57,386 nucleotides of DNA from Rhodopseudomonas sp. BR0M22 (lineage in GTDB: Bacteria; Pseudomonadota; Alphaproteobacteria; Rhizobiales; Xanthobacteraceae): contig NZ_QUMK01000033.1 in assembly GCF_010907035.1 (NCBI RefSeq), positions 1 to 57,386 of the forward strand, in the 5' to 3' direction. The notes under the pieces are model-generated. The model was not told where the DNA came from, searched no databases, and saw only the letters and a list, made by a program, of their open reading frames with translations. Positions 1-57,386 of this stretch are shown here, in pieces (position 1 is the stretch's first letter; the number at the start of each line of letters is the position of its first letter). A program made the position numbers and the translations under genes.

Positions 1-2
1 CC

Positions 3-116
3 CGCCTTGGCGGATGGACCGGCTACTACGGCAAGCCAGGCCCCATCGTGATCCTCCACGGCCTCCAATCCCTCAGAGCCATGCTCGCAGGCTGGAAGCT
101 AAGGCCAGATGTGTGA
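3..116 (+). pseudogene. IS4-type transposase, C-terminal fragment (cut by window edge)
   Basis: An open frame enters from the left edge and stops at TGA 114-116. It reads RLGGWTGYYGKPGPIVILHG followed by a short helix ending LAGWKLRPDV. The Arg-Leu-Gly-Gly-Trp...Gly-Lys-Pro-Gly-Pro pattern is typical of the extreme C-terminus of IS4-family transposases (Tn5/ISH-like, after the catalytic Glu). Only 37 codons are visible, so it cannot be said whether the element is complete upstream or a remnant. A palindromic repeat follows directly and no IS terminal inverted repeat is obvious. The family call rests on remembered motif similarity. Confidence 0.5.
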
Positions 117-132
117 ATCTCGTAGGGCTTGT

Positions 133-219
133 CCGGGCGATCCAGTATCCCAGGGCTATGGACGGAAGGAGCGCGAGCGCTCTGCGATACTGGGTCGCCC
201 GCCTACGCGGGCGATGACG
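133..219. repeat. Palindromic intergenic repeat (family A)
   Basis: The segment has an outer inverted repeat (GGGCGATCCAGTATC near the left end, matched by GATACTGGGTCGCCC on the right) and an inner hairpin GCCCGC-CTAC-GCGGGC, ending in GATGACG. This is the layout of the short palindromic repeats scattered between genes in Rhodopseudomonas and Bradyrhizobium. It separates the transposase remnant from the HAD gene on the opposite strand. Confidence 0.6.
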
Positions 220-243
220 TCGTTAGTGGGGAGGCGCGGTGCC

Positions 244-945
244 TTACTTCGCGGCGCTCAGCGTCTTCAAAAAACCCGTCAGATCGTCCGTGACGTGGTC
301 GACATGGGCGGCGTCGCGGCCTTCGAGTTCCCAGTCTTCGCGCACCACGTCCTGGCTGCCGTCGGGGACGACCAGGACTGTGGTCATGCCGAGCTGGTGC
401 GGCACGGTGAGGTTGCGGGCGAGGTCTTCGAACATCGCGGCGCGGGCCGGGTCGACGCCGTGGCGGTCGAGGAAGCGGCGATAGGTCTGCGGTGCCGGTT
501 TCGGCTCCAGCTCGGCCGCAATAATGTCGAACACCGCCTCGAAATGATGGCCGATGCCGAGCCGCTCCAGCACCTTGCCGGCGTGGGCGACCGAGCCGTT
601 GGTCAGGATCAGCTTGCGCCCCGGCAGCCGTTCGATCGCATCGCCCATCGCCGGGTTCGGCAGCAGCGGCGAATGGTCGATGGCGTGGACATAGCTGAGA
701 TAATCGTCGGCGTGGACGCCGTGCTCGGTCATCATCCCGCGCATCGTGGTGCCGTAGCGCTTGTAGTAGTCCTTCTGAATTCGGAACGCTTCTTCCGGCG
801 ACACCTTCAGCCAATCGGCGACGAAGTCGCGGATCCGCGCGTCGACCTGCTGCCATAGATTGAGGTGATGCGGGTAGAGCGTGTTGTCGAGGTCGAACAC
901 CCAGGTCTCGACGTGGTCGAAGCCGCGTTTGCCGAGCTGCATCAT
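244..945 (-). CDS. HAD-superfamily hydrolase, pyrimidine 5'-nucleotidase type
   Basis: This 233-residue protein starts MMQLGKRGFDHVETWVFDLD. It carries HAD motif I (FDLDNTLY), motif II (ILTNGS) and a late acidic motif (AMFEDLARN). This spacing, with a helical cap of about 90 residues between motifs I and II, is typical of the small HAD proteins annotated as pyrimidine 5'-nucleotidases in alphaproteobacteria. The expected activity is Mg-dependent dephosphorylation of a small cytosolic phosphate ester; the substrate is not readable from sequence. The ATG at 945 overlaps the TGA of the upstream DUF1036 gene (ATGA), which fixes the start and suggests coupled translation. Confidence 0.85.
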   Translation of the reverse strand: MMQLGKRGFDHVETWVFDLDNTLYPHHLNLWQQVDARIRDFVADWLKVSPEEAFRIQKDYYKRYGTTMRGMMTEHGVHADDYLSYVHAIDHSPLLPNPAMGDAIERLPGRKLILTNGSVAHAGKVLERLGIGHHFEAVFDIIAAELEPKPAPQTYRRFLDRHGVDPARAAMFEDLARNLTVPHQLGMTTVLVVPDGSQDVVREDWELEGRDAAHVDHVTDDLTGFLKTLSAAK

Positions 946-1940
946 GGTGCCGAGAACCTCAGGGTCTTGCCGCCGGAAAGATCGACCAGTGCGAAGCCGG
1001 TGGCGGCGAGGCCGCGCCCGGCGCAGTCGCCCTGTTCGCCGATCTCGAATTTGCTGTCGCGGGTGCACAGCGTGGTGCCGCCGCCCCAGTTCAATGCACG
1101 GCCCTTGATGGCGACCGGCCGGCCGCTGCCATCGACCGCTTCGGCGAAGCTGAACACCCGTTTCGGCTGAGCGCCGAGGTCGGGGCGCAGGCACTCGCCG
1201 GGCGCGACGCCGTACCAGCCGCGGCTGGTGACGGTCTTGCCGTCGTCTTCGCCGATCGCCGCCATGATCTTGTACTTGGTGTCGTTGCACCAAGTCAGCC
1301 CGCTGCCGGACGGCTGCTGCACCGCCTTGATCATCACGTCGAAGAAATCCGGCGCATCGACGATGTCCGGCTTCAGTCCGCGACTCTTGAGGAAGGCGGA
1401 CAGCGCGGCTTGCGTCTTCGGGCCGTCGACGCCGTCGATCGGCGAGGCCTCATAGCCGGCGATCAGCAGCAGGCGCTGGATCGCGGCGAGTTTGGCCTGC
1501 TCGTCGTCGTAGCCGGAGTCCTCGGCCAGATACGCGATCTTGTTGCCGTCCTCGGTGTCGGTCGGCTTGATCTCGGTGAAGGCGGCCAGCGTCTGGTTGC
1601 CGCGGCATTGCCGGGCGGCGGCGATGACGAAATTGTCCTCGGCGACGCACAGCCGGTCGGTGCCGTTCTGCGGCAGCGGCGATGCGCCGTACAGCGGCAG
1701 CACGCGGGCATTCAGCATGATCTTGTCGGCGTTGAGCGCGCCCTGCAGCACCACGCGGCACTGCGCCGGATCGATCCGCAGCCAGCCGCGCGTCGCCGTG
1801 GTGCCGCTCGAATCCACCCCGATCGCCGCCTCGACCACGTAGCTCATGCGGTTGCAGAGCTTGAGGTCGGCGTGTGCGGCGGAGGTAAGGGCGAGGGTGG
1901 TGACAAGGGTGGCGAGGGCGCGCGATCTCCACCCCGTCAT
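942..1940 (-). CDS. Secreted DUF1036 protein with central peptidoglycan-binding-like segment
   Basis: 332 residues. An N-terminal signal peptide (RSRALATLVTTLALTSAAHA) is followed by a DUF1036-type repeat (DLKLCNRMSYVVEAAIGV...RGWLRI), a helical segment resembling a PG_binding_1 domain (IQRLLLIAGYEASPIDGVDG...ALSAFLKSRG), then a second DUF1036 repeat (LTWCNDTKYKIMAAIGEDDG...SRGWYGVAPGEC). The repeats share paired Cys and Arg-Gly-Trp motifs. Export to the periplasm or cell wall is likely; function is unknown. An in-frame ATG at 1961 is an alternative start. The upstream palindromic repeat reaches into the start region, so the initiation signals lie inside repeat sequence. Confidence 0.75.
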   Translation of the reverse strand: MTGWRSRALATLVTTLALTSAAHADLKLCNRMSYVVEAAIGVDSSGTTATRGWLRIDPAQCRVVLQGALNADKIMLNARVLPLYGASPLPQNGTDRLCVAEDNFVIAAARQCRGNQTLAAFTEIKPTDTEDGNKIAYLAEDSGYDDEQAKLAAIQRLLLIAGYEASPIDGVDGPKTQAALSAFLKSRGLKPDIVDAPDFFDVMIKAVQQPSGSGLTWCNDTKYKIMAAIGEDDGKTVTSRGWYGVAPGECLRPDLGAQPKRVFSFAEAVDGSGRPVAIKGRALNWGGGTTLCTRDSKFEIGEQGDCAGRGLAATGFALVDLSGGKTLRFSAP

Positions 1941-2023
1941 GCCCTGCCTTGTGCCGGGCATCCACGTCTTGCTGAGAGAACCGCCGGAAAGACGTGGATG
2001 GCCGGGACGAGCCCGGCCATGAC
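1936..2023. repeat. Palindromic intergenic repeat (family B)
   Basis: Arms GTCATGCCC..GCCGGGCATCCACGTCTT and AAGACGTGGATGGCCGGG..CCGGCCATGAC pair over about 85 bp. The same GTCATGCC / CATCCACGTC signature recurs at 44679-44768, with a half copy at 20348-20378. It sits between argB and the DUF1036 gene and covers the latter's ATG at 1938-1940. Confidence 0.75.
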
Positions 2024-2047
2024 GGATGTTATCGCCGCCGCCTCGCA

Positions 2048-2944
2048 TCACTTGTGGATCAGTGTGCCGGTGCCCTGGTTGGTGAACAGTTCGAGCAGCA
2101 CCGCGTGCGGGACCTTGCCGTCGAGGATGACGACGCCTTCGACGCCCTGTTCGAGCGCGTAGATGCAGGTCTCGACCTTCGGGATCATGCCGCCCGAGAT
2201 GGTGCCGTCCGCGATCAGCTTGCGGGCGTCCTTGATCGACAGTTCGGGGATCAGCTTCTTGTTCTGATCCAGCACGCCCGGCACGTCGGTCAGCAGCAGC
2301 AGGCGCTTGGCCCGCAGCGCGCCGGCGACCGCACCGGCGAAGGTATCGGCGTTGACGTTGAAGGTCTGGCCCGACGCCGAGGTCGCCAGCGGTGCAAGCA
2401 CCGGGATCAGCTCGTGGCCGATCAGCTGGTTGAGCAAGGTCAGGTCGACCTTTTCGGGTTCGCCGACGAAGCCGAGGTCGATCACCTCCTCGATCCGCGA
2501 ATCCGGATCGACCATGGTGCGGGTCGCCTTGGTGGCGGACACCATGTTGCCGTCCTTGCCGCACAGCCCGACCGCCTTGCCGCCGGCCTCGTTGATGTAG
2601 CCGACGAGCTGCTTGTTGATCGAGCCGGCCAGCACCATCTCGACGATCTCGATGGTGGCGGCGTCGGTGATGCGAAGCCCCGCGGCGAATTCCGACTTGA
2701 TGCCGAGGCGCTTGAGCATCTGCGCGATCTGCGGTCCGCCGCCGTGCACCACGACCGGGTTCACCGCGGTCTGCTCCAAGAGCACGATGTCGCGGGCGAA
2801 CGCCTTGGCGGTGTCCTCGGCGCCCATGGCGTGGCCGCCGTATTTGATGACGATGGTTTCCTCGTCGTAGCGCTGCATGTGCGGCAGCGCCTCGGACAGA
2901 ATCCGAGCCTGATCGAGCGGGCTGATGACGGGCACGTCGGTCAT
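2048..2944 (-). CDS. argB: Acetylglutamate kinase
   Basis: 298 residues from [16 protein letters not shown]. It phosphorylates N-acetyl-L-glutamate with ATP, the second step of arginine synthesis in the cytosol. Family motifs are in order: the nucleotide-binding [20 protein letters not shown] (substrate and phosphate loop), GLCGKDG, and VTKL-like [13 protein letters not shown]...[10 protein letters not shown] near the C-terminus. Length fits the family (about 290-300). In-frame ATG-less codons extend upstream to 3010, but the ATG at 2944 gives the conserved N-terminus. A 113-bp gap separates it from the DUF423 gene upstream, with the same orientation. Confidence 0.95.
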
Positions 2945-3057
2945 GAAGCGGTCTTTCGAACTGAAGGGACGATCTGAACGAGCAATTTCGAAGCCGTTGC
3001 GGCGGGACAAATCGCTAGCACTTCGGCACGGCCGATCCTAGAGGCCGCGCGTGCTGG

Positions 3058-3432
3058 TCAGGCCCCGCGGCGCGGCCACAGCGCGGCGACCGCGAGCAGC
3101 AGCCAGCTTCCGATCAGGATCGTGCCGCCGGTCGGTGCCGCCATCGGGAACAGGCTGTGGCCGGCGAACTGCCGCAGCGACAGATCGCCGGCGAACAGAG
3201 CCGTGCCGAACACGAAACCGAAGCTCGCGGCCAATCCGGGGATCCGATGGGCGAGGCCGCGCTCGACCAGCAGCGCCGCGGCGGCCATCGCGCAGGCGTG
3301 AAACAGCAGCATCGACGAGGCCGGGCCGAGCCGGCCGGCGTCCGGCACATGGGCGGCCGCGGCGGCGAGCGCCACGCCGGCGGCGCCGTACAGCCCGGCG
3401 ATCGCGATCAGCAGGCGCAGGGCGGCGGTCAT
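3058..3432 (-). CDS. DUF423 family small membrane protein
   Basis: 124 residues with four predicted membrane helices (LLIAIAGLYGAAGVALAAAA; SSMLLFHACAMAAAALLV; LAASFGFVFGTALFAGDL; GTILIGSWLLLAVAALW). The GxxGxxxxAxAAH start and the FxxGTxLFxGDL motif are typical of DUF423 (YwdK/YgdD-like) inner-membrane proteins of unknown function. Its ATG overlaps the stop of ysxC by 1 bp within ATGA, so the two are probably translationally coupled. Confidence 0.85.
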   Translation of the reverse strand: MTAALRLLIAIAGLYGAAGVALAAAAAHVPDAGRLGPASSMLLFHACAMAAAALLVERGLAHRIPGLAASFGFVFGTALFAGDLSLRQFAGHSLFPMAAPTGGTILIGSWLLLAVAALWPRRGA

Positions 3433-4082
3433 CAGCGGCGCTCGTCGAGCAGGCGGATCATCGCCGCCCGCAGTTCCGGCATGCCGGCGCCGGTGCGCGA
3501 CGAGGTGGTCAGCACCTCGGGGAACGCGGCCGGGTGCCTCGCCAGCGCCGCGACGGTGGCGGTCACCCGCTCGGCGAGCTCGGCGGCTTTGACCTGGTCG
3601 GCCTTGGTCAGGACGACCTGGTAGCTGACGGCGGCCTTGTCGAGCGTCTTCAGGATGTCGAGGTCGACGTCCTTCAGTCCGTGGCGGCCGTCGATCAGCA
3701 CATAGACCCGCGCCAGCGTGGCGCGGCCCTGCAGGAAATGATGGATCAGCGAGGTCCAGGACGCGACCTTGGCCTTCGACGCCGCGGCGTAGCCGTAGCC
3801 CGGCATGTCGACCAGCCGCAGCCCGGCATTGGGCGGACCTTCGAAGAAGATCAGCTCCTGGGTGCGGCCCGGCGTATGGGAGGTGCGGGCCAGCGCGTTG
3901 CGCCCGGTCAGCGCATTGATCAGGCTGGATTTTCCGACATTGGAACGGCCCGCGAAGGCGATTTCGACACTGCCCATCGGCGGCAGCGTTTCGATCGACG
4001 GCGACGCCCAGATGAAATGCCAGTCGCCCGCAAACATCTTGCGACCGCGTTCGATCAGATCGGGATCGATGGTGTCGGTCAT
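3432..4082 (-). CDS. ysxC: Ribosome biogenesis GTP-binding protein YsxC/EngB
   Basis: 216 residues. A TRAFAC-class GTPase needed for late assembly of the large ribosomal subunit. G1 is GRSNVGKSSLINAL; the switch region is RTSHTPGRTQEL; G3 is DMPGYGYA; G4 is LTKAD; G5 is SSRTGAG. The YsxC/EngB hallmark GYGYA after DMPG is present. Start chosen at ATG 4082 (MTDTIDPDLIERGRKMFAGD), matching the usual N-terminus rather than an extension to 4100. It lies downstream of yidC, as in many alphaproteobacteria. Confidence 0.95.
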   Translation of the reverse strand: MTDTIDPDLIERGRKMFAGDWHFIWASPSIETLPPMGSVEIAFAGRSNVGKSSLINALTGRNALARTSHTPGRTQELIFFEGPPNAGLRLVDMPGYGYAAASKAKVASWTSLIHHFLQGRATLARVYVLIDGRHGLKDVDLDILKTLDKAAVSYQVVLTKADQVKAAELAERVTATVAALARHPAAFPEVLTTSSRTGAGMPELRAAMIRLLDERR

Positions 4083-4113
4083 GCGGCTCCGGGCTCGCAA
4101 CGAGTACTGAGGT

Positions 4114-4206
4114 CATTCGGGAGCGCCGCGCAGCGGCGAACCCGGAATCTCGTTTCACACCAGACGTCGAATTCCGGGGCCCGAGCTGAGGCGCGGCCCC
4201 GGAATG
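4114..4206. repeat. Palindromic intergenic repeat (family C)
   Basis: Between yidC and ysxC: left arm CATTCGGGAGCGCCGCGCAG..CCCGGAAT and right arm ATTCCGGGGCCCGAGCTGAG..GGCCCCGGAATG form an imperfect palindrome of about 93 bp. The CCGGAATG/CATTC.GG ends distinguish it from families A and B. It could form a stable stem in the yidC-ysxC transcript. Confidence 0.6.
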
Positions 4207-4212
4207 AAGAGG

Positions 4213-6075
4213 TCAGGTCGGCTTTTTCTTCTTGGCGAAGCTGGTTCTCAGATTGTCCCAGAGCTCCACCTTCACGCCGTTGCGCTGCATGATGAAGGCC
4301 TGCTGCGCCACCGACAGAGTGTTGTTCCAGGCCCAGTAGATCACCAGACCGGCCGGGAAGTGCGCCAGCATGAAGGTGAAGATCACCGGCATCCAGGCGA
4401 AGATCATCTGCTGGGTCGGATCCGGCGGCTGCGGGTTCAGCTTCATCTGGAACCACATCGTGAAGCCCATCACCAGCGGCCAGGCGCCGAGCACCAGATA
4501 GTGGCCGAGCACCGGGATCGCGGTCGGATCGTAGGGGATCAGGCCGAACAGGTTGAAGATGTTGGTCGGATCCGGCGCCGACAGGTCGTGAATCCAGCCG
4601 AAGAACGGCGCGTGCCGCATTTCGATGGTGACGAACAGCACCTTGTACAGCGAGAAGAACACCGGGATCTGCAGCAGGATCGGAAGACATCCGGCGACCG
4701 GATTGATCTTCTCCTTGCGGTAGATCTCCATCATTTCCTGCTGCTGCTTCACCTTGTCGTCGGGGTGACGCTCCTTCAGCGCGGCGAGCTGCGGCTGGAT
4801 CGCCTTCATCTTCGCCATCGAGGCGTAGGACTTGTTGGCGAGCGGCAGGAACAGCAGCTTGACCAGCACCGTGACCAGCAGAATGGCGACGCCGAAATTC
4901 CCGACCATGTGGAAGAAGAAGTCGAGCGCCAGGAACATCGGCTTGGTGATGAAGTAGAACCAGCCCCAGTCGATCAGCAGGTCGAAGTGGTTCAGCCCGA
5001 GCTGACGGTCGTAACCGCCGAGCCCGGCGAACGGGAAGTTGATGCCGACCACCCGGGCTTCCTTCGCACCGGCGAACAGCCGGGCGTTGGCAGTGGCGGT
5101 GCCGCCGATCGGGATGGTGCGGGCGTCTTCGAGATAGTCGGTCTGGTAGGTGGTGACCTTGCCGGTCTGGCTCGCCGAGAACCGCGCCTGGAGCTGAGCA
5201 TTGGTGTCGGGCAGCAGCGCCGAGGCCCAGTACTTGTCGGTGATGCCGAGCCAGCCATTGGTGGCCTTGAGGCTCACCGATTTGGCTTCGTCGATCTTCT
5301 TGTAGGAGTATTCCTGCAGCCCGTGCTCGCCGAGATAGCCGATCAGGCCTTCGTGCAGAATGTAGTAGCCTTCGACGTGCGGGGTGCCGTGGCGCGAGAT
5401 CAGCGCGAACGGATACAGCGTCACCGGAGCGCCGCCGGTGTTGGTGACGTCGTCCTTGATGGTGAACAGATAACGGTCGTCGACGGCGATCTGGCGGCGG
5501 AAGGTCAGGCCTTCGCCATTGTCCCATTTCAGGGTGATCGGGCTGGCCGGGGTCAGCGCGCCGGAGCTTTCCTGGGTCCAAACCGTGTTCTGGTCGGGCA
5601 GCTTGACGCTGGCGCCCGCGGCGCCGACCCAGCCGAACTCGGCGTAATACGGCTTATCGCTGCCCGACGGCGAGAACAGCTCGATCGGCGGCGACTTCGG
5701 ATCGACCGTCTCGCGATATTGCGTCAGCGCCAGATCGTCGATCCGGGCGCCCTTCAGCGCGATCGAACCGGCCAACCGCGGGGTCTCGATCTTGACCCGC
5801 GGGGCGGCGGCGAGCGCGGCTTCGCGGCTCACGGTCGGGGCGGCCGACGGCTGCGGGCTGGACGGGGCAGCGGCGCTGGGTGCGCCGGGCGATGCCGGCG
5901 TCGTGGCGGCCGGCGCGGTGCCGTCCTGGGGCTTCGCGGCCTGCTGCTGTAACTGCTGAGCCTGCTGAGCGGCGCGCTGCTTCTCCATCTGCGGGATGTT
6001 GAAGAAGTATTGCCAGCCGAGCAGCACGAGGCCCGACAGAACGACGGCGAGAATGGTGTTGCGATTGTCGGACAT
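4213..6075 (-). CDS. yidC: Membrane protein insertase YidC/Oxa1
   Basis: 620 residues, the length usual for alphaproteobacterial YidC. The signal-anchor helix TILAVVLSGLVLLGWQYFFN is followed by a Gln/Ala/Pro-rich linker (residues about 30-80), a large periplasmic beta-domain, then the Oxa1 core with five helices: FDLLIDWGWFYFITKPMFLA, FGVAILLVTVLVKLLFLPLA, PVAGCLPILLQIPVFFSLYK, and two near the C-terminus. It inserts and folds inner-membrane proteins alone or with SecYEG. The conserved core Arg is not singled out here. It follows rnpA by 16 bp in the rpmH-rnpA-yidC operon. Confidence 0.97.
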   Translation of the reverse strand: MSDNRNTILAVVLSGLVLLGWQYFFNIPQMEKQRAAQQAQQLQQQAAKPQDGTAPAATTPASPGAPSAAAPSSPQPSAAPTVSREAALAAAPRVKIETPRLAGSIALKGARIDDLALTQYRETVDPKSPPIELFSPSGSDKPYYAEFGWVGAAGASVKLPDQNTVWTQESSGALTPASPITLKWDNGEGLTFRRQIAVDDRYLFTIKDDVTNTGGAPVTLYPFALISRHGTPHVEGYYILHEGLIGYLGEHGLQEYSYKKIDEAKSVSLKATNGWLGITDKYWASALLPDTNAQLQARFSASQTGKVTTYQTDYLEDARTIPIGGTATANARLFAGAKEARVVGINFPFAGLGGYDRQLGLNHFDLLIDWGWFYFITKPMFLALDFFFHMVGNFGVAILLVTVLVKLLFLPLANKSYASMAKMKAIQPQLAALKERHPDDKVKQQQEMMEIYRKEKINPVAGCLPILLQIPVFFSLYKVLFVTIEMRHAPFFGWIHDLSAPDPTNIFNLFGLIPYDPTAIPVLGHYLVLGAWPLVMGFTMWFQMKLNPQPPDPTQQMIFAWMPVIFTFMLAHFPAGLVIYWAWNNTLSVAQQAFIMQRNGVKVELWDNLRTSFAKKKKPT

Positions 6076-6091
6076 CGTCGGGTCTCGTCAC

Positions 6092-6433
6092 TCACGCAGG
6101 TTTGGGTGATCGCCGCGACAGTCGCTCGAGCGCGGAGCGCAGATCGCCGAGCATGACGGCAAAGTCGCGGCTCAATGCCGCGCGGCGTCCGACCAGCACA
6201 TAGTCGCTGTGCGGCAGCAGAAAACCGCGATCCGTCCGCTTCACCAATTCGCGCAGTCTGCGTCGAATTCGATTGCGTTCGGTCGCGGTGCCGATTTTCT
6301 TGGTTACGGTAAAGCCGACCCGGATCGGGCCCTGGTCTTCGCGGCGCAGGCTCTGCAGCACGAAGGCAGGCCCATTGATCCGCAGCCCGCCGGCAACGGC
6401 GATGAAATCCGCCCGCTGCCGTAACCGCTCCAT
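6092..6433 (-). CDS. rnpA: Ribonuclease P protein component
   Basis: 113 residues from MERLRQRADFIAVAGG. It is the basic protein cofactor of RNase P, which trims tRNA 5' ends. The family signature VGFTVTKKIGTATERNRIRRRLREL (given here in part; the RNR motif is ATERNRIRRRLRE) and the DYVLVGRR segment are present. The start at 6433 is the ATG; a TTG one codon upstream is unlikely. It begins 24 bp after the rpmH stop. Confidence 0.95.
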   Translation of the reverse strand: MERLRQRADFIAVAGGLRINGPAFVLQSLRREDQGPIRVGFTVTKKIGTATERNRIRRRLRELVKRTDRGFLLPHSDYVLVGRRAALSRDFAVMLGDLRSALERLSRRSPKPA

Positions 6434-6456
6434 CAACAGGTCCCGGGCAAGCCCGC

Positions 6457-6591
6457 TCAGGCGCTCAGACGCTTGCGTCCGCGGGCGCGGCGCGCCGCCA
6501 GCACCTTGCGACCACCGGTGGTGGCGAGACGGGCACGAAAGCCGTGACGGCGCTTGCGCACCAATTTGCTGGGTTGATAAGTCCGCTTCAC
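6457..6591 (-). CDS. rpmH: Ribosomal protein bL34, GTG start
   Basis: 44 residues: it starts [20 protein letters not shown] after the initiator and ends [10 protein letters not shown], the conserved bL34 sequence. The first codon is GTG at 6589-6591, with a GGAG Shine-Dalgarno element just upstream. It is the first gene of the rpmH-rnpA-yidC operon. No dnaA or oriC-type DnaA-box cluster is seen on the other side, so this is not visibly the replication origin. Confidence 0.96.
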
Positions 6592-6607
6592 GGGTCGTTC
6601 TCCGTTG

Positions 6608-6635
6608 CCGGGTCAGTTATTCACCGGGTCAGTTA
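6608..6635 (-). repeat. Tandem 12-bp repeat in rpmH leader
   Basis: CCGGGTCAGTTA occurs at 6608-6619 and again at 6624-6635, in the predicted 5' UTR of rpmH just upstream of its ribosome-binding site. It may be a duplication without function or a leader control element; nothing in the sequence decides this. Confidence 0.6.
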
Positions 6636-6744
6636 GTCATCAGTGGTGGGTAAGCCCGGTGATGCCGGCCCACAGATGAGCCGGATGCAGCCCAAAAATG
6701 AACCGCCCCGGGCAGAGCCGGGTCATCGCGGACAGTTGGCGCGG

Positions 6745-6773
6745 CTTATACGGGAGCGTCCTGTTTTCGTCAA
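6745..6773 (-). promoter_or_regulatory. Sigma70 promoter of rpmH-rnpA-yidC operon
   Basis: On the minus strand TTGACG (6768-6773) and TATAAG (6745-6750) are separated by 17 bp, close to the vegetative consensus. Predicted start is near 6738, giving a leader of about 147 nt before the GTG of rpmH. Confidence 0.7.
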
Positions 6774-6910
6774 TTGCACCCGTCACCGCATCGACGGTGT
6801 CGAAGCCGTGCTCGGCGCCCTGTGCTGCCGTCCCCGCCAGGGCCGCGATCACGCATGAGAAAACGGTAATTTGACCTCTATCCGGCGAAGGAGCATCTTG
6901 ACTTTAGACG

Positions 6911-8446
6911 ATGTCGCGAATCCGGCCCGATGCGGGCTGCGAGGAGCGGGGCCGAGAGCGAGGTTCGGTGCAGACCACAGACAGACAGCCGGAGACGCAT
7001 GCTTGGCGGCGCGGCCTGGAGCCCAAGATCGGGCTGTCCGGCAAGCTTTTGCTGCTGACGATTCCGCTGATCCTGATCGCCGAAATCCTGATTTACGTGC
7101 CGTCGATCGCCAATTACCGGCTGAATCGGCTGAACGACCGCCTGGCGGCCGCCAATACGGCGGCGCTGGTGCTGGACGCTTCGCCCTCCGGGCGGGTGCC
7201 GGATTCGCTCGCCAAGCAGATTCTCGATTCGATCGAAGCGCGCGCGGTGGCAATCAAGATGGGCCAGCAGCGCCGGCTGCTCGCCAGTTCCGATCTGCCG
7301 ACCAAGGTCGATCACGTCGTCGACATGCGCCACGTCACGCCGTGGGGGGCGATCCTGGATTCCTTCGTGGTGATGCTGGAGAGCGGTAATCCGGCGATCC
7401 GCGTGATCGGTCCGGCCGAGGGCAATGCCGAATTCATCGAGGTGGTGATCGACGCCGCGCCGCTGCGCAACGCGATGTACCGGTTCTCGTCGAATCTGCT
7501 GCTGGTGTCGCTCACCATCACCAGTCTGACCACGGCGCTGATCTATCTGGCGCTGCACTTCCTGTTCGTGCGGCCGATGCGGCGGCTGACTGCCAATATG
7601 GTGAATTTCCGCCGCGATCCGGAAAGCCCGGCCTCGATCGTGGTGCCGGGGCCGCGCGGCGACGAGATCGGGCTGGCCGAGCGCGAACTCTCCGATATGC
7701 AGCGCGATCTGGTGTCGATGTTGCATCAGAAGAGCCGGCTCGCCGCGCTTGGCCTCGCAGTGTCCAAGATCAACCACGATCTGCGCAACCTGCTGGCGTC
7801 GTCGCAGCTTCTGTCCGACCAGCTCTCCAGCGTGCCGGACCCGCGGGTGCAAAGGTTCGCGCCGAAGCTGGTGCGCTCGCTGGAGCGGGCGATCGCGTTC
7901 TGCCAGTCGACGCTGTCCTATGGCCGGGCCCAGGAGGCGGCGCCGGACCGCCGCTCGATCCTGATCGAGCCCTTGGTCAACGACGTCCGCGAAACCGCCG
8001 GGCTCGCCGACGAGGCCGCGATCACCTGGGTCAGCGCGATCGAGCGCGGCCTCACCATCGATGCCGACCCCGACCAACTGTTCCGGGTGCTGCTCAATCT
8101 GGTGCGCAACGCCGCGCAGGCGCTGGAAATCCTGCCGCGCGGCGACGCCAATCCGCTGCAGATCCGCATCACCGGCCGCCGCGAAGGCTCGGTGACGGTG
8201 CTGGAGGTGTCCGACACCGGCCCCGGCGTGCCGCAGAAGGCGCGCGACCATCTGTTCGAGGCGTTCCACGGCTCGGTGCGGGCCGGTGGCTCGGGCCTCG
8301 GCCTCGCGATCGCCGCCGAGCTGGTGCGCGCTCATGGCGGCGAGATCAATCTGGTCGAGGGCACGATCGGCGCCACCTTCCGGATCTCGATTCCCGATCG
8401 CCCGGTCGATCTGCACAGCCTGCGCAACGAACGCGCCCGCGCCTGA
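6911..8446 (+). CDS. Orphan membrane sensor histidine kinase
   Basis: 511 residues from ATG 6911; an in-frame GTG at 6968 (before QTTDRQPE) is a plausible shorter start. Layout: helix LSGKLLLLTIPLILIAEILI (about 42-61), a periplasmic sensor region of about 140 residues, helix LLLVSLTITSLTTALIYLAL, a HAMP-like linker, a DHp segment with the phosphoacceptor in KINHDLRNLL (His289), and an ATPase domain with N-box LVRNAAQALE, G1 DTGPGVP and G2 GSGLGLAIA. It should autophosphorylate on His and pass phosphate to a response regulator, but no regulator gene is adjacent. The next features are a short hairpin and tRNA-Arg. Ligand unknown. Confidence 0.88.
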   Translation: MSRIRPDAGCEERGRERGSVQTTDRQPETHAWRRGLEPKIGLSGKLLLLTIPLILIAEILIYVPSIANYRLNRLNDRLAAANTAALVLDASPSGRVPDSLAKQILDSIEARAVAIKMGQQRRLLASSDLPTKVDHVVDMRHVTPWGAILDSFVVMLESGNPAIRVIGPAEGNAEFIEVVIDAAPLRNAMYRFSSNLLLVSLTITSLTTALIYLALHFLFVRPMRRLTANMVNFRRDPESPASIVVPGPRGDEIGLAERELSDMQRDLVSMLHQKSRLAALGLAVSKINHDLRNLLASSQLLSDQLSSVPDPRVQRFAPKLVRSLERAIAFCQSTLSYGRAQEAAPDRRSILIEPLVNDVRETAGLADEAAITWVSAIERGLTIDADPDQLFRVLLNLVRNAAQALEILPRGDANPLQIRITGRREGSVTVLEVSDTGPGVPQKARDHLFEAFHGSVRAGGSGLGLAIAAELVRAHGGEINLVEGTIGATFRISIPDRPVDLHSLRNERARA

Positions 8447-8457
8447 CCCAAGGCGCG
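8438..8457 (+). terminator. Weak hairpin at end of histidine kinase gene
   Basis: CGCGCC (8438-8443) and GGCGCG (8452-8457) form a 6-bp stem that spans the stop codon; only a short pyrimidine run (CCTCTT) follows. This is a weak intrinsic terminator at best. Confidence 0.3.
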
Positions 8458-8768
8458 GCCTCTTCGAACCCGGCCGCCGTACCGCGCGGAATCGTCCCCG
8501 TTGGGCCGAAAACCGGCGCCGCCGCGATCCGGCGCCGCCATTCCCGACGCTGCCGCGCACTGTGCGGCCTCACCCGGTGCCGATGCCGGCGGGTTTTCCC
8601 GGCCGGAATCGCCGCGCGGCGGGCGTCGTCGTCGATCCGTCAGAAAAGAGCATCCGCGGCGCTTGCCAATCCGGATCGGAGCCGCTAGCTATGGCGGCCT
8701 TCGCAGCGCTTCGCCGCTGCGGAACGCCAGCGGCTCCAGGCACCACGCCCCGCGAGCCCGCGGCAGAC
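8447..8768. other. Gene-free gap before tRNA-Arg
   Basis: 322 bp of high-GC sequence. Open frames on both strands look like GC-driven chance frames. The only supported element is a candidate sigma70 promoter at 8663-8691. Nothing else is seen. Confidence 0.5.
8663..8691 (+). promoter_or_regulatory. Candidate promoter of tRNA-Arg
   Basis: TTGCCA (8663-8668), 17-bp spacer, TAGCTA (8686-8691). Predicted start near 8698 would give a leader of about 70 nt ahead of the tRNA, which RNase P would remove. Confidence 0.35.
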
Positions 8769-8845
8769 GCGCCCGTAGCTCAGCTGGATAGAGCACCAGA
8801 CTACGAATCTGGGGGTCAGAGGTTCGAATCCTTTCGGGCGCGCCA
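8769..8845 (+). tRNA. tRNA-Arg (anticodon ACG)
   Basis: A 77-nt cloverleaf. The acceptor stem GCGCCCG pairs with CGGGCGC, followed by discriminator G and encoded CCA. The D arm has AGCTCAGCTGGATAGAGC, the anticodon stem-loop is CCAGA-CTACGAA-TCTGG with ACG, and the T loop is GTTCGAAT. It reads CGU/CGC/CGA after A34 modification to inosine. It marks the left border of the accessory fic/hipBA region, a common insertion locus, but I could not find a duplicated 3' end that would serve as attR. Confidence 0.97.
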
Positions 8846-9066
8846 TCAATTCGCTGATTGCCATCTGCACTCCGCAATAGTTACGACCCCACGCGCTGAG
8901 CTGGGCAGGGACTCTCTGCGTCAGAACGTCGTAACGACGGCGCTTGGCGGTAAAAGCCTTCGTCACCTCTCGTCTTTTCAGAGATTTTTGCCTGTTGACC
9001 CGCCGAGGGGGGGAGGTCTGTTTGAGAGCTACGCGGTCTTTTACCGGTCAGTGAGGGTGGCTTCGC

Positions 9067-9127
9067 TATTTAAGGGAACTTACCTTAGTCCCTTCTTTAT
9101 TTAAGCCAAGCGGCAATTGTTTAAATA
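9067..9127 (+). promoter_or_regulatory. Putative fic operator array
   Basis: TATTTAAG occurs at 9067-9074 and 9098-9105 (31-bp period, about three helical turns). An inverted TTAAATA lies at 9121-9127. Between the first two, AAGGGA (9073-9078) and TCCCTT (9089-9094) form an inverted repeat. The last copy overlaps the -35 side of the fic promoter. Because Fic carries a C-terminal winged helix, autoregulation is a reasonable inference. Confidence 0.5.
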
Positions 9128-9145
9128 ACGATCCGGCCGCATAAT
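9117..9145 (+). promoter_or_regulatory. Candidate fic promoter, possibly leaderless
   Basis: TTGTTT (9117-9122), 17-bp spacer, CATAAT (9140-9145). The predicted start falls at about 9152, which is the A of the ATG, so the mRNA could be leaderless; a GGGGG tract at 9147-9151 would otherwise act as a poorly spaced ribosome site. Confidence 0.42.
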
Positions 9146-9151
9146 GGGGGC

Positions 9152-10333
9152 ATGTCAGAATCAGCCCCCAATCCTCGGCTGGGCCGCTTTGTCGAGACGC
9201 CCGTTGCCGGCGAAATCGTGCGCGCCTTCGTGCCGCCCTCATTGCCGCCAGAGCCTGCTATCGACGTACTGGCTCTGCTGGAAAAGCTGGGGCTGGCGGA
9301 ACGTGCTCTCGGGCGGTTGGACGGTGTCACAATGCTGCTGCCGCGGCAGGAGCTGTTCCTCTATATGTATGTGAGGAAGGAAGCGGTCCTTTCGTCCCAG
9401 ATCGAGGGGACGCAGTCGACCCTATCGGATCTGCTCCGATTCGAGACCGAGGCGCAGGCGGGCCAGCCGATCGACGACGTTCGTGAAGTCTCGAACTACG
9501 TCGATGCCATGATGTATGGGCTGGAACGGCTGGAGGAATTGCCGCTCTCGTTGCGCCTGATCCGTGAGATGCACGCACGACTGTTGCAGAGCGGGCGTGG
9601 CGGCACGAAGAATCCAGGCGAATTCCGGCGGTCGCAGAACTGGATCGGTGGTACGCGCCCGGGCAACGCGCTTTTCGTGCCGCCGCCGCCAACCGAGATG
9701 GACGCCTGTCTCGATGCACTCGAGCGTTTCATGCACGAGGAGGGATCACGTCTGCCCGCCCTCATCAAGGCCGGGTTGCTGCATGTCCAGTTTGAGACCA
9801 TCCACCCATTCCTCGATGGCAATGGCAGGATCGGCCGCCTGCTGATTACCTTGTACCTGTGCGTCAATGACGTGCTGCGTAAGCCGCTGCTGTATTTGAG
9901 CCTCTATCTGAAATCGCATCGTGCCGAATATTATCGTCTGCTCCAGGAGGTGCGTGAGCACGGGGCCTGGGAAGCGTGGCTGGACTTCTTCCTCACTGGC
10001 GTTGCGGACACGGCCAATCAGGCCTTCGATGCTGCTACCCGCATCGTCGATCTGTTCAAGGAAGACCGCGAACGGATTGCGACGGAGAGTGATCGGGCCG
10101 GCTCCGCGCTGCGTATCCATGATCTGTTTCAGCAAACCCCCTACCTGACGGCCAACCGGCTCGTTCAGAAGACCGGTCTCTCCGCCCCCACGGTCAATGC
10201 CTCACTCGCCGATCTGGAGCGAGCCGGCATCGTCGAGGAAATCACTGGGCGCAAACGAGGTCGCGTATTTAGTTATAGGCGGTATCTTGCCATCCTGAGC
10301 GAGGGAACCGATCCGCTCCCCACCACGGTCTGA
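9152..10333 (+). CDS. Fic/DOC-family AMPylase with winged-helix C-terminus
   Basis: 393 residues. A Fic_N-type helical N-terminus carries the class II inhibitory motif SSQIEG (residues 81-86, fitting [ST]xxxE[GN]). The Fic core has the active-site motif HPFLDGNGRIGR (218-229; consensus HPFxxGNGRxxR with catalytic His218). A C-terminal winged helix (TANRLVQKTGLSAPTVNASL ... GRVFSYRRYL) could bind DNA. Such proteins transfer AMP to target hydroxyls and are restrained by their own inhibitory helix. Codon use is less GC-biased than in neighbouring housekeeping genes. It converges with hipA 108 bp downstream. Its target and physiological role are unknown. Confidence 0.92.
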   Translation: MSESAPNPRLGRFVETPVAGEIVRAFVPPSLPPEPAIDVLALLEKLGLAERALGRLDGVTMLLPRQELFLYMYVRKEAVLSSQIEGTQSTLSDLLRFETEAQAGQPIDDVREVSNYVDAMMYGLERLEELPLSLRLIREMHARLLQSGRGGTKNPGEFRRSQNWIGGTRPGNALFVPPPPTEMDACLDALERFMHEEGSRLPALIKAGLLHVQFETIHPFLDGNGRIGRLLITLYLCVNDVLRKPLLYLSLYLKSHRAEYYRLLQEVREHGAWEAWLDFFLTGVADTANQAFDAATRIVDLFKEDRERIATESDRAGSALRIHDLFQQTPYLTANRLVQKTGLSAPTVNASLADLERAGIVEEITGRKRGRVFSYRRYLAILSEGTDPLPTTV

Positions 10334-10441
10334 AGACAAACTCGATATGCTCTGTTTTGGACGTTATGCGCGATGCGACACGCGAGACAGCGAAGCCGCA
10401 TGATAGGCAAGCCGCCATCGATCTCGTGACGGCAGCGGAAT

Positions 10442-11686
10442 CTACGGATTCAGTATGGACGCCATCTCATCGATGTGCGCATCGATCCGCGCGAGGATCG
10501 GTGTTGGGACAACGTCGCGTTCCGGCAGGGTCGACCATTTGTCGTGCGCGGCGGCTGCGGTTTCGGCCACGGCTGTGAGCACGGCTCCTTCCGGGAGGCG
10601 GCTGCGGTTTGCGAAATTGCGCCAGCGGTCCGGTGTTAGCGCCTTGAACGATTTTTCGCCGGCGAGACTGAGCGCCAGCGCGTCTTTCGGCAGATAGGGG
10701 ATGGTCGAAAGTACGTCGTATAGCGGTGACAGTTCGGGCGTCTGGCCGTCCCCGGGATAGAGTAGAGACCAATTCTTCAGGTGCATGTCGCCGTTGCCGG
10801 TGATCGCGACCAATGCGAGGCGGCGAACGAATTCCATCGCGGAATCCAGCGAGACGCCGCTGCTCAGCGCCGCAGCGATGTTGTGATAAGCGGCGCCTAT
10901 GTATTTCTCCGACGGATAGCGGCCGAACACCTGCGCGAAGTCTTCCATATGCACGCGTGTGCCGTCAGTGCCGCGGTCGAAGCGGCGGACGAGCAGGACC
11001 TTCCCGGTAGACATGGTGTTGAACTCTTCCGGGATGCCGGCGAACTCGGTCTTTTCGACGAGTTCGCGCGCCGGCACGGCCATCCCGAGCGCATCGGCCA
11101 GCGCCAGGATCGCAAACTCGTTTTCGGAAACTCCAATGTGTGTGAGCGAGGGAAACTTCGCGATGTGTTGCCCTTGCGAGTCGTCGACGGCGAGCGTGAT
11201 CCCCCCGCCCTTTCCGGTGTTCTTCATCACCGAGAGCTTCATCTGAACGCCGGCGAGCGAGAAGCGCGCTCTGTTCGCTCCCGCAAGCTCTGGATCGGCC
11301 GCTAAAGCAGGGCTGTCGCTCGGCAGCGCTCGCACCGCTCCTGGCAGGTCGGTACCGAGCGCGGCCAGAAGATCGAAGTCGTTTCCCGGCCTCACCGACG
11401 CGGCATGATGCCGTTCCATCGCCTCGCGTAGCTTTTCTTCGGGCAGCAGGTTCGCAAAGAACGGTGGCAAGGCTCCGCGCACCGGCTTGGCGTCCCGCCG
11501 AAGGCCGCCGTCCGCCGAGCGCAGCGATAGGCTGAGGACCGGCGGATCGTTCATGCTGCGATACGCCGCCGAAAGGTTGAACGCGTGGTAATCGCCCGGC
11601 GTGCGGACGAGGGTGCCGACCAGAAGGTCGTTCAACCAGATGTCGAGCGACTGAATTCGTTCGGTGGCGAAGGCGACGCGCTTCAT
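10442..11686 (-). CDS. hipA: HipA-family serine/threonine kinase toxin
   Basis: 414 residues. N-subdomain WLNDLLVGTLVRTPGDYHAF is followed by LPPFFANLLPEEKLRE and the HipA signature RFSLAGVQMKLSV (nucleotide loop and autophosphorylation region). Catalytic-loop NGDMHLKNWSLLY supplies the catalytic Asp and metal-binding Asn. LSPLYDVLSTIPY supplies the DFG-like Asp. E. coli HipA phosphorylates glutamyl-tRNA synthetase GltX and causes dormancy; the target here is inferred only by family. The start overlaps the hipB stop by 4 bp (ATGA). Convergent with fic. Confidence 0.92.
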   Translation of the reverse strand: MKRVAFATERIQSLDIWLNDLLVGTLVRTPGDYHAFNLSAAYRSMNDPPVLSLSLRSADGGLRRDAKPVRGALPPFFANLLPEEKLREAMERHHAASVRPGNDFDLLAALGTDLPGAVRALPSDSPALAADPELAGANRARFSLAGVQMKLSVMKNTGKGGGITLAVDDSQGQHIAKFPSLTHIGVSENEFAILALADALGMAVPARELVEKTEFAGIPEEFNTMSTGKVLLVRRFDRGTDGTRVHMEDFAQVFGRYPSEKYIGAAYHNIAAALSSGVSLDSAMEFVRRLALVAITGNGDMHLKNWSLLYPGDGQTPELSPLYDVLSTIPYLPKDALALSLAGEKSFKALTPDRWRNFANRSRLPEGAVLTAVAETAAAAHDKWSTLPERDVVPTPILARIDAHIDEMASILNP

Positions 11687-11997
11687 AGTGATGCCTCGTC
11701 CTCGATGTCGGAGGTGAAGGCGGGGCGATCGTCATCGTCGTCGCCGGGCTGCAGCATCGATTGCACGGCGGGTACCATCGCCTGCGGGATCAGCATCATC
11801 TCGAGGCCCAGGGCGCGTGCGATGTTGACGAGGCTGGTGGCGCGCGCTGCGGCGACACCGGTCTCGATGTCGCGATAGCGCGGGCGGCTGATACCGGCCC
11901 GAGCGGCGATCTCCTCCTGCGACAGGCCAGCGGCCAGCCGGGCGCTACGAAGGCGCTCGCCCAACTCCTTGAGCAATGGCGATGGTGTCGATGTCAT
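11683..11997 (-). CDS. hipB: HipB-family antitoxin and repressor (XRE helix-turn-helix)
   Basis: 104 residues from MTSTPSPLLKELGERLRSAR. The Cro/CI-type helix-turn-helix is GLSQEEIAARAGISRPRYRD, then EMMLIPQAMVPAV and an acidic tail rich in Asp/Glu (DDDDDRPAFTSDIEDEASL). By family it binds HipA and represses the hipBA promoter. The ATG at 11997 is preferred to an upstream codon at 12015 because the upstream part contains operator DNA. Overlapping inverted repeats lie immediately upstream. Confidence 0.9.
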   Translation of the reverse strand: MTSTPSPLLKELGERLRSARLAAGLSQEEIAARAGISRPRYRDIETGVAAARATSLVNIARALGLEMMLIPQAMVPAVQSMLQPGDDDDDRPAFTSDIEDEASL

Positions 11998-12003
11998 GAT
12001 CTG

Positions 12004-12106
12004 TTTACGGATCAAAATGGACTCGATTGATCCTTAAACGGATCATTGCGGCAAATCAAGAAAGATCTGTTTGCAGATCATTTTGCACAGAAATGATCTG
12101 CAAACA
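12004..12106 (-). promoter_or_regulatory. hipBA operator array
   Basis: Three nested inverted repeats. O1: TTTACGGATCAA (12004-12015) with TTGATCCTTAAA (12027-12038). O2: TGATCC-N6-GGATCA (12028-12045). O3: TGTTTGCAGATCATTT (12068-12083) and its exact complement AAATGATCTGCAAACA (12091-12106), a 16-bp perfect repeat with 7-bp spacer. GATC flanked by GG/CC or TG/CA half sites recalls the TATCC-N8-GGATA boxes of E. coli HipB. The predicted hipBA promoter lies inside O2. Confidence 0.75.
12031..12059 (-). promoter_or_regulatory. Candidate hipBA promoter
   Basis: On the minus strand TTGATT (12054-12059), 17 bp, TAAGGA (12031-12036). It is covered by operator O2, as expected for an autorepressed toxin-antitoxin promoter. 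Confidence 0.42.
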
Positions 12107-12222
12107 TATCGTCATCGTCCAGACGGCGGCGCTCCCGTCGGACCACGGAATTGGCGCTTCCCTCCCGTCCCGCGTCCATCGCTTCCCTCCCGCCCCGGCG
12201 GAACGGTTCGTCCGGGCCTCGC

Positions 12223-12251
12223 TTGCCGGCTTGGTCGAACTTGGCTTAATT
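12223..12251 (+). promoter_or_regulatory. Candidate hupUV promoter (sigma70-like)
   Basis: TTGCCG (12223-12228), 17-bp spacer, TTAATT (12246-12251), predicted start about 12258. GGGAGG at 12278-12283 is a well-placed ribosome site for the ATG at 12292. No GG-N10-GC sigma54 element is seen here, which fits low constitutive expression of the sensor. Confidence 0.45.
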
Positions 12252-12291
12252 CGGGAAACGGGTCGGGGACGTTCAGCGGGAGGCTTCGAGC

Positions 12292-13293
12292 ATGCAGCCG
12301 TTCAATGTGCTGTGGCTGCAGGGCGGGAGTTGTGGCGGGTGCACGATGGCGGCGCTCGATAACGGCACCTCCGGCTGGTTCGCCGAGCTGGCGCGGTTCG
12401 GCATCGATCTGCTGTGGCATCCGTCGCTGAGCGAGGCGACCGCGGACGAGGTGGTCGAGATCTTCGATCGGATCGTGGCCGGCACCCAGCGGCTCGACGC
12501 GCTGGTGCTCGAAGGCTCGGTGCTGCGCGGGCCAAACGGCACCGGCCGGTTCAACATGCTCGGCGGCACCGGCCGCTCGATGCTGCATTGGGTGACGACG
12601 CTGGCGCCGCGCGCCGATTATGTGGTCGCCGCCGGCAGTTGCGCGGCGTTCGGCGGCGTGCCGATGGCCGGGACCAATCCCACCGACGCCAGCGGGCTGC
12701 AATATGCGGGGGCCGAGGCCGGCGGCGCGCTCGGCGCCGGGTTCCGGTCGCGCGCCGGCCTGCCGGTGATCAACATCGCCGGCTGCGCACCGCATCCGGG
12801 GTGGATCTCGGAGACGCTGGCGGCGCTGGCGCTCGGCGGCGTCGACGGCGCCGCGCTCGACGATTTCGGCCGGCCGCGGTTCTATGCCGATCACCTCGCC
12901 CATCACGGCTGCGCTCGCAACGAGTATTACGAATTCAAGGCCAGCGCCGAGGAGCTGTCGCAGCAGGGCTGCATGATGGAGCATCTCGGCTGCAAGGCGA
13001 CCCAGGCGGTCGGCGACTGCAACCAGCGCGGCTGGAACGGCAACGGCTCCTGCACCAGCGGTGGCATGGCCTGCATCGCCTGCACCTCGCCCGGCTTCGA
13101 GAGCGCGCAGAACTTCCTGGAGACCGCCAAGCTCGGCGGGATTCCGGTCGGGCTGCCGCTCGACATGCCGAAGGCGTGGTTCGTGGCGCTGGCGGCGCTG
13201 TCGAAATCGGCGACGCCGAAGCGGGTGCGCGCCAACGCCACCTCCGACCACGTTATCGTGCCGCCGCGCACCGACGGCGGACGCCGCAAATGA
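12292..13293 (+). CDS. hupU: Regulatory [NiFe]-hydrogenase small subunit (H2 sensor)
   Basis: 333 residues. It starts MQPFNVLWLQGGSCGGCTMA with no Tat signal, unlike HupS, so it is cytoplasmic. Cys14 and Cys17 in CGGC begin the proximal cluster ligands; later Cys/His motifs (GSCAAFGG, GCAPHPG, CARNEYYEF, GCMMEHLGC, ACIACTSPGF) supply three Fe-S clusters. With HupV it forms the H2 sensor (HupUV/HoxBC) that signals to the HoxJ kinase. The stop overlaps the hupV start by ATGA. Confidence 0.95.
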   Translation: MQPFNVLWLQGGSCGGCTMAALDNGTSGWFAELARFGIDLLWHPSLSEATADEVVEIFDRIVAGTQRLDALVLEGSVLRGPNGTGRFNMLGGTGRSMLHWVTTLAPRADYVVAAGSCAAFGGVPMAGTNPTDASGLQYAGAEAGGALGAGFRSRAGLPVINIAGCAPHPGWISETLAALALGGVDGAALDDFGRPRFYADHLAHHGCARNEYYEFKASAEELSQQGCMMEHLGCKATQAVGDCNQRGWNGNGSCTSGGMACIACTSPGFESAQNFLETAKLGGIPVGLPLDMPKAWFVALAALSKSATPKRVRANATSDHVIVPPRTDGGRRK

Positions 13294-14735
13294 CACGGCG
13301 CGTCACGGTCGGGCCGTTCAACCGCGTCGAGGGCGATCTCGAAGTCCGGCTCGACATCGATGACGGCGTGGTGAGTTCGGCGGAAGTCACCGCGCCGCTG
13401 TATCGCGGCTTCGAGCAGATTTTGCGCGGCCGTCCCACCCTGGATGCGCTGACGCTGGCGCCGCGGATCTGCGGCATCTGCTCGGTGTCGCAGTCGCTCG
13501 CCGCGGTCGCGGCGCTGCGCGCCGCCGAGGGCATTCACGCGGCGGAGAACGGCGTATTGGCGGCCAATCTGTGCCATGCCGCCGAAAACATCGCCGATCA
13601 TCTGACCCACTTCTATCTGTTCTTCATGCCCGACTGCGCCCGCGACGCTTACGCGGCGCGGCCCTGGCACGGCGAGATCGCAGGCCGGTTCAAGGCGGTG
13701 CGCGGCAGCGCCGCGCAGGCGATGCTGCCGGCGCGGGCGCGGCTGCTGCAGATCATGGGGCTGCTCGCCGGCAAATGGCCGCACTCGCTGGCGTTCCAGC
13801 CCGGCGGCACCACCCGCGCGATCGATCTTGGCGAGCGGGTGCAACTGTTCTCGATCATCGGCGACGTCCGCGACTTTCTCGAGCGCGACGTGTTCGCCGA
13901 CAATCTCGACAATGTGCTGGCACTCGACAGCGCCGCGGCGCTGGACAGTTGGCGCGAGGGGCGTGGCGGCGATTTCGCCCGTTTCCTCGGTGTCGCCGAC
14001 GATCTGGCGCTGGACCGGCTCGGCCGCATCGCGCTGCCGTTGATGAGCTATGGTGCCTATCACGAGGAAGCGGCGTCGTTGTTCGCACGCGGCGTGTTCG
14101 ATCCGGTGGAGGGGCGCGTCGCCGCGCTCGATCCGGAGGCGATTTCCGAAGATGTCGCCCATGCCTGGATGCGCGACACCGCGCTGCGGCCGGCGGAGGC
14201 CGACACCGAGCCGGATGCCGACAAGCCGGCGGGCTATAGCTGGTGCAAGGCGCCGCGTTATGCGGGCGGCCCGGTCGAGGTCGGCGCGCTGGCGCGGCAG
14301 GCGGTCCATGGCGATGCGTTGATCCGCGATCTCGTCGCGCGCACCGGACCGAACGTCACCAACCGGGTGATCGCGCGGCTGCTCGAGACGGCCAAGATCG
14401 TATGCGCGATGCAAGGCTGGGCGCGCCGGCTCGATCTGCGCGCGCCGTTTCTGCAGCGCGCCGAGCGGCGCGGCGAAGGCGCCGGCGTCGGCCTGATCGA
14501 AGCCGCGCGCGGCAGCCTCGGCCATTGGATCGATCTGTCGGGCGACAAGATCCGCCGCTATCAGATCGTCGCGCCGACCACCTGGAATTTCTCGCCGCGC
14601 GATCAGGGCGGCGTCGCCGGTCCGCTCGAACAGGCGCTCGCGGGCACCGAGGTCGGCGACGAAGGTGCCAAGTCTGTCGCGGTGCAGCACGTCGTGCGCT
14701 CGTTCGATCCCTGCATGGTGTGCACCGCACACTAA
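13290..14735 (+). CDS. hupV: Regulatory [NiFe]-hydrogenase large subunit (H2 sensor), intact
   Basis: 481 residues. The active-site Cys pairs are CGIC (Cys61, Cys64) and DPCMVCTAH (Cys475, Cys478). The protein ends exactly at His481, so there is no C-terminal tail to cleave. This is a hallmark of sensor hydrogenases, which do not need a HupD-type protease. SVSQ replaces the usual TGTH after the first Cys pair, altering the gas-channel/active-site neighbourhood as in other sensory enzymes. The frame is uninterrupted. The published CGA009 strain is reported to carry a small hupV deletion, so this copy should allow H2 sensing. The start comes from the 4-bp overlap with hupU. Confidence 0.95.
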   Translation: MTRRVTVGPFNRVEGDLEVRLDIDDGVVSSAEVTAPLYRGFEQILRGRPTLDALTLAPRICGICSVSQSLAAVAALRAAEGIHAAENGVLAANLCHAAENIADHLTHFYLFFMPDCARDAYAARPWHGEIAGRFKAVRGSAAQAMLPARARLLQIMGLLAGKWPHSLAFQPGGTTRAIDLGERVQLFSIIGDVRDFLERDVFADNLDNVLALDSAAALDSWREGRGGDFARFLGVADDLALDRLGRIALPLMSYGAYHEEAASLFARGVFDPVEGRVAALDPEAISEDVAHAWMRDTALRPAEADTEPDADKPAGYSWCKAPRYAGGPVEVGALARQAVHGDALIRDLVARTGPNVTNRVIARLLETAKIVCAMQGWARRLDLRAPFLQRAERRGEGAGVGLIEAARGSLGHWIDLSGDKIRRYQIVAPTTWNFSPRDQGGVAGPLEQALAGTEVGDEGAKSVAVQHVVRSFDPCMVCTAH

Positions 14736-14766
14736 GGCCGATCGCGCGCATCGCCTGCGGTCACGC

Positions 14767-14794
14767 GCTTATCAGCATCGCAACCGGCTTATCA
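14767..14794 (+). promoter_or_regulatory. Direct repeat, candidate HoxA enhancer of hupS
   Basis: GCTTATCA at 14767-14774 and 14787-14794, spaced exactly 20 bp (two helical turns), about 130-150 bp upstream of the predicted hupS start. This position suits an NtrC-type activator. Binding by HoxA is inference. Confidence 0.42.
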
Positions 14795-14852
14795 CCTGCG
14801 GCGCCCCGCGCGTGGATCGCGTGGCGCGCGAACTTCGTATCTTTACCGGCGC

Positions 14853-14865
14853 TTTCAAACACTTG
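14853..14865 (+). promoter_or_regulatory. Candidate IHF site upstream of hupS
   Basis: TTTCAAACACTTG matches the IHF consensus WATCAANNNNTTR with one mismatch. It lies between the putative enhancer repeats and the -24 element, where DNA bending would be useful. Confidence 0.4.
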
Positions 14866-14892
14866 CGCGCTGAGCTGAACGGCTGAGCCCCA

Positions 14893-14909
14893 CTGGCATG
14901 GTTCTTGCG
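14893..14909 (+). promoter_or_regulatory. Sigma54 (-24/-12) promoter of hupSLC
   Basis: CTGGCATGGTTCTTGCG has GG (14895-14896), exactly 10 bp, then GC (14907-14908), matching TGGCAC-N5-TTGC with one change. Predicted start is near 14920, about 54 nt before the hupS ATG. A HoxA-type activator with GAFTGA is encoded in the same cluster. Confidence 0.72.
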
Positions 14910-14973
14910 AACACCTCTCGAACAGCGAAGCCGACACAGACTTCGCACGCGGCGAGGACACCAAGGAGCCATC

Positions 14974-16098
14974 ATGGGCGCAGCGACCGAAACCTTTTAC
15001 GAGGTTATCAGGCGGCAGGGCATCACCCGCCGAAGCTTCATCAAGTTCTGCAGCCTGACGGCGACCAGCCTCGGACTCGGCCCGATCGGCTCCAGCCAGA
15101 TCGCCAATGCGCTCGAAACCAAGCCGCGCATTCCGGTGATCTGGATGCACGGGCTGGAATGCACCTGCTGCTCGGAGAGCTTCATCCGCTCGGCGCATCC
15201 GCTGGTGAAGGATGCGGTGCTGTCGATGATCTCGCTCGATTACGACGACACCATCATGGCGGCTGCCGGCCATCAGGCCGATGCGATCCTGCAGGAGACC
15301 CGCCAGAAGTACAAAGGTCAGTACATCCTCGCGGTCGAAGGCAATCCGCCGCTCAATGAAGACGGCATGTTCTGCATCGACGGCGGCCGCCCGTTCGTCG
15401 AGAAGCTGAAGGAGATGGCCGAGGACTCGATGGCGGTGATCGCCTGGGGCGCCTGCGCGTCGTGGGGCTGCGTGCAGGCCGCCAAGCCGAACCCGACCCA
15501 GGCCACCCCGATCGACAAGGTGATCAAGAACAAGCCGATCATCAAGGTGCCGGGCTGTCCGCCGATCGCCGAAGTGATGACCGGCGTGGTCACGTTCGTC
15601 ACCACGTTCGGCCGGCTGCCGGAGCTCGACCGCCAGGGGCGGCCGAAGATGTTCTACTCGCAGCGCATCCACGACAAATGCTACCGCCGGCCGCACTTCG
15701 ATGCCGGCCAGTTCGTCGAGGAGTGGGACGACGACGCCGCGCGCAAGGGCTACTGCCTGTACAAGATGGGCTGCAAGGGCCCGACCACCTACAACGCCTG
15801 CTCGACAGTGCGCTGGAACGGCGGGGTGTCGTTCCCGATCCAGTCCGGCCACGGCTGCATCGGCTGTTCGGAAGACGGCTTCTGGGATCAGGGCTCGTTC
15901 TACGACCGGCTCACCACCATCAATCAGTTCGGCATCGAAGCCAATGCCGACAAGATCGGCGCGACGGCGGCCGGTGTGGTCGGCGCCGCGATCGCGGCGC
16001 ATGCCGCGGTGACCACCGTGCGCAACCTGTCCCGGCACAAGGAAGTGCCGAACGGTAACGGCAAATCCAACGGCAATTCGAACGGCGCGTCGGCCTAA
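14974..16098 (+). CDS. hupS: Uptake [NiFe]-hydrogenase small subunit
   Basis: 374 residues from ATG 14974. The Tat signal has ITRRSFIKF (residues 17-25) and a hydrophobic stretch ending near SSQIANA. The Fe-S ligands begin at LECTCCSES, with later [13 protein letters not shown] and [17 protein letters not shown]-terminal helix ([21 protein letters not shown]) anchors the protein, followed by an Asn/Gly/Lys-rich tail. It carries electrons from HupL through three clusters to cytochrome b HupC on the periplasmic face. An upstream in-frame extension exists but has no family support. First gene of hupSLC. Confidence 0.96.
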
Positions 16099-16116
16099 GT
16101 CGGGATCAGCAGCATC

Positions 16117-17910
16117 ATGACCAACGTCACCACTCCCAACGGCTTCAAGCTCGACAATGCCGGCCGCCGCGTCGTGGTCGATCCGGTGACCCGGATCGAG
16201 GGCCACATGCGCGTCGAGGTCAATGTCGACAGCAACAACGTGATCCGCAACGCGGTGTCGACCGGCACGATGTGGCGCGGCATCGAGGTGATCCTGAAGA
16301 ACCGCGACCCGCGTGACGCCTGGGCGTTCACCGAACGGATCTGCGGCGTCTGCACCGGCACCCACGCGCTCACCTCGGTGCGCGCGGTGGAGAATGCGCT
16401 CGACATCAAGATCCCGGAGAACGCCAACACCATCCGCAACCTGATGCAGCTCGCGCTGCAGGTGCACGATCACGTCGTGCATTTCTATCATCTGCACGCG
16501 CTCGACTGGGTCGACATCGTGTCGGCGCTGTCGGCCGATCCGAAGGCGACCTCGACGCTGGCGCAGAGCATCTCGTCGTGGCCGCTGTCGAGCCCGGGCT
16601 ATTTCAAGGATCTGCAGACCCGGCTGAAGAAGTTCGTCGAGAGTGGCCAGCTCGGTCCGTTCAAGAACGGCTATTGGGGCCACCCCGCCTACAAGCTGCC
16701 GCCGGAAGCCAATCTGATGGCGGTGGCGCATTATCTCGAGGCGCTCGATTTCCAGAAGGAAATCGTCAAGATCCACACCATCTACGGCGGCAAGAACCCG
16801 CATCCGAACTGGCTGGTCGGCGGCGTGCCGTGCGCCATCAACATCGACGGCACCGGCGCGGTCGGCGCCATCAATATGGAGCGGCTCAATCTCGTCTCGT
16901 CGATCATCGACCAGATGGTGACCTTCGTCGACCAGGTTTATCTGCCGGACCTGCAGGCGATCGCTTCGTTCTACAAGGACTGGACCTACGGCGGCGGGCT
17001 GTCGGGCAAATCGGTGATGAGCTACGGCGACATCCCCGAACACGCCAACGACTACTCGGACGCATCGTTGAAGCTGCCGCGCGGCGTGATCCTCAACGGC
17101 AATCTCAAAGAAGTGCTGCCGATCGATCTCGCCGATCCCAATCAGGTGCAGGAGTTCGTCACCCACTCCTGGTACAAATATCCGGACGAGACCAAGGGCC
17201 TGCACCCGTGGGACGGCGTCACCGTGCCGCATTACGAGCTCGGCCCGAAATCGAAGGGCACCAAGACCCGGATCGAGGCGCTCGACGAGGAGGCGAAATA
17301 CTCCTGGATCAAGTCGCCGCGCTGGAAGGGCAACGCGGTCGAGGTCGGCCCGCTGGCGCGCTACATCATCGGCTACGCGCAGAACAAGGCGGAGTTCAAG
17401 GAGCCGACCGAGAAGCTGTTGAAGGATCTCGGGCTGCCGGTGACGGCGCTGTTCTCGACGCTCGGCCGCACCGCGGCGCGCGCGCTGGAAGCGCAATGGG
17501 CCGCGCACCAGCTCCGCTACTTCCAGGATAAGCTGATCGCCACGCTGAAGGCCGGCGACAGCTCGACCGCCAATGTCGACAAATGGAAGCCGGAGACCTG
17601 GGCCAAGGACGTCAAGGGCGTCGGCTTCACCGAGGCGCCGCGCGGCGCGCTCGGCCACTGGGTCAAGATCAAGGACGGCAAGATCGACAACTATCAGGCG
17701 GTGGTGCCGACCACCTGGAACGGCAGCCCGCGCGATCCAAAGGGTGGCATCGGCGCGTTCGAGGCGTCGCTGCTCGACACTCCGATGGCCGATCCGAACC
17801 AGCCGCTGGAGATCCTGCGGACGCTGCATTCGTTCGATCCGTGCCTCGCCTGTTCGACGCATGTGATGAGCGAGGACGGCCGCGAGATGAGCAAGGTCAC
17901 CGTGCGCTGA
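16117..17910 (+). CDS. hupL: Uptake [NiFe]-hydrogenase large subunit precursor
   Basis: 597 residues, typical for group 1 membrane-bound hydrogenases. Active-site Cys pairs: [11 protein letters not shown] (Cys76, Cys79) and DPCLACSTH (Cys576, Cys579). A 15-residue tail beginning VMSEDG follows His582 and should be removed by HupD once nickel is inserted. It oxidises H2 in the periplasm and is co-exported with HupS by the Tat signal of HupS. It lies 18 bp after hupS. No frame problems are seen. Confidence 0.97.
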
Positions 17911-17932
17911 GCGCCAGCCGGAGGAACAGACG

Positions 17933-18658
17933 ATGACCACGGAGATTGCTCGGGTCCAAGGCGCGCTCGATTCGGCCGGCGAACGCGCGCGCTCGCTCCA
18001 GACCGTCTATGTCTACGAGGCGCCGGTACGGCTGTGGCACTGGGTCAATGCGCTGTTGATCCTGGCGCTGTGCGTCACCGGCTACTTCATCGGCACGCCG
18101 CCGCCCTCGGTGCCGGGCGAGGCGTCTGCCAACTTCCAGATGGGCTATATCCGGTTCGTGCATTTCGCCGCCGGGCAGCTCTTGATCGTGTTCTTCCTGA
18201 TGCGAGTCTACTGGGCGTTGGTCGGCAACAAATATTCCCGTCAGCTCTTCTTGCTGCCAATCACCAACAAGACCTGGTGGTGGGGGATGCTGTACGAGTT
18301 CAAATGGTACGCGTTCCTGGTCAAGGACCCGAAGAAGTACATCGGCCATAATCCGCTGGCGCACATGGCGATGTTCTCCTTCATGGTGTTCCTGGTGCTG
18401 ATGATGGTCAGCGGCATGGCGCTGTATTCGGAGGGGCAGGGCATCGACAGCTGGCAGTACAGGATGTTCGGCTTCATGTTCTCGATCTTCACCAGCCAGA
18501 CGCTGCACACCCTGCATCATCTCGGAATGTGGGCGATCGTGGTGTTCGTCATCATCCACATCTACGCCGCGGTGCGCGAAGACATCCTCAGCCGCCAGAG
18601 CATGATCTCGTCGATGGTTTCCGGCGAGCGCCTGTTCCGCGACGATCTGCCGGATTGA
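17933..18658 (+). CDS. hupC: Hydrogenase b-type cytochrome subunit
   Basis: 241 residues with four membrane helices: VRLWHWVNALLILALCVTGY, FAAGQLLIVFFLMRVYWALV, MAMFSFMVFLVLMMVSGMAL and HHLGMWAIVVFVIIHIYAAV. Helix-borne His residues (RLWHW, VHFAAG, HTLHHLGMW, IIHIY) are the expected ligands of two b hemes. It anchors HupSL and passes electrons to the quinone pool. It lies 22 bp after hupL with a good GGAGGAA ribosome site. A palindromic repeat follows before hupD. Confidence 0.95.
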   Translation: MTTEIARVQGALDSAGERARSLQTVYVYEAPVRLWHWVNALLILALCVTGYFIGTPPPSVPGEASANFQMGYIRFVHFAAGQLLIVFFLMRVYWALVGNKYSRQLFLLPITNKTWWWGMLYEFKWYAFLVKDPKKYIGHNPLAHMAMFSFMVFLVLMMVSGMALYSEGQGIDSWQYRMFGFMFSIFTSQTLHTLHHLGMWAIVVFVIIHIYAAVREDILSRQSMISSMVSGERLFRDDLPD

Positions 18659-18682
18659 GGCCGCACGTCGTGTCCTTACCCC

Positions 18683-18760
18683 GTCATTGCGAGCGAAGCG
18701 AAGCAATCCAGTCCAGTGCACCGAGCTGGATTGCTTCGTCGCTTCGCTCCTCGCAATGAC
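18683..18760. repeat. Palindromic repeat between hupC and hupD (family A/D)
   Basis: Left arm 18683-18711 (GTCATTGCGAGCGAAGCG..) pairs with right arm 18726-18760 (..CGCTTCGCTCCTCGCAATGAC) with small bulges around a 14-nt loop. In the transcript it would be a long stem after the structural genes hupSLC and 18 bp before the hupD start, a suitable place to stabilise the upstream mRNA or dampen read-through. Confidence 0.8.
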
Positions 18761-18778
18761 AGAATTGGAGGCTGATAC

Positions 18779-19402
18779 ATGGATGATGCCATGGCACGAA
18801 TGGACCGCAGTGCAGAGTCGCCCCGCATCCTGATCCTCGGCATCGGCAACATCCTTTGGGCCGACGAGGGGTTCGGCGTGCGTGCCGTGGAGGCGTTTCA
18901 TCGCGGCTTCGAGGTGCCGGACAATGTCACGGTGCTCGATGGCGGCACCCAGGGGCTGTATCTGGTGAACTTCCTGCAGGAGCACGATCATCTGTTGGTG
19001 TTCGACGCGATCGACTACGGCCTGCCGCCCGGCACGCTGAAGCGCATCGACGGCGACGAGGTGCCGAAATTCACCGGCGCCAAGAAGATGAGCTTGCACC
19101 AGACCGGCTTCCAGGAAGTGCTGAGCGCCGCCGATCTGCTCGGCGCGGCACCGCAGCGGCTGACGCTGATCGGCTGCCAGCCGCAGGATCTCGAAGATTG
19201 GGGCGGCGCGCTGACGCCGCCGGTGAAGGCACGGATCGCCGATGCGCTGGCACTGGCGTGCGACGTTCTCGGCGAATGGGGCGTCGCGGTCGCGCCGCGC
19301 AAGGTCCCGCTCGATCCGGCGCAGGGCCTGCTCGGCCACGACATCGATCACGACAGCTACGAACGGCGCGCCGATCCGGCGACGACCACAGTCCAGGGAT
19401 GA
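18779..19402 (+). CDS. hupD: Hydrogenase maturation endopeptidase
   Basis: 207 residues. HybD/HupD-family protease that cuts the HupL C-terminal tail after nickel insertion. Nickel-sensing ligands are in the family positions: Glu in GIGNILWADEGFGV, Asp in VFDAIDYG, His in MSLHQTGFQEV. An in-frame Met at codon 5 (MARMDRSAES) is a second possible start. Residues 185-207 form a polar tail beyond the usual core. The gene follows the hupC/hupD repeat by 18 bp. Confidence 0.94.
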   Translation: MDDAMARMDRSAESPRILILGIGNILWADEGFGVRAVEAFHRGFEVPDNVTVLDGGTQGLYLVNFLQEHDHLLVFDAIDYGLPPGTLKRIDGDEVPKFTGAKKMSLHQTGFQEVLSAADLLGAAPQRLTLIGCQPQDLEDWGGALTPPVKARIADALALACDVLGEWGVAVAPRKVPLDPAQGLLGHDIDHDSYERRADPATTTVQG

Positions 19403-19415
19403 GGGAGGAAACGTC

Positions 19416-20000
19416 ATGACCCGATTGATCCGCGCCGCTGCGCTGGCGAGCCTTGCCGTGTGTGTGCCCGGCCTCGCCGAGGCGCATACCGGCGTTCACC
19501 TGATGACCTCCGAGGGCGCGGCGGCCGGCTTCGCGCATCCGTTTCTCGGCCTCGATCATCTGCTGGCGATGGTCGCGGTCGGCCTGTGGGCAGCGTCGCT
19601 CGGCGGCCGGGCGCGCTGGTTGGTGCCCGGAAGTTTCATTGCGCTGATGACGCTCGGTGCGATCGGCGGCGCCAGCGGCCTCGCACTGTCGGCGGTCGAG
19701 CCGATGATCGCGCTGTCGGTAATTGCACTCGGCGTGCTGGTGGCGTTGGCGGTGCGGGTGCCGACGGGCGCAGCCGCCGCCGTGGTGGCGGTGTTCGGCG
19801 TCTTCCACGGGGCCGCGCACGGCGCCGAGATGCCGGCGCTGGCTTCGCCGCTCGCCTATGGCGTCGGCTTCGTCGCCGCCACTGCGCTGCTGCACGGCGC
19901 GGGTCTCGCGCTCGGCGGATTGCGTTCGCGTCTGCCGACGTTCAGGCTGGCCGGCGGCGCGATTGCGCTCGCCGGGGTCGCCCTGGCGCTGCCACTGTAA
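19416..20000 (+). CDS. hupE: HupE/UreJ-family nickel permease
   Basis: 194 residues. Signal-like N-terminus (MTRLIRAAALASLAVCVPGLAEAH) followed by the family motif HPFLGLDHLLAMVAVGLWA and about six hydrophobic helices, including FGVFHGAAHGAEMP with conserved His residues. HupE proteins import nickel for hydrogenase assembly; the HPxxGxDHxxAM motif is needed in studied members. Start chosen at the ATG after a GGGAGGAAA ribosome site, 13 bp past hupD. Confidence 0.92.
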   Translation: MTRLIRAAALASLAVCVPGLAEAHTGVHLMTSEGAAAGFAHPFLGLDHLLAMVAVGLWAASLGGRARWLVPGSFIALMTLGAIGGASGLALSAVEPMIALSVIALGVLVALAVRVPTGAAAAVVAVFGVFHGAAHGAEMPALASPLAYGVGFVAATALLHGAGLALGGLRSRLPTFRLAGGAIALAGVALALPL

Positions 20001-20018
20001 CGCCGGGGCATCGTTGCG

Positions 20019-20321
20019 ATGTGCGTCGGCGTCCCGATGACCGTGATCAGTACCGACGGCGCGTCCGCGCTGTGCGAGCGGCGCGCCGAGCAGCGCCTTG
20101 TCTCGACCGCGCTGATCGGCGAGGTCGCGATCGGCGACCGGCTGCTGGTGTTCATCGACAGCGCGATCAGGAAGCTCGATCTGGACGAGGCGCAGCAGAT
20201 CGACGATGCGCTCGACGGCCTCGCCGCGGCAATCGAGGGGCGTCCGTTCGAACATCTGTTCGCCGACCTGATCGATCGCGAACCCGAACTGCCGCCGCAT
20301 CTGCGGACCGAGCGGCACTGA
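20019..20321 (+). CDS. hupF: HypC-family hydrogenase chaperone HupF
   Basis: 100 residues starting MCVGVPMTVISTDG. Cys2, the residue that binds the iron centre or HupL in HypC relatives, is present. It is longer than HypC (77 residues, also encoded here) by an acidic C-terminal tail (LFADLIDREPELPPHLR), as expected for HupF, which protects HupL maturation when oxygen is present. It lies 18 bp after hupE; a repeat half, a hairpin and a sigma54 promoter follow. Confidence 0.92.
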   Translation: MCVGVPMTVISTDGASALCERRAEQRLVSTALIGEVAIGDRLLVFIDSAIRKLDLDEAQQIDDALDGLAAAIEGRPFEHLFADLIDREPELPPHLRTERH

Positions 20322-20347
20322 GGTCTGCAGTTCAGCTTTGATCCCTG

Positions 20348-20378
20348 GTCATGCCCGCGCTCGTCGCGGGCATCGACG
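20348..20378. repeat. Half copy of family B palindromic repeat
   Basis: GTCATGCCCGCG-CTCGT-CGCGGGCATCGACG matches one arm set of the repeats at 1936-2023 and 44679-44768; the second half is missing or decayed. Confidence 0.6.
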
Positions 20379-20386
20379 TTTCAAGG

Positions 20387-20410
20387 GGCTGCCAAATGGG
20401 GGGGGCAGCC
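20387..20410 (+). terminator. GC-rich hairpin after hupF
   Basis: GGCTGCC (20387-20393) and GGCAGCC (20404-20410) give a 7-bp stem with a G-rich loop. No U-run follows, so it may pause or attenuate rather than fully terminate. Confidence 0.4.
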
Positions 20411-20458
20411 AGACTTTCGGCCGCGCCGCAGCGCCGGTGGCGTGCGGAAATTAAATAT

Positions 20459-20488
20459 CCAGTTTCCGAAAATCATGTTTTCATCTGG
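20459..20488 (+). promoter_or_regulatory. Inverted repeat upstream of hupG promoter
   Basis: CCAG (20459-20462) ... GAAAA (20468-20472) TCATG TTTTC (20478-20482) ... CTGG (20485-20488). It lies about 80-110 bp upstream of the -24 element, the usual distance for a sigma54 activator site. It does not resemble the GCTTATCA repeats before hupS. Confidence 0.35.
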
Positions 20489-20564
20489 CTCGATCACTCC
20501 GCCGGATTGGTCTGAAATCGCCCGGTTTGACGGTAAAATCGGCTCCGCCGCATGGTGAGATCGA

Positions 20565-20581
20565 TTGGCACATGGCTTGCT
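20565..20581 (+). promoter_or_regulatory. Sigma54 (-24/-12) promoter of hupG operon
   Basis: TTGGCACATGGCTTGCT matches TTGGCAC-N5-TTGCW without a mismatch in the core; GG (20567-20568) and GC (20579-20580) are 10 bp apart. Predicted start is about 20592, 46 nt before the hupG ATG. Confidence 0.82.
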
Positions 20582-20637
20582 GAATATCCGGTCAAGCAAG
20601 TCACGACCGATGAGAGACATCGGGACTGGGAGGAAAC

Positions 20638-21042
20638 ATGGGCTCTCCGCTCGCGCACGCCGCCGCGCGCAACAACGCGTTGCCGATCGTCGATCAGGCG
20701 ACGGTCGACGATTTCATCGCCGCCGCATCGGGCCAAATCACCGTGCTGTTCTTTCGCGGTGACACCGCGCGGTTTCCGGAAGCCAGCGATATCGCGGTGG
20801 TGCTGCCGGAGCTGATCACCGCGTTTGCCGGCCGGCTGGTCGGCGCCGAGATCGCTGCCGGCGATGAGGAAGCCTTGATGCCGCGGTTCGGCGTCAAGGT
20901 CTGTCCTGGGATCGCGCTGGCGCGGCCGGGCCGCAGCCTCGGTGCCATCTCCAAGATCCAGGACTGGTCGGTTTATCTGGCGCGCATCAATGTGCTGCTG
21001 GACGCCGATGCTCGCATCCTCGCGCAGGAGGCTTCGGCATGA
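20638..21042 (+). CDS. hupG: Hydrogenase accessory protein HupG (HyaE family)
   Basis: 134 residues with a thioredoxin-like fold pattern (ITVLFFRGDTARFPEASDIA, FGVKVCPGIALARPGRSLG) but lacking a CxxC pair, as in HyaE/HupG. In relatives it assists the Tat-exported small subunit before complex assembly. It has a strong GGGAGG ribosome site and overlaps hupH by ATGA. It is the first gene behind the internal sigma54 promoter. Confidence 0.9.
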   Translation: MGSPLAHAAARNNALPIVDQATVDDFIAAASGQITVLFFRGDTARFPEASDIAVVLPELITAFAGRLVGAEIAAGDEEALMPRFGVKVCPGIALARPGRSLGAISKIQDWSVYLARINVLLDADARILAQEASA

Positions 21043-21905
21043 GAGTAGGATACACCAGCGTCGAGGGGGGCGACGATATCGAGATGCTCGTGCTGCCGGT
21101 CGGCCATGACGGCGGCGAACGGCGCGGCCTGACCGGGGCAGGCACGATCGCGGCGCTCGCCACCCGCAGCGGCGCGGAGCTGCTGGAGCAGTGCCCGCGG
21201 CTCGCCGATCTTCTTGCCCAGCTCCGCCAGGCGCTCGCGGCGCAGCGTGCCGATGCGCCGCCGGCGCGCGTGCGGATCGACGGGCTGGACGAAGCCGAGC
21301 GCAAACTACTCGCCGACGTGCTCGGCGAGGGCGAAGTCTCCGGCATCGTCGCGCTGCCGGATCGCCGCGTCGCGCAGATCCAGGAATCGGTGTTCGCCGG
21401 GTTGTGGCGGGTGCGGATCGAGGGCGACGCCGGCCAGCGCGCCTATGACTATCTGGAGATCGGTGCGGTCCCCGAGATCGCCGCGCGCGCCGCGCTGGAC
21501 TTCCCGGCAGCCGAGATCGCCATCACCGAGCCGCCCGCGGGCGCGATGAACGTGATGCCGGTGCTCGCCGAAATCAGCGAGCGCATGGCGGCGCACCGTG
21601 CCGGGGAACCCTCGCACATCATCAACTTCACCCTGCTGCCGATGAATCCCGCCGACATGGAGCATCTGGTCGCGACGCTCGGCAGCGGGCCGATCCAACT
21701 GTATTCGCGCGGCTACGGCAGTTGCCGCGTGCTGGCGACCGGCGCCCGTCACGTCTGGTCAGTGCAATATCTCAACGCGATGGACACCCCGATCCTCGAC
21801 ACCATCGAGGTCGGCGACGTGCCGACGGCGGTGCGCGCGGCCGACGAGGATTTTCAGGATTCGGCGGAGCGGATCGGCGACATCATCGAGGCGTATTTCG
21901 CATGA
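21039..21905 (+). CDS. hupH: Hydrogenase accessory protein HupH (HyaF family)
   Basis: 288 residues. N-terminal region DIEMLVLPVGHDGGERRGLT, then VLGEGEVSGIV and QESVFAGLWRVR, and a C-terminal HyaF/HupH domain with HIINFTLLPMNPADMEHLVA, GPIQLYSRGYGSCRVLAT and VWSVQYLNAMDT. The family acts in maturation of the small subunit. The start overlaps hupG and the end overlaps hupI, both as ATGA. Confidence 0.92.
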   Translation: MRVGYTSVEGGDDIEMLVLPVGHDGGERRGLTGAGTIAALATRSGAELLEQCPRLADLLAQLRQALAAQRADAPPARVRIDGLDEAERKLLADVLGEGEVSGIVALPDRRVAQIQESVFAGLWRVRIEGDAGQRAYDYLEIGAVPEIAARAALDFPAAEIAITEPPAGAMNVMPVLAEISERMAAHRAGEPSHIINFTLLPMNPADMEHLVATLGSGPIQLYSRGYGSCRVLATGARHVWSVQYLNAMDTPILDTIEVGDVPTAVRAADEDFQDSAERIGDIIEAYFA

Positions 21906-22114
21906 CCAAGTTCGAAAATCTCGGGCGGGTCGATGCCGACTCGCAGGCGCGGATGGAATGCGGCGTGTGCTGGACGGTGTACGACCCGGCCGAGGGCGAC
22001 AGCCGCGGCCGCGCCGAGCCCGGCACGCCGTTCGCCGCGCTGCCGGAGGATTGGTGCTGCCCGACCTGCGACGCGCCGCCGAGCAAATTCCTCAAGGTGG
22101 ACGATGACCGCTGA
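21902..22114 (+). CDS. hupI: Rubredoxin-type hydrogenase accessory protein
   Basis: 70 residues with two rubredoxin Cys pairs: ECGVCWTVYDP and CCPTCDAPPSKF. The sequence between them (PGTPFAALPEDW) is the standard rubredoxin knuckle region. One Fe(Cys)4 centre is expected; a role in small-subunit Fe-S protection during assembly is proposed for the family. Its 3' end overlaps hupJ by 11 bp. Confidence 0.93.
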   Translation: MTKFENLGRVDADSQARMECGVCWTVYDPAEGDSRGRAEPGTPFAALPEDWCCPTCDAPPSKFLKVDDDR

Positions 22115-22625
22115 GCCCGGCCCGGATCGCGATACCGAGGCGCGCGCCACCGGCGACGCGCTCGCCGCGGTGTATCGCATCGCCGATCGCGCGATGCGGG
22201 ATCTGCCGATCTACAATCCGGCGCTCGCGGTCGCGGCGATCGGCTTCCGCGCGCTCGGCGATTCCGCGCTCGGCGTGGTGGTGACGCCGTGGTTCATGAA
22301 TCTGGTGCGGGTGCCAGCGGATCGCGGCGCCGAAGTGAGCCCCGGCGCGACGGTGGCGCGGGCGATGCCGGCCGGGGTGATGGATTTTACCGTCGGCGTG
22401 CTCGACGGGTTCGGCGTGATCGAGAGCTGTTCGCTGGCGTCGCCGATGTTCGGCTTCGCCGATCAGCAGATCGCGGAGAGCACCGCGCTGGCGGCGCTCG
22501 CGGCGGTGCTCGATCCGGATTTCGCTGTCGATGCCGCGCCCGAAGCCGCCGCGGTCCCGCAGCCGGCCCCGGCGCTCGACCGTCGCCGCTTTCTGCGCGG
22601 CGCCCTGACGGAGCGGCGGCCATGA
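22104..22625 (+). CDS. hupJ: Hydrogenase accessory protein HupJ
   Basis: 173 residues. Hallmark segments: MRDLPIYNPALAVAAIGFR, LGVVVTPWFMNLVRVPAD, and FGVIESCSLASPMFGFADQ ending in a C-terminal twin Arg segment DRRRFLRGALTERRP that superficially resembles a Tat motif but is at the wrong end. HupJ proteins assist uptake hydrogenase assembly; the biochemical role is unsettled. It overlaps hupI and hupK. Confidence 0.88.
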   Translation: MTAEPGPDRDTEARATGDALAAVYRIADRAMRDLPIYNPALAVAAIGFRALGDSALGVVVTPWFMNLVRVPADRGAEVSPGATVARAMPAGVMDFTVGVLDGFGVIESCSLASPMFGFADQQIAESTALAALAAVLDPDFAVDAAPEAAAVPQPAPALDRRRFLRGALTERRP

Positions 22626-23806
22626 ACGCCCTGCCGCGCGAGGATCGCATTGCCGTCAGCGCGGAGCTGGCGCAGGGGCGCGTCGCGCGGCTCGAGATCA
22701 GCGCGCGCCGTCCGGTCGGCGTCGGCCGATTGGCGTTCGGCAAGCCGGCCGACGGGGTCGTGGCGCTGGTGCCGCGGCTGTTCGCGCTGTGCGCCTCGGC
22801 GCAACGCGCCGCCGCAAGCTGCGCGCTCGCCGCCGCGCGCGGCGAAACCGTGCCGCCGGAGCAGATGGCGGCGCAGGCCGGCGCCGTGCTGGCCGAACGG
22901 CTGATCGAACTGCTGCGCGGCTCCATCACCACGTTCGCCGGCGATCGGCCGCCGACCTTCGCGCCGCAGCTTCGTGAGCTGATCGCCGCCGCTCGCCGGT
23001 TCGACGGCCGCAGCGCGCTGGATGCGGAGGCGATCGACGCCCTCGCGCACGGCCTCGACGCGCTCGGGCTGTCCGAGCACAATTTCGAGGATGCCGACGC
23101 CTACGGCATCTGGTTCGCCTCCGGCTCGCCGCTCGCCCCTCCGCACAGCGCCCGCGCTCCCTCTTCCGGCGTGCGGGCAGAGGGCCGGCGCGAGGGGGCG
23201 TCTCCCCAAAGCCAAGCGCCCGCGACTCCAGCTCCGGAGTCCGACTTCGCCGCGATCGCGATCGATCCGCTCAATGCCGACGATGACTGCGTCGTCGGAG
23301 AGCAGCTCCTGCAGCGCGGCGCCTCCTTCGCGGCGCGGCCCGATCTTGCCGGCCGCATGCCCGAGACCGGCGCGCTGGCGCGGCTCGCGGATCATCCGCT
23401 GATCCGCTCTGTCGGCATCGGCCTTACGGGCCGGTTGCTTGCACGCCTGATCGAAGCGCGCGAAACGCCGCGGCTTCTGCACGCGCTGCGCCGTGGCGAC
23501 GCCGATGCTACCGCCATCCTGCAGGCGACGCGGCTCGGCGAGGGTGTCGGGCTCGGCGCGGTCGAATGCGCGCGCGGGCGGCTGCATCATCTGATCGCGC
23601 TGGATTCGGACGGCCGCATCGCGCGCTACGAGATTCTCGCCCCGACCGAGTGGAACTTCCATCCGCAGGGGCCCCTCGCCCGCGCGCTAATCGGCGCGCC
23701 GCTGCATGTCACCGAGGCCGACCGGCAACGCGTCGTGTCGCTGGTCGCGGCCTTCGATCCTTGCGTCGGCTACGACGTTACGTTGCGTGAGGCCGCCGAT
23801 GCATGA
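22622..23806 (+). CDS. hupK: HupK, degenerate hydrogenase large-subunit paralogue
   Basis: 394 residues. The N-terminal Cys motif of HupL has decayed to LFALCASAQR. The C-terminal motif is FDPCVGYDV, keeping DPC but losing the second Cys and His. The segment before it (HHLIALDSDGRIARYEILAP, TEWNFHPQG) aligns by eye with the same part of HupV and HupL. HupK is thought to be a scaffold for the iron cofactor. Residues about 172-196 (Pro/Ser/Ala/Arg-rich) are encoded by what looks like an inserted palindromic repeat. The start overlaps hupJ as ATGA. Confidence 0.9.
   Translation: MNALPREDRIAVSAELAQGRVARLEISARRPVGVGRLAFGKPADGVVALVPRLFALCASAQRAAASCALAAARGETVPPEQMAAQAGAVLAERLIELLRGSITTFAGDRPPTFAPQLRELIAAARRFDGRSALDAEAIDALAHGLDALGLSEHNFEDADAYGIWFASGSPLAPPHSARAPSSGVRAEGRREGASPQSQAPATPAPESDFAAIAIDPLNADDDCVVGEQLLQRGASFAARPDLAGRMPETGALARLADHPLIRSVGIGLTGRLLARLIEARETPRLLHALRRGDADATAILQATRLGEGVGLGAVECARGRLHHLIALDSDGRIARYEILAPTEWNFHPQGPLARALIGAPLHVTEADRQRVVSLVAAFDPCVGYDVTLREAADA
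23136..23210. repeat. Palindromic repeat inside hupK coding sequence
   Basis: CGCTCCCTCTTCCGG-CGT-GCGGGCAGAGGG at 23155-23183, with flanking GCTCGCCCCTC on the left and CGAGGGGGCGTC on the right, forms a nested palindrome. It resembles the CCCTCTCCCGC..GCGGGAGAGGG intergenic repeats of Bradyrhizobiaceae. It is in frame and encodes the linker of HupK. Confidence 0.6.
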
Positions 23807-24140
23807 AATGTCGCTGTGCGAAGGGCTGATCGAGATCATCGAGCGCGAGGCGCGCGCGCAGAATTTTGCGCGGGTGCGGACCGTCTGGGTCGAGATCGGT
23901 GCGCTCAGCCATGTCGAGCCGGAGGCGATGCGGTTCTGCTTTTCGGCGGTCGCGCATGCCGGGATCGCCGCCGAGGCGCGGTTCGAGGTGATCACCGTGC
24001 CGGGCGAAGCCTGGTGCATGAGCTGCGCCAAGACGGTGCCGCTGACGCAGCGGGCCGAGCCGTGTCCGGACTGCGGCGGCTATCAATTGCAGGTCACGGC
24101 GGGTGACGAGTTGCGGATCAAGGAATTGGAGGTCGATTGA
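23799..24140 (+). CDS. hypA: Hydrogenase nickel incorporation protein HypA
   Basis: 113 residues starting [15 protein letters not shown]. His2 binds nickel. Zinc-site Cys pairs are CMSCAKTV and CPDCGGYQ. It delivers nickel to the large subunit with HypB. The ATG overlaps the end of hupK by 8 bp and its stop overlaps the hypB start (TGATG). Confidence 0.96.
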
Positions 24141-25105
24141 TGTGCACGGTTTGCGGATGCGGAGACGCCAGCGTGGCCCCCGGGCAGGCACAAGGCCACG
24201 CCCACCATCACGACCATGATCACGCGCACGGTCACGGCCACGATCATTCCCACGGCCACGATCATGAGCATCACCATCATCACGATCATGATCACGGTCA
24301 TGGCCATGACCATGACCACAGCCATGCGCATCACCACCATGATCATGACCATACGCATCCGGCCGCGTCGGGCAGCATCGACTTCGGCGGCGGCATCGCC
24401 GGCGTGCACGTCCCCGGCCTGACGCAAGCACGCGTGGTGCAGATCGAGCGCGATATCCTGTCCAAGAACGACGGCTATGCGGCCGAGAACCGCGCCCGCT
24501 TTGCGGCTGCCGGCACCTTCGCGCTGAATTTCGTCTCCAGTCCCGGCTCCGGCAAGACCACGCTGCTGGTGAAGGCCATCACCGATCTGAAGGATCAACA
24601 TCCGATTGCGGTGATCGAGGGCGATCAGCAGACCGCCAACGACGCCGAGCGGATCCGCGCCACCGGCGCACCGGCGATCCAGATCAACACCGGCAAGGGC
24701 TGCCACCTCGACGCCCATATGGTCGGCCACGCGCTCGAGCAGTTGCCACCGATGCAGGGCGGCCTGCTGTTCATCGAGAATGTCGGCAATCTGGTCTGTC
24801 CCGCCGCGTTCGATCTTGGCGAGGCGCACAAGGTGGCGGTGCTGTCGATCACCGAGGGCGAGGACAAGCCGCTCAAATACCCGCATATGTTCGCCGCGTC
24901 CGATCTGCTGCTGCTGAACAAGATCGACCTGCTGCCGCATCTCGATTTCGACCTTGCGGCGACGATCGAATACGCCCGCCGGGTCAATCCGAAGATCGAG
25001 GTGCTGACGGTGTCGGCCAAGACCGGCGAGGGGATGCCGGCGTTCTATGCCTGGATCGCCAAGCGCGCCGCTGCCGCCCGCGCTGCCGCGACCGCGGCCG
25101 AGTAG
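24140..25105 (+). CDS. hypB: Hydrogenase nickel GTPase HypB with His-rich metal-storage tail
   Basis: 321 residues from ATG 24140. The N-terminal CTVCGCG is the high-affinity nickel motif. Residues 20-73 hold 32 His mixed mainly with Asp and Gly (I counted them). Such a domain stores nickel in related HypB proteins of rhizobia. The GTPase part has P-loop SPGSGKTTL (about 134-142), EGDQQT, and base motif [10 protein letters not shown]. It drives nickel transfer with HypA. A TTG one codon upstream is not a likely start. Confidence 0.96.
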
Positions 25106-25109
25106 CGCG

Positions 25110-27362
25110 ATGCAGCCCGCCGTCGCCCTGTTGCCCAATGCCACTCGCGCGCGTGTGCGCGTGCGCGGCGCGGTGCAGGGCGTCGGCTTCCGCCCCTTCG
25201 TGTATCACCTGGCGCAGCGCTATCGGCTCGGCGGCTTCGTCGCCAACGATGCCGAGGGCGTGCTGATCGAGGTCGAAGGTGCGGCGCTTTCGGAGTTCAT
25301 CGCGGCGCTGCGCCGCGAGGCGCCGCCGTTGGCGCGGGTCGACGCGATCGAGACCGAAGCGCTGCGCGCCCGCGGCGAGCGCGGCTTCGACATCGCCGAG
25401 AGCCGCGGCGGGGCGGTGACCACCAGGATCGGCGCGGATGCGGCGATCTGCGAGGCGTGTCTCGACGATCTGTTCGATCCGGCCAGCCGCTTCCACCTCT
25501 ATCCGTTCGTCAACTGCACCCATTGCGGCCCGCGCTACACGCTGACGCAGCGCCTGCCTTACGACCGTGCCAACACCTCGATGGCGGGCTTCGCGCTGTG
25601 CGCCGATTGCGCGCGCGACTATCGCGATCCGGCCAATCGTCGCTTCCATGCCGAGCCGGTCGCTTGCCCGGCCTGCGGGCCGCGGCTCGATCAGCCGATC
25701 GCCGAGATCGTCGCGCGGCTGCGCGCCGGCGGCATCGTCGCGCTGAAGAGCCTTGGCGGCTATCATCTGCTGTGCGATGCGACCAATGAGACCGCCGTCG
25801 CCGGGCTGCGCCGCCGCAAGGGCCGCGACGCCAAGCCGTTCGCCGTGATGGTCGCCTCCGAGGCGTCGCTGGATGGCATCGTGATCGCGAGTGAAGCCGA
25901 GCGGGCGCTGCTGAAGTCGGTCGCGCGGCCGATCGTGCTGATGCGGCATCGCGGCGCGCTGGCGCCGTCGGTGGCGCCGGGGCTCGGGGCGCTCGGCGTA
26001 ATGCTGCCTTACACGCCGCTGCATCATCTGATCTTCCACGCTGCCGCCGGCTCGCCCGCCGGTCGCGCCTGGCAGCGCGCGCCGGTCGATCTGGTGCTGG
26101 TCGCGACCAGCGCCAATGGCGGCGGGGATCCGATCGTGATCGACGATGCCGAACGCCAGCTCGCCGGCGTCGCCGATCTGATCGTCGGGCATGACCGCGC
26201 CATCGTGGTGCGCGCCGACGACAGCGTTGCAACGATCATCGACGGCGCGCCCTCCTTCGTGCGCCGGGCGCGCGGCTTCGCGCCGCAGCCGGTCGCGCTG
26301 CCGCGCGCGGTGCCGCCGGTGCTGGCGGTCGGCGCTTACTTGAAAAATACGGTCACGCTGACGCGCGGCCGCGAGGCGTTCGTGTCGCAGCACATCGGCG
26401 ATCTGGCGACGACGGGCACCGTGCGGTTCTTCGAACACACCATCGCGCATCTGACGCGCCTGGTCGGCGCCGCGCCGGTCGCGGTCGCGCACGATCTGCA
26501 CGCCGATTTCGCCTCGACGCGTTTCGCGGAAGGTCTCGGTCTGCCGCTGGTCGCCGTGCAGCATCACCACGCCCATGTCGCCTCGATCGCCGCCGAGCAC
26601 GGCGTTGCCGCGCCGCTGCTTGGGATCGTGCTCGACGGCCACGGCGCCGGCAGCGACGGCGGCGCGTGGGGCGGCGAGCTGCTGCGCGTCGATGGCGCAC
26701 GCTTCACCCGGCTCGGCCATCTGGCGCCGCTGGCGCTGCCGGGGGGCGATGCGGCTGCGCGCGAACCGTGGCGGATGGCGGCGGCGGCGTTGGCGGCACT
26801 CGGGCGGGGCGAGGAGATCGCCGCACGCTTCGCCGATCAGCCGCGCGCGGCGGCGCTGGCCGCAATGCTCGCCAGCCGTGGTTGCGCCACGACCACCAGC
26901 GCCGGCCGGCTGTTCGATGCCGCCGCCGGTCTGCTCGGGGTTTGCACGACACAAGGTTACGAAGGCCAGGCGGCCATGCAGCTCGAGGCGCTGGTGAAAT
27001 GCCCGCGCGTGCTGGGCGGCGGCTGGGAGATCGGCGCCGGCACGCTCGATCTCTCGCCGCTGCTCGCGCACCTCGCCGGGCGGCCGGACGCGCAGGACGG
27101 CGCCGAGCTGTTCCACGGCACGCTTGCCGCGGCGCTCGCCGATTGGGCCGTGCAGGCCGCAGAGCAAACCGGACTCACCACGATCGCGCTCGGCGGCGGC
27201 TGTTTCCTCAATCGCGTGCTGAGCGAAGATCTCGCCGCGCGGCTGCGCGCGGCCGGGCTGACGCCGCTATTGGCCCGGCAGGTGCCGCCGAACGACGGCG
27301 GACTCAGTCTCGGCCAGGCGTGGATCGCCGGCCAACTCATTGCCGAACAGGAGACGCGCTGA
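25110..27362 (+). CDS. hypF: Carbamoyltransferase HypF
   Basis: 750 residues. Acylphosphatase-like N-terminus (VRVRGAVQGVGFRPFVYHLA), two zinc-finger units (CEACLDDL...NCTHCG; CADCARDY...ACPACG), a YrdC-like ATP domain (GGIVALKSLGGYHLLCDATN) and a Kae1-like domain with the metal site VAVQHHHAHVASIAAEHG and VLDGHGAGSDG. It makes thiocarboxamide on HypE from carbamoyl phosphate, the source of the CN ligands. Start set at ATG 25110, 4 bp after hypB; the longer open frame overlaps hypB. The stop overlaps the hypC start (TGATG). Confidence 0.96.
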   Translation: MQPAVALLPNATRARVRVRGAVQGVGFRPFVYHLAQRYRLGGFVANDAEGVLIEVEGAALSEFIAALRREAPPLARVDAIETEALRARGERGFDIAESRGGAVTTRIGADAAICEACLDDLFDPASRFHLYPFVNCTHCGPRYTLTQRLPYDRANTSMAGFALCADCARDYRDPANRRFHAEPVACPACGPRLDQPIAEIVARLRAGGIVALKSLGGYHLLCDATNETAVAGLRRRKGRDAKPFAVMVASEASLDGIVIASEAERALLKSVARPIVLMRHRGALAPSVAPGLGALGVMLPYTPLHHLIFHAAAGSPAGRAWQRAPVDLVLVATSANGGGDPIVIDDAERQLAGVADLIVGHDRAIVVRADDSVATIIDGAPSFVRRARGFAPQPVALPRAVPPVLAVGAYLKNTVTLTRGREAFVSQHIGDLATTGTVRFFEHTIAHLTRLVGAAPVAVAHDLHADFASTRFAEGLGLPLVAVQHHHAHVASIAAEHGVAAPLLGIVLDGHGAGSDGGAWGGELLRVDGARFTRLGHLAPLALPGGDAAAREPWRMAAAALAALGRGEEIAARFADQPRAAALAAMLASRGCATTTSAGRLFDAAAGLLGVCTTQGYEGQAAMQLEALVKCPRVLGGGWEIGAGTLDLSPLLAHLAGRPDAQDGAELFHGTLAAALADWAVQAAEQTGLTTIALGGGCFLNRVLSEDLAARLRAAGLTPLLARQVPPNDGGLSLGQAWIAGQLIAEQETR

Positions 27363-27595
27363 TGTGCCTCGCCATTCCCGCCGAAGTCGTTGAATTACTG
27401 CCCGACCAGATGGCGCGGGTATCGCTCGACGGCGTCAGCAAGGTGATCTCGGTCGCGCTGGTCGAAGGCGTCGCGGTCGGCGACTACGTCGTGGTCCATG
27501 TCGGCTTCGCGCTGACGCGGATCGATCCGGAGGAGGCCAGGCAGACGCTGGCGCTGCTCGCCGAAATGGGACAGCTCGCGGAGGCCGCGCAATGA
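27362..27595 (+). CDS. hypC: Hydrogenase assembly chaperone HypC
   Basis: 77 residues starting MCLAIPAEVVELLPDQ. Cys2 is the conserved ligand and the MCLAIP start is diagnostic. It shuttles the Fe(CN)2CO group between HypD and the large subunit precursor. HupF in the same cluster is its longer paralogue. Confidence 0.95.
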   Translation: MCLAIPAEVVELLPDQMARVSLDGVSKVISVALVEGVAVGDYVVVHVGFALTRIDPEEARQTLALLAEMGQLAEAAQ

Positions 27596-28734
27596 AATAC
27601 GTCGACGAATACCGTGACGGCGACGTCGCGCGCAGGATCGCCGCCGCGATTGCGCAGGCGGCCGATCCGGCGCGCAGCTATCACTTCATGGAGTTCTGCG
27701 GCGGGCATACGCACGCGATCTCGCGCTACGGCCTCGAAGACCTGCTGCCGGCGAACGTGCGTATGGTACACGGCCCCGGCTGCCCGGTCTGCGTGCTGCC
27801 GGTCGGCCGCATCGACATGGCGATCCAGCTTTCGATGCGGCCGGAGGTGACGCTGTGCACCTATGGCGATCTGATGCGGGTGCCGGGCTCGCACAGCGCC
27901 TCGCTGCTGCGCGCCAAGGCGGCCGGCGCCGACATCCGCATGGTGTATTCGACGCTGGATGCGCTGGCGATCGCGCAGGCCGAGCCGGAGCGCCAGGTGG
28001 TGTTCTTCGCCATCGGGTTCGAAACCACCACGCCGCCGACCGCGCTGGCGATCAAACTGGCGCAGGCGCGGGGGCTCGGCAACTTTACGGTGTTCTGCAA
28101 CCATGTCCTGACGCCGCCGGCGATCCGCGGCATCCTTGAACACCCCGATCTCGACGGCCAGCCCGGCCCAAAGCTCGACGGCTTCGTCGGTCCGGCGCAT
28201 GTCAGCGCGGTGATCGGCTCGGATGCGTTCGCGCCGTTCGCTAGCGAGTTCGAAAAGCCGGTGGTGGTGGCCGGCTTCGAACCGCTCGACGTGATGCAGG
28301 CGATCCTGATGTTGATCCGCCAGGTCAATGACGGCCGTCATGAGGTCGAGAACCAATACATCCGCGCGGTGACGCCGGAGGGCAATACGATCGCCCAGGC
28401 CGAAGTCGACGCGATCTTCGAACTGCGCGACAGCTTCGAGTGGCGCGGCTTCGGCGCAGTGCCGCTCAGCGGACTGCGGCTGCGCGCGGCGTATCGCGAT
28501 TTCGACGCCGAGCAGCGCTTCGCGATGGCGGAGATCTCCGCCGCCGACAATCCGGCATGCGAATGCGGCACCATCCTGCGCGGCATCAAGCGGCCGACCG
28601 ACTGCAAATTGTTCGGCACGCTGTGCACGCCGGAAACCCCGATGGGCTCCTGCATGGTGTCGTCGGAAGGCGCCTGCGCGGCGCACTGGACCTATGGCCG
28701 CTTCCGCGACCATGCACGGAGGAACGTGGCATGA
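27592..28734 (+). CDS. hypD: Hydrogenase Fe-cofactor scaffold HypD
   Basis: 380 residues. Conserved Cys motifs: MEFCGGHTHAIS, HGPGCPVCVLP, and a C-terminal [4Fe-4S] site in ACECGTILRG...DCKLFGTLCTPETP and GSCMVSSEGACAAHW. It holds the iron atom while CN and CO ligands are added, in complex with HypC and HypE. It overlaps hypC and hypE by 4 bp each. Confidence 0.96.
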   Translation: MKYVDEYRDGDVARRIAAAIAQAADPARSYHFMEFCGGHTHAISRYGLEDLLPANVRMVHGPGCPVCVLPVGRIDMAIQLSMRPEVTLCTYGDLMRVPGSHSASLLRAKAAGADIRMVYSTLDALAIAQAEPERQVVFFAIGFETTTPPTALAIKLAQARGLGNFTVFCNHVLTPPAIRGILEHPDLDGQPGPKLDGFVGPAHVSAVIGSDAFAPFASEFEKPVVVAGFEPLDVMQAILMLIRQVNDGRHEVENQYIRAVTPEGNTIAQAEVDAIFELRDSFEWRGFGAVPLSGLRLRAAYRDFDAEQRFAMAEISAADNPACECGTILRGIKRPTDCKLFGTLCTPETPMGSCMVSSEGACAAHWTYGRFRDHARRNVA

Positions 28735-29777
28735 GCAGCGACATCCGGCGGCGCAAGCTCGATCTCAAGAACGGCCGGGTGGATCTGTCACACGGCGCCG
28801 GCGGCCGGGCGATGGCGCATCTGATCGGCGAGATCTTCCACGCCGCGTTCGACAATCCGATGCTGCGCGCCGGCAACGATCAGGCGGCGTTCGAAGTCGG
28901 CGGCGGCCGGATGGTGATGACCACCGACGGCTATGTGGTGTCGCCGCTGTTCTTTCCCGGCGGCGACATCGGCTCGCTCGCCGTGCACGGCACCATCAAC
29001 GACGTGGCGATGGCCGGCGCCAAGCCGCTGTATCTGTCCGCCGGCTTCATTATCGAGGAGGGCTTTGCGTTCGCCGATCTGAAGCGGATCGCCGACAGCA
29101 TGGCGGCGGCGTCGCGTGCCGCCGGTGTGCCGATCGTCACCGGCGACACCAAGGTGGTGGAGCGCGGCAAGGCCGACGGCGTGTTCATCACCACCACCGG
29201 TGTCGGCATCGCGCCGCGCGAGCTGGTACTGTCGTCCGACCGGGCGCAGCCGGGCGACAAGGTGCTGCTGTCCGGCTTCATCGGCGACCACGGCGTCGCG
29301 GTGATGTCGCAGCGCCAGAACCTCGCCTTCGAGACCTCGATCCAGTCCGACAGCGCCGCGCTGCACGAATTGGTCGCCGCGATGGTGGCGGCGGCTCCGC
29401 AAGGGCTGCGGGTGATGCGCGATCCGACCCGCGGCGGGGTGGCGGCGACACTGAACGAACTGGCGCAGCAATCCGGCGTCGGGTTCCGGCTCGACGAGGA
29501 CGTGATGCCGGTCCGGGCCGAAGTGGCGGCCGCCTGCGAACTGCTCGGGCTCGATCCGCTCTATGTCGCCAACGAAGGCAAGCTGATCGCCATCGTGGCG
29601 CCCGAGGCGGCCGAGACCGTGCTTGCCGCGATGCGGGCGCATCCGCTCGGGCGCGATGCGGCGCTGATCGGCGAGGTGATCGCCGACGATCATCACTTCG
29701 TGCAGATGACCACCTCGTTCGGCGGCGGGCGGATCGTCGACTGGCTCTCGGGCGAGCAATTGCCGCGGATTTGCTGA
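28731..29777 (+). CDS. hypE: Hydrogenase maturation dehydratase HypE
   Basis: 348 residues. AIR-synthetase-like fold with DLSHGAGGRAM, GNDQAAFEVGGGRM, HGTINDVAMAGAKP and DPTRGGVAATLNELA. The C-terminus is PRIC, whose terminal Cys is carbamoylated by HypF and dehydrated with ATP to thiocyanate. All expected elements are present. The start was set by the 4-bp overlap with hypD. Confidence 0.96.
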   Translation: MSSDIRRRKLDLKNGRVDLSHGAGGRAMAHLIGEIFHAAFDNPMLRAGNDQAAFEVGGGRMVMTTDGYVVSPLFFPGGDIGSLAVHGTINDVAMAGAKPLYLSAGFIIEEGFAFADLKRIADSMAAASRAAGVPIVTGDTKVVERGKADGVFITTTGVGIAPRELVLSSDRAQPGDKVLLSGFIGDHGVAVMSQRQNLAFETSIQSDSAALHELVAAMVAAAPQGLRVMRDPTRGGVAATLNELAQQSGVGFRLDEDVMPVRAEVAAACELLGLDPLYVANEGKLIAIVAPEAAETVLAAMRAHPLGRDAALIGEVIADDHHFVQMTTSFGGGRIVDWLSGEQLPRIC

Positions 29778-29816
29778 AGGCGTTAGACTGGTCTTGTGAG
29801 TGATGGAACGAGGACG

Positions 29817-31265
29817 ATGAGCGGTCAGGCGACGGTTTTGGTGGTCGACGACGAGATCCGCTCGCTGGAATCGCTGAAGCGCGTGCTGAGCGACGAGTTC
29901 GAGGTGATCTGCGCCAAGGATGCCGGCGAGGCGCGGCGCGTGCTGGAAAGCGAGATCGTCCACGCCATCCTGTGCGACCAGCGGATGCAGTACGAGACCG
30001 GCGTCGACTTCCTCAAGCACGTTCGCGAGACCTGGCCCGATCCGGTGCGGATGATCATCTCCGGCTATTCGGACTCCGAAGACATCATCGCCGGCATCAA
30101 CGAGGCGGGGGTGTACCAATACATCGCCAAGCCGTGGCATCCGGACCGGCTGCTCGACATCGTGCGCGGCGCGGTCGAGCTGTTCCGGCTGCAGAAGGAA
30201 ACCGAGACCGCCAATATCGACGTCAAGCTGACGCCGGAGCGGGTGCAGCGAGTCGTCACCGAAAAGCGCGGCGTGGCCCGCAGGCTGTACGATTTCGACC
30301 GCATCGTGCACGCGCCCGACAGCCCGCTCGCCGAGGTGATCGAGCTCGGCAAGCGCGCCGCCGAATTCGACATCTCGGTGCTGATTACCGGCGAGAGCGG
30401 CACCGGCAAGGAACTGCTGGCGCGCGCGATCCATTACGGCTCGGCGCGCTCCGGCAAGGCGTTCGTGGTCGAGAATTGCGGCGCGCTGCCGGACGAGCTT
30501 TTGGAAAGCGAGCTGTTCGGCTGCAAGAAGGGCGCCTTCACCGGCGCCTATCAGGATCGTGTCGGACTGTTCGAAGTCGCCGACGGCGGCACGATCTTTC
30601 TCGACGAGATCGGCGAGACGTCGCCGGCGTTCCAGGTCAAGCTGCTGCGGGTGCTGCAGGAGAGCGAGATCCGCCCCCTCGGCGCGCAGCGCGTGCGCAA
30701 GGTCGACGTCCGCATCGTCGCCGCCACCAACCGTGACCTCGAGGCCGAAGTCCGCGCCGGCCGCTTCCGCCGCGATCTGTTTTATCGGCTGGCGGCGTTT
30801 CCGCTGCACATGCCGTCGCTGCGCGAGCGGCCGATGGACGTGCCGTTGATCGCCGCCAAGGTGCTGGCCGACGTCACCAAATCCTACGGCCGCGCCGTCG
30901 ACGGCTTCACACCCGGCGCGCTGGCGCGGATGCGGCACTACGACTGGCCCGGTAACGTCCGCGAACTGCAGAACGAAATCCAGCGGATGGTGGTGCTGAC
31001 CAACGACGGTTGGCTGCAGGAATCCGATCTGTCGGCGCGGATCCGCAACGGCAGCGAACCGATCCGCCTGCAGTCCTCGCATCATGGCAGCGCGACCCTG
31101 AAGACCAATATCGAGGCGCTGGAGCGCCACATGATCATCGAGGCACTGGATCGCCACGGCGGCAACATCAGCCGCGTCGCCGGCGAGCTCGGCCTGTCGC
31201 GCGTCGGGCTGCGCAACAAGCTCGGCCGCTACGATCTGCGCAAGGGCCTCAGCGACGATGCCTGA
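29817..31265 (+). CDS. hoxA: Hydrogenase response regulator HoxA (NtrC family)
   Basis: 482 residues from ATG 29817 (AGGA just upstream); an in-frame GTG at 29796 adds 7 residues. The receiver has acidic DDE (11-13), phosphoacceptor Asp54 in ILCDQRMQ and Lys in YIAKPW. The AAA+ domain has Walker A GESGTGKE (192-199), the sigma54-contact loop GAFTGA (239-244) and [11 protein letters not shown] Fis-type helix-turn-helix ([20 protein letters not shown]) ends it. It activates hupSLC, and probably hupG, with sigma54. The HupR proteins of Rhodobacter have changed or lost this loop and use sigma70, so this is the HoxA type. Confidence 0.93.
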
Positions 31266-32610
31266 TCGCATCGCACCCGGCGAACGATTGATCGAGCGCG
31301 TCGGTTCGCCTCTGTTGTCGCCGCTCGACGGCGACCAGGAGGCGGCCTGGATCGAAGTGATCCGCAAGATGGACGAGGTCTACGCGGACCTGTTGCGCTA
31401 CGAGACCGATCTCGAAGAGAAAAACACCGCGCTGGAGGAAGCGCAGGCGTTCATCTCCAGCGTCATCGAGTCGGTCTCCGACATCCTGATCGTCTGCGAC
31501 CGCAACGGCATCGTGCTGCAGATCAATCCGGCGGCGGTGCGGCTGTTGGCGACGCCGGCCGAGGCGGTGGTCGAGCGCCCGCTGGGCGATCTGGTCGATG
31601 CCGCCGACCGGGCCCGGATCGAGGAATTGCTGCGCGCGTCGTCGTCTTCGGAGATCGCGCTGGAAATCCGCTTCGTCACCGCGCACGGGCTATCGGATCT
31701 CTACGCTATCAACGGCGCGACGCGCTGCGATCAGGCCGGCCATCGTGTCGGCACGGTGCTGACCGGGCGGCCGATCGGCGAGCTGCGCCGCGCCTACGAG
31801 GCGCTGCACACCGCGCACAGCGAGCTGCAGCGCGCCCAGCGCCAGCTCGTCGAGCAGGAGAAGATGGCGAGCCTCGGCCGCCTGGTCGCCGGCGTCGCCC
31901 ACGAACTCAACAATCCGATCAGCTTCATCTACGGCAACATCCACATGCTGGAGCGTTACCGCGAGCGGATGGCGGCGTATCTGACGGCGATCCACGGCGG
32001 CGCCGATCCGGCCGAGATCGACGAACTGCGCCGCCGCTTGAAGATCGATGCGCTGCTCGCCGACTACGCGTCGCTGATCGAGGGCACGCTGGAAGGCGCG
32101 ATGCGGGTCTCGGACGTGGTGAAGAACCTGCGCCGACTGAGTTTTCCGCGCACCGGCGAGACCCAGCCGATCGACGTCGACCGCATCGTGCGGACCGCGG
32201 CGCGCTGGGCGGCGCGCGCCAAGCCCGGCCGTGTCGACCTCGTTTTCGACATCGCGCCCGACGTGACGGTGATCGGCAATGAAGGCCAGTTTCACCAGAT
32301 CATGGTCAATCTGGTCGACAACGCGATCGATGCGCTGCGCGGCCACGCCGCGCCGCGGATCGAGATTTCGGCCAAGCGTCAGAACGACGAGGTGGCGATC
32401 GCGGTCGCCGACAACGGCCCGGGTCTGCCGGACGGCATGATCGACAAGATTTTCGAACCGTTCTTCACTACCAAGCCGGTCGGCGAGGGCACCGGGCTCG
32501 GCCTGTGGATCAGCTACGGCATCGCCCGCGAGCACGGCGGCACGCTGGTCGCCGCTAATCGAGCCGGCGGCGGCGCGGTGTTCACGCTGACGCTCGAGGC
32601 CGGTCCGTAG
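31258..32610 (+). CDS. hupT: H2-responsive PAS sensor histidine kinase HoxJ/HupT
   Basis: 450 residues, soluble, without membrane helices. An N-terminal coiled region ([20 protein letters not shown]) and a PAS domain (about 62-170, [20 protein letters not shown]) precede DHp and ATPase domains. H-box [13 protein letters not shown] has His215; N-box [10 protein letters not shown]1 DNGPGLP; G2 [11 protein letters not shown]. By family it forms a complex with HupUV and controls HoxA phosphorylation. It overlaps hoxA by 8 bp. The name hoxJ is also used. Confidence 0.92.
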
Positions 32611-32655
32611 CGCCGCGCGCCGGATCGCCGCCGCACCGCTCGATGTCTTCGGGCG

Positions 32656-33372
32656 TCAACCGATCTGCGAGAGCCATTCCTCGAACATCCGCTGCCCGGC
32701 GAGGTGCGCGTCGGATGGGATGGCTTGCGCCTGCGCCCTCAGCGCGCGCGGATCGATGCCGGCTCCCGACAGCTCCGCCGCATGCCCGGTGAGCCAGCGT
32801 TCGATGCCGTGATCGACTTCGACTTCAGGGTGAAACTGCAGCCCCAGCACATTGCGGCCGATCGCGAAGCCCTGCGTGGCGCACAGCGCGGTGGTGGCGA
32901 GGTTCTCGGCGCCGGCGGGAATCTGGAACGCGTCGCCGTGCCAATGCAGCACCGGGATGCCGTCGAGATGCCGGAGCGGTCCGCGCCGTCCTGCATCGGT
33001 CAGCGTCAACGCTCCGAATCCGATTTCCTTGTGGCCCATCGGAGCAACGGTGGCGCCGAGCGTCGCGGCGATCTGCTGGGCGCCGAGGCAGATACCGAAG
33101 GTCGGTCGATTCGCGGCCAGCCGCGCCGCCAGAATCCGGCGCTCCTCGAGCAGGTACGGATAAACGTCGCCTTCATAGACGCCGATCGGTCCGCCGAGCA
33201 CGATCAACAGATCGGGCTGTTCGGGATCGATGGCCGAGAATGGTGTCTGATCGAGATCGACGTAGCGGATGTCGTAGCCGGCCGCGGTGAGGACGGGTGC
33301 GAAGTAGCCGAGGTCTTCGAACAGGACGTGCCGAATCACGACGGCGGTTTTCGAGCGGGGAAGGTTTGTCAT
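32656..33372 (-). CDS. Class I glutamine amidotransferase-like protein
   Basis: 238 residues. The GATase1 fold has IVLGGPIGVYEG, nucleophile Cys in TFGICLGAQQIA, and the His-Glu pair in LQFHPEVEVDH, so the catalytic triad is intact. No synthetase domain is attached, so the acceptor is unknown; family members include gamma-glutamyl peptidases and GMP-synthase-like glutaminases. It converges with hoxJ (45-bp gap) and is divergent, across 514 bp, from the Nfn-rubrerythrin gene. Confidence 0.88.
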   Translation of the reverse strand: MTNLPRSKTAVVIRHVLFEDLGYFAPVLTAAGYDIRYVDLDQTPFSAIDPEQPDLLIVLGGPIGVYEGDVYPYLLEERRILAARLAANRPTFGICLGAQQIAATLGATVAPMGHKEIGFGALTLTDAGRRGPLRHLDGIPVLHWHGDAFQIPAGAENLATTALCATQGFAIGRNVLGLQFHPEVEVDHGIERWLTGHAAELSGAGIDPRALRAQAQAIPSDAHLAGQRMFEEWLSQIG

Positions 33373-33886
33373 CGTGCGCTCCGCACCACGTCGCGGCGGA
33401 TGCGAGCGACGCGTGCTTGATCGAATGATCTGTCCGGAACGGACATGTGGTCGATCAGCATCACGCTATCGGCGACCTCGATGTCAAGCTCGGCGCCGGT
33501 CCCGCGATCCACGAGGCGCCGCACAGCCGGCCACGGTCCTGATGCAGTCTGGCCGGAGCCCTCACGGCAGCGGTGTTACTTGCAGGCGGCCGATATGACG
33601 GGCCGCGACGAACGCGACCGGGATCCTGATTAGTTCAGTGGGGCGCCCCCATTAGACCTTGGTCGAAGGCCGCAAGCCGGGTCGCCTTCGCATGCCGGTC
33701 ATGCGCTCGCCTGCCGGGCGAACCGCGGCGGCACATTTCTGCGTGATCGCGCCGTTCGCGAGCGTGCGGCGCCAGACCGGACATGACCGAGGTCAAATCA
33801 ATTTGGCGCTCCTTGGGTATTTTGAGCCGCTTTCCCGTCACCTGACGACGCCGCTCGCCGGCCTCGGACCAATCTGTGCTGACATC
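33373..33886. other. Divergent intergenic region upstream of Nfn-rubrerythrin gene
   Basis: 514 bp without a supported gene; open frames crossing it lack ribosome sites or family resemblance. A compact GC hairpin (TGGGG-CG-CCCCA) lies near 33638-33650. Sequence 33795-33830 is locally A+T-rich and may hold the promoter, but no clear -35/-10, sigma54 or FNR-type box was found. Confidence 0.5.
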
Positions 33887-36871
33887 ATGTATCGTATTGT
33901 GCGACGCGAGCAGTTCTCGGACGCGACTTTCCTGTGGGACGTCGAGGCGCCGGACATCGCGGCTTCCGCCGAGCCCGGCCATTTCGTGATGCTCCGTCTT
34001 TACGACGGCGCCGAGCGCATTCCGCTCACCGTCGCCGACTTCGATCGCGACAAGGGGCTGGTGACCGTCGTGGTCCAGGCGCTCGGCAAGACCACGCGCG
34101 AGATGCGCGACAAGTTCAAGGAAGGCGAGGCGTTCGAAGACTTCGTCGGTCCGCTCGGCCTGCCGCAGCATATCGACAAGGTCGATCACGTGGTGTTCGT
34201 CGGCGGCGGCCTCGGCGTCGCGCCGATTTTCCCGCAGCTCCGCGCCTTCAAACAGTCCGGCGCGCGCACCACCGCGATCATGGGATTCCGCACCAAGGAT
34301 CTGGTGTTCTGGGAAGACAAGTTCCGCGAGTTCGCCGACGAACTGATCATCTGCACCGACGACGGCAGCTACGGCGAGGCAGGCTTGGTCACCGCGGCGC
34401 TGGAGCGGGTGATCACCCAGCAGAAGCCCGACAAGGTGGTGGCGATCGGCCCGATGCCGATGATGCACGCCTGCGTCGAGACCACCCGTCCGCACGGCGT
34501 CAAGACCATGGTGTCGCTGAATACGATCATGGTCGACGGCACCGGCATGTGCGGCTCGTGCCGGGTCACGGTCGGCAATGAAGTGAAGTTCGCCTGCGTC
34601 GACGGCCCGGATTTCGACGGCCACAAGGTCGACTTCCACGAGCTGCACGCCCGCCAGAAGCGTTTCAAGACCGAGGAAGACAAGGCGAACGAACATTTCG
34701 CCCATGTCTGCAATCTCGAAAAGCAGCTGATCGTCGAGGGCAAGCGCAACTACAAGAAACTGGCGACGCTGCCGCCGCATCAGACCCCGATGCCGGAGCG
34801 TGACGCCCACGAGCGCGCCGCCAATTTCAAGGAAGTCAATCTCGGCTATTCGGTCGAGGAAGCGCTGCAGGAAGCCGAGCGCTGCATTCAGTGCATCACG
34901 CCGACTTGCGTGGCCGGCTGCCCGGTCGGGATCGACATTCCGGTATTCATTCGGAACATCCTGTTCCGCGACTTCGATGCGGCGCTGGAGACGATCTATC
35001 AGTCGAGCATCTTCCCGTCGATCTGCGGCCGGGTCTGCCCGCAGGAGACGCAGTGCGAAGCGCAGTGCATCATCCGCAAGTACAAGAAGCACGAGCCGGT
35101 CGCGATCGGTCGGCTCGAGCGTTTCGTCGGCGACAATGCGCGGGCGCCGAAGAGCAAGCCGATCGATCTGTCCAAGACGATCGGCAAGGTTGCAATCGTC
35201 GGCTCCGGTCCGGCCGGCCTTGCCGCCGCCGCTGATCTCACCCGCTACAATGTCGAAACCACGGTCTATGAGGCGCTGCATGTGCTCGGCGGCGTGCTGC
35301 AATACGGCATTCCGTCGTTCCGGTTGCCGCGCGACATCATCGACCGCGAAATCCAGCGGCTGAAGGATATCGGCGTCAAGTTCGAGACCAACAAGGTCGT
35401 CGGCAAGACCTTCACGATCGAACAGTTGATGAACGGCCGCGGCTTCGACGCGGTGTTCGTCGCGGCGGGCGCCGGTGCGCCGACCTTCCTGGGTATCCCC
35501 GGCGAATTCGCCGGCCGGGTCTATTCGGCCAACGAATTCCTCACCCGTATCAATCTGATGGGCGGCGATCGCTTCCCGTATCTCGACACGCCGGTCAGCG
35601 TCGGTAACAGCGTGATCGTAATCGGTGCCGGCAACACCGCGATGGATTGCCTGCGCGTCGCCCGCCGCGTCGGCGCCGCGACGGTGCGCTGCGTCTATCG
35701 CCGGTCGGAGGCCGAGGCGCCGGCCCGCATCGAAGAAATCCGCCACGCCAAGGAGGAAGGCGTCGACTTCTTCTTCCTGCATTCGCCGGTGGAGATTCTC
35801 GTCACCGAGAGCGGCGACGTCCGCGCGGTGCGGCTGCAGAAGATGGAGCTCGGCGAGGCCGACGAACGGGGTCGCCGCAAGCCCGTGCCGCTCGACGAGT
35901 TCATCGAGCTCGAATGCGACACGGTGATCTACGCGCTCGGCACCAAGCCCAATCCGATCATCGGTCAGGCGACGCCGGGGCTCGAGCTCAACAAGTGGGG
36001 CAACATCGCGGCCGACGACGACACCCAGTCGACCAACATGCCGGGCGTGTTCGCCGGCGGCGACATCGTCACCGGCGGTGCGACCGTGATCCTGGCGATG
36101 AGCGCGGGCCGCCGCGCCGCCAAGTCGATCGCCGCCTGGCTGCGGCTGAACAAGACCAAATGGCCCATTACGGCGCAGGACGCCGACGACTTCGTCGCCG
36201 GCAAGCTGGCGCCGCCGATCGAGGAGGAAGGCGTGGCGCATTGCCCGAAGTGTCACCAGCAGCTGGAAGGCCCGGAGGAGTACATCTGCTGCGCCGGCTC
36301 CGAGCTGCAGTGGCGCTGCGACGATTGCGCCAAGGTCAGCGAAGGCTTCGCGTTCCCCTACGGCATGTGCCCGCATTGCGGTGGCAAGCTGCAGCCGCTC
36401 GACCGCGCCGGCGTCAGCGACGAAGCGGGGCTGGCGGCGATCCGCACCGCGTTCGAAATCGAACTCGGTGGCCGCGCGTTCTATGCGCGCGCCGCCAAGG
36501 AAACCTCAGATCCGACCTTGCAGGAGCTGTTCCTGAGCTTCGCCGAGATGGAAGAGGAGCACATGACGACGCTAGCCAATCGCTATCATGTGGCGATTCC
36601 GCAGGCGACCGAAGGCTTCCACCTCGGCACCGCGGCGATCATGGCCGGCGTCAAAGGACAGATCGGCGATCCGACCACGCTGTTCGAAGCCGCGATCGAG
36701 TTCGAGCGGCGCGCCGCCTCGTTCTTCAAGACCCGGGTCGGCGAGACGCCGGACGGATCGGTCGAACGCCAGCTCTATCGCGAGCTCGCCGCCGAAGAGG
36801 ACGAGCACGTCTCGGTGCTGCAGACCGAATTCGCGCGCTGGAAGGAAGGCAAGCGCGGGCTGCTGACGTAA
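33887..36871 (+). CDS. NfnA-NfnB flavoprotein fused to a rubrerythrin-like module
   Basis: 994 residues. 1-280: NfnA-like reductase with FAD motif RIPLTVAD, nucleotide loop GGGLGVAP, and a [2Fe-2S] site Asp217-Cys222-Cys225-Cys237, matching the unusual Asp+3Cys ligation known for NfnA. 310-770: NfnB/GltD-like part with eight [4Fe-4S] Cys (333, 336, 341, 345, 380, 384, 390, 394) and two Rossmann motifs (VAIVGSGPAG, VIVIGAGNTAMD). 785-833: zinc ribbon of Cys-x2-Cys pairs. 845-994: ferritin-like domain with EIELGGRAFY, EMEEEH, EFERRAASFF and EEDEH as diiron ligands. Nfn proteins link NADH, NADPH and ferredoxin; the added domain suggests NAD(P)H-driven peroxide or O2 reduction (inference). No strong ribosome site; the MYRIVRREQF start is family-typical. 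Confidence 0.88.
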   Translation: MYRIVRREQFSDATFLWDVEAPDIAASAEPGHFVMLRLYDGAERIPLTVADFDRDKGLVTVVVQALGKTTREMRDKFKEGEAFEDFVGPLGLPQHIDKVDHVVFVGGGLGVAPIFPQLRAFKQSGARTTAIMGFRTKDLVFWEDKFREFADELIICTDDGSYGEAGLVTAALERVITQQKPDKVVAIGPMPMMHACVETTRPHGVKTMVSLNTIMVDGTGMCGSCRVTVGNEVKFACVDGPDFDGHKVDFHELHARQKRFKTEEDKANEHFAHVCNLEKQLIVEGKRNYKKLATLPPHQTPMPERDAHERAANFKEVNLGYSVEEALQEAERCIQCITPTCVAGCPVGIDIPVFIRNILFRDFDAALETIYQSSIFPSICGRVCPQETQCEAQCIIRKYKKHEPVAIGRLERFVGDNARAPKSKPIDLSKTIGKVAIVGSGPAGLAAAADLTRYNVETTVYEALHVLGGVLQYGIPSFRLPRDIIDREIQRLKDIGVKFETNKVVGKTFTIEQLMNGRGFDAVFVAAGAGAPTFLGIPGEFAGRVYSANEFLTRINLMGGDRFPYLDTPVSVGNSVIVIGAGNTAMDCLRVARRVGAATVRCVYRRSEAEAPARIEEIRHAKEEGVDFFFLHSPVEILVTESGDVRAVRLQKMELGEADERGRRKPVPLDEFIELECDTVIYALGTKPNPIIGQATPGLELNKWGNIAADDDTQSTNMPGVFAGGDIVTGGATVILAMSAGRRAAKSIAAWLRLNKTKWPITAQDADDFVAGKLAPPIEEEGVAHCPKCHQQLEGPEEYICCAGSELQWRCDDCAKVSEGFAFPYGMCPHCGGKLQPLDRAGVSDEAGLAAIRTAFEIELGGRAFYARAAKETSDPTLQELFLSFAEMEEEHMTTLANRYHVAIPQATEGFHLGTAAIMAGVKGQIGDPTTLFEAAIEFERRAASFFKTRVGETPDGSVERQLYRELAAEEDEHVSVLQTEFARWKEGKRGLLT

Positions 36872-36895
36872 GCCCGCGACTTGCGATGGCGGCGG

Positions 36896-38932
<2,037 letters not shown>

Positions 38933-38998
38933 CGCCCAGCCATAAGACCGGGAGGCGGTAAGTTCAACGCCGCGGGCCGCGTCGTCTCGGCGCTGTGA

Positions 38999-39616
38999 TC
39001 ACTCGGGCAGCGGCGGCAGATCGCCGACCGCCAGGTTCCGTGCTTCGTCGCGCGACACGCCGAGCCCCACCAGCACCCACTCCACCGTCTCGGCCGCAGC
39101 TTCGGACCAGGTGCGATGGCCATCGAGGATGGTGAAGATCGCGCCCAGCATGGCGCCGGAGATGAAATTGGTCGCCGACGCCAGTTGGGCGGGACTGAGG
39201 GCATGGCCGCGTTGCGCCAGCCCTGTGGCGAGGTCGTCGAGCGGCCGTCCATCCCAGACCACCCGCAGCGTCGTGGAGCTCATGCCGAACCGGCAGACGA
39301 ACCGGCCGAGCCGGGGCTCTTCGTGCGCCTGGCGGATCAACAGCCGCATCCAAGTCGCGAGACGCCGCACCGGATCGTGGCAATCCGCCAGCGCTACGGT
39401 CAGCCGGGGATTCAGTTCGCCGGCCAGATTGGTCACCACCAGGTCGAACAGGCCGGTGAGGTCGCCGAGGTTATTGTAGACTGTCCCCCGCGCGACACCG
39501 GCCGCCTGGGCCAGATCGGTGACGCTGATCTGCGTCAGCCCGCGCTCGGCGAACAATTGCATCGCCGCCAGATAGATCTGCCGCTGTGCGGGGCTCGACA
39601 CGGTCCTTGGACACAC
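38999..39616 (-). CDS. TetR-family repressor
   Basis: 205 residues from GTG 39616 (GTG 39601 is the alternative; a TTG at 39634 lies within the operator palindrome). The N-terminal helix-turn-helix is ISVTDLAQAAGVARGTVYNN. The remaining all-helical part carries RLLIRQAHEEPRLGRFVCRF and would bind an inducer. It is divergent from the HlyD-RbbA-ABC2 exporter and very likely represses it from the palindrome between them. Confidence 0.85.
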   Translation of the reverse strand: MCPRTVSSPAQRQIYLAAMQLFAERGLTQISVTDLAQAAGVARGTVYNNLGDLTGLFDLVVTNLAGELNPRLTVALADCHDPVRRLATWMRLLIRQAHEEPRLGRFVCRFGMSSTTLRVVWDGRPLDDLATGLAQRGHALSPAQLASATNFISGAMLGAIFTILDGHRTWSEAAAETVEWVLVGLGVSRDEARNLAVGDLPPLPE

Positions 39617-39626
39617 TTGATCTGAT

Positions 39627-39644
39627 TTGAACAACTGTGTTCAA
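39627..39644. promoter_or_regulatory. TetR-type operator
   Basis: TTGAACA (39627-39633), ACTG, TGTTCAA (39638-39644): a perfect 7-bp inverted repeat in the gap between the tetR gene and the exporter operon, placed to control both directions. Confidence 0.6.
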
Positions 39645-39757
39645 TACTGCGAATAGGCTTCGCCGACAATCCGGTTCAAAGCGGAATTGGCCTTGATCGA
39701 ACGGAGGGATAGCTGGGGTGGGGGCATTCACTGTTCAGTCCGTGATTCCGGAGCCGT

Positions 39758-40792
39758 ATGATGACGATCTTTCACCCGACCCGCCGCGGTGTCCGGCTGT
39801 TCAGCGTTTTCTGCCTCGGTGTTGGTGTTCTGGCGGGCCCGCTCCCGGCCCATGCCGACGACAAATTCGACAAGCTGATCCAGAAGCTGATGCCCAAGCG
39901 GCTGCCCGCGGGCTTCGCCTCGGCCAACGGCCGGCTGGAATCGGAGCAGGTCGAGATCGCCACCAAGCTGGCTGGCCGGATCGCCGAAGTGCTGGTGAAG
40001 GAGGGCGACGAGGTCGAGAAGGGCCAGCTTCTGGTGAAGATGGACGTCTCCGACATTCAGGCCCAGCTCCTCGCCGCCGAAGCGCAGGAGCGCCGCGCCG
40101 TGCAGAGCAAGGCGGTGGCCGAAGCGATGGTGCTGCAGCGGGAGAGCGAGCAGAAGCTGGCGGCTCAGCAGCTCGGCCGCGCCGAGGCGCTGTTCGAGAA
40201 AGGCTTCTCCACCGCGGAAATCCGCGACCAGCGCCAGTCCGCGCAGAACGTCGCCGATGCGGCGCTGATCGCCGCGAAGGCCAGCCTCAGCGATGCGACG
40301 GCGGCGATCGATGCCGCGCGCGCCGAGGTGGCGCGGATCAAGACCGTGCTCGACGACATGCAGTTGAAGGCGCCGCGCCGCGGCCGCATCCAGTACAAGC
40401 TGGCGCAGGCCGGCGAAGTGCTCGGGGCCGGCTCCCGCGTGCTGACGCTGGTCGATCTCACCGACGTCTACATGACGGTGTTCGTACCGGCGAGCGTCGC
40501 CGCCGGATTGGCTTACGGCTCCGACGCCCGACTGATTCTGGATGCGATCCCGCAATATGTGGTGCCGGCGAAGGTCACCTTCGTGGCCAGCGAGGCGCAG
40601 TTCACCCCGAAAGCGGTCGAGACCAAGGACGAGCGCGAAAAGCTGATGTTCCGCGTCAAGCTGACGCTGCCGCCGGACCTGCTGCGCAAATACGAGCGCG
40701 AGGTGAAGACCGGTGTGCGCGGCATGGCGTATTTGCGCACGGACAGCGACAAGCCATGGCCGGATAATCTCAAGGTCAAGCTGCCGCAATGA
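39758..40792 (+). CDS. HlyD-type periplasmic adaptor (YhiI-like)
   Basis: 344 residues. N-terminal signal or anchor (LFSVFCLGVGVLAGPLPAHA), lipoyl/barrel halves (VEIATKLAGRIAEVLVKEGD, MQLKAPRRGRIQYKLAQAGE) flanking a long coiled-coil hairpin (about 105-195), and a beta-barrel end. It links an inner-membrane ABC transporter to an outer-membrane channel. Start ATG 39758 follows CGGAG; a second ATG is adjacent. It overlaps the ATPase gene by 4 bp. Confidence 0.9.
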   Translation: MMTIFHPTRRGVRLFSVFCLGVGVLAGPLPAHADDKFDKLIQKLMPKRLPAGFASANGRLESEQVEIATKLAGRIAEVLVKEGDEVEKGQLLVKMDVSDIQAQLLAAEAQERRAVQSKAVAEAMVLQRESEQKLAAQQLGRAEALFEKGFSTAEIRDQRQSAQNVADAALIAAKASLSDATAAIDAARAEVARIKTVLDDMQLKAPRRGRIQYKLAQAGEVLGAGSRVLTLVDLTDVYMTVFVPASVAAGLAYGSDARLILDAIPQYVVPAKVTFVASEAQFTPKAVETKDEREKLMFRVKLTLPPDLLRKYEREVKTGVRGMAYLRTDSDKPWPDNLKVKLPQ

Positions 40793-43503
40793 CCGGCTTC
40801 GCCGCGCGTCTCACGCATGTCACTCACACCTATGGTGCGACACATGCGCTGGACGACGTCACGCTGGAATTGCCCGCCGGCAAGATGGTCGGCCTGATCG
40901 GGCCCGACGGCGTCGGCAAATCGACGCTGCTGGCGCTGATCGCCGGCGTGCGCCGGATTCAGACCGGCGAGGTGATGGCGCTGGACGGCGATATGCGCGA
41001 CGCCCGTCACCGCGCCGCAAGCGCGGCGCGGATCGCCTACATGCCGCAGGGGCTCGGACGTAACCTGTATCCGACCCTGTCGGTGTTCGAGAATCTGGAC
41101 TTCTTCGGCCGGCTGTTCGGTCAGGGCACGGCCGAGCGCAAGGCGCGCATCGCCGAATTGCTGAGCGCCACCGGGCTGTCGCCGTTCGGCGATCGGCCCG
41201 CCGGCAAATTGTCCGGCGGCATGAAGCAGAAGCTGTCGCTGTGCTGCGCGCTGATCCACGATCCGGACCTGTTGATCCTCGACGAGCCGACCACCGGCGT
41301 CGACCCGCTGTCGCGTCGGCAGTTCTGGGAATTGATCGACCGCATCCGGAAGCGCCGTCCGCAGATGAGCGTGCTGGTCGCGACCGCCTATATGGAAGAG
41401 GCCGAGCGGTTCGACTGGCTCGCCGCCCTCAACGACGGCAAGATCATCGGCGCCGGCACGCCGGCCGAGCTGCGGGCGCAGACCAAGCAGCCGACACTCG
41501 ACGCCGCCTTCATCGCGCTGCTGCCGGCGGAGATGCGCGGCGATTATGCCGACGTCGTATTGCCGCCGCTGCCGGACAGCGGCGACGGCTACGCGATCGA
41601 AGCCCAGAACCTGACCTGCCGGTTCGGCGATTTCACCGCGGTCGATCACGTCAACTTCCAGATCAAGCGCGGCGAGATTTTCGGCTTCCTCGGCTCCAAC
41701 GGCTGCGGCAAGTCGACCACGATGAAGATGCTGACCGGCCTGCTGACGCCGAGCGAAGGCGAGGCGCGGCTGTTCGGCGAGGTGCTCGACGCCTCCGACA
41801 TGGCGACCCGCAAGCGTGTCGGCTACATGTCGCAGAGCTTTTCGCTCTACGCCGAACTGACAGTGCGGCAGAACCTGCTGCTGCATGCGCAATTGTTCGA
41901 GCTGCCGAGCGCGCAGATTCCGGATCGCGTCGCCGAAATGCTGGCGCGGTTCGATCTCGCCGACGTCGCCGATGCCCGGCCCGACGGTCTGCCGCTCGGC
42001 CTGCGTCAGCGGCTGCAGCTCGCGGTCGCGGTGATCCACCGCCCCGAAGTGCTGATCCTCGACGAGCCGACCTCCGGCGTCGATCCGGTGGCGCGGGATT
42101 CGTTCTGGCGGATGTTGATCGCGCTGTCGCGCCAGGACGGCGTCACCATCTTCATCTCCACCCACTTCATGAACGAGGCCGAGCGCTGCGATCGGATATC
42201 GCTGATGCACGCCGGCAAGGTGCTGGCGGTCGGCGCGCCGCACGAGCTGGTGGCGCGCCGCGGCGCCGCCGATCTCGAACAGACCTTCATCGCCTATCTG
42301 GAAGAAGCGACCGGCGCGCAGCGCGACGGCGAGGAGACCAGCCTGGCGGCGCCGCGCGAGGCCGCGGCCAAGCTGCGGCGGTTCGATCCGGCGCGGCTGT
42401 GGGCCTATGCCCGCCGCGAGACCATGGAGATCCTGCGCGACCGGCTGCGGCTCGCGTTTGCGATTCTCGGCCCGCTGGTCCTGATGCTGACTTTCGGATT
42501 CGGCATTTCGTTCGACGTCGAGAATTTGACCTACGCGGTCTACGATCAGGACAACACGCTGGAAAGCCGCGAACTGCTGGAGAGCTTTTCCGGTTCGCGC
42601 TACTTCAAGCAGGCGCCCGACATCGCCTCCGCGGCCGACATCGACCGGCGTCTCGCCAGCGGCGAACTCAAGCTGGTGATCGAAGTACCGCACGGCTTCG
42701 GCCGCGACTTGCTGACCAGCAAGTCTCCGGAAGTCGCGGTGTGGATCGACGGCTCGATGCCGTTCCGCGCCGAGACCATCCGCTCCTACGTTACCGGGCT
42801 GTCGCAGGCCTATCTTGCCGAGCAGTATCGGCGCCATGCGATGGCGTCGCCGGCCTCGCCGATCAATATCGAAACCCGGTTTCGCTACAATCAGGCGTTC
42901 AAGAGCGTGTATTCGATCATTCCTGGCGTGATCACGCTGATCCTGATGCTGATCCCGGCGATGCTGACCGCGGTCGGCGTCGTCCGCGAAAAGGAAGTCG
43001 GCTCGATCTCCAACTTCCGCTCGACGCCGGTCACAGCGACCGAGTTCCTGCTCGGCAAGCAGCTGCCCTACGCCCTGCTGTCGTTCTTCAGCTTCGTGCT
43101 GCTGCTGGTCGGGGCGATGGTGATCTTCGGTGTTCCGGTTCGCGGGTCGTGGACGGCTTTGGTCGGCGGGGCGCTGCTCTACGTGTTCTCCACCACCGCG
43201 CTCGGTGTGTTGTTCTCGTCGTTCCTGCGCACTCAGATCGCCGCCATCTTCGTGGTCGCGATCATCTCGATCATCCCGGCCGTCAACTTCTCCGGTCTGT
43301 TGGTGCCGGTGTCGTCGCTGTCGCAGATCGGGCGATTGTTCGGCGAGGCGTTTCCCGCGGCCTGGTTCCAGGAGGTCAGTATCGGCGCCTTCACCAAGGG
43401 CATGGGGTTCTGGATGCTGTCGCCGAACCTGTTGGTGCTGTTCGGATTCGGTCTGACTTATCTGATCTGCGCCATTCTGGTGCTGCGCAAGCAGGAGGCG
43501 TGA
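40789..43503 (+). CDS. Fused ABC transporter, two ATPases plus ABC-2 permease (RbbA-like)
   Basis: 904 residues, close to E. coli RbbA/YhiH. ATPase 1: Walker A GPDGVGKST (38-46), signature LSGGMKQKLS, Walker B LLILDEPT. ATPase 2: GSNGCGKST (about 302-310), degenerate signature PLGLRQRLQL, Walker B VLILDEPTSG. From about residue 560 an ABC-2 permease with six helices (VITLILMLIPAMLTAVGVVR; FFSFVLLLVGAMVIFG; AAIFVVAIISIIPAVNFSGL). It probably exports a drug or lipid with its neighbours; the substrate is unknown. Confidence 0.9.
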   Translation: MTGFAARLTHVTHTYGATHALDDVTLELPAGKMVGLIGPDGVGKSTLLALIAGVRRIQTGEVMALDGDMRDARHRAASAARIAYMPQGLGRNLYPTLSVFENLDFFGRLFGQGTAERKARIAELLSATGLSPFGDRPAGKLSGGMKQKLSLCCALIHDPDLLILDEPTTGVDPLSRRQFWELIDRIRKRRPQMSVLVATAYMEEAERFDWLAALNDGKIIGAGTPAELRAQTKQPTLDAAFIALLPAEMRGDYADVVLPPLPDSGDGYAIEAQNLTCRFGDFTAVDHVNFQIKRGEIFGFLGSNGCGKSTTMKMLTGLLTPSEGEARLFGEVLDASDMATRKRVGYMSQSFSLYAELTVRQNLLLHAQLFELPSAQIPDRVAEMLARFDLADVADARPDGLPLGLRQRLQLAVAVIHRPEVLILDEPTSGVDPVARDSFWRMLIALSRQDGVTIFISTHFMNEAERCDRISLMHAGKVLAVGAPHELVARRGAADLEQTFIAYLEEATGAQRDGEETSLAAPREAAAKLRRFDPARLWAYARRETMEILRDRLRLAFAILGPLVLMLTFGFGISFDVENLTYAVYDQDNTLESRELLESFSGSRYFKQAPDIASAADIDRRLASGELKLVIEVPHGFGRDLLTSKSPEVAVWIDGSMPFRAETIRSYVTGLSQAYLAEQYRRHAMASPASPINIETRFRYNQAFKSVYSIIPGVITLILMLIPAMLTAVGVVREKEVGSISNFRSTPVTATEFLLGKQLPYALLSFFSFVLLLVGAMVIFGVPVRGSWTALVGGALLYVFSTTALGVLFSSFLRTQIAAIFVVAIISIIPAVNFSGLLVPVSSLSQIGRLFGEAFPAAWFQEVSIGAFTKGMGFWMLSPNLLVLFGFGLTYLICAILVLRKQEA

Positions 43504-43505
43504 CG

Positions 43506-44633
43506 ATGGGCTCGATGTTGCGACACATCTATCGTCTCACCGGCAAGGAGCTGCGCAGTCTGTGGGCCGACCCGATCCTGCTCGGCTTCATTGTCTACGT
43601 GTTCAGCGTCGCGATCTACACGATCGCGACCGGCGCCAAGCTGGAAGTCGAGGCCGCGCGGGTCGCGGTGGTCGACGAGGATCACTCCGAGCTGTCGCGG
43701 CGGATCGCTGCTGCGATGCTGCCGCCGCTGTTCCGTGCCGCCGAGCAGATCAGCCCGTCCGAGATCGATTCGGCGATGGACAGCGGCCGCTACGTGTTCG
43801 TCGTGGAGATCCCGCCGCAATTCGAATCCGACGCGTTGTCCGGCAAGAACCCGTCTATCCAGATCAATGTCGACGCCACCGCGATGGCGATCGCCGGTAA
43901 CGGCGCGGTCGACATCCAGAACATCGTGCTGCGTGAGACGGCCGCTTACTTGCGTAAGGACTCCGGCACCAGCACCACGCCTGTGAACCTGGTGATGCAC
44001 GCCAAGTTCAATCCCAACCTGAACTCGGCCTGGTTCACCTCGGTGATGCAGGTGATCAACAACATCGCGACGCTGTCGATCATTCTCACCGGCGCCGCGC
44101 TGATTCGCGAACGTGAGCGCGGCACCATCGAGCATCTGCTGGTGATGCCGGTGAACCCGCTCGAGATCATGCTGTCGAAGATCATCGCCAACGGCGCGGT
44201 GATCGTGATGGCGGCACTGTTGTCGCTGCAGTTCATGGTCAAAGGGGTGCTGGGCGTACCGATTATCGGCTCGGTGCCGTTGTTCACTTTGGGGATGGTG
44301 CTGTTCATGTTCTCGGTGACGGCACTCGGCCTGCTGCTGGCGACGTATGCCCGCACCATGCCGCAGTTCGGCCTGCTGGCGATCCCGGTGATCGTGATCC
44401 TGTATCTGCTGTCCGGTGCCAGCACCCCGATCGAGACCATGCCGCAATGGCTGCAGTTCGTGATGCAGTTCACGCCGAACACGCAGTTCGTCTCGTTCGC
44501 GCAAGGCGTGCTGTATCGCGGCGCCGGCATCGATCTGGTGTGGCCGCAACTGCTGGCGATGCTGGCAATCGGCGGCGTAACGCTCGGCATCTGCCGCGTT
44601 CGCTTCGCCAAGACCATCTCGGCACAGGACTGA
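43506..44633 (+). CDS. ABC-2 type permease (YhhJ-like)
   Basis: 375 residues. N-terminal helix (LLGFIVYVFSVAIYTIATGA), a large extracytoplasmic loop (about 45-180), then five helices (ATLSIILTGAALI, VIVMAALLSLQFMV, LFTLGMVLFMFSVTALGLLL, GLLAIPVIVILYLLSGAS, MLAIGGVTLGICRV). It follows the RbbA-like gene by 2 bp and completes a YhiI-RbbA-YhhJ-type exporter. Confidence 0.9.
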   Translation: MGSMLRHIYRLTGKELRSLWADPILLGFIVYVFSVAIYTIATGAKLEVEAARVAVVDEDHSELSRRIAAAMLPPLFRAAEQISPSEIDSAMDSGRYVFVVEIPPQFESDALSGKNPSIQINVDATAMAIAGNGAVDIQNIVLRETAAYLRKDSGTSTTPVNLVMHAKFNPNLNSAWFTSVMQVINNIATLSIILTGAALIRERERGTIEHLLVMPVNPLEIMLSKIIANGAVIVMAALLSLQFMVKGVLGVPIIGSVPLFTLGMVLFMFSVTALGLLLATYARTMPQFGLLAIPVIVILYLLSGASTPIETMPQWLQFVMQFTPNTQFVSFAQGVLYRGAGIDLVWPQLLAMLAIGGVTLGICRVRFAKTISAQD

Positions 44634-44678
44634 ACGGGCGCCTGCGAGCAGCAGCCGTCGATCAAGCCCTATCGACGC

Positions 44679-44768
44679 GTCATGGCCGAGCTCGTTCGGG
44701 CCATTTTGCGTCTTTGATCTTGCACGGCCTTCGAGACGTGGATGCCCGCGACAAGCGCGGGCATGACG
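44679..44768. repeat. Palindromic intergenic repeat (family B)
   Basis: Left arm GTCATGGCCGAGCTCGTTCG and right arm GAGACGTGGATGCCCGCG..GCGGGCATGACG, with a short middle segment. It is the same family as 1936-2023. It lies between the convergent ABC-2 permease and PepSY genes and may act as a bidirectional terminator-like stem. Confidence 0.7.
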
Positions 44769-44786
44769 AGCGCCGCAGTGGCGCCG

Positions 44787-46076
44787 TTACTCCGCCGGGG
44801 CCAGCCGGGCGCCGGCCGATGCCTGACGGCTGCGCTTGGCCGCCAGCCGGGCGCGGCGTTTGCGCGCCCAGATCACCACGCCGGTGACCGACAGCGCCGC
44901 CACCACCAATCCCATCGCCGAGATCAGAATGCGACCGGGCAGGCCGAGGATCCGGCCGGAATGCAGCGGGAGCTGCATCTGCACGAACACGTCCGCGGCG
45001 GTTCCGGTCCAAGGCAGCCGCTCGCCGAGGAAGCGGCCGTCCTCGCTGTCGTAATAGAGCCGCGCCGGGCCGACCCCGGCGGCGCCGTGCTCGTCGCCCG
45101 GCTTGAAGAAGCCTGCCACATAGACGCCGTGCGCCGGGCCGTAGAACAGCGAGCCGAGCGGCTCGGTGAAGCCGCGCGCCTTGCCGTCGGCGGTGGCGCG
45201 TGCGGCGATGTCGGCGAAGCTCATCTTCGGCTCGATCGGATCGTCGAGGCTGCGGAACGGGCGCTGCTCGAACGGCGACGGCGTGTAGTTCGACACCGTC
45301 TTCATCAACGGCGAGAACACCTCGAAATACAGGTTCAGCGAGAACGCCGTGAAGGCGACGACGAACAGCACCGCCCAGGTCCACAGGCTGAAGGCGCGGT
45401 GGATGTCGAAATTGATCCGGTAGGCGCTGCCCGAAGCCTTGATTTTCCAGGCCGGCGCCCATCGTGCCCAGAACCCCTTGCCGAGCTCGCGCCGCACCGC
45501 CGGCGCCTGTCCGGCCCGCAGCAGCCGACGCGCCGGCAGCGTCAGATAGAAGCCGACGAAGCAATCGATCGTCCAGATGATCGCGATGATGCCGAGCAGC
45601 CGCATCCCCCAGCGGTCGCTGCCCCAGAATTCGGGGATGTGCATGGTGTAGTGCAGCTTGTAGAGAAACGACACGAAGGTCTCGCGCGTCACCGGCCACA
45701 CCGCGCCCCAATAGCGCCGGCCGAGTTCAGCGCCGTTGGCGGGGTCGACGAACACCTGATTATATTCGAGCGCGTATCGTTTGCTGGTCGCCGGGTCGAT
45801 CCGCGGCACCACGAAGAACGCCAGCGAGTGGCCCGGCTCTTCGGCCATCGGGAAGTAAACCACGCGAGCCCGCGGATCGCGCTGCTCGATCTGCTTGGCA
45901 AGCTCGATGGCCGGTATCGCCGGCCCTGTCGCGGCAGCGTGGAACAGCTTGGCGTTGATGGTCTCGTCGATCTCGTGGTCCCACGAGATCACGGCGCCGG
46001 TGACGCCTGAGAACAGCAGAAACGCCGCGGTGAGGAGCCCGGCCCAGCGGTGCAGTCGTCCGAATATCAATCTCAT
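44787..46076 (-). CDS. PepSY-associated membrane protein
   Basis: 429 residues. Four helices: LHRWAGLLTAAFLLFSGVTG near the N-terminus, WGMRLLGIIAIIWTIDCFVG, LWTWAVLFVVAFTAFSLNLY and ILISAMGLVVAALSVTGVVI, with two PepSY-like periplasmic segments. The HRW and HYTMHIPEF...H motifs could bind heme. Such proteins are often linked to iron or siderophore reduction; that role is inference. Start at ATG 46076 (MRLIFGRLHRW) rather than the longer frame. The C-terminus is basic and cytoplasmic. Confidence 0.85.
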   Translation of the reverse strand: MRLIFGRLHRWAGLLTAAFLLFSGVTGAVISWDHEIDETINAKLFHAAATGPAIPAIELAKQIEQRDPRARVVYFPMAEEPGHSLAFFVVPRIDPATSKRYALEYNQVFVDPANGAELGRRYWGAVWPVTRETFVSFLYKLHYTMHIPEFWGSDRWGMRLLGIIAIIWTIDCFVGFYLTLPARRLLRAGQAPAVRRELGKGFWARWAPAWKIKASGSAYRINFDIHRAFSLWTWAVLFVVAFTAFSLNLYFEVFSPLMKTVSNYTPSPFEQRPFRSLDDPIEPKMSFADIAARATADGKARGFTEPLGSLFYGPAHGVYVAGFFKPGDEHGAAGVGPARLYYDSEDGRFLGERLPWTGTAADVFVQMQLPLHSGRILGLPGRILISAMGLVVAALSVTGVVIWARKRRARLAAKRSRQASAGARLAPAE

Positions 46077-46250
46077 GCTGCCGCTGTACCGCGTCGCGCT
46101 CGCGATGCCAGGGGGGCAATTTTGGAATCGTTTGAAATTGCTGCCGCGCCGAAGGGAGGGTCGCGACTTATCAACCTTTTGCGCGACGCGATGCGGCAAT
46201 CCGCCTCGCGTGAGCGACCGGTGCGATGCGATCGGGCATTCCGGATTCGC

Positions 46251-46433
46251 TTAAGCCGACCAGCAATCCTGCTGCTCGCGATCCGCCTGTTCGTTGAGGC
46301 GGTCGGCGATATCGGCGGCGAGTTTCTTGGTCTTCGCCTCGGCGATCGTCTTTCCGTCCGTCGTTTTCAGCGCCGAGCGCTCGACTTCGATCGGAAAATC
46401 GTCCGGTTGCAGACTGTTGTCGTGATCCGTCAT
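46251..46433 (-). CDS. 60-residue hypothetical protein
   Basis: Starts MTDHDNSLQPDDFPIEVERS and ends REQQDCWSA. It is hydrophilic and acidic at the N-terminus, with an Ala/Lys-rich helix (TIAEAKTKKLAADIADRLNE). A strong AGGAGG site sits 8 nt before the ATG, supporting translation. No family is recognised. It stands alone between the PepSY and FMN-binding protein genes. Confidence 0.65.
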   Translation of the reverse strand: MTDHDNSLQPDDFPIEVERSALKTTDGKTIAEAKTKKLAADIADRLNEQADREQQDCWSA

Positions 46434-46543
46434 GGCGGAATCCTCCTGAGCCCTGCTAACGCGGGAACAGGCCCGGCGGTTGCCGGGATTCGACTAAATC
46501 ATCAGCATGTCCCGACCCGTCGGAACCTGAACGGCTCCGGCCA

Positions 46544-47191
46544 CTACCACATCGACGCCTTGGCGCGTTCAGGCCAGGCGCGGTCGTAGGCTTCGCCGCC
46601 GACGCGGCCTTCGGTCATCGAAGCCAGGATTTCGCCGGGCGTCGGCAGCGTGTCCTGTGCGACCTGTTTGCTCGGGTCCCACAGGCCGGAGCGGATCAGC
46701 GCACGGCCGCATTGGAAATAGATTTCCTCGACCGTCATCACGATCACGGTGCGCGGCGCCTTGCCTTCGACGTCGAAAGACATCCGCAAAGCCTCATCGG
46801 CCGTGACATAGCCGCGGCCGTTGATGCGCAGCGCGTTGGTCGAGCCGGGGATCAGCAGCATCAGCGCGATGCGCGGATCGCGCACCACGTTGCGCAAGGA
46901 ATCGATCCGGTTGTTGCCGCGGCGATCCGGGATCAGCAGCGTGGTGTCGTCATAGACACGAATGAAGCCAGGGACGTCGCCGCGCGGCGAACAGTCGAGT
47001 CCTTCGGGTCCGACGGTGGCGAGCGCTGCGAACGGCGATTTCTCGATCAGGGTGCGATAGGGCGGCGTGATCCAGTGCGCCACCTTTTCGGTGGAGGCGT
47101 CGTTCGGCACACCGTAGATCGCCTCCAGCGCCTCGACCGTGTCGAGCGCAGGGAAGGCGGGGCGGCGGTCGTCAGGGCTGCGGGCGTCCAT
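46544..47191 (-). CDS. Pyridoxamine 5'-phosphate oxidase-like FMN-binding protein
   Basis: 215 residues. A split-barrel flavin fold with ATVGPEGLDCSPRGDVPGFI, TLLIPDRRGNNRIDSLRNVV and NALRINGRGYVTADE, and a C-terminal EIYFQCGRALIRSGLWDP segment that places it in the MSMEG_1061/PNPOx-related group. Substrate unknown. Its ATG lies 20 bp inside the 3' end of phnN, so it is the last cistron of the phn operon. Confidence 0.85.
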   Translation of the reverse strand: MDARSPDDRRPAFPALDTVEALEAIYGVPNDASTEKVAHWITPPYRTLIEKSPFAALATVGPEGLDCSPRGDVPGFIRVYDDTTLLIPDRRGNNRIDSLRNVVRDPRIALMLLIPGSTNALRINGRGYVTADEALRMSFDVEGKAPRTVIVMTVEEIYFQCGRALIRSGLWDPSKQVAQDTLPTPGEILASMTEGRVGGEAYDRAWPERAKASMW

Positions 47192-47756
47192 GGCGGATAA
47201 TCTCCAACAAGTCTTGGGCGTGGGCGATCGGATCGCCGACATTGCTGATGGTGACGTCGGGATGCGCCGCAACGTTGCGCCCGACGCGGTCGGTGATGCT
47301 GCCGTCGCTGGCGCGGGCCCGCACCGCGATCCGGGCGGCCAGCACCTCGGCCGGCGCCGTGATCAGCACGACGACGACATTGGCGTAAGCGCTGCGCGCT
47401 GGGTCGATCACCATCCGCGACACGTTGGCCACCACGGTGCGTCCGGCGCGGATGTCGTCGTCGAGACCGCGCGGCAGACCGTAGGCATGGCCGTGGGCGC
47501 GCCAAGACAGCGCGAAATCCCCGGCGGCTTCGAGGCGGCTGAAGTCGTCCGGCGTGACCTGCAGATTGTCCTCGGCCGCAGAGGCTTCGCGGGTGACGGT
47601 GCGGCGCGCAAATACGATCGCCGTGTCGTCGGCACCGAGCGAGCGGGCGGCATTGATCAGCGTGTCCTTGCCGGCGCCGGAGGGGCCGACCACCAGCACC
47701 AACCGCCCCGGGCCGATCAGTTTCGTCGTCTGCTCCGCCACCGCGATATCCGTCAT
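47172..47756 (-). CDS. phnN: Ribose 1,5-bisphosphate phosphokinase
   Basis: 194 residues. P-loop VVGPSGAGKDTL, guanylate-kinase-like fold with RRTVTREASAAEDN and RAHGHAYGLPRGLD. It converts ribose 1,5-bisphosphate to PRPP, the last step of C-P lyase product recycling. It overlaps phnM by 4 bp and the FMN-binding gene by 20 bp. Confidence 0.95.
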   Translation of the reverse strand: MTDIAVAEQTTKLIGPGRLVLVVGPSGAGKDTLINAARSLGADDTAIVFARRTVTREASAAEDNLQVTPDDFSRLEAAGDFALSWRAHGHAYGLPRGLDDDIRAGRTVVANVSRMVIDPARSAYANVVVVLITAPAEVLAARIAVRARASDGSITDRVGRNVAAHPDVTISNVGDPIAHAQDLLEIIRHGRPQP

Positions 47757-48931
47757 GCCACGCGCTGTCCTTCGCGCCAGACGCTGCGCACCGCCGGCAC
47801 GTCGTGTGCGACATGGACGCGGATCAGGTCGGCGCGCTTGCCCGTGGAGACCTCGCCGCGATCGTTGAGGCCGACCGCTTCGGCCGGTGCCTTGGTGACG
47901 GTGCGGATCGCGGCGGCGAGATCGATCGCCGGCGCGCGCATCGGCAATTGCAGCGCCGCGATCAACAGGCTCGACGGGATGTAGTCCGACGACAGGATGT
48001 CGAGCAGTCCCTCGTGCGCCAGGTCGATCGCCGCGATGTTGCCGGAGTGCGAGCCGCCGCGCACCACGTTGGGGGCGCCCATCAGGATTTCGATGCCGGC
48101 CTGGTGCAGCTCGCGCGCCGCCTCCAGCGTGGTCGGGAATTCGGCGACCGCGACCCGGTCGCGGATCGCGTCGGCGACGTTCTCGGGCGTGGTGTCGTCG
48201 TGGCTCGCCAGCGGAATCTCGTAACGATGCGCCAGCTCGACGATCGCCCGCATATTGGCGTCGGCGTAGGTCTCCTTGCAGTACACCCGGCGTGCGAACA
48301 TCACGTCGAGCTCGGCATCGGTCATGCCGGCTCCCTTGCCGCGGTAGTAATCGCGCAGCTTTTCCTCGTCGCGGAACTGGCGCTGGCCCGGCGTGTGATC
48401 CATCAGCGACATCAGCCGGATGTCGGGACGGTCGATCAGCTCCTTGGCCTCGGCCACCACGTTCGGCATCGGAATTTCGCAGCGCAGATGCAGGAAGTGA
48501 TCGGCGCGCAGCAGCTGCGCGTCGCGTGCCGTCGAGATCGCGCCGGCCAGCACGATCGCCTGGCCATCGACCTCCTCGGCGCCTTCCTCGCGCCACACCC
48601 GGAGCGAGTCGAGCACCGTGGTGATGCCGCAGGTTGCGAGCTGACCGTCGTAGGACACCACGGCGGCGACCGGATTCCACTGCACCTTGGGGCGCGGCGT
48701 GTAGTGCGCTTCGAGATGATCGGTGTGCAGCTCGACCAGCCCCGGCATCACCAGATCGCCTTGCATGTCCTTGGCGCCGTTGGGCGCGGCGCCTTCGCCG
48801 ATTTCCGCAATCACCCCGTCGGCGATCGCGACCCAGCCGTGTTCGATCACCCGATCGGCCAGCACCAGCCGGGCATTGCCCAGCACCATCTCCTGCGAAT
48901 TGTTCATGGTCTCGTTCATTCCATTGGTCAA
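47753..48931 (-). CDS. phnM: Phosphonate metabolism triphosphate diphosphatase
   Basis: 392 residues. Amidohydrolase-like, with metal motif VELHTDHLEAHYTPRP, then LHLRCEI, LASHDDTTPEN and GAPNVVRGGSHSGNIAA. It removes pyrophosphate from the ribose 5-triphosphate phosphonate intermediate to give the substrate of PhnJ. The first ATG (48931) overlaps phnL; Met codons at 48919 and later are alternatives. Confidence 0.95.
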   Translation of the reverse strand: MTNGMNETMNNSQEMVLGNARLVLADRVIEHGWVAIADGVIAEIGEGAAPNGAKDMQGDLVMPGLVELHTDHLEAHYTPRPKVQWNPVAAVVSYDGQLATCGITTVLDSLRVWREEGAEEVDGQAIVLAGAISTARDAQLLRADHFLHLRCEIPMPNVVAEAKELIDRPDIRLMSLMDHTPGQRQFRDEEKLRDYYRGKGAGMTDAELDVMFARRVYCKETYADANMRAIVELAHRYEIPLASHDDTTPENVADAIRDRVAVAEFPTTLEAARELHQAGIEILMGAPNVVRGGSHSGNIAAIDLAHEGLLDILSSDYIPSSLLIAALQLPMRAPAIDLAAAIRTVTKAPAEAVGLNDRGEVSTGKRADLIRVHVAHDVPAVRSVWREGQRVA

Positions 48932-49641
48932 GCGGCGGCGGCAAACGAGGTCACGTCGACGATGCGGTCCGCGATGATCTCACGGATCTCGTCGTCGTGC
49001 ACGATGGCGATGATCGCGGCGCCCTGCGCCTTTGTCTCGGCGATCAGCTCGACCACCACGGCGCGATTCTTGGCGTCGAGCGATGCGGTCGGCTCGTCGA
49101 GCAGCAGGATCGGCGTGTGCGAGATGAAGCCGCGGGCGATGTTGACGCGCTGCTGTTCGCCGCCCGAGAACGTCGCCGGCGGCAGCGTCCACAGCCGCTC
49201 CGGAATATTGAGCCGGCGCAGCAGCACGCCAGCCTGTTCGCGCGCCGCCTCGCGGGCGGTGCCCTGCACGATCAGCGGTTCGGCCACGACGTCGAGCGCC
49301 GCGACGCGGGGGACGGCGCGCAGAAACTGGCTGACATAGCCGATGCTGCCGCGCCGCGCGGCGAGGATCTGCCGCGGCTGCGCGGTGGCGATGTCGAGCG
49401 TATCACCCTCATGGGCGATACGGATCGCGCCGGAGTCGCAGCGATAATTGCCGAAGATCATTTTCAGGATCGACGATTTGCCCGCGCCGGAGGGGCCGGA
49501 CAGCACGACGCATTCGCCGGGCTGAACCTGGAAGCTGACGCCGCGCACCACCGGCAGCGTCACGCCGCCCTGCAGATGCATGACGAAACTCTTCTGGGCG
49601 TTATCGACGACGAGAGCGGGAGTTTGGGTCATGGTCATCAC
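48928..49641 (-). CDS. phnL: C-P lyase ABC-type ATPase PhnL
   Basis: 237 residues. Walker A LSGPSGAGKSSIL, signature FSGGEQQRVNIARG, Walker B ILLLDEPTASLD. With PhnK it associates with the PhnGHIJ core. There is no membrane partner in the operon, so it is not a transporter subunit. It overlaps phnK by 4 bp. Confidence 0.95.
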   Translation of the reverse strand: MMTMTQTPALVVDNAQKSFVMHLQGGVTLPVVRGVSFQVQPGECVVLSGPSGAGKSSILKMIFGNYRCDSGAIRIAHEGDTLDIATAQPRQILAARRGSIGYVSQFLRAVPRVAALDVVAEPLIVQGTAREAAREQAGVLLRRLNIPERLWTLPPATFSGGEQQRVNIARGFISHTPILLLDEPTASLDAKNRAVVVELIAETKAQGAAIIAIVHDDEIREIIADRIVDVTSFAAAA

Positions 49642-50456
49642 GCCGGAAGGATCGAGGAGACGAGCAATTGCGTATAGGGTTCGCGTGGATCGTCGAGCAC
49701 CTGGTCGGTCAGCCCGGTCTCGATGACGCGGCCGGATTTCATCACCAGAATGCGGTGCGACAGCAGCCGCGCCACCGCCAGATCGTGGGTGACGACGATC
49801 GCGGCGAGCCCAAGTTCGGCCACCAGGCTGCGGACCAGATCAAGCAGCCGCGCCTGCACCGAGACGTCCAGTCCACCGGTCGGCTCGTCCATGAAGACGA
49901 GGCGCGGATCGGTGACGAGGTTGCGGGCGATCTGCAGCCGCTGCCGCATGCCGCCCGAATAGGTGCGCGGCGCGTCGTCGATGCGGCCGGTGTCGATTTC
50001 GACCCGCTCCAGCCAGTCGCTGGCGACGCTGCGAATCTTGCCGTAGTGGTTCCAGCCGATCGCCATCAGCCGTTCGCCGACATTGGCGCCCGCCGAGACC
50101 GCCATGCGCAGGCCCTGCGCCGGGTCCTGATGCACGAAGCCCCAATCGGTGCGCAGCAGCAGGCGCCGTTCTGCTTCGCCGAGTTCGGCGAGATCGCGCA
50201 ACACGCCGTCGCGCATCCGATACGACACGCGACCGGCGCTCGGCGTCATCTGTCCCGACAGCATCTGCAGCAGGGTCGATTTGCCGGAGCCGGATTCGCC
50301 GACGATCGCCAGCACTTCGCCGGGGAAGAGTTCGAACGACACGCCGCGGCACGCATCAATCCGGCCGTAGCGCTTCGACAGGCCGTCGGCGATCAGCAGC
50401 GGCTGATCGGAAGCGACGAAGGTGTCCAATGCGGCGGACGAAACGCGATCAAGCAT
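49638..50456 (-). CDS. phnK: C-P lyase ABC-type ATPase PhnK
   Basis: 272 residues. Walker A IVGESGSGKSTLL, signature YSGGMRQRLQIAR, Walker B LVFMDEPTGGLD, and an H-loop in VTHDLAVAR. PhnK binds the PhnJ side of the C-P lyase core. Residues 1-18 extend a little beyond E. coli PhnK. It overlaps phnJ by 8 bp. Confidence 0.95.
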   Translation of the reverse strand: MLDRVSSAALDTFVASDQPLLIADGLSKRYGRIDACRGVSFELFPGEVLAIVGESGSGKSTLLQMLSGQMTPSAGRVSYRMRDGVLRDLAELGEAERRLLLRTDWGFVHQDPAQGLRMAVSAGANVGERLMAIGWNHYGKIRSVASDWLERVEIDTGRIDDAPRTYSGGMRQRLQIARNLVTDPRLVFMDEPTGGLDVSVQARLLDLVRSLVAELGLAAIVVTHDLAVARLLSHRILVMKSGRVIETGLTDQVLDDPREPYTQLLVSSILPA

Positions 50457-51327
50457 GGGCGCTCTCCATCGGTGTGGTTTCGCTGCCGGTGTGACCCTCG
50501 GCGCGGCGGCCTTCGCAGTAATCGGTGTCGGAGCACACGAACATCCGGGTGCCGGCGTTATCGGTGACGATCTCGTCGAGATAGGAATCGTCGGCGCCGC
50601 ACAGCGCGCAGCAGCCGTCCTGGCGATAGCGCGTGAACGGATGGTCTTCGAAATCCAGCGACACCACCTGGGTGTAGGGCGGGATCGCGTAGATCCGCTT
50701 CTCGCGGCCGGCGCCGAACAGTTGCAGCGCCGGGCAGTTGTCCATCTTGGGATTGTCGAACTTCGGCGTCGGTGACGGATCCATCACGTAGCGGCCGGCG
50801 ACCTTCACCGGATAGGCATAGGCGGTGGCGATGTGGCCGAACTTGGCGATGTCCTCGTACAGCTTGACGTGCATCAGCCCGTATTCGGCGAGCGCATGCA
50901 TGCGCCGGGTCTCGGTCTCGCGCGGTTCGAGATAGCGCAGCGGCTCGGGGATCGGCACCTGATACACCAGCACCTGGCCCTCGTGCAGCGGCGTCTCGGG
51001 AATGCGGTGCCGGGTCTGGATCACGCTCGCGTCCGGCGTCGACGTGGTGGTGGCGACACCGGCGGTCTTGGCGAAGAACTTGCGGATCGAGATCGCGTTG
51101 GTGGTGTCGTCGCTGCCCTGGTCGATCACCTTGAGCGTATCGTCCGGGCCGAGGATCGACGCCGTCACCTGCACGCCGCCGGTGCCCCAGCCATACGGCA
51201 TCGGCATCTCGCGACTGGCGAACGGCACCTGATAGCCGGGGATCGCGATTGCTTTCAGGATCGCCCGGCGGATCATCCGCTTGGTCTGCTCGTCGAGATA
51301 AGCGAAATTGTAAGTCGCTTCGGTCAT
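50449..51327 (-). CDS. phnJ: C-P lyase radical SAM subunit
   Basis: 292 residues. It cleaves the carbon-phosphorus bond of ribose 5-phosphonates by radical SAM chemistry. The atypical cluster-binding region is GCCALCGADDSYLDE ... MFVCSDTDYCEG, and the upstream MPYGWGTGGVQVTASILGPD block is strongly conserved. The start at ATG 51327 overlaps phnI by 4 bp. The C-terminal tail (GRRAEGHTGSETTPMESAHA) is polar and variable. Confidence 0.96.
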   Translation of the reverse strand: MTEATYNFAYLDEQTKRMIRRAILKAIAIPGYQVPFASREMPMPYGWGTGGVQVTASILGPDDTLKVIDQGSDDTTNAISIRKFFAKTAGVATTTSTPDASVIQTRHRIPETPLHEGQVLVYQVPIPEPLRYLEPRETETRRMHALAEYGLMHVKLYEDIAKFGHIATAYAYPVKVAGRYVMDPSPTPKFDNPKMDNCPALQLFGAGREKRIYAIPPYTQVVSLDFEDHPFTRYRQDGCCALCGADDSYLDEIVTDNAGTRMFVCSDTDYCEGRRAEGHTGSETTPMESAHA

Positions 51328-52421
51328 TCCGCGGCCTCGCGCAGCTCGGGTTGGTCCTGGTTGAATTCGGCGCGCAGCTTGCGCAGCAGGCCGAGCTCGG
51401 ACTGGAAATCGACATAGTGCGGCAGCTTCAGATGCTCGACGAAGCCGGTCGCCTGGACGTTGTCCGAATGCGACAGCACGAACTCCTCGTCCTGCGCCGG
51501 CGCCTTGACGTCCTCGCCGAGTTCTTGCGCGCGCAGCGCGCGATCGACCAGCGCCATCGACATCGCCTTGCGCTCGCTCTGGCCGAAGGCGAGGCCGTAG
51601 CCTCGGGTGAAGCGCGGCGCTTCGGTCGCCGAGCCTTTGAACTGATTGACCATCTGGCACTCGGTCAGCGCCACGCTGCCGAGCGGCACCGCGAAGCCGG
51701 CGTCTTCAGCCTCGAAGAACACCTCGACGTCGCCGAACCGGATTTCGCCGGCGAACGGATGGTTGCGGCCATAGCCGCGTTGAGTCGAATAGCCGAGTGC
51801 CAGCAGAAAGCCCTCGTCGGCGCGGGCGAGGTTCTGCAGCCGCAGGTCGCGTCCGGCTGGAAAATTCAGCGGCTCGCGGGTGAGGTCGCCGACCGCGCTG
51901 TCATCCTCGGCAACCGGCGATTCTTCGATCAGCCCGTCCTGGCGCAGGATGTCGGTGACCCGCGGCGTCGGTGCGTCACTGGCTTCCGCCGTCGCCGGCT
52001 CGGCTGGATCGCCGCTTTCGGCGAGCTGCGGATCGAGCAGCCGGTGGGTGTAGTCGAAGGTCGGGCCGAGGATCTGGCCGCCCGGAATGTCCTTGAAGGT
52101 CGAAGAAATACGCCGCCGCACCGCCATTGCGCCGGTGTCGACCGGCTCGGAGGAGCCGAACCGCGGGAGCGTGGCGCGGAACGCCCGCACCAGGAAGATC
52201 GCTTCGATCAGATCGCCGCGCGCCTGCTTGATCGCCAGGGCCGCCAGCTCGCGGTCGTAGAGCGAGCCTTCGCTCATCACCCGATCGACGCCGAGCGCGA
52301 GCTGCTCGGAGATCTGGTCGAGCGTCAGCTCCGGCACGTCGCGGTTGCCGCGGCGGGCATCGGCGAGCAGCCGGTGGGCATTGTCGATGGCGCGTTCGCC
52401 GCCTTTGACTGCGACATACAT
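51324..52421 (-). CDS. phnI: C-P lyase core subunit PhnI
   Basis: 365 residues starting MYVAVKGGERAIDNAHRLLA, the family N-terminus. Other conserved parts: VDRVMSEGSLYDRELAALAI, RRISSTFKDIPGGQILGPTF, and PHYVDFQSELGLLRKLR. With PhnG, PhnH and PhnL it couples the phosphonate to ribose triphosphate from ATP, displacing adenine. It lies 3 bp after phnH. Confidence 0.96.
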   Translation of the reverse strand: MYVAVKGGERAIDNAHRLLADARRGNRDVPELTLDQISEQLALGVDRVMSEGSLYDRELAALAIKQARGDLIEAIFLVRAFRATLPRFGSSEPVDTGAMAVRRRISSTFKDIPGGQILGPTFDYTHRLLDPQLAESGDPAEPATAEASDAPTPRVTDILRQDGLIEESPVAEDDSAVGDLTREPLNFPAGRDLRLQNLARADEGFLLALGYSTQRGYGRNHPFAGEIRFGDVEVFFEAEDAGFAVPLGSVALTECQMVNQFKGSATEAPRFTRGYGLAFGQSERKAMSMALVDRALRAQELGEDVKAPAQDEEFVLSHSDNVQATGFVEHLKLPHYVDFQSELGLLRKLRAEFNQDQPELREAAE

Positions 52422-52424
52422 CGG

Positions 52425-53027
52425 TCAGCTCCCTTGGCTGAGGCGTGTGGTGCGCGGGATCGCCACCACCTGATCGCCGCTCACCAGCACCACGTCGAGG
52501 CCGCGCGGAAACAGCGCGGCGTTGAAACTCAGGCGATCGAACAGGTCGGCCGGCTGCAGCGATGCCTGCAGCAGCGCCTCGCCGTCGATGCCTGGACCGT
52601 GCAGCCGGTAGCTGGCGCCGGAGCCCAGCGCCTGCACTTGAATAATGAGTGTGGTCGAACGGTCCGGATATTCGGGCGTGCCGAGCGCGAACCGCTCTAG
52701 CGGCAGAAGGGCCGAGCCGTCACCGATCAGCGCGAACGCCGCAGTAGAAGGATCGTCGGTCAGCGGCGCCCCGGTGTGAAACTTCAGCCAGCGCGCGGCC
52801 GTGCCGTCCGCCGCGATCGCGGCGTCGAGCCAGATCGGCGTGTCGTGGTCGAACAGCGTCAACGCCAGTGCGGCGCTGGCGTGCATCAGCGGCGCCGGTG
52901 TGCCGGCCTCGAAGGTGATGCGTTGAATGCGGCCGGGCCGCGCCATCGCTTCCATCACGGCGCGGAAGGTCGATTGCGCGCCGAGCACCTTGTCGGCAAA
53001 GCCGGCGGCAAGTTCGGTGGTGGTCAT
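52425..53027 (-). CDS. phnH: C-P lyase core subunit PhnH
   Basis: 200 residues. Conserved segments: QSTFRAVMEAMARPGRIQRI, LTLFDHDTPIWLD, FHTGAPLTDDPSTAAFALI, LGTPEYPDRSTTLIIQV, and RLHGPGIDGE. Structural partner of PhnGIJ. It lies 2 bp after phnG. Confidence 0.95.
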   Translation of the reverse strand: MTTTELAAGFADKVLGAQSTFRAVMEAMARPGRIQRITFEAGTPAPLMHASAALALTLFDHDTPIWLDAAIAADGTAARWLKFHTGAPLTDDPSTAAFALIGDGSALLPLERFALGTPEYPDRSTTLIIQVQALGSGASYRLHGPGIDGEALLQASLQPADLFDRLSFNAALFPRGLDVVLVSGDQVVAIPRTTRLSQGS

Positions 53028-53029
53028 GG

Positions 53030-53509
53030 TCAGCCCTCGCCTCGCACCAGCGTGTAGAAATCGACTTTGGTGGCAGCCGTCCGGGCGGCCTTTTCGGCGC
53101 GTGCGGCTTCGACTTCAGTCTGCAGCGGCGCGATCACCTCGGTCTCGACCGCAGCCGAATAGTCCGCCGATTGCAGCAGCGCGTCGCACAGCGCGATCAG
53201 CTTCGCCTTGGTACGGTCTCGCCCCAGCGTGTAGCCGAACCCGACCTCGCCGCTGGCGAGCCGCACCGCGGCGCGCGACACCGTCGCCTCGCCGACATTG
53301 AAGGCGGAGCCGTCGCCGCCGATCCGGCCGCGCAGCATCACCAGTCCCTGTTCGGGTTCGCGCAGCAGCGTGAACGCCGGCGGAGCCAGCGTGTCGAGGC
53401 GCGCGCCGATCGCGGCAGTCTCGGATGCGGCCAGTACCGCCATCGCGGCGCGCCGGCGCGCGGTTGCGGCTTGTTCGGGGGAGTTTTGTGTCTCCGCGTG
53501 CATCGCCAT
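53030..53509 (-). CDS. phnG: C-P lyase core subunit PhnG
   Basis: 159 residues from ATG 53509 (MAMHAETQNSPEQ). Conserved: RRAAMAVLAASETAAIGARL, LREPEQGLVMLRGRIGGDG, FNVGEATVSRAAVRL and GFGYTLGRDRTKAKLIALCD. First gene of the C-P lyase operon; the operator palindrome starts 9 bp upstream of the ATG. A longer open frame would run through the operator and is rejected. Confidence 0.94.
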   Translation of the reverse strand: MAMHAETQNSPEQAATARRRAAMAVLAASETAAIGARLDTLAPPAFTLLREPEQGLVMLRGRIGGDGSAFNVGEATVSRAAVRLASGEVGFGYTLGRDRTKAKLIALCDALLQSADYSAAVETEVIAPLQTEVEAARAEKAARTAATKVDFYTLVRGEG

Positions 53510-53517
53510 TGCCCAAC

Positions 53518-53547
53518 TCAAGTTGTCTATGTTAATAGACAACTTGA
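53518..53547. promoter_or_regulatory. PhnF operator palindrome
   Basis: TCAAGTTGTCTAT (53518-53530), GTTA, ATAGACAACTTGA (53535-53547): 13-bp perfect arms in the gap between divergent phnG and phnF. GTCTAT..ATAGAC suits a GntR/HutC-type dimer. The -10 of the phnG promoter lies at its centre. Confidence 0.78.
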
Positions 53548-53558
53548 TAGAAGCACAA
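53530..53558 (-). promoter_or_regulatory. Candidate phnG operon promoter
   Basis: On the minus strand TTGTGC (53553-53558), 17 bp, TTAACA (53530-53535). The -10 element is inside the operator, so repressor binding would block it. On the plus strand TTGTCT (53523-53528) and GATAGA (53546-53551), 17 bp apart, could serve phnF. Confidence 0.45.
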
Positions 53559-53614
53559 TGTGAAAACTCGATGACGACGAATTCCGTGGCGATGATCACA
53601 AAAGCGTGCCTGTC

Positions 53615-54343
53615 ATGACCGCCGAGGCACTCACTTCAGGCGTCGCGTTGTGGCGTCAGGTCGCCGACGGCATCGAGCTGGCGATCGCCGACGGCCGCTA
53701 TCTGCCCGGCGGCAAACTGCCGGGGGAGACCGAGATCGCCGAGAATTATGGGGTGAACCGTCACACCGTCCGGCGGGCGCTCGCAGCGCTGGCGGAGCGT
53801 GGATTGGTGCGCGCCGAGCGTGGCAGCGGCACTTTCGTGCGCAGCCGGCGGATCGCCTATCCGCTGCGCACCCGGACGCGGTTTTCCGAAATCATCAATG
53901 CGGGCGGGCGCGAGCCGCGCGGTCAACTGATCGCCGCGGAGCGCGAGCCGGCCACCGGCGCGCTGGCCGGCCAGCTCGATCTCGACATCGGTGCGCCGCT
54001 GTTCCGGATCGAAGCGCTGCGGTCGGCGGACGGCGTGCCGATCAGCCGCGGCACCACCTGGCTGTCGGCGGTGCGATTTCCCGATGCGCCCAAGGTGTTC
54101 GCGGCGAAACGCTCGATGACCAAGGTGCTGGCGCATTACGGCGTCAACGATTATCGCCGGCTGTCGACCCGGATCACCGCCTCGATCGTGGATGCGGCCG
54201 ATGCTGCGCGGCTCGATCTGCCTGCCGGGCGCCCGGTGTTGGTGGTGGAGAGCATCGACGTCGCCGCCGACGGCACCCCGCTGCTGACTTCCCGTGCCCG
54301 CTTTGCGGCAGAGCGGGTCGAGTTCGTGATCGAGCCGGACTAG
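53615..54343 (+). CDS. phnF: GntR/HutC-family phosphonate operon repressor
   Basis: 242 residues from ATG 53615; an in-frame GTG at 53606 is the alternative. The winged helix (PGETEIAENYGVNRHTVRRA, AERGSGTFV) is followed by a UTRA ligand domain (FSEIINAGGREPRGQLIA ... VLVVESIDVAADGTPL). It should repress phnG-N and itself from the palindrome upstream and release it with a phosphonate or phosphate-ester signal. Confidence 0.92.
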   Translation: MTAEALTSGVALWRQVADGIELAIADGRYLPGGKLPGETEIAENYGVNRHTVRRALAALAERGLVRAERGSGTFVRSRRIAYPLRTRTRFSEIINAGGREPRGQLIAAEREPATGALAGQLDLDIGAPLFRIEALRSADGVPISRGTTWLSAVRFPDAPKVFAAKRSMTKVLAHYGVNDYRRLSTRITASIVDAADAARLDLPAGRPVLVVESIDVAADGTPLLTSRARFAAERVEFVIEPD

Positions 54344-54364
54344 CCGGCATCGTGGCCGCGATGA

Positions 54365-54520
54365 CTAACCGCCATTGCCGGTGGCGAGCACGATGGCGGC
54401 ATTGATGGCGATGCTGACGATCATCAGCGCGCCGAGCAGCAAGCTCGACCGCCACGCCTTCCGCGCCCTCACGTTAGCTCTGCAATCTCCCCGACCATTG
54501 ATCACTCGCTGGCTGTACAT
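54365..54520 (-). CDS. 51-residue single-helix membrane protein
   Basis: Starts MYSQRVINGRGDCRANVRAR, then one hydrophobic helix (SSLLLGALMIVSIAINAAIV) and a short LATGNGG tail. A strong GGAGG lies 7 nt before the ATG. The basic N-terminus predicts the N-in orientation. It lies 146 bp downstream of phnE on the same strand and converges with phnF (21-bp gap). No family recognised; a role with the phosphonate transporter is only suggested by position. Confidence 0.6.
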   Translation of the reverse strand: MYSQRVINGRGDCRANVRARKAWRSSLLLGALMIVSIAINAAIVLATGNGG

Positions 54521-54632
54521 GCTCGATCCTCCGTGCCGTTCGGGCCTCGCCGACTGCGGGGAGAAGATCGGACAATCAGAATAAAGGATCGAGACGGCAA
54601 TCGGCGCGGTTTTATAAGTGCGACATAAAGAG

Positions 54633-54656
54633 CCGGCGGGCGACCGCGCCGCCCGG
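54633..54656 (-). terminator. Hairpin downstream of phnE
   Basis: CGGGCG (54637-54642) and CGCCCG (54650-54655) pair. On the minus strand the stem is followed by CTCTTTATG, a short U-tract. Weak intrinsic terminator or processing site before the small membrane protein gene. Confidence 0.35.
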
Positions 54657-54666
54657 TCCCCGACGA

Positions 54667-55533
54667 TCAAGCGACCGCCTTTCGGCCGATGATCGCGAAG
54701 CGCAGCTTGCTGGAAATCCAGTCGATCGACGCGACGGTGATCAGGATCATCAGGATCAGGAACGACACCTTCTGCCATTCCAGCACCCGGATCTGCTCGG
54801 TGAGCTGCAGGCCGATGCCGCCGGCGCCGACGATGCCGATGATGGTCGCCGAGCGGGTATTGGATTCGAAGAAGTAGAGTAACTGGCTGGCGAGGATCGG
54901 CACCACCTGAGGTAACAGACCGAACCGCACGCTGTGGACGTGCGAGCCGCCGGTGGCCTTGACGCCTTCGATCGGCTTGTTGTCGGCGGCCTCGAAGGCT
55001 TCGGAGAACAGTTTGCCGAAATTGCCGAAGTCCGAGCACATCACCGCGAGGATTCCGGCGAACGGGCCGAGCCCGACGACGCCGACCCAGATCAGCGCCC
55101 AGATCAACGTATCGACGCCGCGCACCATGTCGAGCAGCCGCCGGGTCAATAGTTGCAGCGGGCGAATCCGCAGCACGTTGCGGGCCGCCAGGAACGACAC
55201 CGGGAATGCCAGCAGCGCGCCGCCGAGCGTGCCGAGAAACGCGATCGCCAGCGTTTCGCCCATCGCGTGCAGATAGACTTGCGCGAGCTGCCACGATCCC
55301 GGATCGGGCGGCAGCATCAGGCCGAGAAATTCGATCAGACGGCCGATGCCGCTGAATAACCTGTCAAACGGGATCTCAAGACGGATCAGGCCGAACACGA
55401 AGATGGCCGCGGCCAAGGTCAGACCGCCGATCAGCTTGGCGCGGTTGATCCAGTTGGGACGGAAGTGTTCGGGAAAGCGGGCGGCGATGCCGGCTTCGTC
55501 GCCGAAGCTCAGGGTGCGGCGGGCGGTGCTCAT
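54667..55533 (-). CDS. phnE: Phosphonate ABC transporter permease (second PhnE)
   Basis: 288 residues. About six helices (LIGGLTLAAAIFVFGLIRLE; ETLAIAFLGTLGGALLAFPV; LIWALIWVGVVGLGPFAGIL and others) and the permease EAA-like loop EGVKATGGSHVHSVRFGLLP, followed by RSATIIGIVGAGGIGLQL. Its start overlaps the first permease by 4 bp. Two PhnE-like permeases together suggest a heterodimeric channel. Confidence 0.93.
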   Translation of the reverse strand: MSTARRTLSFGDEAGIAARFPEHFRPNWINRAKLIGGLTLAAAIFVFGLIRLEIPFDRLFSGIGRLIEFLGLMLPPDPGSWQLAQVYLHAMGETLAIAFLGTLGGALLAFPVSFLAARNVLRIRPLQLLTRRLLDMVRGVDTLIWALIWVGVVGLGPFAGILAVMCSDFGNFGKLFSEAFEAADNKPIEGVKATGGSHVHSVRFGLLPQVVPILASQLLYFFESNTRSATIIGIVGAGGIGLQLTEQIRVLEWQKVSFLILMILITVASIDWISSKLRFAIIGRKAVA

Positions 55534-56426
55534 CGTCGCTCCTGACCGATCAGGCGGCGGCGCACGCCTTCGGTGAAGTAGTCGATCGCCATCACGGTGA
55601 CGATGATCAGCAGCAGGATGGCGCTGACATCGCTGTAATAGAACTTGCGCACCGCTTCGATCAGGTCCTGGCCGATGCCACCGGCACCGACGAAGCCCAT
55701 CACGGCCGCGCCGCGGACGTTGATCTCGAACCGCAGTAGTGCGTAGCTGACGAAGTTCGACAGCACCTGCGGCACCACGGCGAAGCGCACCATCTCGAAC
55801 CAGTCACCGCCGGACGACACCACGCCTTCGAGCGGCTTGTCGTCGATGTTCTCGACGACTTCGGCGAACAGTTTGCCGAGCGCGCCGGCGGTGTGAATCG
55901 CGATCGCCAGCACGCCCGGCAGCGGGCCGAGTCCGAACGCCAGCACGAACAGCAGCGCGAACACGATCTCCGGCACGGTGCGGCAGAATTCAAGGAAGCG
56001 GCGGGTGACGAAGACCAGCGCGCGCGAACGCACCAGATTGGCCGAGGCGAGAAAGCACAGCGCGAAGCCGGCAAGCGCGCCGAGCAGCGTGCCCACATAG
56101 GCGATCAGGATGGTGTCGAGCAGCAGACCGGTCCAGCGCTTGATGCCCCAGAACCATTCGTTGATGTCGGTCCACAGCGTCGCCAGCGCCAGCTTCGGCG
56201 CGATCGAGATGAAGTAGGACGGAAATCGCCAGAAATTCTCGGCCAGCTTGACCAGATCGACTTCGCCCATCCAGGCCGCCGCGGCGATCGCGGCGATCAG
56301 GATCGCGCCGCCGAGCGCCAGCCGCCGCCGCTTCTCGGCCACCGCCGCATCGTAATGATCGGCGAGTGCACGAAGCTGGGGTTCGGGAAGTTCGGTGACG
56401 GCTGCCTGCATGCGGGTATCCGACAT
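55530..56426 (-). CDS. phnE: Phosphonate ABC transporter permease (first PhnE)
   Basis: 298 residues from ATG 56426 (MSDTRMQAAVTELPEPQLRA). Helices include ALGGAILIAAIAAAAWM, LLDTILIAYVGTLLGALAGF, ALLFVLAFGLGPLPGVLAIA and SAILLLIIVTVMAIDYFTEG; the coupling loop is EGVVSSGGDWFEMVRFAVVP. It follows phnD by 53 bp. Homologous to the next gene but clearly diverged. Confidence 0.93.
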   Translation of the reverse strand: MSDTRMQAAVTELPEPQLRALADHYDAAVAEKRRRLALGGAILIAAIAAAAWMGEVDLVKLAENFWRFPSYFISIAPKLALATLWTDINEWFWGIKRWTGLLLDTILIAYVGTLLGALAGFALCFLASANLVRSRALVFVTRRFLEFCRTVPEIVFALLFVLAFGLGPLPGVLAIAIHTAGALGKLFAEVVENIDDKPLEGVVSSGGDWFEMVRFAVVPQVLSNFVSYALLRFEINVRGAAVMGFVGAGGIGQDLIEAVRKFYYSDVSAILLLIIVTVMAIDYFTEGVRRRLIGQERR

Positions 56427-56479
56427 GACGACGTGGGCGACCGGTGGGGCTCCCACGTCCGATGATGTGCTGGGATGCG

Positions 56480-57386
56480 TCAGGATTTCGACTTGCGCAG
56501 GCTGTCGACGAACTTGATCAGCTCGACCACCGGCTCGTAGTCCTTGTGGCTGGTCGCCGCATAAGGCTTGGCCTTGCCTTCATAGATCTTGTTGAAGGTT
56601 TCCGGATCGTTGGTGGCGAGGTCGAGCACCGCCTTGCGGATCGCCGCCTTGAGGTCTTCCGGCATGTCCGACAGGTAGGCCATCGGCGAGTTCACGATCA
56701 GGTCCGACTTCAGGATGATGCGGAAGTCCGCGGCCTTGACCATGCCCTTGCGGTCCATCCGCAGCAGGTTGGATTCGTCCTCGGTGTTCCACCAATTGAA
56801 GGCCGCATCGCAGGTGCCTTGGGCAACGCCGATCACCGCGTTCTCGTGGCTGCCGGCGTAGATCACCTTGGCGAAGAACTTGTCGGGATCGATCGACATC
56901 TTGTTCATCATGAAGCGCGGCACGTTGTTGCCGGAGGTCGAATTCGGATCGACCAGGCAGAGGTTCTTGCCCTTCAGGTCCTCGATCTTCTGGTAGGGCG
57001 AGTCCTTCTTCACATACAGCACCGAGTGATAGCCCTTGGAGCCGTCACCGTTGACCTCGATGGCGAACGGCTCGACCTTGGCGCCGACCAGATAGGCGCG
57101 GGCGTAGGACGCCGGCCCATACATGCCGATGTGGATGTTGCCGGCGCGCTGGCCTTCGATCACCGCGGCGTAGTCGTTGGCGATGCGCAGCTTCACCGGC
57201 ACGCCGAGCTGCTTGGTGAGGTAGTCGGTCAGCGGGGTCCAGCGGGTGGTGGTGCCCGAGGCGTTCTCGTCCGGGATCTTGCCGAACACCAGCTCGGGAT
57301 ATTTCGCCTTCCAGTCCTGTGCCGGCGCGGCCTGCGCGGTGAACGCCAGCGCCGCAGCGGCGGCGACGAGGGTACGGAGCTTGATC
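56480..57386 (-). CDS. phnD: Phosphonate ABC transporter substrate-binding protein (5' end cut)
   Basis: 302 codons to the window edge. The frame begins IKLRTLVAAAAALAFTAQAA, a signal peptide lacking perhaps only the first one or few residues. Conserved binding-protein parts: ELVFGKIPDENASG, LTKQLGVPVKLRIANDYAAV, IHIGMYGPASYARA, VDPNSTSGNNVPRFMM and VIYAGSHENAVIGVAQGTCD. It captures phosphonates in the periplasm for the PhnE pair. The ATPase gene phnC is not in the window and is expected just upstream. Confidence 0.94.
   Translation of the reverse strand, partial: IKLRTLVAAAAALAFTAQAAPAQDWKAKYPELVFGKIPDENASGTTTRWTPLTDYLTKQLGVPVKLRIANDYAAVIEGQRAGNIHIGMYGPASYARAYLVGAKVEPFAIEVNGDGSKGYHSVLYVKKDSPYQKIEDLKGKNLCLVDPNSTSGNNVPRFMMNKMSIDPDKFFAKVIYAGSHENAVIGVAQGTCDAAFNWWNTEDESNLLRMDRKGMVKAADFRIILKSDLIVNSPMAYLSDMPEDLKAAIRKAVLDLATNDPETFNKIYEGKAKPYAATSHKDYEPVVELIKFVDSLRKSKS

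Follow-up and report, generated by a model that had tools for sequence, protein, structure and literature searches.

The window, a stretch of 57,386 nucleotides from Rhodopseudomonas sp. BR0M22 (contig NZ_QUMK01000033.1), carries at 33887–36871 on the forward strand one intact gene, which is confirmed to encode a chain of 994 residues consisting of NfnA, NfnB, a double ribbon and a diiron rubrerythrin-like domain. The features are as follows.

33887–36871 (stop included), + strand: nfnA-nfnB-rbr fusion gene, 994 aa; start as in relatives, most of which begin MY.I
33887–34717, + strand: NfnA-like part, residues 1–277, FAD/NAD-binding and [2Fe-2S] domain (NF004862, 386.9 bits; aligned to 5jca_S)
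34535–34597, + strand: [2Fe-2S] ligand stretch D217, C222, C225 and C237 (column conservation)
34778–36145, + strand: NfnB-like part, residues 298–753, two [4Fe-4S] clusters and FAD/NAD(P) domain (TIGR01316, 542.9 bits; aligned to 4ylf_B)
34883–35119, + strand: [4Fe-4S] ligand stretch from C333 to E411, eight Cys and a Glu (38/38 rows)
36146–36238, + strand: linker, residues 754–784, under looser selection and corresponding to the gene boundary in split relatives
36239–36406, + strand: double Cys-rich ribbon, CxxC-x11-CC and then rubredoxin-like CxxC-x13-CxxC (14 of 40 rows match the rubredoxin-like domain PF21349 at E 0.01)
36431–36844, + strand: four-helix diiron domain, E859, E889xxH892, E940 and E971xxH974 (ligands, modelled helices and PF02915 in 40/40 rows at E 0.01)

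In an NCBIfam profile search, NF009413 (PRK12775) spans residues 1–993 at 2124.9 bits (cut-off 1895), in agreement with the initial annotation, which had placed NfnA, NfnB and a rubredoxin-first diiron module on a single chain. That annotation had also known of no described enzyme with this layout; it is in fact already catalogued as NF009413/PRK12775, a computed family of the same full-length architecture with a putative name. Literature searches by the name words or accession of this family returned no paper on its function and no experimental description. A search for the combined architecture, as had been advised, found the fusion in 11 of 41 related loci, the window being additional. A structure model shows the diiron helices. 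For the chain as a whole the prediction is of low quality (pTM 0.46), so that cofactor distances cannot be judged from it.

The NfnA part aligns to P. furiosus NfnI beta (5jca_S) and the NfnB part, in which PF14691 and PF07992 exceed their Pfam cut-offs, aligns to the Nfn large subunits of T. maritima (4ylf_B) and P. furiosus (5jca_L). Both subunits of these structurally solved enzymes are thus matched near full length, cluster ligands included, whereas the window protein unites A and B in one chain and extends them by a ribbon-diiron module. In an alignment of 38 NfnAB rows, including the window and one outgroup, D217, C222 and C225 (35/35 rows carrying the column) and C237 (37/37), presumably the [2Fe-2S] ligands as in Nfn structures, are invariant, as are eight NfnB Cys and E411 (38/38 each). 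The earlier statement that all Fe-S ligands are kept agrees with this conservation, but its count of eight [4Fe-4S] Cys needs correction: at the position of C380 the large subunit of P. furiosus has Thr in the alignment, so the [4Fe-4S] ligands in NfnB are likely seven Cys and E411, their roles being assumed from Nfn/DPD structures.

Residues 1–753 match PRK12778, which is taken here to represent Nfn pattern B, at 1008 bits, below its cut-off of 1103. Pattern B, of Clostridium and Bacteroides, likewise has NfnA followed by NfnB on one chain; the window protein carries a further module, and none is described for pattern B in the available part of the classification, whose patterns A–D do not include the NfnA-NfnB-module layout (Liang et al., 2019; PMC6405883). 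The core is of the Nfn/glutamate-synthase type rather than BfuB/BfuC, as judged by Pfam and among the 25 NCBIfam and 60 PDB matches listed, none of the models used being Bfu-specific. A bifurcating core is also paired with rubrerythrin in Rub-Bfu, a predicted complex of BfuBC and rubrerythrin with predicted peroxide reduction, but there the core is BfuBC and the genes are separate, according to the available part of that report (PMC9304861).

The C-terminal module was compared in an alignment of 43 rows, two of which (L008 and L012) represent the same place of one genome. C811, C814, C828 and C831 are present in 43/43 rows, and C786, C789, C801 and C802 in 41/43, the first ribbon being absent from L033 and L043. 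Among rows reaching each position, E859, E889 and H892 (43/43), E940 (42/42) and E971 and H974 (41/41) are invariant, which bears out the description of a Cys ribbon followed by a diiron ferritin-like domain. PF02915 (Rubrerythrin), whose curated cut-off is 22.8 bits, scores 26.5 bits with the isolated domain and 21.1 with the whole protein, over the first helices only. The best Foldseek match of the diiron domain is a bacterioferritin (E 3.2e-3, a weak match), and bacterioferritins and a COG1633 protein make up its top-ranked fold matches. The set of four Glu and two His is presumably of the bacterioferritin kind, and Ala943, which is Ala in 42/42 rows, is taken to lie in the helix where classical rubrerythrin carries its second glutamate. 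Kinship with MbfA of the same genome was considered and rejected, as only short, weak matches were found.

The reversed domain order, initially contrasted with classical rubrerythrin, is already known: reverse rubrerythrins, with a rubredoxin-like FeCys4 part ahead of the diiron part, are a described class, and those of C. difficile, linked to NADH by partner proteins, reduce both O2 and H2O2 (PMC7482061, available part). The window module is likened to this class by domain order and ligand pattern, having a Cys4 (CxxC-x13-CxxC) ahead of the diiron helices, the order seen in that source, and the ligand pattern E, ExxH, E, ExxH. It differs in its extra CxxC...CC ribbon and in its link to NfnAB by fusion or operon.

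Whereas 11 of the 41 related loci have the fusion, the modules are encoded by separate adjacent genes at 29, and at 21 of these 29 the genes overlap as ATGA (L025 and L047 included). L023, L038, L042, L045 and L048 were counted as split; L041 was counted as fused despite a stretch of N upstream, because its Rbr frame continues from the NfnB end. That many relatives encode NfnAB and Rbr as neighbouring genes suggests that the two work together. On a tree of 38 rows, from which L008 (same place as L012), L009, L041 and partial NfnAB rows of <450 residues were left out, the fused label requires three changes, at least two of which are forced by starred branches.

The two-gene state of most relatives might suggest that a frameshift, sequencing or assembly error had merged separate genes. 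However, the same open frame occurs in R. palustris XCP (99.2% identical) and R. pentothenatexigens (98.5%) as well as in other lineages, and between the window and L010, L011 and L012, dN/dS is 0.018–0.11 for NfnAB and 0.008–0.14 for Rbr, indicating purifying selection on either side of the junction; for the linker, only two pairs allowed a calculation, giving 0.15 and 0.59. As 11 of 41 loci share the fusion and both modules are under purifying selection, the probability of an artefact is practically negligible, and the earlier view of a genuine single chain is upheld by independent genomes. No record in the plasmid collection covers 80% of the fusion protein. In the small genome G170, no decayed rbr was found downstream of NfnAB, nor was a module found elsewhere at E 1e-30.

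Of 39 loci whose contig extends >500 bp downstream (L035, L047 and L048, with <500 bp, being left out), 23 have a gene for pyruvate:ferredoxin oxidoreductase (PFOR) as their immediate neighbour, at a distance of no more than about 200 bp. One of these 23 is L050, where the Rbr gene is present without NfnAB directly upstream. PFOR is followed by a DHODH-like gene at 21 loci, and a YfhL-type ferredoxin gene is in operon position at 13, each named from one scanned representative; L007–L011 were left out of this neighbour clustering, L010 and L011 being read separately. At L035 and L045 the surrounding genes are nif genes, and L020 adjoins rnf. PFOR is found in 33 of 42 module genomes (31 over the family cut-off) versus 19 of 181 (18 over) in a sample of the window's class, a control that is not matched because many of the loci are betaproteobacterial. 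At E 1e-100, no PFOR was matched in the window genome or in the fused L010–L014 (6 of 12 fused genomes); the sole PFOR-like gene of the window genome, of 1652 residues, lies elsewhere and scores 415 bits, far short of the cut-off at 911. The recurrent partners of the module are ferredoxin-dependent oxidoreductases, and hydrogenase is not among them.

FNR-type sites occur in 13 of 31 upstream regions (L008 left out, as the same place as L012), versus an expectation of 0.02 from shuffles and 0.8 from the loci's own background; 11 of the 13 lie within one clade of the tree, and none was found at the nine fused loci with enough upstream sequence. The search for upstream sigma54/NifA sites detected none in the window and one NifA-like site at L045.

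The module also exists in extra copies joined to a CoA-ligase-like chain, and three of these copies adjoin 4-hydroxybenzoyl-CoA reductase genes. In the one copy scanned (L112), Pfam detects only AMP-binding domains beside rubrerythrin.

With slightly better than even confidence, the best explanation of the observed architecture, conserved ligands, purifying selection, repeated joining of the two modules and ferredoxin-linked gene context is an electron-bifurcating Nfn that bears a guard module, reusable and O2/H2O2-reducing, in the service of ferredoxin-dependent, oxygen-labile metabolism. The window protein puts on one chain what split relatives encode as a two-gene unit, nfnAB-rbr. NfnAB would most likely be a flavin-based electron-bifurcating transhydrogenase for exchange among NADH, NADPH and ferredoxin, and the reverse-rubrerythrin-like module would most likely reduce O2 and/or H2O2 to water, electrons entering at the FeCys4 ribbon and passing to the diiron site. 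Most of the electron-bifurcating enzymes known come from strict anaerobes; the joining of the modules would hold an O2/peroxide scavenger at the redox enzyme, so that ferredoxin-dependent, oxygen-labile metabolism might run in facultative or micro-oxic cells. The link to O2 or peroxide drawn in the initial annotation is plausible. It is also plausible, with the chances about evenly balanced, that the diiron site receives its electrons from Nfn itself.

If Nfn feeds its own diiron site, the chain might be a self-contained NAD(P)H (plus reduced ferredoxin):H2O2/O2 oxidoreductase, resembling the predicted Rub-Bfu enzymes but on an Nfn core. Direct fusion, tight gene coupling and the completeness of both ligand sets favour this, as do the available parts of the reports on Rub-Bfu (PMC9304861) and on FdpF of C. 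difficile, where NADH and O2 chemistry is possible on one chain (PMC6033852). However, the module also occurs on CoA-ligase-like chains and without NfnAB directly upstream, so that fusion alone is no proof of electron transfer from Nfn to the diiron site and the term self-contained, as originally applied, is overstated. Bifurcation would also be expected to be short-circuited if electrons could pass uncontrolled to a high-potential diiron site, and the full-length model, given its pTM, lends a transfer path no support; this alternative is doubtful. A sensor or safety switch, in which the ribbon-diiron module senses O2 or peroxide and alters Nfn activity or docking with little turnover, would fit a linker more variable than either module and the presence of the same module on enzymes of differing chemistry, but it is unlikely, since the complete diiron and FeCys4 sets are as in a catalytic rubrerythrin-like protein and no regulatory family is among the Pfam matches. 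Even less probable is a scaffold or iron-handling role, with the ferritin-like helices serving only to oligomerise or bind iron: the bacterioferritin and COG1633 fold matches and the presumed bacterioferritin-type ligand set point in this direction, whereas the rubredoxin-like CxxC-x13-CxxC ahead of the diiron domain in all 43 rows would be needless for a scaffold.

Extending the guard-module reading, it is tentatively proposed that Alpha- and Betaproteobacteria attach the module, by operon or fusion, as a portable O2/peroxide guard to ferredoxin-driven oxygen-sensitive pathways: NfnAB here, NfnAB and PFOR in betaproteobacteria, and the CoA-ligase-like chain beside 4-hydroxybenzoyl-CoA reductase. 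In the Nfn fusion the module would then be fed straight from the bifurcating flavoenzyme, coupling peroxide/O2 removal to NADH/NADPH/ferredoxin balance. A built-in O2/peroxide reductase, if real, would illustrate how low-potential ferredoxin chemistry survives near oxygen in phototrophic and facultative Proteobacteria, and would extend to an Nfn core the combination of bifurcation and rubrerythrin predicted for Rub-Bfu (PMC9304861, available part). The idea is testable because split relatives and ligase fusions offer the same module with and without an Nfn partner.

Two other general roles were considered and rejected. For nitrogen fixation, nifH exceeds its cut-off in 9 of 41 genomes and is partial in two more; the window genome has nifH. 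For hydrogenase, the H2-oxidation cluster beside the gene had been suggested as a source of reducing power, but this neighbourhood is not conserved among the 41 loci: within flanks of up to 10 kb a side (called genes; many contigs are shorter), one hup-region protein was matched, at R. palustris XCP (L010) only, about 7 kb from nfn versus 1.3 kb in the window, and the flank of R. pentothenatexigens (L011) yielded none. A glutamine amidotransferase gene just downstream of the hup region of the window is matched in both L010 and L011.

The fusion gene is a single open frame in which the two transhydrogenase subunits are followed by a C-terminal ribbon-diiron module (Rbr part):

33887-36871, + strand: nfnA-nfnB-rbr fusion gene, one open frame of 994 residues

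The small-subunit Nfn family NCBIfam NF004862 covers residues 1-277 (386.9 bits) and the large-subunit family TIGR01316 residues 308-752 (542.9 bits); alignment to 4ylf_B places this second part at residues 298-754. NCBIfam NF009413/PRK12775 spans the whole chain (2124.9 bits; cut-off 1895), in agreement with the initial annotation of NfnA, NfnB and a ribbon-diiron module as one polypeptide. The fusion layout is already catalogued in this family, but the family name, 'putative trifunctional 2-polyprenylphenol hydroxylase/glutamate synthase subunit beta/ferritin domain-containing protein', hides its nature. Merging of separate genes by a frameshift or sequencing error, raised initially as a possible source of the layout, is ruled out: the same frame is present in Rhodopseudomonas palustris XCP (99.2% identity) and R. 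pentothenatexigens (98.5%), and dN/dS against these two loci and a third relative (L012) is low on both sides of the junction, at 0.018-0.11 for NfnAB and 0.008-0.14 for the Rbr part. Constraint on the linker is weaker (0.15 and 0.59; no value is computable against R. palustris XCP).

Structure-chain alignments show the same ligand pattern as in solved Nfn. In an alignment of 38 rows, each column being counted over the rows that carry it, the NfnA ligand columns are conserved (D217, C222 and C225, 35/35 each; C237, 37/37), as are eight NfnB Cys and E411 (all 38/38). The earlier statement that all Fe-S ligands are kept holds for column conservation, but not for the eight-Cys set; C380 aligns to Thr in the Pyrococcus furiosus chain, and therefore the NfnB cluster ligands are presumably seven Cys plus Glu. 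In the C-terminal part (43 rows, of which L008 and L012 represent one genome), the rubredoxin-like Cys4 is present in every row, the first CxxC...CC ribbon in 41, and the diiron set E859, E889, H892, E940, E971 and H974 is complete in all rows reaching it. Both ribbon exceptions, L033 and L043, are fused; these loci belong to two Rubrivivax MAGs, whose junction region shows an apparently separate fusion with loss of the first ribbon. The isolated C-terminal domain is predicted to fold as a ribbon plus helical bundle (pLDDT 79.7). Foldseek retrieves only weak matches to it, the top ones being bacterioferritins and a COG1633 protein (best E 3.2e-3, none below 0.001). The Nfn part of the full-length model retrieves Nfn structures (best E 3.2e-39); the quality of that model (mean pLDDT 69.9, pTM 0.46) is too low for geometry.

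NfnAB enzymes balance NADH, NADPH and ferredoxin (PMC6405883), and two reverse rubrerythrins of Clostridioides difficile, a protein type whose parts are found in the C-terminal module, carry out NADH-driven reduction of H2O2 and O2 via partner proteins (PMC7482061). In addition, a pairing of the bifurcating BfuBC core with rubrerythrin, Rub-Bfu, has been predicted (PMC9304861). For these reasons, the fusion protein is most likely an Nfn carrying a putative oxygen/peroxide guard: the NfnAB part would balance NADH, NADPH and ferredoxin, and the attached module would remove oxygen or peroxide, with Nfn itself as a possible electron donor. Among the titles listed in full-text searches of open-access papers in PMC, none describes the fusion, and PRK12775 occurs there in one paper, on a phage. 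In the text covered, the Nfn review PMC6405883 presents four layouts, none with a ribbon-diiron module, makes no mention of ferritin, diiron or rubrerythrin, and names R. palustris as a carrier of an Nfn homolog without specifying which one; the covered text of PMC6085437 does not mention fused, fusion, rubrerythrin or ferritin.

Scanning 84,980 species genomes with an alignment of the C-terminal part, by means of two peptide patterns and so giving a lower bound, yields at least 41 loci with the module, mostly in Alpha- and Betaproteobacteria according to their record titles. At E 1e-30, 47 module copies occur across 44 genomes, with two copies in five. In even samples, family matches at E 1e-250 occur in 2/190 class, 3/398 phylum and 2/101 order genomes, the window genome included each time, and those in genomes G170 and G610 are without the Rbr part. 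G170, a 0.9-Mb genome of the same class, keeps NfnAB of this clade (L007:1501-3819, 70% identity) but lacks an Rbr module at the E 1e-30 threshold. The 41 loci comprise 11 fused genes, 29 with NfnAB and then Rbr as two distinct genes, and L050, where no NfnAB lies directly upstream of Rbr. At L050:8986-16316, the Rbr copy directly precedes the gene for pyruvate:ferredoxin oxidoreductase (PFOR), and upstream an FNR-family regulator gene takes the place of NfnAB. The nfnAB stop and rbr start overlap as ATGA in 21 of the 29 split loci. Three changes of the fused state are required on a maximum-likelihood tree of 38 rows (11 fused, 25 split, 2 unlabelled), and starred branches force two or more of them; given the great length of the outgroup branch, root and direction of change are uncertain.

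Ferredoxin metabolism is the recurring theme of the neighbourhood. In 23 of the 39 loci whose downstream sequence suffices, L050 among them, the next gene within about 200 bp encodes PFOR; after it come a DHODH-like gene (21 loci) and a YfhL-type ferredoxin (13 loci), these names resting on one scanned representative per homology cluster. nif genes surround L035 and L045, rnf adjoins L020, and L013 and L037 lie near relatives of indolepyruvate:ferredoxin oxidoreductase, whose alpha-like parts fall under that family's cut-off; the beta-like part at L013 exceeds the PRK08312 cut-off. PFOR is found in 33 of 42 module-bearing genomes (31 above the cut-off) versus 19 of 181 (18 above) in a sample of the window's class; this sample is unmatched to the betaproteobacterial loci. 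Among 12 fused genomes, six have a PFOR match, and six (the window genome and those of L010-L014) have none at E 1e-100. An FNR-type site is present in 13/31 upstream regions (expected 0.02 from shuffles and 0.8 from the loci's background), 11 of them in one betaproteobacterial clade, and in 0/9 fused loci with enough upstream sequence.

The H2-oxidation cluster described next to the gene is real in the window, where a family scan identifies HypF, HypD, HypE and hydrogenase subunits upstream, but it is rejected as a conserved neighbour: in the flanks of the 41 loci, at most 10 kb a side, a hup-region protein is matched only in R. palustris XCP, about 7 kb from nfn, and R. pentothenatexigens has no such match. 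Elsewhere in the window are an RbbA-type ribosome-associated ABC ATPase/transporter (40789-43500, 1484 bits), in a run including a HlyD-like gene by eye, and genes resembling, by eye, a phosphonate C-P lyase (phn) cluster (46547-53443). The window genome has two fused Nfn forms, the second being of the reversed kind (PRK12779, 2005 bits) and directly abutting a PFOR-like gene of 1652 residues (415 bits with the PFOR family, below cut-off):

L101:8807-16593, - strand: second fused Nfn and PFOR-like gene, contig C95 of the window genome

Five further module copies were found, four of which are N-terminal in chains about 700-730 residues long, an unusual architecture:

L112:224-2404, - strand: N-terminal module and ligase-like chain
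L113:3593-5749, - strand: N-terminal module and ligase-like chain
L114:5103-7214, + strand: N-terminal module and ligase-like chain
L115:753-2879, + strand: N-terminal module and ligase-like chain

Beyond the module, each chain is similar to CoA ligases for benzoate or 3-hydroxybenzoate, below the cut-offs of those families in every case, and Pfam AMP-binding domains are found in the L112 chain. As the module also occurs on such chains, fusion alone is no proof of electron transfer between partners. Genes for 4-hydroxybenzoyl-CoA reductase adjoin three of the four fusions (over cut-off, the beta subunit at L112 and the alpha subunit at L113 and L114; the gamma subunit at L113 is just below). 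This reductase receives its electrons from ferredoxin, and the ligase fusions thus again point to a tie between the module and ferredoxin-linked, oxygen-sensitive pathways. Within the reductase cluster of L113, a small protein (1518-2012, - strand) appears ferritin-like by eye and has no NCBIfam match at 1e-40. At L115, a partial NfnAB frame stops about 10 bp upstream of the module-ligase chain. The fifth copy, L111, extends to the contig end, and a phenylacetate-CoA-ligase-like gene and a molybdopterin oxidoreductase lie upstream of it.
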